NCBI GenBank assembly: GCA_903875425.1
Contig: CAIQWC010000006.1
Location: forward strand, 1-47,253
Length of the DNA: 47,253 nucleotides
Direction of reading: 5' to 3'
Source of the DNA: an uncultured Actinomycetes bacterium
GTDB lineage: Bacteria > Actinomycetota > Acidimicrobiia > Acidimicrobiales > RAAP-2
In this document: in pieces, positions 1-47,253 of the stretch
How positions within the stretch are numbered: the stretch's first letter is position 1
Layout: every line of letters begins with the position of its first letter
Notes under the pieces: model-generated
Told to the model about the DNA's origin: nothing
Databases searched by the model: none
Seen by the model: the letters and a program-made list of their open reading frames with translations, nothing else
Translations under genes and position numbers: made by a program

Positions 1-758
1 CCCATCACGGAAATTCTGAATCAGTCGTAGCATGCTCGGCCGGAAACCATGGCTTAGGTATTGCCTATGCGTCGCAGTACTTTGATATTCCTGCCACCAT
101 CGTCGTGCCTACGACGGCTTCTGTGGCCAAAGTTGAAAAGCTTCGTAGCTATGCCATTGAGTTGGTCTTGCATGGGGACAACTATGACGAGGCAGAAGGC
201 TTCGCAATGGATCTCGCTACTCAGCGAGGCGCGAGATTTATCTCGCCCTACAACAATGCATGGGTGATCGCTGGACAAGCGACAGCTGCCACAGAAACGA
301 TTGCTCAATTACCTGAGCTTGGAACCTTCATTGTTGCAGTCGGTGGTGGTGGATTACTAAGCGGGAGTGGCCTTGCGCTTCGTGACAGCCAGGCCGTAGC
401 CCTTGGTGTTCAGGTTGAACAGAACGCAGCCTTTGCCAGTTTGCTCCGGGGAGATAGGGTCCCTTTCCTAGAAAGCACCATCGCGGATGGCTGTGCCGGC
501 GGCATTGAGACCGATGCGATCACGCTAGATATCGCGCGTGACCTCGGTCTCGAGATCGCCCTCGTGAGTGAAGAAGAAACTATTGCTGCTCTCGTAGCAA
601 CGTATCGAGAACTCGGCCTCGTTGTGGAAGGTTCAGCAGCAGTTGCTATTGCCCTGGCTATCAAACAAGCACGAAGACTTCGAGAGCCAGTTGCAGTGCT
701 TCTCTGTGGTACGAACATTGACCCGGCGCTCCACGCATCACTTATCGCTTCTTGTTAG
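1..758 (+). CDS. Serine/threonine dehydratase-family PLP enzyme, C-terminal part (5' truncated)
   Basis: The reading frame is open from base 3 to the TAG at 756-758, so about 251 residues are visible and the N-terminus lies outside the window. The motif SAGNHGLG near the left edge is the Asn-containing loop of fold-type II PLP enzymes that act on serine or threonine. The later GGGGLLSG is the glycine loop that binds the PLP phosphate. The Schiff-base lysine should lie just upstream and is not visible. Family members deaminate L-Ser or L-Thr to 2-oxoacids, or racemise or eliminate related hydroxy amino acids. The usual length is 310-330 residues for the short form, and there is no C-terminal ACT domain, which argues against the allosteric biosynthetic IlvA form. 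Its end overlaps the convergent SRAP gene by 4 bases. The exact substrate is not determinable. Confidence 0.85.
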   Translation, partial: HHGNSESVVACSAGNHGLGIAYASQYFDIPATIVVPTTASVAKVEKLRSYAIELVLHGDNYDEAEGFAMDLATQRGARFISPYNNAWVIAGQATAATETIAQLPELGTFIVAVGGGGLLSGSGLALRDSQAVALGVQVEQNAAFASLLRGDRVPFLESTIADGCAGGIETDAITLDIARDLGLEIALVSEEETIAALVATYRELGLVVEGSAAVAIALAIKQARRLREPVAVLLCGTNIDPALHASLIASC

Positions 759-1471
759 AACAGGGTTGTTGGCTCCTCAGGTAACGCAATTGCTTGATCG
801 ATGAGCTCAGGTCCATCGTTCTTCACGTTGCCAACCTTTGGGTCCACGGGATGCGAAACCAAAGTCCCCAATTGGGCTGGGACTAAGAGGTCAGCGATGG
901 CATCTTGTACTTCTTCCTTGTCGTCGAGCCATAGATCAAAACTTGCCTGCTCCAAGATCACCGGCATACGGTGGTGGATGGAGGACATGTCAGCGTTGGC
1001 CTCTGTCGTGATGATGGTGGCTGAGTGGATGGGCGGGCTCTCGGGGTTGGCCGGATCTCGCCAGGTCTCAAAGAGACCGGCAAAAGCCAGCATGGTTTCA
1101 TCGCTCCGACTGAAGTAGTGGGGCTGAGGTTTTACTCTCGATCGGTCCCACTCGTAGAAACCATCGACAGGCACGATGAGGCGGTGCGACCTGTACGCAC
1201 CTCTAAATGAGGGCTTGGTGGCTACCGTCTCAGCGCGAGCATTAAAGGTCTTAGATCCAAAGGAAAGATCGTTCGCCCAGGCGGGGATGAGGCCCCAACG
1301 GTATCGATCAAGCACGCGGCCGTGCTCACCACTTGAGATCCCATTAATGCGGCGTGTAGGGCCAAGATTCCAACTGGGCTGTCCTATTGGGTCAACGTCG
1401 TGAGCCAGAGCTGCGTCAAAGAGTGCGGCAACGCGTGCTGGTTGCGTAGCAATGACGAGGCGGCCGCACAT
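755..1471 (-). CDS. SRAP/YedK (HMCES-type) abasic-site processing protein
   Basis: The 238-residue product begins MCGRL; removal of Met exposes the catalytic Cys2, which in this family forms a thiazolidine DNA-protein crosslink with abasic sites in single-stranded DNA. Other family signatures are the NARAET segment, the region ending in DGFYEWDR with the conserved Glu, and IHHRMPVIL with the catalytic His. Length matches the family (about 220-240 residues). It starts 2 bases after the DUF2017 stop codon, so it is probably the third gene of a clpS-DUF2017-SRAP operon. The family name refers to its frequent location near SOS genes, and here the divergent neighbour is the imuA-imuB-dnaE2 cassette. 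It overlaps the PLP enzyme gene tail to tail by 4 bases. Confidence 0.93.
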   Translation of the reverse strand: MCGRLVIATQPARVAALFDAALAHDVDPIGQPSWNLGPTRRINGISSGEHGRVLDRYRWGLIPAWANDLSFGSKTFNARAETVATKPSFRGAYRSHRLIVPVDGFYEWDRSRVKPQPHYFSRSDETMLAFAGLFETWRDPANPESPPIHSATIITTEANADMSSIHHRMPVILEQASFDLWLDDKEEVQDAIADLLVPAQLGTLVSHPVDPKVGNVKNDGPELIDQAIALPEEPTTLF

Positions 1472-1473
1472 AG

Positions 1474-1905
1474 CTAACTATCTAAGGCTTCGATCAAGAG
1501 AGAGATACCTGACTGAAGCGTGATCATGTCGTAGTGGTCTTCTTGACTCAAGTTATCTCGGTCTTCTGCAGTCACGATGGCATGTTCGGCCGAGAAGGCT
1601 GCGAGGATGAGTTGGAACGCACGGATCCACTCTTCGGCGTCGTCTTCACTGAGATGTTCATCAAGATGCGTCGTGATGAAACGACCCAAGGATCCTTCAA
1701 CGGTCATCTGGCGTTGGAGTTGGGTGAGGGGGTCATCGTGATCGACGGTGGGATCGATGGGGCCAAGCAGGCGCAGGTGGGTACTGGTGGAAACATCAAG
1801 GGCGTCTCCAGCCGTCTTGCGTGCAGCATTGGCTAACCATTCACGCAAGGTGAGGGGAATGTCGACGATGATGCGATCCGCTACGCGACGGAAGGGCTCG
1901 CTCAT
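1474..1905 (-). CDS. DUF2017 family protein
   Basis: This 143-residue acidic protein of unknown function resembles the DUF2017 family, which in Actinobacteria is typically encoded right after clpS. The ATG at 1905 is chosen because it overlaps the clpS stop codon in an ATGA junction; the open frame runs 28 codons further upstream into clpS, but that part is a shadow. The sequence opens MSEPFRRV, has alpha-helical character and is rich in Asp and Glu in its second half. Translational coupling to ClpS suggests a role in, or control of, N-degron delivery to ClpCP, but this is inference; no catalytic motif is visible. Confidence 0.8.
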   Translation of the reverse strand: MSEPFRRVADRIIVDIPLTLREWLANAARKTAGDALDVSTSTHLRLLGPIDPTVDHDDPLTQLQRQMTVEGSLGRFITTHLDEHLSEDDAEEWIRAFQLILAAFSAEHAIVTAEDRDNLSQEDHYDMITLQSGISLLIEALDS

Positions 1906-2183
1906 TGGCTTCTCTGGATGGTTGCACCGAGCGCGTAGCTGTGGAGGGCTACGCAATACGCCGAGGCAGTTTCTTTGTCTCCACTCCACACAACGGATCT
2001 ACCTTCGTGGTGCACCTGCATGGTGAGGCGTTCGGCTTTGGCGGTGTCGTAGTTGAAGACCTGTTTGATGACGCGCACCACGAGTGAGATCAAGCTCACG
2101 GGGTCGTCCCACAAGATGACCTCCCAGGGGACGTCAAGGGTGGTGTCAGTGCGATCGAGGAGATCGGTGCCGAACTCGGTCAT
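1902..2183 (-). CDS. clpS: ATP-dependent Clp protease adaptor ClpS
   Basis: The 93-residue protein has the ClpS core: a variable N-terminus, then the strand and loop PWEVILWDDPVSLI, a helix containing VVRVIKQVF, and a second helix EKETASAY-like (here DKETASAYCVAL). ClpS binds ClpA or ClpC and delivers substrates with N-terminal destabilising residues. Size is normal (about 85-105 residues). It overlaps the DUF2017 start by 4 bases (ATGA) and leads a three-gene operon ending with SRAP. Its promoter must lie in the 2184-2279 interval shared with imuA. A weak purine stretch (GAAAGA) precedes the ATG. Confidence 0.92.
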   Translation of the reverse strand: MTEFGTDLLDRTDTTLDVPWEVILWDDPVSLISLVVRVIKQVFNYDTAKAERLTMQVHHEGRSVVWSGDKETASAYCVALHSYALGATIQRSQ

Positions 2184-2242
2184 GGGGTCTTTCTTTAAAA
2201 ATCGTTGAAATTACTGCTCCTAGTGTGCCACCCTTCTTCCCA

Positions 2243-2286
2243 TTGGCGGCTGAAGCACCCCTTGGTTAGCATCGAACATATGTTCG
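2243..2286 (+). promoter_or_regulatory. imuA SOS promoter: -35, -10 and LexA box overlapping the start codon
   Basis: Bases 2273-2286 read CGAACATATGTTCG, a perfect 14-base palindrome that fits the Gram-positive/actinobacterial LexA (Cheo) box CGAAC-N4-GTTCG. It directly follows a TAGCAT -10 element (2267-2272), with a TTGGCG -35-like hexamer at 2243-2248 and an 18-base spacer. The ATG at 2280 lies in the middle of the palindrome, 8 bases from the last base of the -10, which is where transcription should start. The imuA mRNA would therefore be leaderless, and bound LexA would cover the transcription start site. Confidence 0.85.
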
Positions 2287-2981
2287 CTTTATCGCAAGAC
2301 CCTGACCGCTCCTTCCATAGACCCCCCGTACCAACTGCCCTACGAGACCTAGTCCGGCCTGTCGTTGCTGCAGCATCGCGTACCTTGCCGGTGGCTGATT
2401 CGATTACGTCGCTACTCCCACGTGGGGTACTTCGCCGAGGCTCGGTAAGTGTCGTGACTGGCGCTCCAGGCTCAGGAGCGGTGTCCCTCGCACTCGCGTT
2501 GGCTTCTGAAGCTTCAGCCCAAGGACACTGGTGTGGCGTTGTTGGAATCAGCGATCCAGGCGCCACGGCCATGAGCGAAGCCGGTATGGATTTACGTCGT
2601 GTGCTCTTCACTGCGGAACCTTCGAAGCGCTGGCTCGACGTCACTGCTGAGTTACTTGATGGGGTAGAGATTCTCATTGTGCACGTGAGTGCGTCGGTTC
2701 CCTTCTCAGCAGCGCGACGCTTGAGTGCGCGTGCCCGGGAACGTCGTGCTGCGCTCATTATCGTTACTGAAGATCGTCAATACTGGCCGATGCCAGCAGA
2801 CCTTGGTCTGAGCATCCGCTCAAGTGTATGGATGGGTATTGGGCGAGGTGACGGCCATCTCCGTGCACGTCGTCTCGAACTTGAAGTTGCTGCTCGGGGA
2901 GAACATCTCCGGCTGGTTTCTCTTTGGATCCCTGCTCAGAGTGGAGAGACGCTTCTAGCCCATGGCCGTGGTGATGCTTGA
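2280..2981 (+). CDS. imuA: ImuA-type RecA-like mutasome protein
   Basis: The 233-residue protein starts at the ATG embedded in the LexA box; an open frame extends 25 codons upstream, but it would precede the promoter. The stretch LLPRGVLRRGS followed by VVTGAPGSGAVSLALAL is the RecA/SulA-like core of ImuA proteins. The Walker A loop is degenerate (GAPGSGAVS lacks the GK[ST] lysine), as in actinobacterial ImuA', which suggests it does not hydrolyse ATP in the usual way. With ImuB and DnaE2 it forms the damage-induced mutasome that copies past lesions. The TGA overlaps the imuB start region, so the genes are translationally coupled. Identification rests on the core motif, the position before imuB-dnaE2 and the SOS box. 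Confidence 0.88.
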   Translation: MFALSQDPDRSFHRPPVPTALRDLVRPVVAAASRTLPVADSITSLLPRGVLRRGSVSVVTGAPGSGAVSLALALASEASAQGHWCGVVGISDPGATAMSEAGMDLRRVLFTAEPSKRWLDVTAELLDGVEILIVHVSASVPFSAARRLSARARERRAALIIVTEDRQYWPMPADLGLSIRSSVWMGIGRGDGHLRARRLELEVAARGEHLRLVSLWIPAQSGETLLAHGRGDA

Positions 2982-4062
2982 GCGCACCATGGTTCTGTGG
3001 GTACCTGAACTCTCCCAGGGGGGCGGAGACGTCGCTGCGCTGCGTAGCTTTGCAGCCTTACTGGAGATCGTCCTTCTTCGCTGCCCCTTTGTGGAGCCAC
3101 TTCGCCTGGGTCTGATGGCTTTACCAGTTCGATCTGTGGCACGATTTTTTGGAGGAGAGCTCGCGGTATGTGAACTTCTACGCAAAGACCTTGCCCCTTT
3201 ACTTGACGCTAACCAACAGAGTTTGCGTATTGGTATTGCCGATGGTTGCTTCGCAGCGGTACTCGCTGCCCGTAGTGAAGCACTCGTCGCCGTCGGGGAG
3301 ACGACAGAATTCTTGGCAACTCAAGCTATTAGCTGTCTTCATCGCAGCGATATCGCTGAGCTTTGTCTACGCCTTGGAATCACCAGCTTGGGTGCCTTCG
3401 CTGCGCTCGATCGGGATCGGGTGCTTGAACGCTTCGGTCTTGATGCGCTTCACTGTCACCGTGTAGCGAGCGGTGAAGAGGCGATGCTCGAAGGCGTTAG
3501 CGATCCTCAGATCACCATGAGACTCCAACGTCTACAAACTCCCGAGACCGGAACAACACAAGCAGGGTTCTTCGGAGGGACTTCAGCGAGAGATGAACGC
3601 GCCCATCGAATAGCGATACGGCTCCAAGGACACTTTGGTGTCTCGAGTATTCAAGTCGCGCTTACTCAGTCTGGCCGCGATCCGATGGAGCGAGCAGCCT
3701 TTGAGTCGTTTGCAGCAGAAGAACCGACTGTGTTTCGCGATGTCGCACCATGGCCGGCTCGGCTCCCAACACCGTCGCCTATGACAATCTTTGCAAGACC
3801 CCGCGAGGTGTCTGTACTTGATGGATCTGGCGAAGTGCTTGGTATTGATGCTGTTGGCCTCCTCACGGGCACCCCTGTGACCTATAAGGAGGCCAACGCT
3901 TACCGCGATATTGCAGCCTGGGCGGGTCCGTGGCCCCTTATGGGTCCGTGGTGGCGACAACGCCTTCGCCGAAATCGCTTACAGATCCTTACTACGTCAG
4001 GTTGTGCATTCTTGCTAAGCCATGAAGGTCAGAACTGGAAGCTCGTCGGAAGGTACGACTGA
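2962..4062 (+). CDS. imuB: ImuB-like mutasome hub, domain-reduced (Y-family polymerase relative)
   Basis: The 366-residue frame overlaps the end of imuA; the true start may be the ATG at 2974 or 2989 (MVLWVPEL). Recognisable parts are the N-terminal strand LWVPEL, the palm-like segment CPFVEPLRLGL...RFFGGEL, the AD-loop region RIGIADGCFAAVLAA, a helix-hairpin-helix-like segment (LGITSLGAFAALDRDRVLERFG), a probable beta-clamp motif QAGFFGG at residues 200-206, and the ImuB C-terminus from WPARLPTPSP to GPWPLMGPWWR...LVGRYD. Catalytic acidic residues of active Y polymerases are absent, as expected for ImuB. The protein is about 160 residues shorter than mycobacterial ImuB (527 aa). The fingers and the little-finger/PAD segment appear to be missing; see findings. 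The stop overlaps the dnaE2 start (TGATG). Confidence 0.85.
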   Translation: MAVVMLERTMVLWVPELSQGGGDVAALRSFAALLEIVLLRCPFVEPLRLGLMALPVRSVARFFGGELAVCELLRKDLAPLLDANQQSLRIGIADGCFAAVLAARSEALVAVGETTEFLATQAISCLHRSDIAELCLRLGITSLGAFAALDRDRVLERFGLDALHCHRVASGEEAMLEGVSDPQITMRLQRLQTPETGTTQAGFFGGTSARDERAHRIAIRLQGHFGVSSIQVALTQSGRDPMERAAFESFAAEEPTVFRDVAPWPARLPTPSPMTIFARPREVSVLDGSGEVLGIDAVGLLTGTPVTYKEANAYRDIAAWAGPWPLMGPWWRQRLRRNRLQILTTSGCAFLLSHEGQNWKLVGRYD

Positions 4063-7000
4063 TGAGCGACTATGCCGAGCTTCACTGTCACTCAAGTTTT
4101 AGTTTCCTCGATGGTGCATCAGATCCTGAAGAACTCGCCGCGGTAGCCGTCCGACGTGGCCTAAGAGCCTTGGCAATCACGGATCACGGTGGTCTCTATG
4201 GCGCGGTTCGCTTCGCTCAAGCCGCACGAGCCTTTGGCTTACCGAGCATCTTTGGTGCGGAGGTCACGCTTGGTAGCGCTGAGGAGCGCACCGGAGTTCT
4301 CGATCCATCTGGGGATCACCTCGTGGTCTTGGCACGCAATCCTGATGGCTATGCGCAACTCTCAACGGTGCTCGCTGACGCTCACCTTCGGGGTGGCAAG
4401 AAGGGACAGCCGCAGATTTCTATGACAGAGCTAGCGGCGGCTAATCGTGGAGATTGGTGGGTACTCACGGGATGTCGAAAAGGCCCCCTGTCTCGAAGCC
4501 TGAGCGAATATGGACCGAGCGCAGCACGAGATCGACTGCGCGACCTGATCGATCTCTTTGGCGTCGATTCACTCGCTGTTGAAATTTGGGATCACGGTCA
4601 TCCACTCGATAGTGCTCGCAATGACGCATTGGCCTTGCTCGCAGCGTCAGCTGGAGTAGCGCTAGTGGCCACCAATAACGTTCACTACGCGACAACTCAT
4701 GACTTCTACCTTGCCCAAAGTTTCGCGGCACTGCGTGCTCGACGTTCTCTTGAAGAGATGGAAGGGTGGCTTCCTCCAGCCCCCACGGCACTGCTTCGTT
4801 CTCCCCATGAACAACAACGCCGCATGGCCCGATGGCCAGGCTCCGTAGAGACTGCAGTTGCGATTGGGCTCGATAGCGCCTTTGATCTTCGCCTAGTAGC
4901 TCCTCAACTTCCTCGCTTTCCCTGTCCTCCTGGTCTCGACGAGCAGGGATACCTCCGCCAACTCACTGAAGAGCGAGCAGCCAAACGATATGGAACTCGT
5001 GATGACGAACGAGTACCGGGTGCGTGGCTACAGATAGATCACGAACTAGAGGTTATTGAGGTGATGGGTTTTGCTGGTTACTTCCTCACAGTATGGGACA
5101 TCACCGAGTTCTGCCGTCGTTCCAATATTTACTGTCAGGGTCGAGGCTCTGCTGCAAACTCGGCGGTGTGCTTCTCTTTGGGGATTACTAATGCTGACGC
5201 AGTACGACTCGGTCTGTTCTTTGAGCGTTTCTTATCACCGGCCCGTGATGGACCTCCCGACATTGATATTGATATTGAGTCAGGTCGAAGAGAAGAAGTT
5301 ATCCAGTACGTCTATGAACGCTACGGACGACGTCATGCTGCCCAAGTAGCCAACGTGATTACCTATCGATCACGTTCAGCACTCCGTGATATGGGCCGCG
5401 TCCTTGGCTACAGCGAAGAAGAGGTGACTTCGTGGTCCAAGGCTGCGACTGACCCCGAAACGAGTATCCCTGATTCGGTGGCTCTCCTTGCTCGTCACGT
5501 GCTGAATCGACCGCGCCACCTTGGTATTCACTCAGCGGGCATGGTGATTTGTGATCGCCCTATCGTGGAGGTCTGTCCTGTGGAGTGGGGGAGAACACCG
5601 GGGCGTAGCGTATTGCAATGGGATAAAGATGACTGCGCAGGTATTGGACTCGTTAAGTTCGATTTGCTCGGCCTCGGCATGCTCGAAGCCTTACATCGTA
5701 TGGTTGATCTGATTGGCGAACACCATGGCGTCACACTGGATCTTGGGGAGTTACCCCAAGAAGATGCGGTGTATGACCTGTTGTGCCGTGCCGACACCCT
5801 AGGGGTCTTTCAAGTCGAGAGCCGAGCCCAGATGGGAACCCTGCCTCGCGTTGAGCCGCGCTGTTTCTACGATCTCGTTATTGAAGTTGCCCTCATTCGA
5901 CCCGGCCCTATTCAGGGTGGCTCGGTGCACCCCTACATTCGCCGCCGTCGCGGAGAAGAGCCCGTAACCTACCTTCACCCACGACTTGAACCCATTTTAA
6001 AACGCACCCTTGGCGTCCCACTCTTCCAAGAACAGTTAATGGAGATGGCGGTAGCCATTGCTGGATTCAGCGCTGCGCAAGCCGATGAATTACGCCAAGC
6101 CATGGCGTCAAAACGTTCGGTCGAGCGTATGGCCGCCCTGAAAGAACGGCTCTATGCGGGTATGGCGGGCTACGGAATTAAAGGAGCCGACGCTGATGAG
6201 ATTTATACGACCCTCTCGGCATTCGCCAACTTTGGTTTCCCCGAGTCCCATTCTGTTTCCTTTGCTCACCTTGTCTATTGCTCAGCGTGGATCAAGCAGT
6301 ACTACCCCGCTGCGTTCACCGCGGCACTACTCAACGCTCAGCCCATGGGTTTTTGGTCACCCCAAAGCCTTATCGCCGACGCTCAGCGTCACGGCGTCGT
6401 GATCGCTCGTCCTGACGTGCAGCGCTCACAGGCGCAAGCGCATCTTGAGGGACGTAGTGACAAGCCAGTTCTTCGTTTAGGCCTCTCTTCGGTCAGAGGT
6501 ATTAGCCGCGACGTAGCTACCAAGATTGCTGAGGGCGCTCCATGGCTCGACCAAGAAGATCTAGTGAGGCGAGCGGGAGTTACACGAGCGAACTTAGAGG
6601 CCTTAAGTATCGCGGGGGCACTCGATGGCTTTGGTGCATCCCGACGCTCCTTGCTCTGGAGTGCAGGAGCTGCCGCCCAAGCCACTCCCGATCGCCTCCC
6701 CGGGGTCGTGATCGGCACCCGTGCCCCTGATCTCATAGCCGCGAGTGCCCCCGAACAAGTAAATGATGACCTCTGGGCATTGGGGATGACCCCAGAGGCA
6801 ACAGCCATTTCCTTACTACGAGAAGAACTAACGCAGCTCGGTGTTGTGACGGCGGCTTCCCTGCCTAACACTGCGACGGGCAAGGTTCGTGTTGCGGGAG
6901 CGGTGACCCACCGCCAGCACCCCGAAACAGCAAAGGGTGCTGTATTTATTAACTTGGAAGACGAGACCGGCCACGTCAACGTGATCTTCTCGAAAGGGGC

Positions 7001-7154
7001 GTGGCAGCGTTGGAAGCCGGTGGCCAGGCACAACCCCCTCTTGCTCGTGCATGGTCGTCTAGAGCGAGCGCAAGGTGCGATCACCGTAGTGGCTGAACGG
7101 GTGGAATCGCTAGGCCAAGCGTGTGTCGTACCTAGCTCTCGCGACTTTCGCTAA
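4062..7154 (+). CDS. dnaE2: Error-prone DNA polymerase III alpha subunit DnaE2
   Basis: The 1030-residue C-family polymerase starts MSDYAELHCHSSFSF, the PHP domain signature. The palm carries PDIDIDIE with Asp400, Asp402 and Asp404, and a third catalytic region follows. The tail contains an OB-fold segment (KVRVAGAVTHRQ...GAVFINLEDETG), typical of the shorter DnaE2 rather than replicative DnaE1 (about 1150-1200 aa). It is the catalytic subunit for SOS mutagenesis with ImuA and ImuB. The start codon overlaps the imuB stop (TGATG), and no separate promoter is seen, so control is by the upstream LexA box. Confidence 0.96.
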   Translation: MSDYAELHCHSSFSFLDGASDPEELAAVAVRRGLRALAITDHGGLYGAVRFAQAARAFGLPSIFGAEVTLGSAEERTGVLDPSGDHLVVLARNPDGYAQLSTVLADAHLRGGKKGQPQISMTELAAANRGDWWVLTGCRKGPLSRSLSEYGPSAARDRLRDLIDLFGVDSLAVEIWDHGHPLDSARNDALALLAASAGVALVATNNVHYATTHDFYLAQSFAALRARRSLEEMEGWLPPAPTALLRSPHEQQRRMARWPGSVETAVAIGLDSAFDLRLVAPQLPRFPCPPGLDEQGYLRQLTEERAAKRYGTRDDERVPGAWLQIDHELEVIEVMGFAGYFLTVWDITEFCRRSNIYCQGRGSAANSAVCFSLGITNADAVRLGLFFERFLSPARDGPPDIDIDIESGRREEVIQYVYERYGRRHAAQVANVITYRSRSALRDMGRVLGYSEEEVTSWSKAATDPETSIPDSVALLARHVLNRPRHLGIHSAGMVICDRPIVEVCPVEWGRTPGRSVLQWDKDDCAGIGLVKFDLLGLGMLEALHRMVDLIGEHHGVTLDLGELPQEDAVYDLLCRADTLGVFQVESRAQMGTLPRVEPRCFYDLVIEVALIRPGPIQGGSVHPYIRRRRGEEPVTYLHPRLEPILKRTLGVPLFQEQLMEMAVAIAGFSAAQADELRQAMASKRSVERMAALKERLYAGMAGYGIKGADADEIYTTLSAFANFGFPESHSVSFAHLVYCSAWIKQYYPAAFTAALLNAQPMGFWSPQSLIADAQRHGVVIARPDVQRSQAQAHLEGRSDKPVLRLGLSSVRGISRDVATKIAEGAPWLDQEDLVRRAGVTRANLEALSIAGALDGFGASRRSLLWSAGAAAQATPDRLPGVVIGTRAPDLIAASAPEQVNDDLWALGMTPEATAISLLREELTQLGVVTAASLPNTATGKVRVAGAVTHRQHPETAKGAVFINLEDETGHVNVIFSKGAWQRWKPVARHNPLLLVHGRLERAQGAITVVAERVESLGQACVVPSSRDFR

Positions 7155-7195
7155 GGAGTCCTACGATAAGGAGAGGAAAAAGCAAAGGAACCCCT

Positions 7196-8209
7196 GTGTC
7201 TAGCGTCATGACCAATATGCACCCAGTCCTCCGACGATGCTGGCACCCCATTGCTCGAAGTACCGAAGTGACGCAACAGCCACTACGTTCCGTATTAATG
7301 GGTGTCGCGTATGTCCTATGGCGTGGGAGCGACGGTGTGCTCGTTGCATTCGAAGACCGATGCCCCCACCGACGCGCCCCCCTTTCGTTGGGGACCTGTG
7401 ATGGTGGCCAACTCCAATGCGCGTATCACGGCTGGACCTTTGACCAGACGGGTCAATGTGTAACCATCCCCGCCTTAGGGCTCGATGCAGCGCTACCGCC
7501 AAAAGCCCATCTCACCAGCCCTCACCGCGTTGCGGAGTCTCACGGCATGGTCTTTATCGCTCCGGAGGAGCCCTTAACAACCCTGCCAAGCGTGGAGGAA
7601 GCTGGTGACGCTTCCTTCATGCTTGGAGATTTACCGGTGCTACGCGTACGCGGTTGTGCCGCACTCTATGCGGACAACTTTCTAGATATGGCTCATTTTC
7701 CCTTTGTGCACCGTGGCACCTTTGGGGCACATGAAGCGGCGGAAGTGCCTCGCTATGACGTGGTGCGAGAGGGTTTCTCAACCCGCGTGACGTTTGAACA
7801 CGAGTTCGCTAACCGCGAAGACCCTGGCGTGGAGCAAGGCATTCGACCCCTGATCCAGCGCCGTCGCCTCACCTATCGATGGGATGCCCCCTTCCATCTC
7901 GCCTTGCGTATTGACTTTCTCGATGCGGGGGGCACGAACACCATCGGCTTTTACCTTTGTCCAGAGGACGCCGAAACGGTTCGTATCTATTCGAGTCTCT
8001 ATCGAGATGACCTTGATGGCGATGAACTCAGGATGAAAGAGGCCGTGGACTTCGAAATTGCCGTTATCGAAGAAGACCTTCGTGTGCAAACCGCTTACGA
8101 GCGTCTAGAAATTCCTTTGGATATCACCACCGAACTCCATACTCGCGCCGATCGCACCACCTTGGAGTTCAGGCGTGTTTTGATGGACCTTGTGAAAGCA
8201 GCGGGCTAG
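7196..8209 (+). CDS. Rieske [2Fe-2S] non-heme iron oxygenase
   Basis: The 337-residue protein has an N-terminal Rieske domain with Cys56-x-His58 (CPHRRAPLSLG) and Cys75-x2-His78 (CAYHGW). A C-terminal mononuclear iron domain carries DNFLDMAHFPFVH, giving His167 and His172 as iron ligands. This is the layout of vanillate O-demethylase-type and aromatic-ring oxygenase alpha subunits. The GTG at 7196 is supported by AAAGGA at 7184-7189; an ATG at 7208 is the alternative. No ferredoxin or reductase partner gene is adjacent, so electrons would come from elsewhere. It is followed after 2 bases by a channel-like membrane protein gene, so the two are co-transcribed. The substrate is unknown. Confidence 0.93.
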   Translation: MSSVMTNMHPVLRRCWHPIARSTEVTQQPLRSVLMGVAYVLWRGSDGVLVAFEDRCPHRRAPLSLGTCDGGQLQCAYHGWTFDQTGQCVTIPALGLDAALPPKAHLTSPHRVAESHGMVFIAPEEPLTTLPSVEEAGDASFMLGDLPVLRVRGCAALYADNFLDMAHFPFVHRGTFGAHEAAEVPRYDVVREGFSTRVTFEHEFANREDPGVEQGIRPLIQRRRLTYRWDAPFHLALRIDFLDAGGTNTIGFYLCPEDAETVRIYSSLYRDDLDGDELRMKEAVDFEIAVIEEDLRVQTAYERLEIPLDITTELHTRADRTTLEFRRVLMDLVKAAG

Positions 8210-8211
8210 CA

Positions 8212-8871
8212 GTGGAAGACGACCTAATAGAGAAGCAGTATCGCGAAGATCGGTGGCCTGCTTCGCTGGCACTCTTAGCCTGTGTTGGGCTGTATATCTT
8301 TTTACCTGATTCGCTCATTATTCAACCTCGGTGGTTGATTCCCGTTCTAGAACTACTGCCACTCATCCCGTTAAGCATCACTCATCGACGACGCCACCCC
8401 GGTGAGCCGTCGTGGACTCGCATGCTCACCTTGATTCTCGTTGGCATTGTGAACGTTGCCAACATTGTTTCAGTGACGCTTTTGGTGCACCACCTCCTGC
8501 ACCACAACACCCCTGTCGATGGCCGCCATCTCGTCTATTCAGCCATCTTGGTTTGGATCACGAACGTGATTGTCTTCTCGCTTTGGTTTTGGGAACTAGA
8601 TCGTGGGGGACCGGCAAAGCGTGGCACCATCAATGAGCGTCATCCCGACTTCTTATTTCCCCAGATGGATAAGCCCGATCTCGCGCAAGTTAATTGGCGA
8701 CCTCGCTATTTCGACTACCTCTATGTCGCATTTACTAACTCTGCGGCGTTCAGCCCAACCGATGCGATGCCCTTAACGAGATCGGCAAAATTCCTGATGG
8801 CTATGGGCTCGGCCGTATCAATGATCACCATCATTGTGGTGGCATCGAGAGCGATCAATATCTTGCAGTAG
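8212..8871 (+). CDS. DUF1345-like / ion-channel-like integral membrane protein
   Basis: The 219-residue product has about five hydrophobic segments: near residues 17-34, 41-54, 70-95, 104-126 and 193-216. Between the fourth and the last lies YFDYLYVAFTNSAAFSPTDA, a pore-loop-like region that I associate with DUF1345 and with actinobacterial two-pore-like membrane proteins. It resembles the helix-P-loop-helix of K+ channels, but a canonical TVGYG filter is absent, so ion conduction is only a suggestion. The GTG start is 2 bases after the Rieske gene stop, which implies tight co-expression. Confidence 0.7.
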   Translation: MEDDLIEKQYREDRWPASLALLACVGLYIFLPDSLIIQPRWLIPVLELLPLIPLSITHRRRHPGEPSWTRMLTLILVGIVNVANIVSVTLLVHHLLHHNTPVDGRHLVYSAILVWITNVIVFSLWFWELDRGGPAKRGTINERHPDFLFPQMDKPDLAQVNWRPRYFDYLYVAFTNSAAFSPTDAMPLTRSAKFLMAMGSAVSMITIIVVASRAINILQ

Positions 8872-8877
8872 GTAACC

Positions 8878-10272
8878 TCAGCCGCCGAGGAGATGCCCCA
8901 TGGTCGCGGCCACCTTGGAGGGTTTACCAGTAATCGCTTCTCGGCTATCGGCGTAACGCGTGGCCATGAGTCCGGCATTGACGCCGAGCCAGCGCAATGG
9001 TTCGGGTTCCCAGGCAGGGGAGCGGTGACCTACCCAGGGCAGCGTAGCGATCTCGTCGCCGTCGTTCAGAATGAGGGAAGCCAGCGTCCGACCTGCAAGG
9101 TTCGTAGTACTCACGCCGTCACCAACGTAACCACCGGCCCAGGCGATCCCGGTATCGCGATTAAGACCCACTGAGCTGTGCCAGTCGCGTGCGATACCGA
9201 GTGGCCCACCCCAGGTATGGGTAATCGCGGCGTCGCCGATCTGGGGGAATAGTTCACGAAGTGTTTCGTGAAGCCTCTGGAATACGGCGGGTTCTTGATC
9301 GAAGCGTGACCGAATCCGAGAGCCAAAGTGATAGGGCGCCCCCCGACCACCAAAAGCAAAGCGTTTATCAGCGGTCCGCTGGCCGTAAATAATCATGTTG
9401 CGGTACTCGGAAAAGGTTTCCCGATCGTGCAGGCCGATCGAATCCCAGGTTGCGTCATCCAAAGGCTCGGTGGCCACCATTAATGAGTAGACAGGTATGA
9501 GCGAACGTTTTGATCCTGGTAGCTGACTCGTCCATGCTTCGGTAGCTCTTACGACGACGTCAGCGGTGATGGTGCCACCTCGAGTTATTACCCGTGGACG
9601 TTGTCCCTGGCGGCCTTCTTCCATCGAAATCGCAGGACTATGTTCGTAGATCACGACACCAAGCCGCTCAGCGGCTACGGCTAGGCCGCGGACCAAACTC
9701 GCTGGCTGCACCACGGCGCAGTGAGGGGTGAAGGTGGCCCCGAGGAGCGAATCCATTGCCATACGTTCATTAGCTTCTCGAGCCTCTAGCCACGAGATCT
9801 CATCGTCAGAAAATCCGAGTTTGCGTGATTCGTCCACTTCGGTACGGGCGCGCTGTACCTGAGCGGCGCTTCGAGCCGCGACGAGGGTGCCACCTTTGTG
9901 GAAACCACAGGCAATACCTTCGTCGTGCGCCGTTGCACCAACGTGATCAATGGCCTCATTCATGGCACGTCGCATGCGATGCATCGCGTCTCGACCGTAT
10001 CGACGATCGAGGCCGCTATCGCTAATGCTGAACAGAGCCGATACCCAGCCGCCGTTACGGCCGGACGCACCGAACCCACACACGTCTGCCTCAACGACGC
10101 AGACGCTGACGGCGGGGTTACGGTATTTGAGATGGTAGGCGGTCCAGAGGCCAGTAAGGCCGCCACCAACGATGACGACATCAACATCGGTGTTGCGCAC
10201 AAGCCGTAGCCGGCTGGGCGTATCTTCGCCGAGAAGATCCCACCACAGCGAGAGGGGGCGTTGCGTATTCAC
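8878..10272 (-). CDS. FAD-dependent amine oxidoreductase (PuuB/DadA-like)
   Basis: The 464-residue flavoenzyme has the dinucleotide fold VVIVGGGLTGLWTAYHL near residue 33 and the family motif FGASGRNGGW, as in gamma-glutamylputrescine oxidase PuuB and related DAO-family enzymes. The C-terminus carries WAGGYVGDGVSTTNLAGR, the second FAD contact. It follows the class III aminotransferase by 12 bases in the same direction and starts with GTG. In a polyamine locus the likely substrate is a (glutamyl-)polyamine or related amino compound, oxidised to the aldehyde with release of ammonia and H2O2. Substrate assignment is from context only; D-amino acid or sarcosine-type substrates are possible. Confidence 0.82.
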   Translation of the reverse strand: MNTQRPLSLWWDLLGEDTPSRLRLVRNTDVDVVIVGGGLTGLWTAYHLKYRNPAVSVCVVEADVCGFGASGRNGGWVSALFSISDSGLDRRYGRDAMHRMRRAMNEAIDHVGATAHDEGIACGFHKGGTLVAARSAAQVQRARTEVDESRKLGFSDDEISWLEAREANERMAMDSLLGATFTPHCAVVQPASLVRGLAVAAERLGVVIYEHSPAISMEEGRQGQRPRVITRGGTITADVVVRATEAWTSQLPGSKRSLIPVYSLMVATEPLDDATWDSIGLHDRETFSEYRNMIIYGQRTADKRFAFGGRGAPYHFGSRIRSRFDQEPAVFQRLHETLRELFPQIGDAAITHTWGGPLGIARDWHSSVGLNRDTGIAWAGGYVGDGVSTTNLAGRTLASLILNDGDEIATLPWVGHRSPAWEPEPLRWLGVNAGLMATRYADSREAITGKPSKVAATMGHLLGG

Positions 10273-10284
10273 TATGGATGTGGT

Positions 10285-11706
10285 TTAGATCTGCTCGAGG
10301 GCACCCGCAAGAATGCTTCGTACGGTGTCAACGGCCCACATCAGTTCGTCTTCCGTTGAGGTAAGCGGCGGCGCTAATTGCACAACAGGGTCACCACGGT
10401 CGTCCGAGCGACAAATGAGACCAGCATCGAATAATGCGCCAGAAAGGTAACCACGTAAGAGACGATCTGACTCGTTGGCGTCGAATGAGGTCTTCGTTTC
10501 TCGGTCCTTTACGAGCTCAATCCCGAAGAAGAATCCCTCTCCACGAACATTGCCAACGATGGGCAGCTCGTAGAGCCCCTCGAGGGCTGCGCGGAAGGCG
10601 GGGCTGAGTTGGTTAACGTGCTCGAGCACCTTTTCTTCTTTGAAGATTTCGATGTTTTTTAAAGCCACCGCAGTACTCACCGGGTTGCCGGCAAAGGTGA
10701 AGCCGTGGAGGAAGGAGTTATTGCCTTCCAAGAAGGGCTCAATGAGGCGGTCGCTGGCAATCATGGCTCCCAGCGGCGAGTAGGCGCTCGTGAGGCCCTT
10801 GGCGCAGGTGATGATGTCAGGTGTGACATCAAACTTTCGAGCACCAAACCAGTCACCGAGACGGCCGAAGGCGCAGATGGTCTCATCGAAGACGAGCAGC
10901 ACGTTGTGTCGTGTAGCGATTTCACGTACCCGGGCTAGGTAGCCAGGGGGCGGTGGGAAACAACCACCCGCGTTTTGCACGGGCTCCAGGAAAATTGCAG
11001 CAACCGTATCGGCGCCTTCGCGCTCGATGGCCCGCTCGATCTCGTCAGCGGCCCAGCGACCGAAGGCGACCTCATCGTCCTCGTGCTCAGGTGCGCGGTA
11101 GAAGTTGGTGTTAGGAACCTTGATCGCGCCAGGGGTCATAGGTTCAAAGGGCGTTCGATAATCAGGTACGGACGTGAGTGCGAGGGCCCCCATGGTGGTG
11201 CCGTGGTAGGCAATGTTTCGGGTAATGGCCTTGTACTTGTACTGATCTCCGTTGATGCGGTGATAGGCGCGAGCCAACTTCCAGGCACTCTCGACGGATT
11301 CTGCCCCCCCTGAGGTGAAGAACACGCGGTTGAGATCGCCGGGTGCCAACTGAGCCAACTCCGCTGCCAGGTTGATGGCGTTGGGGTGGGCGTAGGTCCA
11401 TAGGGGGAAATAAGCAAGTTCGCCCGCTTGCCGAGCAGCTACCGCAGCAAGATCTTTTCTGCCGTGTCCGAGTTGTGAGGTGAAGAGACTTGAGATGCCG
11501 TCGAAGTAGCGCTTACCGCGGGAGTCAAAGACCCAGGAACCTTCGCCACGTACGATGACCGGGATTTCGTGATCTTGGTCGTAGCGCCCCATCCGGCTGA
11601 AGTGAAGCCAAAGATGACGGCGAGCTCGTTCTGCGAGCACGTGCGCTTCATCGTGTTCGGCGTTAATGCCGTCGTTTGCCATAGTGATGTCTTGGATGAT
11701 GGTCAT
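10285..11706 (-). CDS. Class III aminotransferase, probable putrescine/polyamine:pyruvate aminotransferase
   Basis: The 473-residue enzyme is a fold-type I PLP transaminase. FFTSGGAESVESAWKLAR is the phosphate-binding region, FDETICAFGRLG carries the Asp that contacts the pyridine nitrogen, and CAKGLTSAYSPLGA near residue 290 holds the Schiff-base lysine. Sequence features match SpuC-type diamine:pyruvate and beta-alanine:pyruvate aminotransferases. The ATG at 11706 overlaps the TGA of the upstream Lrp gene (ATGA); a GTG 12 bases upstream is less likely. Expected reaction: putrescine + pyruvate to 4-aminobutanal + L-alanine. The divergent aminobutyraldehyde dehydrogenase and downstream alanine dehydrogenase would take both products. 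Confidence 0.87.
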   Translation of the reverse strand: MTIIQDITMANDGINAEHDEAHVLAERARRHLWLHFSRMGRYDQDHEIPVIVRGEGSWVFDSRGKRYFDGISSLFTSQLGHGRKDLAAVAARQAGELAYFPLWTYAHPNAINLAAELAQLAPGDLNRVFFTSGGAESVESAWKLARAYHRINGDQYKYKAITRNIAYHGTTMGALALTSVPDYRTPFEPMTPGAIKVPNTNFYRAPEHEDDEVAFGRWAADEIERAIEREGADTVAAIFLEPVQNAGGCFPPPPGYLARVREIATRHNVLLVFDETICAFGRLGDWFGARKFDVTPDIITCAKGLTSAYSPLGAMIASDRLIEPFLEGNNSFLHGFTFAGNPVSTAVALKNIEIFKEEKVLEHVNQLSPAFRAALEGLYELPIVGNVRGEGFFFGIELVKDRETKTSFDANESDRLLRGYLSGALFDAGLICRSDDRGDPVVQLAPPLTSTEDELMWAVDTVRSILAGALEQI

Positions 11707-12209
11707 CGTGTCCCCCACGAATAGGTTTGCTTCGCTAATTTCAGATAAACGAAGGTTTCTACTTCAATTACCCCTGGTACTGAACGAATTTGGTCATTGA
11801 GCACGTGAACGAGATGCTCGTCGTCTGCGACGACGAGTTCGACGAGGATGTCGAAGGATCCTGCGCACATCACGACGTAGATGGCCTCGCTAATCGCGGC
11901 AATCTCATTAGCAACGGTACGGACGTCGCCTTGAACACGAACTCCCAACATGGCTTCGCGAAGAAAACCCATCTGGAGGGGGTCCGTGATAGCAACGATT
12001 TGGAGCGCCCCGGCATCCCTCAGGCGTTGGACGCGGCGACGGACTGCCGTTTCGGATAATCCGATCTCCTCGGCGATTGATCCGTAGGCGCGTCGACCAT
12101 CAGTTTGTAGTAACTCGATGATGGTGCGGTCAGCATCGTCAAGGGAGATCCGCGAAGGGACATGGCTGTCGATTTGCGTAATGGTTGTTGCTCGTGCTGC
12201 TCGCGCCAT
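11703..12209 (-). CDS. Lrp/AsnC-family transcriptional regulator
   Basis: The 168-residue protein has an N-terminal winged helix (LDDADRTIIELLQTDGRRAY, then IGLSETAVRRRVQRL as recognition helix) and a C-terminal RAM ligand-binding domain with VMCAGSFDILVELV and VIEVETFVYLKL. The ATG at 12209 is preceded by TAAGGAGG, a strong ribosome binding site; the longer open frame upstream is not coding. It leads the aminotransferase-oxidoreductase operon and is divergent from the aldehyde dehydrogenase gene, so it is the natural local regulator of the polyamine island. The effector is probably an amino acid or polyamine product; this is inference. Confidence 0.92.
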   Translation of the reverse strand: MARAARATTITQIDSHVPSRISLDDADRTIIELLQTDGRRAYGSIAEEIGLSETAVRRRVQRLRDAGALQIVAITDPLQMGFLREAMLGVRVQGDVRTVANEIAAISEAIYVVMCAGSFDILVELVVADDEHLVHVLNDQIRSVPGVIEVETFVYLKLAKQTYSWGTR

Positions 12210-12411
12210 GGTGGTTTCCTCCTTATTTCTGACTATAGCGCCTAATTCCGGCGAATAGTAATCGTAATATCTAGTAAATCGTTGGAAAAGACCATTTATT
12301 GTTTGAAAGTTGCGAAATCGCTTGCACAGAACTGCCACCTCTGGCAAGGTGGCAAGATCATCATGTGATCCACGTAGAGCTGGGTCCTGAGCATTCGAAA
12401 AGGGAGGGGTC
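12210..12411. promoter_or_regulatory. Divergent regulatory region between the Lrp gene and the aldehyde dehydrogenase gene
   Basis: This 202-base interval must contain promoters for both arms of the polyamine island. Two inverted repeats stand out. One is TGCCACCT at 12333-12340 with AGGTGGCA at 12347-12354, with a nested TGCCA-CCTC-TGGCA. The other is GATCA-TCATG-TGATC at 12356-12370. The part nearest the Lrp gene is AT-rich (about 12235-12310). The two palindromes are 40-80 bases upstream of the GTG at 12412 and are plausible operator sites for the Lrp-type protein, although neither matches the classical E. coli Lrp consensus. Confidence 0.5.
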
Positions 12412-13839
12412 GTGCCTCGACTCAAGAACTTCATTAATGGAGCACTCGTAGAAGCCAAGGGGCAGGGAACAACGCAACTCGTCGATCCGTCAACGGGCGA
12501 GGTCTTTATGGAGGCCCCCATCTCTGGCGCGGCTGATATTGATGCTGCGTGCGAAGCCGCTCGGACCGCATTCACTTCATGGAAGCGCACGACCCCATCC
12601 GAGCGATCATTGGCTCTCTTTCGTATTGCAGACATCTTGGAAGCTCACGCTGATGAGCTCGTCGCACTCGAATGCCAGAACACCGGCAAGCCCGTTGCCA
12701 TGACGGTGTCGGAAGAGATCCCGCCCATGGTTGATCAGATTCGATTCTTTGCTACCGCTGCTCGCCACATCAATGGCCTCTCAACGGGTGAATACCTACA
12801 AGGTCATACGTCGTCAATTCGCCGCGAACCGATTGGTGTATGTGCGGCGGTGACGCCATGGAACTATCCCATGATGATGGCGGTATGGAAGTGGGCTCCG
12901 GCCATTGCAGCCGGCAACACGATGGTGCTGAAGCCCTCGGACACGACGCCGGTGTCAACGGTGCGTATGGCTGAACTAATGGCAGAGGTACTTCCCGCCG
13001 GTGTTTTCAACGTTGTGGTTGGCGACCGCGATACGGGTCGTCTTCTCGTCGAACATCCGATTCCGCAAATGGCGTCCATTACGGGATCGGTTGGCGCGGG
13101 CATGGCCGTTGCTGAAAGTGCGTCTCACACGCTCAAGCGCGTCCACCTTGAACTTGGTGGCAAGGCTCCGGTCATCGTGTTTAGCGATGCCGATATTGCT
13201 GCCGCAGCAGAAGGCATTGCTGGAGCGGGTCTCTTTAACGCTGGTCAAGACTGCACCGCGGCAACCCGTATTCTGGTCCACGTTGATATCTATGGAGACT
13301 TCGTCGACGCGCTGGCTGCCGAATCATCGAGCCTGGTGGTTGGTGGTCTTGAGAATCCTGATGCCTTCTTCGGACCGGTAAACAACATCAATCAACTCAA
13401 CCGCCTTAATGGCTTCATGGAACGTACGCCAGCGCATGCCCGTGTGGTTTCAGGTGGTGCTCAGGTCGGTGACCGAGGTTTTCTCTTTGCACCGACCGTG
13501 ATTGCGGATCTACGCCAAGATGATGAGATGATCCAAAACGAAATTTTCGGTCCTGTACAGACGGTGCAACGCTTTGAATCTGAGGAAGAGGCCCTGACTT
13601 TTGCCAACGGCGTGCCGTATGCCTTGGCCTCGAGTGTGTGGACAAAAGACCACGGTCGCGCGATGCGGCTCGCCCGTGATCTGGACTTTGGTTGCGTATG
13701 GATCAACACGCACATCCCGATCGTCGCCGAAATGCCTCATGGTGGTTTCAAGCACTCGGGTTACGGTAAAGATCTGTCGATGTATGGCTTTGAGGACTAC
13801 ACGCGTATTAAGCATGTGATGAGCAACATAGAGGCCTAA
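12412..13839 (+). CDS. Aldehyde dehydrogenase, probable gamma-aminobutyraldehyde dehydrogenase
   Basis: The 475-residue NAD-dependent enzyme has the ALDH landmarks: VTPWNYPMMM, the glycine motif GSVGAGM, LELGGKAP with the general-base Glu, and catalytic Cys281 in NAGQDCTAA. The QDCTA form and overall sequence resemble PatD/Prr aminobutyraldehyde and betaine-aldehyde dehydrogenases. GTG start with GGGAGGGG just upstream. It would oxidise 4-aminobutanal, made by the divergent aminotransferase, to GABA. It is followed by an APC permease gene 49 bases downstream, probably in one operon. Confidence 0.88.
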   Translation: MPRLKNFINGALVEAKGQGTTQLVDPSTGEVFMEAPISGAADIDAACEAARTAFTSWKRTTPSERSLALFRIADILEAHADELVALECQNTGKPVAMTVSEEIPPMVDQIRFFATAARHINGLSTGEYLQGHTSSIRREPIGVCAAVTPWNYPMMMAVWKWAPAIAAGNTMVLKPSDTTPVSTVRMAELMAEVLPAGVFNVVVGDRDTGRLLVEHPIPQMASITGSVGAGMAVAESASHTLKRVHLELGGKAPVIVFSDADIAAAAEGIAGAGLFNAGQDCTAATRILVHVDIYGDFVDALAAESSSLVVGGLENPDAFFGPVNNINQLNRLNGFMERTPAHARVVSGGAQVGDRGFLFAPTVIADLRQDDEMIQNEIFGPVQTVQRFESEEEALTFANGVPYALASSVWTKDHGRAMRLARDLDFGCVWINTHIPIVAEMPHGGFKHSGYGKDLSMYGFEDYTRIKHVMSNIEA

Positions 13840-13888
13840 GGTTTCAGCGGGCAAGGCATTGTGTCGTAGCAATGGAAATGGGGGAACG

Positions 13889-15415
13889 ATGACGAGCGAT
13901 TCAGACAGTACGGAAGCGACCGTGGGAAATTATGTGGAGGGACCCTTTGGAGCTCCTGTTCCAGAACGGGAAGTTGAAGTCACGCTGCTCCACGATGAGT
14001 TGAATCTTTTTGACGCCACTGCCGTGGCGGTTTCGTCGGTGGCGCCGGCTTACTCGCTGGCTTCCACGCTCGGGTTCATCTTTGTCATCGCTGGCATTAC
14101 CTACGCGGGTCCCGCCATGATGTGGCTGTGTTTCGTCCCCGTCTTGTTTATTGCCGTGGCGTATTTCCACCTCAACCGACGCCAGCCCAGTGCGGGAGCT
14201 TCGTACGCATGGCTCTCGGCAACGGTCCACCCCTATGTGGGCTGGTACAACGGTTGGATCCAAGTCACGACCTCAGTACTGTTCTGCGTGGCAGCCCCTT
14301 TCTTGGCCGGGGCTTACACCTTGCAGTTCTTTAATTCAGTCGGCTGGATAAGTACCGCTGCGGCAAATAATGTTTGGTACACGGCCTTCGCGGCATCGCT
14401 GTACTTGGTCTTCGTCACCTTCATTTGCATTTATGGAATTCGATGGACCACCAATGTGCAGTGGGTACTGGTTCTGATTGAGTACATTGCCGTACTGGTC
14501 TTCTCGGTAGGCGGCATTATCAAAGTTCTCGTTAGCCACCCTGCTGGGTCTACCCATTTCAATATCGGATGGTTCTCTCCTGGCAATATTCATGGGTATA
14601 CGGCCTTAGCGGCGGGGGCCGCCTTGGCGGTGTTCTTCTTCTGGGGTTGGGATACTGCTGTCAACTTGAGTGAAGAATCTAAATCGCAAAACAAAATCCC
14701 GGGACAAGCGGCAGTTATTTCAATGTTCCTCCTGCTGTTCGTCTTTATTCTTAACTTTGTGGCAGTCGAAATGCTGGTTCCAGCGAGCCAGATCAATGCC
14801 CAAGGGGTAAATGTGCTCTTCTACTTTGGAGAGGTATTCGCCGGGAGCTGGGCAAAGTACGTGATGATTTTCGCGGTCATCACATCAACGGTGGCAACGA
14901 CGCAAACCACCTTGCTGCCGGCGGCGCGCATTAGCTATGCAATGAGTAGAGACAAGGTGTTTCCCCGTTTATTCGGAACCGTCCACCGACGTTTCCAAAC
15001 GCCTGCGATCGGAACTTTAGTGTTGGCAATTATTGCGCTTGCAGGGCTCTACGGCATTGTTGCGTTCCGCGGTAGTTCCAACGTTGGGGATGTGTTGGGT
15101 TACATCATTACGGACATTGGTGTTCTTGTGGCGATTTACTATGGAGCTACCGGATTGGCCTGTGCGTGGGCATTCCGTAAGGCAGCGTTTGAGAAAACGA
15201 GTTTTCTGTTCATGGGGATCATTCTGCCTGCGCTCTCTGGCTTATTCATGTTTTGGATCGGTTACGAAGTAATTAGACAGAACTGGAGCATGCACATGGC
15301 CCCGACCGTTATTTTCCTTGGCCTTGGGGTACCGTTAGCCATCGTGGCTCGAATTCGTAATACATCGGGCTTCTTCTCCACGAAGCCAGTTGCCTACGAA
15401 ACCATCGACGCCTAG
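13889..15415 (+). CDS. APC-superfamily amino acid/polyamine permease
   Basis: The 508-residue integral membrane protein has about 12-14 hydrophobic segments and the APC hallmark near the first helix (FDATAVAVSSVAPAYSLAST). The ATG at 13889 is chosen over a TTG 30 bases upstream because GGGGGAA precedes it. A conserved segment NLSEESKSQNKIPG follows a central helix, and the same position in relatives reads SEE(T/S), as in bacterial APC amino acid and polyamine transporters. Between the aminobutyraldehyde dehydrogenase and alanine dehydrogenase genes its likely cargo is putrescine or another polyamine, or GABA; the sequence alone cannot decide. Confidence 0.87.
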   Translation: MTSDSDSTEATVGNYVEGPFGAPVPEREVEVTLLHDELNLFDATAVAVSSVAPAYSLASTLGFIFVIAGITYAGPAMMWLCFVPVLFIAVAYFHLNRRQPSAGASYAWLSATVHPYVGWYNGWIQVTTSVLFCVAAPFLAGAYTLQFFNSVGWISTAAANNVWYTAFAASLYLVFVTFICIYGIRWTTNVQWVLVLIEYIAVLVFSVGGIIKVLVSHPAGSTHFNIGWFSPGNIHGYTALAAGAALAVFFFWGWDTAVNLSEESKSQNKIPGQAAVISMFLLLFVFILNFVAVEMLVPASQINAQGVNVLFYFGEVFAGSWAKYVMIFAVITSTVATTQTTLLPAARISYAMSRDKVFPRLFGTVHRRFQTPAIGTLVLAIIALAGLYGIVAFRGSSNVGDVLGYIITDIGVLVAIYYGATGLACAWAFRKAAFEKTSFLFMGIILPALSGLFMFWIGYEVIRQNWSMHMAPTVIFLGLGVPLAIVARIRNTSGFFSTKPVAYETIDA

Positions 15416-15460
15416 GCACCGCTGAGTCAGGGCCGTTCGAAGGGACGGCGGTCGGGTGCC
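15415..15460. promoter_or_regulatory. Nested hairpin between permease and alanine dehydrogenase genes
   Basis: GGCACC at 15415-15420 pairs with GGTGCC at 15455-15460, and inside it GCCGT at 15432-15436 pairs with ACGGC at 15445-15449. No T-run follows, so it is a poor intrinsic terminator. It could be a processing or attenuation element that sets ald expression relative to the permease, or simply a 3' structure. Confidence 0.4.
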
Positions 15461-15508
15461 GATGATATTGCTTGCTAAGGAACGAACCAACAAAGGGGTT
15501 GATTCTCG

Positions 15509-16630
15509 ATGGACATTGGCATCCCATGCGAAATTAAAAAAGATGAACACCGCATAGCCATAACGCCAGCGGGAGTGCATGAGTTAGTTATGGCTGGCCA
15601 CCGGGTACGTATTGAAGCCGGCGCAGGCGTCGGATCATCCATTAGCGATGACGACTTTATTGCTGCAGGGGCTGACATGATCAAGGACGTTGACGATCTG
15701 TGGGCTAGCTCCGAGATGATTTTGAAAGTAAAGGAGCCGATTGCTGAGGAGTATCCGCGCCTTGGTGCGCGTCGTGGTCAGGTGTTGTTCACCTACCTAC
15801 ACCTTGCAGCGTCGCTGCCGTGCACGGATGCACTCATCGCTAGCGGTAACACGGCAATTGCCTACGAGACGGTTCGTCTCGCCAATAACACCCTGCCGTT
15901 GCTGACGCCCATGAGCGAAGTGGCGGGTCGTATGGCGCCACTGATGGGCTCCCACCACCTCATGCGCCCAGGCGGTGGGCGTGGCACCTTGATTTCCGGA
16001 GTGCCTGGTGTCATTGGCGCCAGGGTGGTCGTCATTGGTGCCGGGGTAGCTGGCATGGCTGCCGCGACCTTGGCCGTTGGACTTCAAGCCGACGTAACGA
16101 TTATGGATAACAATCTTGAGCGCCTGCGCGACGTCGACCACCACTTCCAAGGTCGCGTGCAAACGCTAGCGTCATCGACGCTCGCTATCGCAGAAGCGGT
16201 ACGCGACGCCGATATCGTGATTGGCGCCGTACTCGTAGTTGGCGCCAAAGCGCCAAAGCTCGTCAGTGATGCGATGGTGGCGGCGATGAAGCCTGGCTCA
16301 GTGCTCGTCGATATTTCGGTGGACCAAGGTGGTTGCTTTGAATCGACGAAGGCCACCACACACTCTGAGCCCGTATTTCCTGTCGTTAACTCGCTGTTCT
16401 ACTGCGTGGCGAACATGCCCGGAGCGGTTCCCAATACCTCCACCTTCGCTTTGGCGAATGCAACCTTGCCCTACGCACTTCGGATTGCCAACAAGGGTTG
16501 GAAGAAGGCAGTATCTGATGATGGCGCACTAGCCGAAGGGGTAAATATTGCTCAAGGAGCGCTTACCTATGCTCCCGTAGCTGCCGCTCACGGCTATGAG
16601 TACCACGCCTTGGCTGAAATTATTGGCTAG
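15509..16630 (+). CDS. ald: Alanine dehydrogenase
   Basis: The 373-residue enzyme starts MDIGIPCEIKKDEHR, the standard Ald opening. Lys75 in ILKVKEP and His98 in TYLHLA correspond to the pyruvate-binding Lys and catalytic His. The NAD fold VVVIGAGVAGMAAA follows near residue 174, and SVDQGGCFEST and VNSLFYCVANMPGAVPNTST are family blocks. It interconverts L-alanine and pyruvate + NH3 with NAD(H). Downstream of the aminotransferase, dehydrogenase and permease set it would recycle the alanine made by the pyruvate-dependent aminotransferase. Length is as usual (about 371). Confidence 0.96.
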   Translation: MDIGIPCEIKKDEHRIAITPAGVHELVMAGHRVRIEAGAGVGSSISDDDFIAAGADMIKDVDDLWASSEMILKVKEPIAEEYPRLGARRGQVLFTYLHLAASLPCTDALIASGNTAIAYETVRLANNTLPLLTPMSEVAGRMAPLMGSHHLMRPGGGRGTLISGVPGVIGARVVVIGAGVAGMAAATLAVGLQADVTIMDNNLERLRDVDHHFQGRVQTLASSTLAIAEAVRDADIVIGAVLVVGAKAPKLVSDAMVAAMKPGSVLVDISVDQGGCFESTKATTHSEPVFPVVNSLFYCVANMPGAVPNTSTFALANATLPYALRIANKGWKKAVSDDGALAEGVNIAQGALTYAPVAAAHGYEYHALAEIIG

Positions 16631-16640
16631 CGCTCAAGCG

Positions 16641-16853
16641 TTACTCAATGTAGGGGCAGTGTCGACAACCCGTGTTGCAACACGTTCCTCGATCAAGATG
16701 GGACTGAGACGTGAACACCCAGTAGCCGGTGATGGGATCGCGATAGAGCGATAATCCCGCCTTCAGGGCTGCCGTGTGGGCGGCGACGATGGGCTCAAAG
16801 TTGGGATGCTCGGGATTCAACCGCGAGGGATGAGGCGTTACCGGTGCTTGCAT
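16641..16853 (-). CDS. DUF5522 small cysteine-rich protein
   Basis: The 70-residue protein ends GTCCNTGCRHCPYIE; the CC-x3-C-x2-C cluster with CRHCPY is the signature of the short DUF5522 family, and the preceding YRDPITGYWVFTSQSHLDRG is its conserved block. The four cysteines could bind a metal or an iron-sulfur cluster; function is unknown. Its start lies 6 bases after the stop of the quinone oxidoreductase gene, so they form an operon. It converges on ald with a 10-base gap. Confidence 0.82.
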   Translation of the reverse strand: MQAPVTPHPSRLNPEHPNFEPIVAAHTAALKAGLSLYRDPITGYWVFTSQSHLDRGTCCNTGCRHCPYIE

Positions 16854-16859
16854 GGGGAA

Positions 16860-17807
16860 TCAGACTTCGAGGATGATCTTGCCGAGTTTGCTACCGGCAC
16901 TAAAGCGTTCGTAGGCTTCGTTCACGGTATCGAGGCTATAGCGAGCCAGCACCGGCACGCTCAGGGTCCCTTCCGCGAGCGCGGGCAGCAGTACCTGTTT
17001 CATCGCTGCGGCTATCCCAGCCTTCTCTTCTCGGGAGCGTGCTCGAAGCGTTGAGCCGGTAAGCGTGATGCGTCCGGCCATCATGCCAAGCAAGTTGACC
17101 TCGGCCTTGGTGCCGCCGCCGACACCGATAACGACGACGCGAGCGAATTCGTTGAGTGCCGCGAGTACGCCATTGGTCAGACTCGCTGCCCCGACAAGTT
17201 CAACGACGACGTCGTAGGGACCAGCGTCTTTGACGTCGTCGGGATTGACGACCCGATTGGCTCCGAGGGCGACGAGCTCGTCGCGACGGCTGAGATCTCT
17301 GACGCTCGCCGTAACATCAGCGCCGAGGAGCCGACCGATCTGGATGGCGGCGGTGCCTACGCCGCCAGCAGCACCGGTTACCAGTAAGCGCTCGCCTGGG
17401 AGTAAGAAGCCTTGGTTGACGATGGCATCAAAGGCCGTGGTGAAGGCTTCGGGGAATCCGCCAGCGACGACCAAGTCGAGCGAGTCGGGAACGCGAAGCA
17501 AGGTGGTCGCATCGGTTGTCACATGGCTTGCTTGTGCTCCGCCACCCACAATGCCCATCACGCGATCGCCAACGCGAAATCCCTCGACGTCGGGGCCTAA
17601 GGCTTCGATGGTGCCAGCGAACTCAAGGCCGGGAACGTCGACTGGCCACCCAGGTGGTGCGGGGTAGAGACCGCGACGCTGCATGATGTCCGCACCATTG
17701 AGTCCGGCCCCCGCTACGGCAACGAGCACGCAACCAGACTCGGGCAAGGGTGTGGCTCGATCTTGGACTGAGAGGATTTCGTCAGTAATCGTTACGGCGC
17801 GCATCAC
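16860..17807 (-). CDS. NAD(P)H:quinone oxidoreductase, zinc-independent MDR family (QOR/PIG3-like)
   Basis: The 315-residue protein has the MDR fold: an N-terminal GroES-like domain with GLNGADIMQRRGLYPAPPG and VPGLEFAGTIEALG, and a Rossmann domain with LLVTGAAGGVGTAAIQ. It lacks the cysteine cluster of structural-zinc alcohol dehydrogenases, which fits the quinone oxidoreductase subgroup (PIG3/QOR), NADPH-dependent reducers of quinones and enones. The start is GTG at 17807 or ATG at 17804. A TAGCCT -10-like box lies 5 bases before the GTG, so this mRNA may be leaderless. It is divergent from glutathione peroxidase, suggesting a redox theme. Confidence 0.9.
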   Translation of the reverse strand: MMRAVTITDEILSVQDRATPLPESGCVLVAVAGAGLNGADIMQRRGLYPAPPGWPVDVPGLEFAGTIEALGPDVEGFRVGDRVMGIVGGGAQASHVTTDATTLLRVPDSLDLVVAGGFPEAFTTAFDAIVNQGFLLPGERLLVTGAAGGVGTAAIQIGRLLGADVTASVRDLSRRDELVALGANRVVNPDDVKDAGPYDVVVELVGAASLTNGVLAALNEFARVVVIGVGGGTKAEVNLLGMMAGRITLTGSTLRARSREEKAGIAAAMKQVLLPALAEGTLSVPVLARYSLDTVNEAYERFSAGSKLGKIILEV

Positions 17808-17812
17808 CTTTG

Positions 17813-17850
17813 AGGCTAGCGATGTCGAGCGCTGTCGCCGCCGCTAGGGT
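17813..17850. promoter_or_regulatory. Divergent -10 boxes for quinone oxidoreductase and glutathione peroxidase
   Basis: On the minus strand TAGCCT (17818-17813) stands 5 bases before the GTG at 17807. On the plus strand TAGGGT (17845-17850) stands 6 bases before the ATG at 17857. Both match the actinobacterial TANNNT -10, and each would start transcription at or within a few bases of the start codon. No clear -35 hexamer is seen for either. Confidence 0.6.
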
Positions 17851-17856
17851 TCGAGT

Positions 17857-18345
17857 ATGACCCTGTTTGATATTCCCGTAAACCGACTCGATGGAACCGC
17901 TTCGTCTCTCGCCGAGCTCGAAGGAAAGGCCCTGTTACTGGTAAATGTGGCTTCGAAGTGTGGCCTCACCCCTCAGTACGAAGGCCTTGAAGCGCTTCAG
18001 AAGACCTATGAAGAACGGGGTTTCAGTGTCGTTGGCTTCCCTTGTAACCAGTTCGCCGGCCAAGAGCCCGGTAGCGCTGACGAGATCCAGACCTTCTGTT
18101 CCACTACCTATGGCGTGAGCTTCCCGCTCTTTGAGAAGATCGATGTCAATGGCCCCGACCGGCACGCTCTCTACCAGTTGTTGGTAGATACCCCTACCGC
18201 TGAAGGCGAGTCTGGTGACATCACGTGGAACTTTGAGAAGTTCCTCGTGTCTCCCATCGGCCAGATTGTTGGTCGCTTCTCACCGCGTACCGAACCCAAT
18301 GATCCGGCTCTGGTCGCCGCCATCGAGGCCTACCTTCCCGTCTGA
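17857..18345 (+). CDS. Glutathione peroxidase-family (thioredoxin-type) peroxidase
   Basis: The 162-residue enzyme has Cys35 in NVASKCGLTPQY (peroxidatic), Gln69 in FPCNQFAGQEPG and Trp in WNFEKFL, which together are the GPx catalytic set. Cys81 in QTFCSTTYGV matches the resolving cysteine of thioredoxin-dependent GPx, so it probably reduces hydroperoxides using thioredoxin rather than glutathione. The ATG at 17857 has no ribosome binding site but has TAGGGT six bases upstream, pointing to a leaderless message. The HAD phosphatase gene follows after 4 bases. Confidence 0.94.
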   Translation: MTLFDIPVNRLDGTASSLAELEGKALLLVNVASKCGLTPQYEGLEALQKTYEERGFSVVGFPCNQFAGQEPGSADEIQTFCSTTYGVSFPLFEKIDVNGPDRHALYQLLVDTPTAEGESGDITWNFEKFLVSPIGQIVGRFSPRTEPNDPALVAAIEAYLPV

Positions 18346-18349
18346 TTCC

Positions 18350-19015
18350 ATGACCCATCCTCAGGGAGCCATCTTTGACATGGATGGCGTACTCATCGAC
18401 TCAGAGCCTTTGTGGCATGTCGCCGAAGTCGAAATCTTTGGCGAGATTGGTGTTCCCTTGGGTCGTGCCCAAACTCGCTCGACGAAGGGCATGCCCATCG
18501 ATGACGTCACAACGTATTGGTTTGAGCGCTACCCCTGGGAGGGTCCCAGCGTCGCCGAGGTCGCTGACCGCGTTGTCGATCGTGTTACCGAATTAATTTT
18601 TGAGCAAGCACAACCCATCCCGGGAGCGCAAGCGCTCGTTCTGGGTCTCGCTGAGAGGGTTCCCGTTTCGCTGGCGTCTTCTTCGCCCAAGCGGCTTATA
18701 GATGCGGTTCTCGCGTCGCTCGATCTCACTGAGATCTTCGCGCTGCGATGCTCGGCTGAAGACGAGGAGTACGGCAAGCCTCACCCAGCCGTATTCTTGA
18801 GCGCGGCGAAGCGCATGGGTGTTTCGCCCGAACGCTGTGTCGTTATCGAAGATGCCCCCGCTGGTGTCTTGGCCGCTAAGGCCGCGCGCATGGCTTGCAT
18901 CGCTATCCCTGAAGCATCAGAGCGCGAGCATCCCCACATCTTGATCGCGGATCGAATCGTGACCAGCCTCGAACACATCAGTGTCGACGAGGCGCTAAAT
19001 CTCATTGAACCTTAG
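18350..19015 (+). CDS. HAD-superfamily hydrolase, sugar-phosphatase-like (YniC/HxpB type)
   Basis: The 221-residue protein starts MTHPQGAIFDMDGVLIDSE, with nucleophile Asp10 and acid/base Asp12 (HAD motif I). Motif II is SSSPK, motif III KPHP with its Lys, and motif IV VIEDAPAG. The cap segment and STKGMPIDDV resemble 2-deoxyglucose-6-phosphate/hexitol phosphatases and beta-phosphoglucomutases. The start is the ATG 4 bases after the gpx stop; the open frame extends into gpx but that is a shadow. It converges on the GNAT gene with a 4-base overlap. Confidence 0.88.
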   Translation: MTHPQGAIFDMDGVLIDSEPLWHVAEVEIFGEIGVPLGRAQTRSTKGMPIDDVTTYWFERYPWEGPSVAEVADRVVDRVTELIFEQAQPIPGAQALVLGLAERVPVSLASSSPKRLIDAVLASLDLTEIFALRCSAEDEEYGKPHPAVFLSAAKRMGVSPERCVVIEDAPAGVLAAKAARMACIAIPEASEREHPHILIADRIVTSLEHISVDEALNLIEP

Positions 19016-19485
19016 GGTCTGGGTTTTATAAAGCGCTGAGCTAAGGGATAGTCAGAGACTTTTACGGGCAGGGTTTCAACTTGGGTCCAACCTTGCTTCC
19101 GGTAAAAGGCTACGGCTTCGGGTTGTTTGGTTCCCGTTTCGAGTTCGAGGAGTTCGTGGCCAAGTTCGAAGCCTCGTCGTTCGACTTCGTCCATGAGAGT
19201 TTTTGCAAGACCCATGCGCCGGAGATCTGGCCGTATCCAGAGGCGCTTTATTTCGGCGACGCCCTGAGCAACTTCGCGTAGGCCGACGCAGCCGGCGAGG
19301 TGGCCACCTACTCGAGCTACCAAGAAAACACCCCGAGGCGCTTCAAAAGCCGTTTCGTCAAAGGGGTGGCGGTCCGTATCGATCCCGTAGCGACGATCAA
19401 GCTCATCTTCAGCACAGGCCATCATGGCCTTGGCCGGCGTTGAGGCCAGGGCTACCTCATCAATAGTGATACGTGGGCTATTCAT
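19012..19485 (-). CDS. GNAT-family N-acetyltransferase
   Basis: The 157-residue protein has the GNAT core: a strand GVFLVARVGGHLAGCVGLR, then EIKRLWIRPDLRRMGLAKTLMDEVE with the acetyl-CoA pyrophosphate loop (R-R-x-G-x-A), then AVAFYRKQGW. The ATG at 19485, with GCGGAG upstream, is preferred over a 38-codon extension that would overlap the ileS promoter. The acetyl acceptor is unknown. It is divergent from ileS. Confidence 0.88.
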   Translation of the reverse strand: MNSPRITIDEVALASTPAKAMMACAEDELDRRYGIDTDRHPFDETAFEAPRGVFLVARVGGHLAGCVGLREVAQGVAEIKRLWIRPDLRRMGLAKTLMDEVERRGFELGHELLELETGTKQPEAVAFYRKQGWTQVETLPVKVSDYPLAQRFIKPRP

Positions 19486-19539
19486 GCTCCGCTCATCGTA
19501 AGCGAGGACCCTTCGTCCCAGACGCAAGCCGTTGCTCGG

Positions 19540-19571
19540 TAGGATCGGGACTTCAGCTTTACCATGAGGAG
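19540..19571 (+). promoter_or_regulatory. Probable ileS -10 box and ribosome binding site
   Basis: TAGGAT at 19540-19545 fits the TANNNT -10 form seen at other genes in this window, giving a short leader of about 25 bases. GAGGAG at 19566-19571 is a good ribosome binding site for the GTG at 19577. The leader is too short for a T-box, and the conserved T-box sequence is not present between 19486 and 19576. Confidence 0.5.
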
Positions 19572-19576
19572 TACGC

Positions 19577-22500
19577 GTGTTTCGCCCAGTAAGCCCCAAG
19601 ATCGACTTCGTGGCCCTTGAGGTTGCTCAGCTCGACCGCTGGCGCCAGCATGACATATTCGAGCGCTCCATGGCTAACCGCGAAGGCGCTGAACCGTGGG
19701 TCTTCTACGAGGGTCCGCCCACCGCGAACGGTAAACCCGGTCTTCACCACGTCTGGGCCCGCGCGTACAAGGATCTGTTCTGTCGCTTCCACACCATGCG
19801 TGGCAACTTTGTTGGCCGTCGCGCTGGCTGGGATACGCACGGTCTTCCCGTCGAAGTAGAAGTTGAAAAGCGACTCGGTATTTCCGGGAAGAAACAAATT
19901 GAAGATGAAGTGGGGATCGCCGAGTTCACCCGACTCTGCAAAGAGTCGGTGCTCGGCTACGTCGAGGATTGGAAGGTGCTCACTGAGCGCATCGGCTACT
20001 GGACCGATCTTGACGACGCATACTGGACCTTTGATCCGGCTTACGTGGATTCAGTGTGGTGGCAACTCTCTGAGATCTTCAAGAAGGGCTTGTTATACGA
20101 AGATCTTAAAGTCATTCCTTACTGCACTCGCTGCGGTACGTCACTATCGAGCCACGAGTTAGCCCAACCAGGCGTGTACGAGGACGAGTCTGATGAATCG
20201 GCCTACGTTCGCTTCGAACTAGTCGACCCTCCCGAGCACTTGGGCGACGCGACCCACCTCATGGTTTGGACGACGACGCCCTGGACCTTGCTATCGAACA
20301 CTGCGGTGGCTGCAAATCCAGAGATCACCTACGGTGTCGTCGACGGCACCATCGTGGCTGTCGCATTAATTGAATCGATCTATGGCGAAGGGGTGAAGCC
20401 GAGCGCGACCTTTACCGGCGATGTGCTGGTGGGCCAGCGCTACCGACGCCCCTTTAGTGACGTAGCGATTCCCGAAGGGGCTAAGAGCCAGGTCGTCGTT
20501 GACGCAGCCTACGTAACCACGGAGGACGGTACGGGGCTCGTTCACATTTCACCGGCCTTTGGCGAAATTGACCGCCAAGTAGCTCGCGATCACGGTATCG
20601 CCACCTTAAACCCCGTGGACGCGCAAGGAAAGTTCACCGATGCCATTCCTTGGTTGAGCGGCATGCACGTTCGCGAAGCAAACACCACCATTAACGATGA
20701 GTTGGAGCGCCGGGGCAGTTTGTTTAAGCGCATGGATTACCTTCACGCCTTGCCACACTGTTGGCGCTGTAAGTCCATTCTCATCTACTGGGGCAAACCC
20801 AGTTGGTACATCGCCACCTCACAGATCGCTACTCAGATGGTTGCGGAGAACCAGGGAATTGACTGGCACCCCGCGCATATTCGAGATGGCCGCTTCGGCG
20901 AGTGGTTGTCGAACAATGTTGACTGGGCACTCTCTCGTGACCGGTTCTGGGGGACCCCCCTTCCTATTTGGCGCTGCGACGAAGGCCACCTCGTTTGTGT
21001 CAGTTCACGGGCCGAACTCTCGGAGCTCGCTGGCAGGGATGTCTCAGGCGTCGATCCGCATCGACCCGCGATTGATGCAGTGACCATCTCCTGCGCTGAG
21101 TGCGAAGGATCGGGACTATTGAGCACCATGTATCGCGTTGCGCCGGTCATCGACGCATGGTTCGACTCTGGCTCCATGCCCGCGGCTCAAGTCGGCTATC
21201 CGGCGACACCCGGCTCCAAGAATCGCTTTAGCTTCCCAGCAGATTTCATTACTGAAGCCATCGATCAAACCCGTGGTTGGTTCTACTCATTATTGGCGGT
21301 TAACACCTTGGTCTTCGGTGAAGCGCCTTACAAGCACGTGATGTGCTTGGGCCACATCATCGATGCCGACGGCAAGAAGATGTCGAAGTCACAGGGCAAT
21401 ATCATTGAGCCCCACGAGATCCTCGATAGCCTCGGCGCTGATGCCCTGCGCTGGTGGATGTACTCACAAGGCTCGCCTTGGACGCCAACGCGTGTCTCAA
21501 TTCCCGCTATTGAGTCTGCGATGGGTGAAACCTTATCGACCCTGTGGAATACCTACAGTTTCTTCGTAACCTATGCATCGCTTAATGGCTTCGAGCCAAG
21601 CGATCCTGCTATCCCAACTGAGGCCCAGCGCAGTGACCTCGATCGCTGGGTGCTCTCTCGTATGAATGCCACCCTGAAAGAAGTGACGCTTCAGCTCGAG
21701 GATTATGAGCCGTTGCACGCGGCCGTGCCTATCGCCAAACTCGTCGATGACCTCTCCAACTGGTATGTCCGGCGATCTCGCCGGCGCTTCTGGCGTACCG
21801 ATCCATCGATGCCAGCGAGTGATGCCCTCGCAGCCCAAGCCACCTTGCACGAAGTACTGGTTCGAATCTCCGAGATGCTGGCGCCCTTGTGCCCCTTCCT
21901 TGCTGATGAGTTATGGTGCAATTTAACGGGGGCAAAGCCCGAGGATTCTATTCATCTCGCTAACTGGCCCAGTGCCAATACCGGCCTCATTGACGCAGAG
22001 CTAGAAGCGTCGATGGACGTGGCACGTCGGCTCACCTCTATTGGGCGAGCCGCTCGTGCCGAAGCAGGCGTTAAGGTCCGCCAGCCACTTCGTCGCGCTC
22101 TCGTCTTCTTGCCTCCTGGGGCAGCCATTCCCCCCGCGGGCATCGTCGAAGATGAATTGAACGTTGACAGCCTCGAGTTCATGGAAGAAACCAGTGGTGT
22201 TTTGCGCTTCGAACTCGTTCCTAATTTTAAAACTCTGGGTCCTCGACTCGGCGAAGACGTAAAGCACGTGCGTGCCGCCTTAGTCACTGAAGATGCAGCG
22301 CACCTAGCGAGTTTGCTGGAAGCTGGAAGTCCCATCGCGCTTGCTATAGAAGGTCGTAGCATCGAGCTCGGCACGGATGACGTTGAACTACGCGTAAAGG
22401 CCGCAGAAGGCTTTGCGGTCAGTCGCGAAGGTGGTGAAGTTGTTGCGCTTGACTTGGGCCTTGATGAAGATTTGATTCGTCGCGGGGTTGTTCGCGACGT

Positions 22501-22720
22501 CATCCGCCAAATCCAAGATTTGCGCAAATCAACGGGCCTTGCCCTTCAAGATCGTATTGCGATCATCCTTCATGGACTCGAAACCTTAGGTGAAGAAGAT
22601 CTCTCAACGATTGGGGTTGAGGTACTAGGTGTCTCCGTCGTACGCGGCATCGGGACTGGCGAGGCCCATACGCTCGAGCTAGATACTGAGACGGCGAGCG
22701 TATGGATTAGTCGCGTCTAA
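19577..22720 (+). CDS. ileS: Isoleucyl-tRNA synthetase (type 2-like)
   Basis: The 1047-residue class I synthetase has the HIGH-equivalent in PTANGKPGLHHVWAR (residues 48-62) and KMSKS at 601-605. The large insertion between them is the CP1 editing domain with VWTTTPWTL. YCTRCGTSLSSHEL is a paired-cysteine segment typical of IleS. The form TANGxPGLHHV and the length match the eukaryote-like IleS used by actinobacteria, a type usually less sensitive to mupirocin; that sensitivity is family knowledge, not seen here. Start is GTG with GAGGAG 5 bases upstream. Its 3' end overlaps the convergent MarR gene by 14 bases. Confidence 0.97.
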   Translation: MFRPVSPKIDFVALEVAQLDRWRQHDIFERSMANREGAEPWVFYEGPPTANGKPGLHHVWARAYKDLFCRFHTMRGNFVGRRAGWDTHGLPVEVEVEKRLGISGKKQIEDEVGIAEFTRLCKESVLGYVEDWKVLTERIGYWTDLDDAYWTFDPAYVDSVWWQLSEIFKKGLLYEDLKVIPYCTRCGTSLSSHELAQPGVYEDESDESAYVRFELVDPPEHLGDATHLMVWTTTPWTLLSNTAVAANPEITYGVVDGTIVAVALIESIYGEGVKPSATFTGDVLVGQRYRRPFSDVAIPEGAKSQVVVDAAYVTTEDGTGLVHISPAFGEIDRQVARDHGIATLNPVDAQGKFTDAIPWLSGMHVREANTTINDELERRGSLFKRMDYLHALPHCWRCKSILIYWGKPSWYIATSQIATQMVAENQGIDWHPAHIRDGRFGEWLSNNVDWALSRDRFWGTPLPIWRCDEGHLVCVSSRAELSELAGRDVSGVDPHRPAIDAVTISCAECEGSGLLSTMYRVAPVIDAWFDSGSMPAAQVGYPATPGSKNRFSFPADFITEAIDQTRGWFYSLLAVNTLVFGEAPYKHVMCLGHIIDADGKKMSKSQGNIIEPHEILDSLGADALRWWMYSQGSPWTPTRVSIPAIESAMGETLSTLWNTYSFFVTYASLNGFEPSDPAIPTEAQRSDLDRWVLSRMNATLKEVTLQLEDYEPLHAAVPIAKLVDDLSNWYVRRSRRRFWRTDPSMPASDALAAQATLHEVLVRISEMLAPLCPFLADELWCNLTGAKPEDSIHLANWPSANTGLIDAELEASMDVARRLTSIGRAARAEAGVKVRQPLRRALVFLPPGAAIPPAGIVEDELNVDSLEFMEETSGVLRFELVPNFKTLGPRLGEDVKHVRAALVTEDAAHLASLLEAGSPIALAIEGRSIELGTDDVELRVKAAEGFAVSREGGEVVALDLGLDEDLIRRGVVRDVIRQIQDLRKSTGLALQDRIAIILHGLETLGEEDLSTIGVEVLGVSVVRGIGTGEAHTLELDTETASVWISRV

Positions 22721-23198
22721 GCGACGTTTCAATGCTTGAGGTTTCCGTTAACTTGAGAAGCAAAGCGAGTAACGACGTCCGCTCGTCGCAGCTGAGTCGA
22801 GCGGACAGTAGGTAGTCAAGTTGCTCGAGGTGTACTGCGGTTGCCTGTTCGAGTTGCGAAATCCCAGCTGGCGTAAGTGCAACGTAGACGGTCCGTCGGT
22901 CGGTGGGGCAGTTACCTCGATCCACAAAGCCAGCCTCAACCATGCGATCGATGAGCCTGGTCATGCCGCCTGAGCTATATACCGTCTCCTTCGCAACTTC
23001 GCTCATCGTGAGGCGGCCTGACTGACTGCGGCGAATGCGAACCATGACTTCATAGAAGGCGAGGGGTATGCCAGATTGCTCCTCCATCGCTTCTCCTGCC
23101 GCGCGTTGGAGTCTTGCGGCTGATTCGCTCAGGAGACTCAGGAGCATGATGCGCTCGTCATTGACGACCTGGTCGCAATTACTGAGGGTTTCAGTCAC
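22707..23198 (-). CDS. MarR-family transcriptional regulator
   Basis: The 163-residue protein has a winged helix-turn-helix: RLTMSEVAKETVYSSGGMTRLIDRM (turn and recognition helix) and the wing FVDRGNCPTDRRTVYVALTPAG, with the DRR-x-x-x-V-x-LT signature of MarR. GTG start, no ribosome binding site, but TAGGCT (23210-23205) lies six bases upstream, implying a leaderless mRNA. It is divergent from the yceI-like gene, a common MarR-target arrangement, and probably controls it and itself. The ligand is unknown. Confidence 0.93.
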   Translation of the reverse strand: MTETLSNCDQVVNDERIMLLSLLSESAARLQRAAGEAMEEQSGIPLAFYEVMVRIRRSQSGRLTMSEVAKETVYSSGGMTRLIDRMVEAGFVDRGNCPTDRRTVYVALTPAGISQLEQATAVHLEQLDYLLSARLSCDERTSLLALLLKLTETSSIETSLRRD

Positions 23199-23204
23199 GG
23201 ATAG

Positions 23205-23298
23205 AGCCTAGCATTTCGTTGTTAAGAAAGAATCTGTTTGACAAATAATTGCTAAAGCAGGTAGTTTGAGGGAGCAAAATAATCCATCCCACAAGGAG
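23205..23298. promoter_or_regulatory. Divergent MarR / YceI-family promoter region
   Basis: For the plus-strand gene: TTGACA at 23238-23243, 18-base spacer, TAGTTT at 23262-23267, and AAGGAG at 23293-23298 before the ATG at 23306. A small palindrome, TGCTAAAGCA (23250-23259), sits in the spacer and could be the MarR operator. For the minus-strand gene: TAGGCT at 23210-23205, six bases before the GTG. Confidence 0.65.
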
Positions 23299-23305
23299 AA
23301 AACAT

Positions 23306-23851
23306 ATGAGCCAGCTCCCCCAAGCGGGTACCTACAGCGTTGACGCCGTCCACTCATCGGTCAGCTTCGTTGCCCGTCACCTTGTCGCGTCCAAAGTGCG
23401 CGGTAATTTTACCGAGTTCGAAGGCACGATTGCGATAGGCGACAGTGCCGAGACTTCCACGGTTAGCGCCACGATTCAGGCAGCCTCGATTACGACCCAC
23501 AACGAAATGCGTGACGGCCACCTGCAGTCACCTGATTTCCTCGACCTCGAGAACCATCCCACGTTGACCTTTGTGTCAACATCCATCTCCGATAAGGGCA
23601 ACGATCACTATGCCCTCGCTGGCGACCTAACGATCCGTGGCATCACGAAGTCAGTCGTCTGGGACCTTGAGTATCTCGGTACGAGTCCGGGTATGGCTCC
23701 GGGCGTGACGATTGCGGGCTTCGAAGCTCACCTCGAGATTGATCGTCGTGACTACGGCGTCAACTTTGAGGGCACCCTAGAAAATGGAAGCCTCATCGTG
23801 TCGAACAAGGTCAACCTTGTTCTAGAAATTGAAGCGGCCAAGCAAGACTAG
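23306..23851 (+). CDS. YceI-family lipocalin-like protein
   Basis: The 181-residue protein fits the YceI beta-barrel family: TYSVDAVHSSVSFVARHL at the start, a middle block with NEMRDGHLQSPDFLDLENHP, and LTIRGITKSVVWDLE followed by FEAHLEIDRRDYGVNF. YceI proteins bind long-chain isoprenoids or fatty amides. No signal peptide is present, so this one is probably cytoplasmic, unlike E. coli YceI. It has its own promoter, divergent from a MarR gene, and ends before a strong terminator. Confidence 0.93.
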   Translation: MSQLPQAGTYSVDAVHSSVSFVARHLVASKVRGNFTEFEGTIAIGDSAETSTVSATIQAASITTHNEMRDGHLQSPDFLDLENHPTLTFVSTSISDKGNDHYALAGDLTIRGITKSVVWDLEYLGTSPGMAPGVTIAGFEAHLEIDRRDYGVNFEGTLENGSLIVSNKVNLVLEIEAAKQD

Positions 23852-23876
23852 GCCTCGCCATCTAGCGGACTATGAA

Positions 23877-23908
23877 AGAAGGGCTCGACCATGTGGTCGG
23901 GCCCTTCT
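23877..23908. terminator. Bidirectional intrinsic terminator
   Basis: Arms 23877-23890 and 23895-23908 form a 14-base-pair stem (one G-T pair) with the loop ATGT. It lies between the convergent YceI and glutamine synthetase-like genes. The downstream T content is modest (TGTTCAT). Confidence 0.85.
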
Positions 23909-23925
23909 GTTCATATCAGGTCAAC

Positions 23926-25281
23926 CTAGATGCGTTCGAAATTGCGCATGAGTTCCCAGTCAGTGACGTGCGAGTTCGCCTTGGCCCACTCTTGACGGGC
24001 CGTATTGGTGAAGTGATAGTGGACGTCGGATCCAAAAATTGCGTCAGCCATGGTGGAGTTTTCGAAGTACCGCAGTGACTCTGCCAGGTCCGTTGGAAGT
24101 CGATCCAGGTTCTTGGCAATGTAGGCGTTCCCGTCGAAAGGCTCCGGTAGTTCGAGCTGATGCTCGATGCCGTAGAGACCTGCGCCAATGGCTGCTGCTA
24201 ACGAGATGTAGGGATTAACGTCGGCACCGGGAACGCGCATTTCAATACGGCGCCCAGCGCCATGACCGACGATGCGGTACCCGCAGGTTCGGTTGTCGAG
24301 ACCCCAGGCAATGGCGGTAGGGGCCCAAGAATCAGGTACGTAGCGGCGATACGAGTTGACGTAGGGCGCGTGGCACCAGGCCAATTCCTTGCCGCCGGCC
24401 ATCTGTCCGGCCAAGAATTGCTGGCCCAGCGTGGAGAGGCCACTCGGTGTTGATGGATCATCCATGAGGGGCGCCTTGGTCTTGGCATCCCAGAGGCTGG
24501 CGTGAATGTGGCAACTCGATCCAGAGTCAGCCATGGTCCACTTAGCCATGAAGGTGGCAGCGAGACCTTCTTGGTCAGCAATTTCCTTGATGCCATTTTT
24601 GAATACCAAGTGACGATCTGCGGTTTCGAGCGGCTCGGCGTAGCGCAAGATGACCTCGTGTTGTCCCCGGCCCGCTTCGCCCTTCGAGGATTCGACGGGA
24701 AGTCCTGCCGCAAGCATTTCGTTTCGGATGCGAGCTAAGACATGCTCATCACGCGAGGTTTGAAGTAATTGGTAGTCCTCGATCGTGCTTGCGTGTGGGG
24801 TGAGGTGCTGCCATCCTTGGGCGGCTGCTTGCTCAAACGACTCGTGGAAAAGGTAGAATTCAAGTTCCGTAGCGCAGTTGACAACAAACCCCATGTCGGC
24901 AGCCCGCTCTACCTGGCGCCTGAGTACCTGTCGGGGCGAGACCGCTATGGGTTCCCCGTTCGTGTCAGTGAGGTCGCAGATCACAAAGGCGGTTCCCGGT
25001 TGCCAGGGTAGGACCCGAAGGGTGCTCATGTCGACCGTGGCCACCATGTCGCCATAGCCGCGCTCCCAGTTAGCGAACGCATAGCCCGGCAAGGGGCTCA
25101 TCTCGATATCGATACCCAAGAGGTAGTCACAGGCCTCCATGCCGCCCTTGAGAACGTGGTCCAAAAAGAATTGCGCCGTGTTGCGCTTTCCTACGGGTCG
25201 GCCCTGGAGGTCGGGGAAGGCGGTAATCACCGTATGGATCTCGCCGGTGCCTACTGCATGAGTGAGTTGGTCCAAGTTCAT
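23926..25281 (-). CDS. Glutamine synthetase-family enzyme, probable gamma-glutamylpolyamine synthetase
   Basis: The 451-residue protein has the GS beta-grasp and catalytic domains: ATELEFYLF (metal-binding Glu), GEAGRGQHEVILR (ExxxxGQxE), MAKWTMADSGSSCHIHAS (nucleotide/Glu loop), GHGAGRRIEMRVPGADVNPY (ATP and Arg region). It lacks the adenylylation-site tail of GlnA1 and is closest in style to PuuA/GlnA3 enzymes that glutamylate putrescine and longer polyamines. It is 13 kb from the polyamine island but fits the same metabolism. The ATG at 25281 has no obvious ribosome binding site. The polyamine assignment is moderate; amine or ethanolamine ligases are close relatives. Confidence 0.85.
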   Translation of the reverse strand: MNLDQLTHAVGTGEIHTVITAFPDLQGRPVGKRNTAQFFLDHVLKGGMEACDYLLGIDIEMSPLPGYAFANWERGYGDMVATVDMSTLRVLPWQPGTAFVICDLTDTNGEPIAVSPRQVLRRQVERAADMGFVVNCATELEFYLFHESFEQAAAQGWQHLTPHASTIEDYQLLQTSRDEHVLARIRNEMLAAGLPVESSKGEAGRGQHEVILRYAEPLETADRHLVFKNGIKEIADQEGLAATFMAKWTMADSGSSCHIHASLWDAKTKAPLMDDPSTPSGLSTLGQQFLAGQMAGGKELAWCHAPYVNSYRRYVPDSWAPTAIAWGLDNRTCGYRIVGHGAGRRIEMRVPGADVNPYISLAAAIGAGLYGIEHQLELPEPFDGNAYIAKNLDRLPTDLAESLRYFENSTMADAIFGSDVHYHFTNTARQEWAKANSHVTDWELMRNFERI

Positions 25282-25354
25282 GGATTCATTGTTGCCTGCT
25301 TAGGGCTTCTGTGCCAACTCCCTCGGCCGACTCCCTCTCAGGGTCTCTCTTGGC

Positions 25355-25366
25355 TAGGGTTAGGGG
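25355..25366 (+). promoter_or_regulatory. -10 box of the small membrane protein gene
   Basis: TAGGGT at 25355-25360 is followed by six bases and then GTG at 25367, the same spacing as at the glutathione peroxidase gene (TAGGGT, six bases, ATG). Transcription would start at or next to the start codon. Confidence 0.5.
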
Positions 25367-25498
25367 GTGACTGATGAGCGATCTGGAGTTCGAAAGGCAG
25401 CGAAACCTGCGATTGGTGTAGCGGGGCTATTGGCGACCATGGCCAGTGTGTGGTGGTTCGCGCTTCGCCCTCGGATCAAGGCTCGAAAGAAAGACTGA
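25367..25498 (+). CDS. Small single-pass membrane protein (43 residues)
   Basis: GTG at 25367 opens a 43-codon frame ending TGA at 25496-25498. The N-terminus is charged (MTDERSGVRKAAK), residues about 14-33 are hydrophobic (PAIGVAGLLATMASVWWFAL), and the tail is strongly basic (RPRIKARKKD), which suggests a membrane anchor with its basic end in the cytoplasm. A TAGGGT -10 stands six bases before the start. No family is recognised. It fills the gap between the divergent polyamine-ligase-like gene and the convergent sirtuin gene, 3 bases from the latter's end. The hydrophobic/basic pattern and promoter spacing support it as real. Confidence 0.6.
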   Translation: MTDERSGVRKAAKPAIGVAGLLATMASVWWFALRPRIKARKKD

Positions 25499-25501
25499 TC
25501 G

Positions 25502-26269
25502 CTAAGCGGCCAGCAGGGCTAAGAGTGTTTTCGTGATGTCGGCGTGGAACAGTGCGTCGGCAAGGTCATCGAAGCCCGTAGGTTCACCGTTGACGATGAT
25601 GAGGTAAGCACCGTTGCTCGCGGCAATGGGTACCAGGCCTGCAGCGGGGTACACCCCCAAGGTGGTACCGACGCATAACAGCACGTCGCACGTTTGGGCC
25701 GCCTCGTTGGCGCGCTGTAGGTCTGCTTCGATGAGTGACTGACCAAAAGAAATAGTGGCGGATTTCAGAATCCCTCCGCACTCCACGCCGTCGATAACCA
25801 TGAGGCAATGGGGATCGTGATCGCCAGCGCGAACTCGATCGAGCTCAACGGCGATGTCATGGCGTTCGCCACATCGCAAGCAAATGGATTCGTAGAGATT
25901 CCCATGAAGCTCAATAATTTTGTCGTGGGGCGTGCCGGCATCGTGATGGAGCCGATCGATATTTTGTGTCACTACGGCTTCGAGGTTTCCTCGTTCCACG
26001 AGTTCGTTGATGGCGTAGTGCCCGGCATTAGGTTTGGCATCCCACAGCGGTTTTTCAACTCGGCCTCGCCAGGCCGCCTTTCGAACACTTTCATCACTCA
26101 GCCACACGCTGAATTGGCTGAGCATTTCGGCTTCTGGGTTCTTAGTCCACAGTCCATCGGGACCCCGAAAGTCCGGGATGCCAGAGTCGGTTGATATTCC
26201 TGCACCGCTTAGCACCGCAACTCGCTGAGCGTTGGCAAGCCGAGCACGGGCGGTTTCTATCGAATCCAT
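25502..26269 (-). CDS. Sirtuin-family NAD-dependent protein deacylase
   Basis: The 255-residue protein has GAGISTDSGIPDFRG (NAD-binding), TQNIDRLHHDAG (catalytic NID), the active-site His in ELHGN, and a four-cysteine zinc module (CLRCG, then Cys in HCLM and VECGG). The later GTTLGVYPAAGLV and IIVNGEPT bind NAD. It removes acyl groups from lysines, using NAD+. The ATG at 26269 (MDSIETA) is preferred; an ATG at 26287 is possible. The longer frame to 26347 has no support. It is divergent from the semialdehyde dehydrogenase gene. Confidence 0.93.
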   Translation of the reverse strand: MDSIETARARLANAQRVAVLSGAGISTDSGIPDFRGPDGLWTKNPEAEMLSQFSVWLSDESVRKAAWRGRVEKPLWDAKPNAGHYAINELVERGNLEAVVTQNIDRLHHDAGTPHDKIIELHGNLYESICLRCGERHDIAVELDRVRAGDHDPHCLMVIDGVECGGILKSATISFGQSLIEADLQRANEAAQTCDVLLCVGTTLGVYPAAGLVPIAASNGAYLIIVNGEPTGFDDLADALFHADITKTLLALLAA

Positions 26270-26355
26270 ACGAGAACAGCATGACATTTCTTGGAACGGG
26301 GGTGGGCGCGTCCGTCGCGGTAACGGATCCCTGCGGAGAAGTGTCAATATAGATC

Positions 26356-27720
26356 ATGGCTTTTACTTCAATTAATCCAGCAACCGGTGAGGTCTACGCG
26401 ACCTTTGAAGAACACGATGCCGCGGAAGTGGATCGTCGTCTCAGTCTCGCTAAGGACGCCTTCGAACAATGGAAACACGTAGATCTTGAACAACGTGCAC
26501 GTCTCATGACGACTGCGGCTGAGTTGCTTGAGAGCGAGCTGCCCGTACAAGCCGAGGCGATGACTCGCGAAATGGGCAAGACCTTTGCGGCCGCGAAGGG
26601 CGAAGCGGGTAAGTGCGCCATGACCATGCGCTACTACGCCGAGCATGCGGCAACCTTGCTTGCTGATCGCACCATCGTGTCTTCGGGTTCGCGCTCAGGG
26701 GTCCGCTACGAGCCAATCGGGCCGGTACTCGCTGTGATGCCTTGGAACTTCCCGCTCTGGCAGGTCATCCGTTTCGCTGCCCCTACGCTCATGGCGGGCA
26801 ACGTTGTGGTGCTCAAGCACGCGTCGAATGTTCCTAACGCTGCTATTGCCATGGAAAATCTCTTCCGTCGCGCGGGCTTTCCTGAAGGTTGCTTCGTTAA
26901 CCTCCTCATTGGGTCAAAGCGTGTCGCTGACGTCATCCGGGATGAGCGCATCGCTGCGGTGACCTTGACCGGATCAGAAGCTGCTGGCGAATCCGTTGCC
27001 TCCATCGCAGGATCGGTGCTCAAGAAGTGCGTGCTCGAACTAGGTGGGTCGGATCCCTTCGTGGTCGCACAGTCCGTAGATATGGACCTCGCTGTTCCTA
27101 TGGCCGTCACTGCTCGTACGCAGAACAATGGACAGGCCTGTATTGCAGCGAAGCGTTTCATTGTGGTCGAGTCACGGGCCGAAGAATTCACCGAACGCTT
27201 TAGCGCAGCGATGGGTGCTCTCGTCGTTGGCGACCCCATGGATCCCGCTACCAATGTCGGTCCGCTCGCCACAAAAGGTCAGCTAGAAGAAACCCGTATC
27301 CAGGTTGCTGAGTCAGTAGCGAAGGGTGCGATCGTCACTGCTGGCGGTAAGGCGCTCGATGGTCCTGGTTACTACTATGAACCCACCGTGTTGACCAACA
27401 TCACCGGGGATATGCCGGCAGGATGTCAAGAAATGTTTGGTCCTGTGGCCGCAGTTTACGTAGCGAGTGACCTCGCCCACGCGGTAGCGATTGCCAATGA
27501 CACCCCGTGGGGATTGGGCGCGAGCATCTGGGCAACTGACGATGCGGAACAGCGTTACGGACTAGAGAACCTTTCCGCTGGCATGGTCTTCGCGAACCAG
27601 ATGGTGAGCTCAATGCCAGAACTGCCTTTCGGCGGCATTGGTCGCTCGGGGTATGGTCGTGAACTCTCTGATGTGGGTATGTACGAATTCTGTAACCAGA
27701 AGAGTTTCTACGTCGCATGA
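26356..27720 (+). CDS. Succinate-semialdehyde dehydrogenase (GabD/Sad-like)
   Basis: The 454-residue ALDH starts SINPATGEV, has MPWNFPLWQ, LTGSEAAG, VLELGGSDPF and the catalytic Cys262 in NNGQACIAAKRF, and ends in PFGGIGRSGYGRELS. The 454-residue length and NNGQxC form match the short GabD2/Sad group that oxidises succinate semialdehyde. Together with the GABA-producing island it could pass GABA carbon into the TCA cycle, but the GABA aminotransferase is not in the window. A TATAGAT lies directly before the ATG, so the mRNA may be leaderless. The stop overlaps the next gene (ATGA). Confidence 0.9.
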   Translation: MAFTSINPATGEVYATFEEHDAAEVDRRLSLAKDAFEQWKHVDLEQRARLMTTAAELLESELPVQAEAMTREMGKTFAAAKGEAGKCAMTMRYYAEHAATLLADRTIVSSGSRSGVRYEPIGPVLAVMPWNFPLWQVIRFAAPTLMAGNVVVLKHASNVPNAAIAMENLFRRAGFPEGCFVNLLIGSKRVADVIRDERIAAVTLTGSEAAGESVASIAGSVLKKCVLELGGSDPFVVAQSVDMDLAVPMAVTARTQNNGQACIAAKRFIVVESRAEEFTERFSAAMGALVVGDPMDPATNVGPLATKGQLEETRIQVAESVAKGAIVTAGGKALDGPGYYYEPTVLTNITGDMPAGCQEMFGPVAAVYVASDLAHAVAIANDTPWGLGASIWATDDAEQRYGLENLSAGMVFANQMVSSMPELPFGGIGRSGYGRELSDVGMYEFCNQKSFYVA

Positions 27721-28856
27721 TTAGTGGGGTCGTCTTCGCAGATCATGCTGCGGGGTCACCTCTTAAGGCGGCTGTCGCCACGGCGATGTTCGAAGCAATG
27801 GAAGGTTTGCCGCCCAACCCATCGGGTGCTCATCGCATGGCGAGGGCTACCGCTAACGTGCTCGACGCCGCCCGCGAAGAAGTAGCAAGTCTCCTTGGGG
27901 TATCGCCTCGCAGCATCGTTTTTGTTGGCGGTGGTACCGAAGCATGCAATGTCGCGATGCGCGCGGGTCGCGACGTAACCGGCATGGTTACGTCACCGAT
28001 AGAGCACAGTGCGATTTCGGCAGCCGCGCAGCGCGAAGCACAGCGTCGTGGTCTTGGCTTAGCCACGATGCCGGTGACCCCAAGCGGCGTCGTTGATGTT
28101 GACGCAGCGCTGGGCTGCATCCCGAGCGGTGCGTTGGTAGCGCTCATGGCTGCTAACAACGAGACGGGAGCGATTCAGCCCGTGGGGGAGTTACGCGCAG
28201 CACTCAACGCGCTGGGCCGATCGGTAACCCTCGTGAGCGATGCCATAGGTGCGGCAGCGGTTATGGGCCTTGATGGTGTCATTGAAGCGGCAGATATTGT
28301 CACCATTGCGGGGCACAAATTAGGTGGCCCGCCGAGCGTCGCCGCCATGGTGATTAAGGAAACCACCATGATTGACCCTCTCGTGGTAGGGGGAGGTCAA
28401 GAACTTTCGCGACGCGGCGGCACCCCCGATGTGGCCGGCATTGTGGGCTTCACCACAGCACTTCGTCTCAGTCACGAAGACCTTGCCTCGGGATCCGTTG
28501 TGGCGCTAGCGCAGCGGCGAGATCGACTGCAAGATGCCATCGTGAGCGCCGTGGACGATGCCGTCGTTTCGGCCTGGGATACAGAACGTCTCGCGAGCCA
28601 TCTCCACCTCAGGTTTCCGGGCTTACGCAGTGATGAACTCCTGCTTCTTCTCGACCAGCACGGTGTTTGTGCCTCGGCTGGATCAGCCTGTTCTTCCGGG
28701 GCTTCAACCATCAGCCACGTGCTGGAAGCGATGGAGGTCCCTACCGCAGAAGCCAAAGGGGCTCTGCGCCTGAGTCTCTCCACCTCGACGACCGACGCTG
28801 AGATTCAGGAGATCGCCACACAGGTGATTGGGGCGGTACGCCAACTTCGGAGCTGA
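27717..28856 (+). CDS. Cysteine desulfurase (NifS/IscS family), atypical PLP pocket
   Basis: The 379-residue class V enzyme has GGTEACNVA, IEHSAI (active-site His), Asp175, GHKLGGP with Schiff-base Lys201, and the mobile loop SAGSACSSG with Cys325. It supplies persulfide sulfur; the downstream mnmA gene, 41 bases on, is the expected acceptor pathway for tRNA 2-thiouridine. Where relatives read DA(V/T)Q, this protein reads D175-A-I-G178, so the Gln that contacts the PLP hydroxyl is Gly, and the N-terminal motif is DHAAGSP rather than DHAATTP. It overlaps the dehydrogenase stop by 4 bases. Confidence 0.92.
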   Translation: MISGVVFADHAAGSPLKAAVATAMFEAMEGLPPNPSGAHRMARATANVLDAAREEVASLLGVSPRSIVFVGGGTEACNVAMRAGRDVTGMVTSPIEHSAISAAAQREAQRRGLGLATMPVTPSGVVDVDAALGCIPSGALVALMAANNETGAIQPVGELRAALNALGRSVTLVSDAIGAAAVMGLDGVIEAADIVTIAGHKLGGPPSVAAMVIKETTMIDPLVVGGGQELSRRGGTPDVAGIVGFTTALRLSHEDLASGSVVALAQRRDRLQDAIVSAVDDAVVSAWDTERLASHLHLRFPGLRSDELLLLLDQHGVCASAGSACSSGASTISHVLEAMEVPTAEAKGALRLSLSTSTTDAEIQEIATQVIGAVRQLRS

Positions 28857-28897
28857 TAAGCGGTCAGGGATGCGCCTCAGGGTGGCAAACTCAGAGG

Positions 28898-32019
<3,122 letters not shown>

Positions 32020-32070
32020 AGCCGTCAGAGTGCCCGCCTGACCCTCCACCGCCTCAGGAGCGGTATTGAC

Positions 32071-32076
32071 TAGGTT
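32071..32076 (+). promoter_or_regulatory. Candidate -10 box of the PASTA kinase gene
   Basis: TAGGTT at 32071-32076 fits TANNNT, giving a leader of only about six bases before the ATG at 32089, although AAGG precedes the start. A hairpin ACCGC-CTCAGGA-GCGGT (32047-32064) precedes it and could end ligA transcripts. No clear -35 is seen. Confidence 0.4.
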
Positions 32077-32088
32077 TCATAAGGATCT

Positions 32089-34041
32089 ATGCGCCCTTCA
32101 CCCGAATCAATTGGCAGCGTTCTCAGTGGCCGATACCGCCTGGTAAGCCTGCTCGGTACCGGCGCGTCAGCGAACGTCTTTTTGGCCGATGACCTGACCC
32201 TTGAGCGTCAAGTTGCGGTGAAAATTCTCCAACCAAACTTGGTCACGGATGAGAGTTTTTTGAAGCGCTTTCGAGCGGAAGCCCGAGCAGTCGCAGCACT
32301 CAATCACCCTAATGTCTTGCGAGTTTTTGACTGGGGCGAGGAAAATGCCGTTCCCTATTTGGTAACGGAGTACCTACCGGGTGGTTCGCTAAAAGATATT
32401 TTCGACAAAGGCTTAACCCTTACGGTTGAGCAAGCAGCAGCGGTTGGTTGCGAAGCTGCCGCCGGCTTGGCCTATGCGCACGCTCGAGGTCTCGTTCACC
32501 GAGACATCAAGCCGGCGAACTTACTCTTCGACGAAGAAGGCCGGGCACGGATTACCGACTTTGGTGTTGCTCGGGCGTTGGCTGAAGCGAGTTGGACAGA
32601 ACCCGTGGGCGCCATGATCGGAACGGTGCGCTACGCCAGCCCTGAACAAGCTGAAGGCATCCCTATGGACGGCCGCGCTGATGTGTACTCGCTCGCGCTC
32701 GTGCTCTACGAGGCCATCACGGGCAGAGTGCCATTTCTGAGTGACACGCCCCTGGCGTCCTTACGGGCTCGCGTTGGCCAACCCTTGCCCTATGACGATC
32801 GGCTCGTACCCCTCGAAGTAGTGCTGGAGCGCGCCGCCGATCCGGACGTCGAGAGTCGCCTTGACGCTGCGGAGGTCGCCGCTCGTCTTGAGTCCTTGTC
32901 GAGCATCATGCCTCCGCCCATGCCACTACCCATCACGGTGGTGACGGCGTTGGGGGACACCATTGTTCCAGGATTTAGAGCTCCCAGTACTGACGAGCTT
33001 ACGCAGATCACCCCAGCGGTGAGTGGGGCGGGTCACGTACCTTCTGGAGTCGTCGCTGCGGTGCCGGCTACGTCGTTCGATCAGCAGACAGTCCTGCAGC
33101 CGCCCGACGCGTTTCCTGGTGCTCCGATAATCCGAACCGACCGCTCTCGTCGCCGTATCTGGCCATGGCTGCTGTTGGCACTCTTCGTCGCCGTCGCCGT
33201 ATTCGGCCTGTTTGCCTACGCAACGAAGTTATTTACTCCTTCAGTGACCGTACCTTCCGTTGTGGGACAGACCCAGAGCCAAGCGCGCGTGATTTTGTCG
33301 GCCCATCACCTAGCGGTGACCTTTGCTACCGAGACCTATTCAGAGACAGTACCCGCTGGTTCAGTCATTAGTCAGAACCCGGTTGCTCGGACCACGCTTA
33401 AGCAGAACTCATCGGTCACCTTGGTGGTCTCGCAAGGGCTCCCTCCCGTGAACGTACCAGGCCTTACGGGGATGACCTGTGCGCAAGCGACCGCAGCCCT
33501 GCAGGCGGTCAAGCTTGTGGGGAGCTGCTCGTCGTCGCTCGCGGCCTTCTCGTCCACGGTTCCGCGAAATCAAGTTATTGGCTGGCAGTACCAGGGAACC
33601 CAGAATCCGAGTGCGGTCCCGCTTCATGCAACGGTAGACATCGTGATCTCGAAAGGCCCGCCGCCCATTGCGGTTCCTGCAGTGGGGAGCACTTGGAACG
33701 TAGCGAAATCCACCTTGACGACGGCAGGGTTTAAAGCAGTACAAGGCAGTGAGTACTCGTCAACGGTTCCAACGGGTCAGGTGACGAGAACCTCTCCGGT
33801 GGCCGGTGCGCTAGCGCAGCGTGGCTCAACCGTCACGGTCTACGTGAGTCTTGGTCCACCCCAGGTTCCGGTTCCTAATTTGATCGGCGACTCTGTCGCT
33901 ACGGCCACCAATGCACTTGCCAAGGTCGGACTCAAGATTGGGGCCGTCTATGGTCCGCCGGGCGGCGCTGTATTTACGACCAGCCCAAGCATGGGGTCGT
34001 CAGTGCTTATCGGTACCGTTATCAATCTCTACGTGCGTTAA
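32089..34041 (+). CDS. Ser/Thr protein kinase with PASTA domains (PknB-like)
   Basis: The 650-residue protein has a kinase domain (about residues 16-275): glycine loop LLGTGASANV, Lys45 in VAVKIL, HRDIKPAN with Asp139, DFGVA, and SPEQAEG. A Pro-rich linker, one membrane helix near residues 355-378 (WPWLLLALFVAVAVFGLFAY), and four PASTA repeats (about 380-650) follow. PASTA domains bind muropeptides, so the protein probably senses cell-wall fragments. Unlike classical pknB it is not beside pbpA, rodA or pstP; the gene stands alone after ligA. Confidence 0.95.
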   Translation: MRPSPESIGSVLSGRYRLVSLLGTGASANVFLADDLTLERQVAVKILQPNLVTDESFLKRFRAEARAVAALNHPNVLRVFDWGEENAVPYLVTEYLPGGSLKDIFDKGLTLTVEQAAAVGCEAAAGLAYAHARGLVHRDIKPANLLFDEEGRARITDFGVARALAEASWTEPVGAMIGTVRYASPEQAEGIPMDGRADVYSLALVLYEAITGRVPFLSDTPLASLRARVGQPLPYDDRLVPLEVVLERAADPDVESRLDAAEVAARLESLSSIMPPPMPLPITVVTALGDTIVPGFRAPSTDELTQITPAVSGAGHVPSGVVAAVPATSFDQQTVLQPPDAFPGAPIIRTDRSRRRIWPWLLLALFVAVAVFGLFAYATKLFTPSVTVPSVVGQTQSQARVILSAHHLAVTFATETYSETVPAGSVISQNPVARTTLKQNSSVTLVVSQGLPPVNVPGLTGMTCAQATAALQAVKLVGSCSSSLAAFSSTVPRNQVIGWQYQGTQNPSAVPLHATVDIVISKGPPPIAVPAVGSTWNVAKSTLTTAGFKAVQGSEYSSTVPTGQVTRTSPVAGALAQRGSTVTVYVSLGPPQVPVPNLIGDSVATATNALAKVGLKIGAVYGPPGGAVFTTSPSMGSSVLIGTVINLYVR

Positions 34042-34052
34042 GCCTGGTTGGA

Positions 34053-34454
34053 CTAAGCGGTAAAGCCCCGAATTTTTTCGGCAATCGCGATCGCTTGGGC
34101 TGATGCGTTAGCTCCTTGGAGTGCTAGAAGTTTCGAGGCATCGCCGTCGACGCGGATCTTTCCCTCCAAAAGGGCACTCATCAATGCGGCGGGATTTCCT
34201 CCGACAAACAGGGCTCGGGCGGTTACGTAATCAATCGTGACGCTTATCTCAGCGTCATCGAGGTGGCCTTCGTCCATAAGAGGAATTCCCGAGGTGGTAT
34301 CGACGTGCGCCAGGGTGGCCGCGCCAGCGGGGGCCTCGGTGACCGTAGCGTTGAGCGATATCGAGACCGGAGCCTCAATATCGCTCAGATTGACCTCATC
34401 TCGAAGGCCTCTTACTGCACGCATCCAGGCTGGGCTTAAAAACTCATAGGTCAC
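34053..34454 (-). CDS. SCP2 sterol-carrier-like domain protein
   Basis: The 133-residue protein is all one small alpha/beta domain. AEISVTIDYVTARALFVGGNP followed by ALMSALLEGKIRVDGDASKLLAL is the conserved second half of the SCP2 lipid-transfer fold (the KI.V.GD..K... signature). It likely binds a lipid or acyl-CoA. GTG start, with GAGGAGG upstream. It is convergent with the PASTA kinase and divergent from the esterase gene. Confidence 0.82.
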   Translation of the reverse strand: MTYEFLSPAWMRAVRGLRDEVNLSDIEAPVSISLNATVTEAPAGAATLAHVDTTSGIPLMDEGHLDDAEISVTIDYVTARALFVGGNPAALMSALLEGKIRVDGDASKLLALQGANASAQAIAIAEKIRGFTA

Positions 34455-34505
34455 AGGGCCTCCTCTTGACGACGAGGGTAGCCGGTACTCGTAGACTTAG
34501 GCCCC

Positions 34506-35267
34506 ATGAGCACTCCTATTAAGCCTGGTTGCGAACCGCTGTCTGCGGAAGGCAATGCCACGGGCATCTTGGTAATTCATGGATTTACGGGGAGTCCTCG
34601 GTCAATGCGGCCCTTGGCAACCCGTTTTGTTGATGCTGGGTTCAGCGTCGAGTTGCTCCTGCTACCCGGGCACGGAACCAGTCTTGAAGATATGAAACAG
34701 AGCACCTTCGCTGATTGGTCGGGCCATGTCGAGGCCGCGTACGTGGGCCTCGCTGCTCGCACCGAGCGTGTCTTTGTTGTTGGTCTCTCCATGGGGGGTC
34801 TCTTGACATGTTGGTTGGCTGAGCGCCATCCCGAGATTGCCGGCATTGTTGTGATTAACCCGATTATCGAATCGCTGGGCTCAGAAATCGAAGAAGGGAT
34901 CGCCGCGCTCATCGAGGCCGGTGTTGACGAGACTGATGGTATTGGCTCCGATATTGCGAAAGAAGGAGTGAATGAGTCGAGCTACGCAATGACTCCGCTG
35001 CTGCCTTTGCTAAGCATGCTTGAGGCAGCTACCGATGTATCGAGCAACCTTTCTAAGATCACCTGTCCCGTGCTGTGCTTTCGAAGTACCCAAGACCATG
35101 TGTTAGAAGCCAACCACAGCGAACATCTCATGGCCTCGGTTGCTGGACCGGCGGAACGAATCATCTTGGAAAATAGTTACCACGTAGCCACCTTGGACTA
35201 CGACGCAGAATTAGTGGAAATCCAAACGCTCGCATTCGTTGAGCGTTTGATTGAGGAGCAACAGTGA
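34506..35267 (+). CDS. Alpha/beta hydrolase, carboxylesterase/lysophospholipase-like
   Basis: The 253-residue hydrolase has the oxyanion segment HGFTGSPRSM, nucleophile Ser95 in GLSMGG, Asp in RSTQDHVLEA and His in NSYHVATLDYD, a complete triad like Est30-type carboxylesterases. The natural substrate is unknown. A TAGACT (34492-34497) lies 8 bases before the ATG, again suggesting a short or no leader. Its TGA overlaps the gatC GTG start, so it is co-translated with gatCAB. Confidence 0.9.
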   Translation: MSTPIKPGCEPLSAEGNATGILVIHGFTGSPRSMRPLATRFVDAGFSVELLLLPGHGTSLEDMKQSTFADWSGHVEAAYVGLAARTERVFVVGLSMGGLLTCWLAERHPEIAGIVVINPIIESLGSEIEEGIAALIEAGVDETDGIGSDIAKEGVNESSYAMTPLLPLLSMLEAATDVSSNLSKITCPVLCFRSTQDHVLEANHSEHLMASVAGPAERIILENSYHVATLDYDAELVEIQTLAFVERLIEEQQ

Positions 35268-35572
35268 GCAGTACCCATCCCTTGGATGCTAACGATGTCA
35301 TCAAGGTGGCATCGTTAGCGAGGCTGTCACTGAGTGACGATGAAGTCGAGCGCTTTACGGGTCAACTCGCTCGAATTCTCGATAGCGCCGCTGAGATTGC
35401 TGCGCTCGATCTTGGGGGTCTCGCGCCCACGGCTCACCCCCTAGCGCTCGTGAACGTGTTGCGAGACGACGTGGTTCGTGACTCGCTCGATCGCGATGAC
35501 GTACTGAGCCAAGCTCCGTCGGTGAATGACAATCGCTTTAGTGTTCCCAAGATCATCGGAGACGCGCCATGA
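35264..35572 (+). CDS. gatC: Aspartyl/glutamyl-tRNA amidotransferase subunit C
   Basis: The 102-residue protein starts with GTG and has the GatC signature VIKVASLARLSLSDDEVERF followed by APTAHPLA and LRDDVV. GatC holds GatA and GatB together in the complex that converts Glu-tRNA(Gln) and Asp-tRNA(Asn). It overlaps the esterase stop and the gatA start (both 4 bases). Confidence 0.96.
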   Translation: MSSTHPLDANDVIKVASLARLSLSDDEVERFTGQLARILDSAAEIAALDLGGLAPTAHPLALVNVLRDDVVRDSLDRDDVLSQAPSVNDNRFSVPKIIGDAP

Positions 35573-36987
35573 GTATTGTCGCCACTGCTGAGAGCGTGCG
35601 CACGAAGCAAACACGTGCAGTCGTCGTAGCCGATGAGACACTCGCTGCCATTGAGGCGCGCGATGGTGATATTCATGCCTTCTTGCACCTTGACGCGGAA
35701 TCGATTCGTGCTCAAGCGCGTGGCATCGACAGTCAGATTGATGCTGGACAACATCCAGGTCGCCTGGCCGGAGTACCCGTTGCCATTAAGGACAACCTTT
35801 GCCAACGTGGGGTTCCTACGACCTGTGCATCCAAGATCCTTGAAGGCTGGAAGCCGCCCTACGACGCGACGGTTATCACGCGTCTGAGAGAAGCGGGGGC
35901 GGTCCTCGTTGGTAAGACCAACCTCGATGAATTCGCCATGGGTTCCTCGACCGAGAACTCGGCCTTTGGCGCCACAAAGAATCCCGTCGACCCAAGCCGG
36001 GTGCCGGGCGGATCTTCGGGTGGCTCAGCCGCGGCAGTCGGTGCCGACATGGTGCCTGTCTCGCTGGGTTCTGACACGGGTGGTTCGATTCGCCAGCCCG
36101 CAGCCTTTTGCGGCGTAGTTGGGCTTAAGCCGACCTATGGCACGGTCTCTCGCTACGGACTCATCGCGTTTGCTTCTTCACTCGATCAAGTAGGGCCCTT
36201 TGCCCGCAGCGTCGATGATGCCGGTGTGCTCTTTGAAGTCATTGCGGGCCACGATCCCATGGACTCCACGTCGCTTGCGATATCCGCGCCTGACGTGATG
36301 ACGGATATTGATGGAGGCGTTGCCGGTCTTCGTATTGGCATCATTCCTGAGTTAATGGATGGAAGCAGCGACGAGGTTCGCGCTCGGGTAGTCGCCGCGC
36401 AAGACGCACTTCGAGAAGCCGGCGCCACCTTGGTCTCGTTACCGGCTCCTGAACTTCTTCTTGGGCTCGCTGCGTACTATCTGATCGCCCCCGCGGAGGC
36501 ATCATCGAACTTGGCGCGTTATGACGGGGTTCGCTACGGCAACCGTGTCGATGGCGCAGACGTTTCAGCCATGATGATTGCGACACGGACGGCTGGGTTC
36601 GGCGATGAAGTCAAGCGTCGAATCATGCTCGGCACCTATGCGCTTTCGGCTGGGTACTACGACGCCTACTACGGACAAGCCCAGAAAGTTCGCACCCTCA
36701 TTATCGAGACCTTTCATCGTATTTATCAATCGTGCGATCTGATTGTGGGGGCAACAACGCCCACGACCGCTTTTGAGTTTGGATCGAAGACCGCGGATCC
36801 TATGTCGATGTACTACTCAGATATTTTTACGATTCCTTCCAACTTGGCAGGACACCCCGCGATCTCAGTCCCCTTCGGTACTGGCGAGGCTGGTCTTCCC
36901 ATAGGAGTGCAGTTACTTGGTCCGGCACTCTCTGAACCGACGCTTTTTCGAGCTGCCAAATTCCTAGAAACTGAGGTTGGTCGATGA
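35569..36987 (+). CDS. gatA: Aspartyl/glutamyl-tRNA amidotransferase subunit A
   Basis: The 472-residue amidase has the Ser-cisSer-Lys triad: Lys74 in VAIKDN, cis-Ser149 in GGSSGG, and Ser173 in DTGGSIRQPA. It releases ammonia from glutamine for GatB. ATGA overlaps at both ends (gatC and gatB) keep the complex stoichiometric. Length is standard. Confidence 0.98.
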   Translation: MSIVATAESVRTKQTRAVVVADETLAAIEARDGDIHAFLHLDAESIRAQARGIDSQIDAGQHPGRLAGVPVAIKDNLCQRGVPTTCASKILEGWKPPYDATVITRLREAGAVLVGKTNLDEFAMGSSTENSAFGATKNPVDPSRVPGGSSGGSAAAVGADMVPVSLGSDTGGSIRQPAAFCGVVGLKPTYGTVSRYGLIAFASSLDQVGPFARSVDDAGVLFEVIAGHDPMDSTSLAISAPDVMTDIDGGVAGLRIGIIPELMDGSSDEVRARVVAAQDALREAGATLVSLPAPELLLGLAAYYLIAPAEASSNLARYDGVRYGNRVDGADVSAMMIATRTAGFGDEVKRRIMLGTYALSAGYYDAYYGQAQKVRTLIIETFHRIYQSCDLIVGATTPTTAFEFGSKTADPMSMYYSDIFTIPSNLAGHPAISVPFGTGEAGLPIGVQLLGPALSEPTLFRAAKFLETEVGR

Positions 36988-38423
36988 GTACGTTGCCTGA
37001 TGGCTGGTTCATGGTGGTCGGTCTCGAAGTCCATACTGAGCTTCGCACCGAAACCAAATTGTTCTGTGGCTGTGCAAATGCCTTCGGCGATCAGCCCAAC
37101 ACCAATATTTGCCCCGTGTGCCTCGGCTTACCTGGGGCGTTACCGGTTTTGAACCAGCGTGCGGTGGAGTACGCCATTCGAATTGGTTTGGCGCTTCATT
37201 GCGTCATCCAGGATTCTTCATTCCATCGGAAGAACTACTTCTACCCTGACATGCCCAAGGATTTCCAAATCAGCCAGTACGACATTCCTATTAACGGGCC
37301 TGGTTACCTCGACCTCCCCGGTGGCGTTCGTATTGGCATTGAGCGAGCCCACCTTGAAGAAGATACGGGTAAAACAACGCACCTTGGCGGGACAGGCCGC
37401 ATTCATGGCTCGGATGAATCACTCGTTGACTACAACCGCAGTGGCGTTCCGCTCGTTGAGATTGTCTCGTGCCCTGATATTCGCTCTGCCGCACAGGCTC
37501 GCGCCTATGCGGCAGAGCTGCGGTCAATTCTGATTGCGTCGGGAGCTTCAGACGGCCGCATGGAGGAGGGTTCGATGCGCGTTGATGCCAACGTCTCGGT
37601 TCGTCGTGGCGAAGATCAACCTTTTGGTACGCGCTGCGAGATCAAAAACTTGAACTCACTTCGTTCGGTGCAACGTGCTGTTGAGTACGAAGCACTTCGA
37701 CAAATCGCGCTGCTCGAAGATGGTGGCACCGTTCGCCAAGAGACGCGTCACTGGGATGAAGATGCGGGCAAGACGCACACGCTTCGCACCAAGGAAGAAG
37801 CATATGACTATCGATATTTCCCGGAACCAGATCTCGTGCCCGTTACCCCCACACAAGCCTTCATTGATACCGTTCGCACTGGCCTTGCGCCCATGCCAGC
37901 GGAGCGTCGCGCTGCCTTGGTCTCATTGCTCGGTGAACCCAATGACGCTCAGATTGATCAACTCCTAGCCGTGGTGGAGCAGGGTCTCGATCACTTTGTG
38001 ATCACGGCGGTGAACGCGGGGGTGAATGCACCGCTAGCACTAACGCGAACCGCCAATGAGCTAGCGGCAAGCGATCGCAGCCTCGATAACCTAGATGCGG
38101 AAGCGATTGCTGCGACCCTGCTTTTAGAACAAGCTGGTGACCTTTCGGCAACACAGAGCAAAGCAGTGCTCGCTGAAGTGATTGCCCATGGCGGAGGAGA
38201 CCCCAAAGCCATCGCTAAATCGAAGGGCTTTGAGCACATGGCTGATGGGGCGCTCGATCTCGTCATCGATGAGGTTATTGCTGCTCACCCTGATGAGTGG
38301 GAGCGCTTCTGCGGCGGGGATGAGAAGTTACAAGGTTTCTTTACCGGAAAAATCATGGCAGCCACCAAGGGCCAAGCCGATGGAAAAGCTGTTAGCGCTG
38401 GGCTCAGAGCCCGTAAAAACTAA
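36984..38423 (+). CDS. gatB: Aspartyl/glutamyl-tRNA amidotransferase subunit B
   Basis: The 479-residue protein has the GatB opening VVGLEVHTEL, a zinc-type cluster Cys28-x-Cys30...Cys43-x2-Cys46, FYPDMPKDFQISQYD, and the C-terminal YqeY-like tail with GGDPKAIAKSKGF. It activates the acyl-tRNA and transfers ammonia to it. It overlaps gatA by ATGA. The TAA is followed after 4 bases by a strong terminator, closing the est-gatCAB operon. Confidence 0.98.
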   Translation: MSTLPDGWFMVVGLEVHTELRTETKLFCGCANAFGDQPNTNICPVCLGLPGALPVLNQRAVEYAIRIGLALHCVIQDSSFHRKNYFYPDMPKDFQISQYDIPINGPGYLDLPGGVRIGIERAHLEEDTGKTTHLGGTGRIHGSDESLVDYNRSGVPLVEIVSCPDIRSAAQARAYAAELRSILIASGASDGRMEEGSMRVDANVSVRRGEDQPFGTRCEIKNLNSLRSVQRAVEYEALRQIALLEDGGTVRQETRHWDEDAGKTHTLRTKEEAYDYRYFPEPDLVPVTPTQAFIDTVRTGLAPMPAERRAALVSLLGEPNDAQIDQLLAVVEQGLDHFVITAVNAGVNAPLALTRTANELAASDRSLDNLDAEAIAATLLLEQAGDLSATQSKAVLAEVIAHGGGDPKAIAKSKGFEHMADGALDLVIDEVIAAHPDEWERFCGGDEKLQGFFTGKIMAATKGQADGKAVSAGLRARKN

Positions 38424-38816
38424 TTAGGCCTCCGAGAGCACTCGGTCGTGCTCTCGGAGGCTTGTGTTTGAGCCCGAGTTGGCGACATAGACATATTTGC
38501 CACTCGATGCAATGCCCCAGGGGATATTGAAGCTGGCGTCTTGGAGGTTGGTGCAAGTTACGGTCCCAATGGCATTGCAATAGGAGACGTAGCCGTGGTT
38601 GTTGGTGCCACCAGTGCTTGAGGTAACCCAAATACGGGTCCCATCAGATGTCATACCATAGGAGGCAGAAAAATTGGTACCGGAAACCGTCGTAAATGCG
38701 GCGCTATCGGTGATCTGGGTATCAGCAGTTGCCACCCCGCTGAAGCCCAGAATCGCCGTCATGGTGAGTCCGGCTACAGCAGTGAGTACCTTGAGCGAGC
38801 GAATGGGTTGCTTCAC
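38424..38816 (-). CDS. Secreted propeller-repeat fragment, probably truncated
   Basis: The 130-residue product has a clear signal peptide (KQPIRSLKVLTAVAGLTMTAILG, cleavage near AxA in VATADT). The rest resembles beta-propeller blades: SYGMTSDGTRIWVTSS, then SYCNAIGTVTCTNLQDASFN, then IPWGIASSGKYVYVANSGSN. Propeller proteins continue for several blades, but here the frame runs into the gatB terminator and stops; the last 12 residues (SLREHDRVLSEA) are encoded by the hairpin itself. It looks like a 3'-truncated gene or a remnant. GTG start, weak AAAGA upstream, AT-rich promoter region. Function unknown. Confidence 0.6.
   Translation of the reverse strand: MKQPIRSLKVLTAVAGLTMTAILGFSGVATADTQITDSAAFTTVSGTNFSASYGMTSDGTRIWVTSSTGGTNNHGYVSYCNAIGTVTCTNLQDASFNIPWGIASSGKYVYVANSGSNTSLREHDRVLSEA
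38428..38461. terminator. Bidirectional intrinsic terminator after gatB
   Basis: A perfect 14-base-pair stem (38428-38441 with 38448-38461) with a six-base loop, followed by TTGTGTTT on the plus strand and by AATTAGTTTTTA on the minus strand. It ends gatCAB and, on the other strand, the secreted fragment, whose coding frame passes through it. Confidence 0.93.
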
Positions 38817-39003
38817 GATTTCTTTTATTTGATTAAGTTACTTGATAATACTGTGAATAATAACGGCATATAGGATCCCAATACGTGGAGAATCCAACCG
38901 GTTCACCGGTATTGGTGGCAGCGACGAGAGTTGCCATAACTCGATCGGGAGCGACACAGCGAGGATCTTTTACAACTGGCGATCTCGCCAAGGCGGGCTT
39001 GGG
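38817..39003. other. Non-coding interval upstream of the ilv promoter
   Basis: I see no gene here. Bases 38817-38875 are very AT-rich, unlike the rest of the window, and probably contain the promoter of the secreted fragment. Next come several inverted repeats: CCAATAC (38878-38884) with GTATTGG (38909-38915) enclosing two ACCGGT copies, TGGCA (38916-38920) with TGCCA (38932-38936), and GGCGA-TC-TCGCC (38978-38989). They could be regulator sites or a small structured RNA; nothing decides between these. Confidence 0.4.
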
Positions 39004-39032
39004 TTGTGCCAAGCCGTCGGCTGTGGCACGAT
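39004..39032 (+). promoter_or_regulatory. ilv operon promoter with embedded palindrome
   Basis: TTGTGC (39004-39009), a 17-base spacer and CACGAT (39027-39032) give a weak promoter whose start site would fall on the leader GTG at 39039. Between and over these elements lies the near-perfect inverted repeat GTGCCAAGCCG (39006-39016) / CGGCT-G-TGGCAC (39018-39029), centred on 39017. Such a position suits a repressor operator. The promoter assignment is inferred from spacing. Confidence 0.45.
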
Positions 39033-39038
39033 AGGAAC

Positions 39039-39086
39039 GTGATTAGCCCGATACCATCCATTGATCTTGTAGTAGTAGTGCCCTAA
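39039..39086 (+). CDS. ilv leader peptide (attenuator peptide)
   Basis: A 15-codon frame, GTG to TAA, encodes MISPIPSIDLVVVVP: three Ile, one Leu and four consecutive Val codons, the residues made by the downstream operon. It is followed at once by a hairpin and a terminator, then ilvB. This is the hallmark of ribosome-mediated attenuation. Four Val codons in a row (39069-39080) would stall ribosomes when Val-tRNA is scarce. Confidence 0.88.
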   Translation: MISPIPSIDLVVVVP

Positions 39087-39147
39087 CGCGCGACCCCACA
39101 TACCGTCGCGCGTTGTGAACCTCCCAAGTGGGAGGTTCTTTTGTTTC
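39085..39147 (+). terminator. ilvBNC attenuator: leader hairpin plus intrinsic terminator
   Basis: Hairpin 1 pairs 39085-39094 with 39105-39114 (10 base pairs), and its 5' arm overlaps the leader stop codon. Hairpin 2 pairs GAACCTCCC (39117-39125) with GGGAGGTTC (39130-39138), loop AAGT, and continues into TTCTTTTGTTTCTT, a classical terminator 32 bases before ilvB. A weak alternative pairing, CCCAC (39095-39099) with GTGGG (39128-39132), could be the antiterminator when hairpin 1 is opened. Confidence 0.88.
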
Positions 39148-39178
39148 TTACGCTCAACTCAAATACCTGGAGAATTCC

Positions 39179-40897
39179 ATGAACATCACCGGAGCCCAAG
39201 CCTTGATCAAGGCCCTTGAGCAGCAAGGCACCGAAGTCATCTTCGGTTACCCTGGCGGCGCCATCTTGCCTGTGTACGATCCGATCATCGACTCAAGCAT
39301 TCGCCATATTCTGGTTCGTCACGAACAAGGCGCCGGTCATATGGCCGAAGGCTATGCCCAAGCGACGGGACGCCCCGGCGTTGCCATGGTGACTTCGGGA
39401 CCAGGGGCCACCAACATCGTCACCCCTATTTCCAACGCCTACATGGATTCGATTCCCCTCGTGGTCATCACAGGCCAAGTCCCTACCGCTGCGATTGGTA
39501 CTGATGCGTTCCAAGAGTGCGACATCACGGGAATCACTATGGGTATTACCAAGCACAACTGGCTGATCAAAGACGCCAAAGACATTCCTGACGTCATTGC
39601 TGAGGCGTTCTACGTGGCGACCACCGGTCGCCCTGGCCCCGTCTTGGTGGATGTTCCTAAAGACGTGACGCAATCCATGGTGGACTGGCACGATTGCCCC
39701 AGCCCCGCCGAACTTAATCTTCCTGGATATCATCCCTTGCTCGAAGGGGATCCCGAAGCGGTCGCGGCGGCTGCGCGCATGCTCGCCGAAGCTGAACGCC
39801 CGGTGCTCTATGTCGGAGGAGGCGTTCTCAAGGCTCGTGCTATCGAAGCCCTAGCTGAGTTGGTTCGTCTTAGCGGGGCGCCCGTGGTGACGACCTTGAT
39901 GGCGCGAGGAGCCTTGCCTGATTCACATCCACAGAACCTCGGCATGCCGGGTATGCATGGAAACTACACCGCAGTTACCGCGATGCAACGAGCAGACCTA
40001 CTGTTTTCGCTAGGTGCTCGCTTCGATGATCGCGTTACCGGACGCCTCGACGCCTTTGCTCCGAACGCAGCCATCGTTCACGTCGATATCGACCCTGCTG
40101 AAATTGGTAAAGTTCGGGCGGCCAATATCGGCATCGTTGGCGACGCCCGCCATGTCATTGAAGCCCTATCGACAGCGTCGGCGACCTTACCTCGGACTGA
40201 TCTTTCGGCCTGGTGGAAGACCTTGGATGGGTGGCGCGCACAATTCCCTATGACCTATGAGCCGGCCGCCGAAGGCGCCGTACTCAAGCCCCAGGCAATC
40301 ATTGAGCGGCTCAATGCGCTCAGCCCCAAGGACGCAATCGTCGTCGCTGGAGTTGGTCAGCACCAAATGTGGGCTGCCCAACATTGGGACTATGAGTATC
40401 CCTATACCTGGATTAACTCGGGAGGGGCTGGCACTATGGGCTTCGCTATACCTGCGGCCATTGGTGCCAAGGTTGGCCATCCGGGTCGTACGGTATGGGC
40501 GATTGATGGAGACGGCTGCTTCCAGATGACAGCACAAGAGCTCGTGACGGCGCGCAGCGAAGGTATTCCTATCAAAGTTGCCATCCTCAACAACTCCTAC
40601 CTCGGCATGGTTCGCCAGTGGCAAGAGATGTTCTATGAGGAGCGCTACTCCGAGGTCTATCTCAGTCAAGACCTTCCCAACTACGTGATGTGGGCTGAAG
40701 CCATGGGCTGTGTCGGCATCCGCGTCGATCGTGCCGAAGACGTTGACGCTGCCATTGAGCGAGCGAACTCGATTAACGACCGACCTGTCGTTATTGACTT
40801 CCGCACTGATGCGACAGAGAAAGTGTTCCCCATGGTGGCTGCTGGTGCATCGAATGACGACATCATGGTTCACCCGACCCAACAAGTAGGTGCCTAA
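39179..40897 (+). CDS. ilvB: Acetolactate synthase large subunit
   Basis: The 572-residue ThDP enzyme has catalytic Glu49 in [13 protein letters not shown], the FAD/acceptor region, and the ThDP motif [12 protein letters not shown]...ILNN. It condenses two pyruvates, or pyruvate with 2-oxobutyrate, the first step of valine/leucine and isoleucine synthesis. The ATG at 39179, after TGGAG, is the real start; the in-frame ATG at 39128 lies inside the attenuator. The TAA overlaps the ilvN ATG (TAATG). Confidence 0.98.
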
Positions 40898-41439
40898 TGC
40901 CAGAACCATTTAGCGGTACGACAACCCACAGCCCCATTACGCACCACATCTTGTCGGTGCTAGTAGAGAACAAAGCAGGAGTACTTGCTCGCGTCGCTGG
41001 ACTGTTCTCTCGACGCTCCTTTAACATCTTCTCCTTGGCGGTTGCTCCCGCTGACGCTCACGAACGCTTTAGCCGGATCACCATCGTGGTCGATGCCGAG
41101 TCGGCCCCCTTGGAGCAGGTCGTTGGCCAATTAAACAAGTTGATTAACGTCGTCGAGATCCGAGACCTAGGCTCAAACGAGGCCCTCGAGCGTGAATTAC
41201 TACTCGCAACCGTCCACGTGCCTCATCAAGAACGAGACCACCTCCTCGAATCAGTGGCTGATGCCGGAGCATCGGTGGTCGATATCAGTGACGACGCCAT
41301 AACCGTGACCTTGTCGGGAACCCCAACGGCACTCAATGCTTTTGAGGCCATGGTGGCCCAGGGATATCCCCAATGTGAAATTCAGCGAACAGGTCGGGTG
41401 GCACTGCCTAGACTGAACAACTCGGCGACTACTGCCTAG
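40897..41439 (+). CDS. ilvN: Acetolactate synthase small (regulatory) subunit
   Basis: The 180-residue protein has the ACT domain HHILSVLVENKAGVLARVAG followed by LFSRRSFNIFSLAVAP, and a second ACT-like half. It binds valine and gives feedback inhibition of IlvB. Its start overlaps the ilvB stop, so the subunits are co-translated. Length matches family members (about 165-185). Confidence 0.97.
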   Translation: MPEPFSGTTTHSPITHHILSVLVENKAGVLARVAGLFSRRSFNIFSLAVAPADAHERFSRITIVVDAESAPLEQVVGQLNKLINVVEIRDLGSNEALERELLLATVHVPHQERDHLLESVADAGASVVDISDDAITVTLSGTPTALNAFEAMVAQGYPQCEIQRTGRVALPRLNNSATTA

Positions 41440-42504
<1,065 letters not shown>

Positions 42505-42524
42505 TTACCCCTCTACTCAGGGCT

Positions 42525-42562
42525 CACTGCGCCTCGCTCCTTCAAGGGGGCGGGGCGCAGTG
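42525..42562. terminator. Stem-loop after ilvC
   Basis: Arms 42525-42540 and 42547-42562 form a 16-base-pair GC-rich stem (two G-T pairs) with the loop TTCAAG. There is no T-run, so termination may need Rho, or the hairpin protects the mRNA 3' end. Confidence 0.7.
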
Positions 42563-42710
42563 TCGTCAAGGGCCTATATCCAGCGACGCCTTTGAAATTA
42601 CCGCTTGTGGACAAAGAAAAGATGGTGTTGAACCCCGCTTCGGTGTTATCGTCGCACAACGGTAGGGATTGGTGGTGCTCTTGCACTACCACCGAGTGGG
42701 AGGGGACACT
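42563..42710. promoter_or_regulatory. Upstream region of the ACT-type permease gene
   Basis: TAGGGAT (42663-42669) is a possible -10. An inverted repeat, GGTGGT (42671-42676) with ACCACC (42688-42693), lies just after it at the probable 5' end of the transcript. GGGAGGGG (42698-42705) is the ribosome binding site for the ATG at 42711. The repeat could be an operator. Confidence 0.4.
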
Positions 42711-44279
42711 ATGCCTGAGGGCGTTGATTTTGACATTATGGACGAGGACGAGCGAGCGCTCGCAGCCCTCGGCTACAAGCAAGAACTAAACCGAAGCTGG
42801 TCGGGGTTCTCGAACTTCGCCATCTCTTTCTCGATCATCTCGATCTTGGCGGGTTGCTTCACAACGTTCTACGCAGGTTGGAACGGTGGAGGCCCAGCCG
42901 CCATCGCGTGGGGCTGGCCTATCTTTGCAGCGCTCATCCTCTCAATCGGTTTGTGCATGGCCGAGCTGGTATCGGCCTATCCGACGTCAGGTGGCATCTA
43001 CTGGTGGGCATCGAAGCTTGGTGGCCCAAAGGCTGGCTACTACACCGGTTGGCTGAACCTGATTGGCCTGCTTGCCATTGTGGCGTCAGTGGCCTATGGC
43101 TGCGCAACCTTCTTTGACCTGACGTTGAGCTTCTTACTCCCCGGCAGTTATACCGCAGGTAACCTCGATGTGATCTTCTTATACTTTGTTGTGATTCTGC
43201 TCTTGGCGGCTCTCATTAACATCTTCTCGAGTCACCTTCTGGCTGTCATCAATAACGTCTCGGTTTGGTGGCACGTCTTCGGCGCTGCAGCCATCGTGTT
43301 GATCTTGATCGTGCTTCCTCACCATCACGCCAGCTTCAAGATGGTGTTCACCTCGACGGTGAACAACACGGGATTCTTCAATGGATCAACCCACGGGTGG
43401 GGTTTCTTGTTCATCATTTTGCCCATCGGTGGATTGTTGACCCAGTACACGATTACGGGGTATGACGCATCTGCTCACCTTTCTGAAGAGACCAAGGGCG
43501 CCGCTAACACCGCGGCTAAGGGTATGTGGCGCTCCATCTTCTACTCGGCCATCGGTGGCTGGATCTTGCTGCTTGCCTTTTTGTTTGCCGTGCAGAATGA
43601 AGCAGGGGTGACGAAGGGTGGTGGTGGCGTCGCCGTTATCTTCGCCCAAGCCCTTACCTCTCGCTGGGGTGGCGCAGTACTTTTAATTGCTACTGCTGGT
43701 CAGCTCTTCTGCACCTTCGCTTGTATGACGAGTTGCACTCGTATGCTCTACGCCTTCAGTCGCGATGGTGCTGTTCCAGGCCACCGCCTCTGGTCACAGG
43801 TCAATAAGCAAAAAGTGCCGTTCTACGCAGTTATGGCCACTGCTGTACTGGGGCTTATCTTGACCGCCCCAGCCTTAATCAAGGTTGATATTGGCGGCGT
43901 TGCGGTACCCGTCGCTTTCAACGCCGTTGTCTCTATCGGCGTTATCGGTCTGTACTGGTGCTTCGCCATCCCGATCTACCACCGACTTCGCCACGGCGAC
44001 AAGTTCGAAGTTGGTGGATGGAACCTAGGCAAGCACTACAAGTGGCTTGCGGTCGTCGCACTCATCGATGTCGTACTCTGCACCGTGATGGCCTTTATGC
44101 CGAACACGAATCTTGGCGTGCCTTGGATTTCCGGATTCAGCATGAAATATGTGAACTACACCATCTTGGTAGTACCGGCCGTCATGATTGCACTGTGGAT
44201 CTATTGGCACGCTTCGGTGAAGAAGTGGTTCAAGGGACCCATCGCGAACATTACTGAGGGTGCTGCTGTCGAGGGCTAA
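42711..44279 (+). CDS. Amino acid/choline-type permease (APC superfamily, ACT-like)
   Basis: The 522-residue transporter has about 12 hydrophobic segments. The start is MPEGVDFDIMDEDERALAAL, then the amphipathic segment YKQELNRSWSGFSNFAISFS and SGGIYWWASKLGG, typical of the amino acid-choline transporter group (Bat1/HNM1/GabP-like). ITGYDASAHLSEETKGAA is the conserved cytoplasmic loop. The ATG at 42711 follows a strong ribosome binding site; the open frame extends 14 codons upstream without support. Next to a choline-kinase-like gene and a dimethylglycine dehydrogenase-like gene, it may import choline, betaine-related amines or GABA. Confidence 0.88.
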   Translation: MPEGVDFDIMDEDERALAALGYKQELNRSWSGFSNFAISFSIISILAGCFTTFYAGWNGGGPAAIAWGWPIFAALILSIGLCMAELVSAYPTSGGIYWWASKLGGPKAGYYTGWLNLIGLLAIVASVAYGCATFFDLTLSFLLPGSYTAGNLDVIFLYFVVILLLAALINIFSSHLLAVINNVSVWWHVFGAAAIVLILIVLPHHHASFKMVFTSTVNNTGFFNGSTHGWGFLFIILPIGGLLTQYTITGYDASAHLSEETKGAANTAAKGMWRSIFYSAIGGWILLLAFLFAVQNEAGVTKGGGGVAVIFAQALTSRWGGAVLLIATAGQLFCTFACMTSCTRMLYAFSRDGAVPGHRLWSQVNKQKVPFYAVMATAVLGLILTAPALIKVDIGGVAVPVAFNAVVSIGVIGLYWCFAIPIYHRLRHGDKFEVGGWNLGKHYKWLAVVALIDVVLCTVMAFMPNTNLGVPWISGFSMKYVNYTILVVPAVMIALWIYWHASVKKWFKGPIANITEGAAVEG

Positions 44280-44311
44280 GCCCAGACTGAAGCGAGAAGA
44301 GACCCAATACC

Positions 44312-44351
44312 GTGAGCCGGCTGCGAGAAATCGCAGCCGGCTCACTGTTTT
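44312..44351. terminator. Intrinsic terminator after the permease gene
   Basis: A perfect 15-base-pair stem (44312-44326 with 44331-44345), tetraloop GAAA, then TGTTTT. It separates the permease from the kinase-dehydrogenase pair, which must have its own promoter. Confidence 0.94.
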
Positions 44352-44423
44352 GACGCGGAAGCGCAGTACATTGGGCCTTGGTCGCGTGGCGGCCGTTGGA
44401 CTCGCAACGGAGGGAGTTGACTG

Positions 44424-45359
44424 ATGGCCGCCCGGCGCAACGATGGTTTCGACGACGTACTGCCCGAGGCAGTGCTCGAAGAATTATCCGTGCTTGCTGG
44501 CCGTGAGCGAACGATCTCTGAGATCAGCGGCGGACTAACAAACCGAAATTTTAAGGTAGTCGTAGCCGACGGCGCCTACGTTGTGCGGGTCAGTTCTCGG
44601 GAATCACTTGAACTTGCCATTAATCGTGAACACGAGTATCAAAATTCCGTGAGAGCCGCCGAAGCCGGTGTCGGCGCGAAGGTGGTTGGCTACCTTCCCG
44701 AACATTCGGTGCTGGCCGTTGAGTTTCTTGAAGGCGATACCTTTACCGATGCCAATTTCCAAATCCCTGGCACGATTACTCGGGTCGCCGAGGCTGTCAA
44801 GCGACTCCATGGAGCGCAAGCCTTCGTCAGTGAGTTCAACATGTTCGATATTCAAGCGGGCTATTTACAAAACGTTCTTGATCGTGGCTATCGATTACCC
44901 GGGGATTACCTTGACCACCTTGAGCAGTTGCCACGAATTAAAAGAGCCCTGAGTGTGAACGCCGAAGCCTTGGTCCCATGCAACAACGATCTTTTGGCCG
45001 GCAATTTCATTGATACGGGTAGGGAGATTCGGCTCATTGATTATGAATACGCCGGTAACAACGATCCGTGTTTCGAGTTAGGAAATATCTGGAGTGAGTG
45101 CCACCTCTCAGATAGTCAGCTTGAGGAACTCGTCACTGCGTACTACGGCCGTTACCTCGCTAACCGTGTAGCGAGAGCCCGCTTACAGGCTTTCATGAGC
45201 CAGTATGGGTGGACGCTGTGGGCATCAATCCAAGATGCGACGAGCAGTATCGATTTTGATTTCTGGGAGTGGGGGATGGAGAAGTATGACCGGGCGGTCT
45301 CGCTATTGCGTAGTCCTGCCTTTGAAGCAGTCTTAGCCACAGTCCAAACCGATCAGTAG
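44424..45359 (+). CDS. Choline/ethanolamine kinase-like phosphotransferase (APH fold)
   Basis: The 311-residue protein has the APH/choline kinase fold: an N-lobe with ISGGLTNRNFKV and VVRVSS, catalytic loop CNNDLLAGNFI with Asp189 and Asn194, and metal-binding IDYEYAGNNDPCFELGN. In many relatives the loop reads HND; here residue 187 is Asn. The usual reaction is ATP-dependent phosphorylation of choline or a similar amino alcohol. Context with a following dimethylglycine/sarcosine dehydrogenase suggests a substrate in methylated-amine metabolism. ATG with AGGGAG upstream. Confidence 0.85.
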   Translation: MAARRNDGFDDVLPEAVLEELSVLAGRERTISEISGGLTNRNFKVVVADGAYVVRVSSRESLELAINREHEYQNSVRAAEAGVGAKVVGYLPEHSVLAVEFLEGDTFTDANFQIPGTITRVAEAVKRLHGAQAFVSEFNMFDIQAGYLQNVLDRGYRLPGDYLDHLEQLPRIKRALSVNAEALVPCNNDLLAGNFIDTGREIRLIDYEYAGNNDPCFELGNIWSECHLSDSQLEELVTAYYGRYLANRVARARLQAFMSQYGWTLWASIQDATSSIDFDFWEWGMEKYDRAVSLLRSPAFEAVLATVQTDQ

Positions 45360-45385
45360 TCAATAACCAAGGAGTGAGAAGAATA

Positions 45386-47253
45386 ATGGAAACGGATTCG
45401 AGGCTCCCTACCCGAGCGCAAATTGTCATCATTGGTGGCGGCATCGTCGGGAGTTCGGTGGCTTATCACCTAAGCAAACTCGGTCGTACTGACGTTGTGC
45501 TGATCGAGCAAGGTCAACTCTCTAGCGGTACGACGTGGCATGCAGCCGGCTTAGTCGGACAATTACGTGCCACCGAATCGGGTACTCGACTCGTGCAGTA
45601 CTCAGCCAAGCTCTATGAAAGCTTAGAAGCAGAGACAGGTCTGGCCACCGGGTTCAAGCGCTGTGGCGGCGTTACGGTTGCGAGAACTCCTGACCGCTGG
45701 ATACAGCTCCAGAGGACGCTAGCCACCGCCGAGGCCTATGACCTTGCCTGCGAACTCTTAACCCCGAACCAAGCCAAAGAGATGTATCCAATATTAGAAA
45801 TCTCGGATCTAATCGGCGCTATTTGGCTACCTGGTGACGCAACAGCAAATCCGGTGGATGTCACCGCGTCTATGGCCCGGGGTGCTCGACAAGCGGGAGT
45901 CAAGATCGTTGAGAAGACTCGGGTAATAGGGATCACCACACAACGCGGTGCCGTCACTGGTGTCGAGACCGACCAAGGCTTTGTCGAAGCCGACATTGTT
46001 GTTAACTGTGCAGGTCAGTGGGCTAAGGCCATAGGAGCGATGTGTGGTGTGAATGTGCCGCTTCATTCAGCGGAACACTTCTACGTAGTCACCGAGCACA
46101 TTGAGGGCGTCCACCGAGACTTACCGATTCTCCGTGATCCCGATGGCTATACCTACATGAAAGAAGAAGTCGGTGGGCTCGTCGTTGGTGGTTTCGAACC
46201 CGAAGCGAAGCCCTGGGTGGCGCCAGACCAATTGCCCTACCCCTTTGAATTTCAACTGCTCGATGAGGATTGGGACCACTTCAGTATCCTCATGGACTCG
46301 GCCCTGAATCGTATTCCCGCGCTCCACCACACAGGTATCAAGAAGTTCTACAACGGCCCCGAAAGTTTTACTCCCGATAATCAGTTCATTCTGGGAGAGG
46401 CACCCGAACTCAAGAACTTCTTCGTGGCTGCTGGATTCAACTCAGTAGGCATTGCCTCGGCCGGCGGAGCGGGCAAGGCTTTGGCTGAGTGGATCGTTGA
46501 AGGTGAACCCACCCAAGACTTGGTATCGGTAGATATTCGTCGCTTCGCTGGTTTTAACGGGAACAACCAATGGCTCCACGATCGAGTCGGTGAGATCCTC
46601 GGCCTGCACTACGCCGTACCGTGGCCGAACCGTGAACTCGAAACCGCTCGGCCCTTTCGCCGCTCTGCGATCTATGACGTCTTGGCCAAATCAGGTGCCA
46701 ACTTTGGATCCCGCATGGGTTGGGAGCGGGCCAACGTCTTTGCTCCCGCGGGTGTCGCGCCCGATCTTGACTACACCTGGGGTAAGCCTCAGTGGCTGCA
46801 ATGGAGTGACGTGGAACAGCGCGCTACTCGTGAGGCAGTAGCAATCTATGACCAGACGTCGTTTGGCAAACTGTTCATTCAAGGTCCCGATGCGCTAACG
46901 CTGCTCCAGCGAGTCTGTAGCGCCGACATGGATGAAGAAGTTGGCCGTGCGGTATACACCGCTATGTTGAACAGCCGGGGTGGCTACGAAGCCGATGTAA
47001 CGCTTACCCGTTTGGCTTACGACCAGTTCATGCTGGTGACGTCATCGGCGTCGCCGCGACGCGATGCCGATTGGATCACTCGCCACCGCCGAGACAATGA
47101 GATGGTGAGTGTTACCGACGTCACGGCCATGTACGCCGTCTATGGCGTCATGGGACCAAACTCAAGGGAGCTGCTCAGTCGACTGAGTCGAGCAGATTTC
47201 TCTGATGAGGCCTTTGGTTTTGGAACTAGCCAAGAGGTCGACCTTGGCTACTC
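45386..47253 (+). CDS. Dimethylglycine/sarcosine dehydrogenase-like flavoprotein (3' truncated)
   Basis: The frame opens at ATG 45386 after AAGGAG and runs past the window edge (622 codons visible). IVIIGGGIVGSSVAYHL is the FAD fold; GTTWHAAGLVG places His52 where dimethylglycine dehydrogenases attach FAD covalently. The middle is the DAO/central domain, and from about residue 440 the GcvT-like tetrahydrofolate domain begins (MGWERANVFAP). Such enzymes N-demethylate dimethylglycine or sarcosine and load one-carbon units on folate. The gene starts 26 bases after the kinase gene, so they are an operon. The C-terminus lies outside the window. Confidence 0.93.
   Translation, partial: METDSRLPTRAQIVIIGGGIVGSSVAYHLSKLGRTDVVLIEQGQLSSGTTWHAAGLVGQLRATESGTRLVQYSAKLYESLEAETGLATGFKRCGGVTVARTPDRWIQLQRTLATAEAYDLACELLTPNQAKEMYPILEISDLIGAIWLPGDATANPVDVTASMARGARQAGVKIVEKTRVIGITTQRGAVTGVETDQGFVEADIVVNCAGQWAKAIGAMCGVNVPLHSAEHFYVVTEHIEGVHRDLPILRDPDGYTYMKEEVGGLVVGGFEPEAKPWVAPDQLPYPFEFQLLDEDWDHFSILMDSALNRIPALHHTGIKKFYNGPESFTPDNQFILGEAPELKNFFVAAGFNSVGIASAGGAGKALAEWIVEGEPTQDLVSVDIRRFAGFNGNNQWLHDRVGEILGLHYAVPWPNRELETARPFRRSAIYDVLAKSGANFGSRMGWERANVFAPAGVAPDLDYTWGKPQWLQWSDVEQRATREAVAIYDQTSFGKLFIQGPDALTLLQRVCSADMDEEVGRAVYTAMLNSRGGYEADVTLTRLAYDQFMLVTSSASPRRDADWITRHRRDNEMVSVTDVTAMYAVYGVMGPNSRELLSRLSRADFSDEAFGFGTSQEVDLGY

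Follow-up and report, generated by a model that had tools for sequence, protein, structure and literature searches.

In mycobacteria, DnaE2-dependent damage-induced mutagenesis needs ImuB, and the imuA'-imuB-dnaE2 cassette has been implicated in drug resistance, according to excerpts of the published work, which is the form in which the literature is cited here. Mycobacterial ImuB, as in Mycobacterium smegmatis, is a putative dead homolog of the Y-family polymerases with a beta-clamp motif, a RecA-NT motif and an ImuB-C domain, and the first two of these are required for mutasome function and ImuA' binding (PMC10421592, PMC11791113). In the excerpts of a polymerase survey from 2026, ImuBs of both groups are described as often carrying deletions, the most reduced of them still retaining ImuB-C, the little finger (LF) and the thumb; DnaE2 is contacted in models by the ImuB thumb and ImuB-C; and complexes of bacterial Y-family members are said to have no experimental structure available (PMC12926913). 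Systems with a standalone ImuB-C, in which body and ImuB-C are separate proteins, show that the ImuB tail is able to function separately from the polymerase body (PMC6511836, in excerpt).

Here we describe an ImuB ortholog that lacks both the fingers and the LF, a form that we call minimal, from a stretch of 47,253 nucleotides of an uncultured Actinomycetes bacterium (contig CAIQWC010000006.1, assembly GCA_903875425.1), referred to as the window. The cassette and its surroundings comprise the following features:

755-1471, minus strand: SRAP gene (PF02586, E 7.7e-66)
2205-2981, plus strand: imuA' (NCBIfam NF058630, E 1e-38), with the TTG start as listed
2273-2286, plus strand: perfect SOS (LexA) box CGAACATATGTTCG, before or across the imuA' start, from a pattern search
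2962-4062, plus strand: minimal imuB, 366 residues, with an alternative ATG start at 2974
4062-7154, plus strand: dnaE2, 1030 residues (NCBIfam NF004225, 1323.7 bits)

The gene order is imuA'-imuB-dnaE2, and imuB overlaps both neighbours, running over the imuA' end at 2981 and sharing one base of its stop codon (4060-4062) with the ATG of dnaE2. In mycobacteria, in contrast to this single operon, the cassette is split (PMC6511836, in excerpt). The overlap also distinguishes the window from seven loci with full-length ImuB (L087, L097, L099, L104, L110, L112 and L114), in which dnaE2 lies more than 1 kb past imuB and has its own SOS box. Among 33 minimal loci (L053-L085) taken from the best 80 of 462 relatives, imuA' lies upstream of imuB in every case and dnaE2 downstream in 31, the contig ending first in the remaining two. 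The imuB start is more likely ATG 2974 (MLERTM...), since the open frames of several relatives (L054-L056, L058, L059, L064 and L070) begin only at the equivalent codon. For imuA', ATG 2280 within the SOS box is a likely start: the putative promoter at 2243-2286 consists of TTGGCG, 18 bases and TAGCAT, followed by this ATG, a layout that looks leaderless and would make the TTG at 2205 too early. In many relatives, GCTACTCTTA or a similar string stands immediately 5' of the SOS box.

All 35 sequences inspected (the window, L053-L085 and L115) carry CGAACATATGTTCG, or a box closely similar to it, before or at the imuA' start. The pattern CGAACNNNNGTTCG occurs at seven places in the window's genome and a reversed control pattern at six, so that the site count itself means little. 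Its places include one upstream of recA (C5:4459, with the RecA match from 4602) and two upstream of lexA (C12:252216 and C12:252241, with the LexA match from 252369), and it is by these places (recA, lexA and imuA') that we judge the cassette to be part of the SOS regulon. Linkage with imuA' and dnaE2, together with SOS control, are features of the ImuB2 group, and both are present here in the sequence; they are also shared with mycobacterial ImuB. Proteins of the SRAP family act on abasic sites in single-stranded DNA. An SRAP gene divergent from imuA', its start no more than about 110 bases away from the SOS box, is seen in 17 of the 33 minimal loci from the best 80 of 462 relatives (L055, L056, L057, L060, L061, L063-L070, L073, L076, L078 and L081); in the window, SRAP is separated from the cassette by clpS and one further gene.

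Pfam returned no family for the window ImuB at E values up to 1, nor for the minimal relatives L014 and L026 at up to 0.5, and we therefore judged domains by alignment, structure models and lengths. A match to NCBIfam mycolate_SDR (E 0.15) was discarded as due to chance. The alignment was built from 49 ImuB open reading frames of relatives and extended with further loci to 87 rows. All features of the protein lie on the plus strand:

2983-3000, plus strand: first palm strand RTMVLW, residues 8-13 (AlphaFold2 model)
3001-3030, plus strand: site of the absent fingers, residues 14-23 (alignment and models)
3031-3315, plus strand: remaining palm, residues 24-118 (AlphaFold2 model and match to 4ir1_A)
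3316-3474, plus strand: thumb, a helix-hairpin-helix, residues 119-171 (model, structure match and profile; boundary set by eye)
3475-3558, plus strand: site of the absent LF, residues 172-199 (alignment, model and lengths)
3559-3576, plus strand: beta-clamp motif QAGFFG, residues 200-205 (aligned with QxGF[FW]GG of relatives)
3583-3666, plus strand: RecA-NT motif, binding ImuA' by homology, residues 208-235 (spacing relative to the clamp motif, which matches M. smegmatis, and alignment)
3748-4059, plus strand: ImuB-C domain, residues 263-366 (alignment and model)

Full-length ImuBs read RTLVVWCPDWP, then the fingers, RCPGLVVLERDPARDARAFEPVV and, further on, GPSRYFGG, whereas in the window protein and its kin the first strand runs straight into the palm helix, which starts at residue 24. 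In the full-length ImuB of L099 the strand and the palm helix start at residues 6 and 71. The loss thus amounts to about 49-50 residues relative to L099, fewer than the roughly 70 proposed in an initial annotation of the window. At the junction a CPxL-like string remains, VPEL in the window protein and CPGL in many relatives, similar to the one found at the far end of the fingers. In the ImuB of L113 (5989-7410; Pseudonocardiales), a clean deletion of the fingers lies between two CP motifs, and its near relative L107 is full-length. Loss of the fingers seems to be recurrent, and this pair together with the junction string makes recombination between the two CP motifs a possible cause.

At the other end of the polymerase body, RVASGEE is followed by a short stretch and then by the clamp motif, with 29 residues from the end of the thumb (G171) to Q200. 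When the 87 rows were labelled by reading the sequences as minimal (35), fingerless with LF (4; L036, L046, L113 and L141) or full-length (48), the median length of this stretch was 30 residues in minimal and 124 in full-length ImuBs, and its range of 23-64 in the 35 minimal rows did not overlap that of 117-153 in the 52 others. Median total lengths are 364 and 523 residues for minimal and full-length proteins, respectively. A helix at residues 184-192 occupies the former place of the LF and reads RDPxIxRRL in many relatives; one alignment suggests that it may be a remnant of the second LF helix, although it is too short to decide. The clamp motif after the Y-family body, followed by RecA-NT and ImuB-C, is present in the same order and with similar spacing as in M. 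smegmatis, and aligns with full-length ImuBs. In M. smegmatis the clamp motif lies at residue 352 of a protein that has fingers and LF (PMC11791113, in excerpt); position 200 in the window protein agrees with the initial annotation, which had put the mycobacterial motif near 354, and the difference is 152 rather than about 155 residues. The ImuB2 group lacks catalytic carboxylates; read strand by strand, the window protein shows no acidic residue in RTMVLW, the first strand, and E45 as the only one in the next two palm strands (45-48 and 51-55).

An AlphaFold2 model of the window protein, computed with 37 aligned relatives, had a mean pLDDT of 84.3, with ten-residue means of 83 to 98 across residues 1-190 and values below 50 in the clamp tether (196-207) and the stretch ahead of ImuB-C (253-271). 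The model shows a confident palm-thumb core and has neither fingers nor LF. In contrast, L099 modelled in the same way as a full-length control has both, with extra fingers elements at residues 15-68 and an LF of strand-helix-strand-strand-helix-strand at residues 238-340. Compared with the PDB, the short model matched DNA polymerase IV (4ir1_A, Z 14.9, rmsd 2.6, 167 residues aligned, model 5-175 to chain 0-232); its matches are palm-thumb matches that mostly end by residue 193 and hardly cover the tail. The control gave a Z of 18.6 with 6jup_A (227 aligned) and its match to 4r8u_A spanned chain residues 2-338 and thus took in the LF (Z 18.5, with an rmsd of 12.8 across 285 residues because the domains are differently placed). 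A sequence profile of the short clade likewise found DNA polymerase IV across palm and thumb (7yll_A, E 1.1e-5; 4ir1_F, E 0.0059), besides weak rows for polymerase eta and a single unrelated one (E 0.14). The Y-family palm and thumb fold is thus retained, and the absence of fingers and LF proposed in the initial annotation is borne out by alignment, lengths and the model with its full-length control.

Y-family polymerases enclose template and primer with their fingers and LF. We consider it probable that minimal ImuB is an adaptor that links the clamp, ImuA' and DnaE2 and leaves the holding of DNA to DnaE2, in keeping with the initial annotation, which had suggested a pure scaffold that does not hold DNA like a polymerase. 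Upon DNA damage, LexA would be released from its site at 2273, allowing expression of the closely coupled imuA'-imuB-dnaE2 operon; minimal ImuB would then dock onto the sliding clamp through QAGFFG, hold ImuA' through RecA-NT and ImuB-C, and hold DnaE2 through ImuB-C and the thumb, both of which belong to the modelled DnaE2 contacts of the survey and are retained here. These contacts are predicted from published work on other ImuBs. As minimal ImuB has neither fingers nor LF, we infer that it no longer holds DNA, which would be held by DnaE2 (and the clamp) alone, although the helix-hairpin-helix of the thumb could still contact DNA.

DNA contact might instead have been moved rather than given up, with a more basic ImuB-C, the thumb or ImuA' taking over the role of the LF. 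The median net charge of ImuB-C is indeed higher in the minimal group (+3 versus -1 in full-length ImuBs), as is that of the whole protein (+3 versus -4; -3 for the window protein), the thumb is retained, and the helix in the former place of the LF carries basic residues. However, charges differ only slightly between the groups, and for the thumb the median is +1 in both; we regard such a relocation as unlikely.

A second alternative is that the missing domains are supplied in trans by another protein, for which the split systems with standalone ImuB-C (PMC6511836, in excerpt) offer a precedent. DnaE2 gives no sign of compensation: set against 26 others, the 31 members of the minimal clade have no additional stretch and no column with a different fixed residue (at 85% in each group), and the clade's DnaE2 lacks a 5-column stretch near residue 461 of the window DnaE2. 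In the window's genome, PF11799 (LF) and PF00817 (IMS) match one place each, apparently within one and the same Y-family gene located elsewhere in the genome, although a diverged domain could escape such a search, as minimal ImuB does. We hold supply in trans to be very improbable and retain the adaptor as the preferred reading.

In a tree of DnaE2 (57 rows, from loci with at least 800 residues of DnaE2), all 31 carriers of minimal ImuB, and no other rows, fall on the same side of a single branch (SH-aLRT 99). Both this and the ImuB tree are quick trees judged by SH-aLRT support alone, without an inferred root or direction of change. The ImuB tree comprised the 49 aligned frames minus L010, L025 and L028, five of the 33 minimal loci (L053, L057, L076, L079 and L080), 30 other loci from the best 80 of 462 relatives and six of 11 further loci. 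In the tree of the shared ImuB core, the long-branched minimal rows L052 and L080 fall outside the other 33, and the free tree requires five state changes, two for the LF and three for the fingers. A tree in which all 35 minimal rows were held together had the higher likelihood (p-AU 0.805), so that a single origin of the minimal ImuBs is not rejected and is the better fit, short of proof. Cassettes have probably been exchanged to some extent between families, because the window's family also contains full-length ones, placed elsewhere on the DnaE2 tree, and minimal ones are present in other families.

Selection data speak to whether minimal imuB is a decaying remnant on its way to being lost, as might be suggested by the ten of 172 genomes of the window's family without a match, seven of which are less than 90% complete. 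Between the window and a genus mate, imuB gave a dN of 0.25 and a dS of 3.3, close to saturation, by NG86 and a dN of 0.27 and a dS of 1.6 by YN00; for three closer pairs dN and dS were 0.037/0.49, 0.024/0.16 and 0.019/0.094, and the ratio over the four pairs is 0.07-0.2. Mean pairwise identities in minimal versus full-length ImuBs are 0.46 versus 0.50 for the palm, 0.50 versus 0.56 for the thumb, 0.41 versus 0.47 for RecA-NT and 0.48 versus 0.51 for ImuB-C. With low dN/dS, nearly equal conservation of the retained regions, and frame, operon and SOS box intact, minimal imuB is not a relic, and the selection data essentially refute decay, to which we give hardly any credence. The same values qualify the suggestion in the initial annotation that the remnant is what would bind the clamp, ImuA and DnaE2: besides the clamp motif, RecA-NT and ImuB-C, the protein has kept palm and thumb, which are nearly as conserved as in full-length ImuB, so that more survives than the partner-binding segments.

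To assess how widely the short form occurs, we counted as uninterrupted a single match running from model position 17 or earlier to 354 or later of 363, and exceeding the span of the model by no more than 66 residues. A match is present in 162 of the 172 genomes of the window's family, and at least 139 of the 172, and at least one genome in at least 18 of 21 genera, carry the uninterrupted short form among the matches listed. In the remaining genera of the family, the members examined have full-length ImuB (g8, G008 and G027; g14, G014) or a fingerless ImuB with LF (g17, G017). An evenly drawn sample of the order and a sample of the phylum were searched at E <= 1e-70, with the best 6-8 candidates per genome scored. 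In the order sample, 23 of 248 genomes match, 13 of them in the window's family (f1) and the others in f9 (1), f21 (3), f40 (2) and f42 (4), so that the short form occurs in five families of the order, which is Acidimicrobiales judging by named relatives. Among the ten matches outside f1, the stretch from thumb to clamp motif is 25-48 residues long in eight, 48 in G044 (L026) and 26 in G056 (L052). The phylum sample gave 8 matches in 296 genomes, all in f1, the share of the 296 outside the order being unstated. A search of a viral collection yielded 150 stretches that fit the patterns, none of which codes for a relative. A survey of neighbours for the same deletion, as the initial annotation had proposed, thus finds it throughout much of the family and beyond.

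Among the loci L053-L085, which come from the best 80 of 462 relatives, 19 are titled Acidimicrobiaceae or Acidimicrobiales and 12, more broadly, actinobacteria or Actinomycetes; L058 and L070 are titled as other phyla yet lie inside the minimal clade on the DnaE2 tree, and are probably misnamed. Four genomes of the family (G024, G092, G106 and G143) have two full minimal ImuB matches each, which may reflect duplication or a mixture of strains. Fingerless ImuBs that keep the LF also occur in the order outside the window's genus or family (L046 in G047, L141 in G060 and L036 in G017). These and L113 resemble minimal ImuB in the deletion of the fingers past the first strand and differ from it in having the LF. 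An error of assembly or binning, which the initial annotation had named as grounds for refutation and which the MAG label of 32 of the 33 minimal loci (best 80 of 462) might suggest, is refuted by this survey, with the same two gaps recurring in many independent assemblies with the operon intact, and its probability is negligible.

Like the reduced ImuBs of the 2026 survey, minimal ImuB has lost structural elements and kept thumb and ImuB-C; unlike them, as excerpted, it lacks the LF and retains the palm (PMC12926913). It also differs from the standalone ImuB-C systems in carrying palm, thumb and tail in one chain (PMC6511836, in excerpt). We found no description of an ImuB without LF in the open-licence literature searched, part of it in excerpt; a paper on marine Acidimicrobiales (PMC10205998) contains, in its excerpts, a single passing mention of ImuB. 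Within that literature, loss of the fingers appears to fit the general published description, whereas loss of the LF, and of both together, appears undescribed. Given that the window protein and two relatives have no Pfam match, such proteins are easily overlooked in surveys.

A conserved natural ImuB without fingers and LF breaks the published generalization that the LF always stays, which does not serve to define ImuB, fingers and LF being the usual architecture. With it, the shared ImuB core shrinks to the thumb, the clamp motif, RecA-NT and ImuB-C, joined here by the palm, and structural studies and reconstitution gain a smaller protein. It is tempting to go further and propose, tentatively and with slightly less than even confidence, that the mutasome of these Acidimicrobiales has a distinct architecture in which ImuB makes no specific contact with DNA, palm and thumb serving as a DnaE2-docking block on a short clamp tether and DnaE2 alone reading the damaged template. 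If true, natural loss of the LF in one old, conserved clade would show that a mutasome can work without the half of ImuB that grips DNA.
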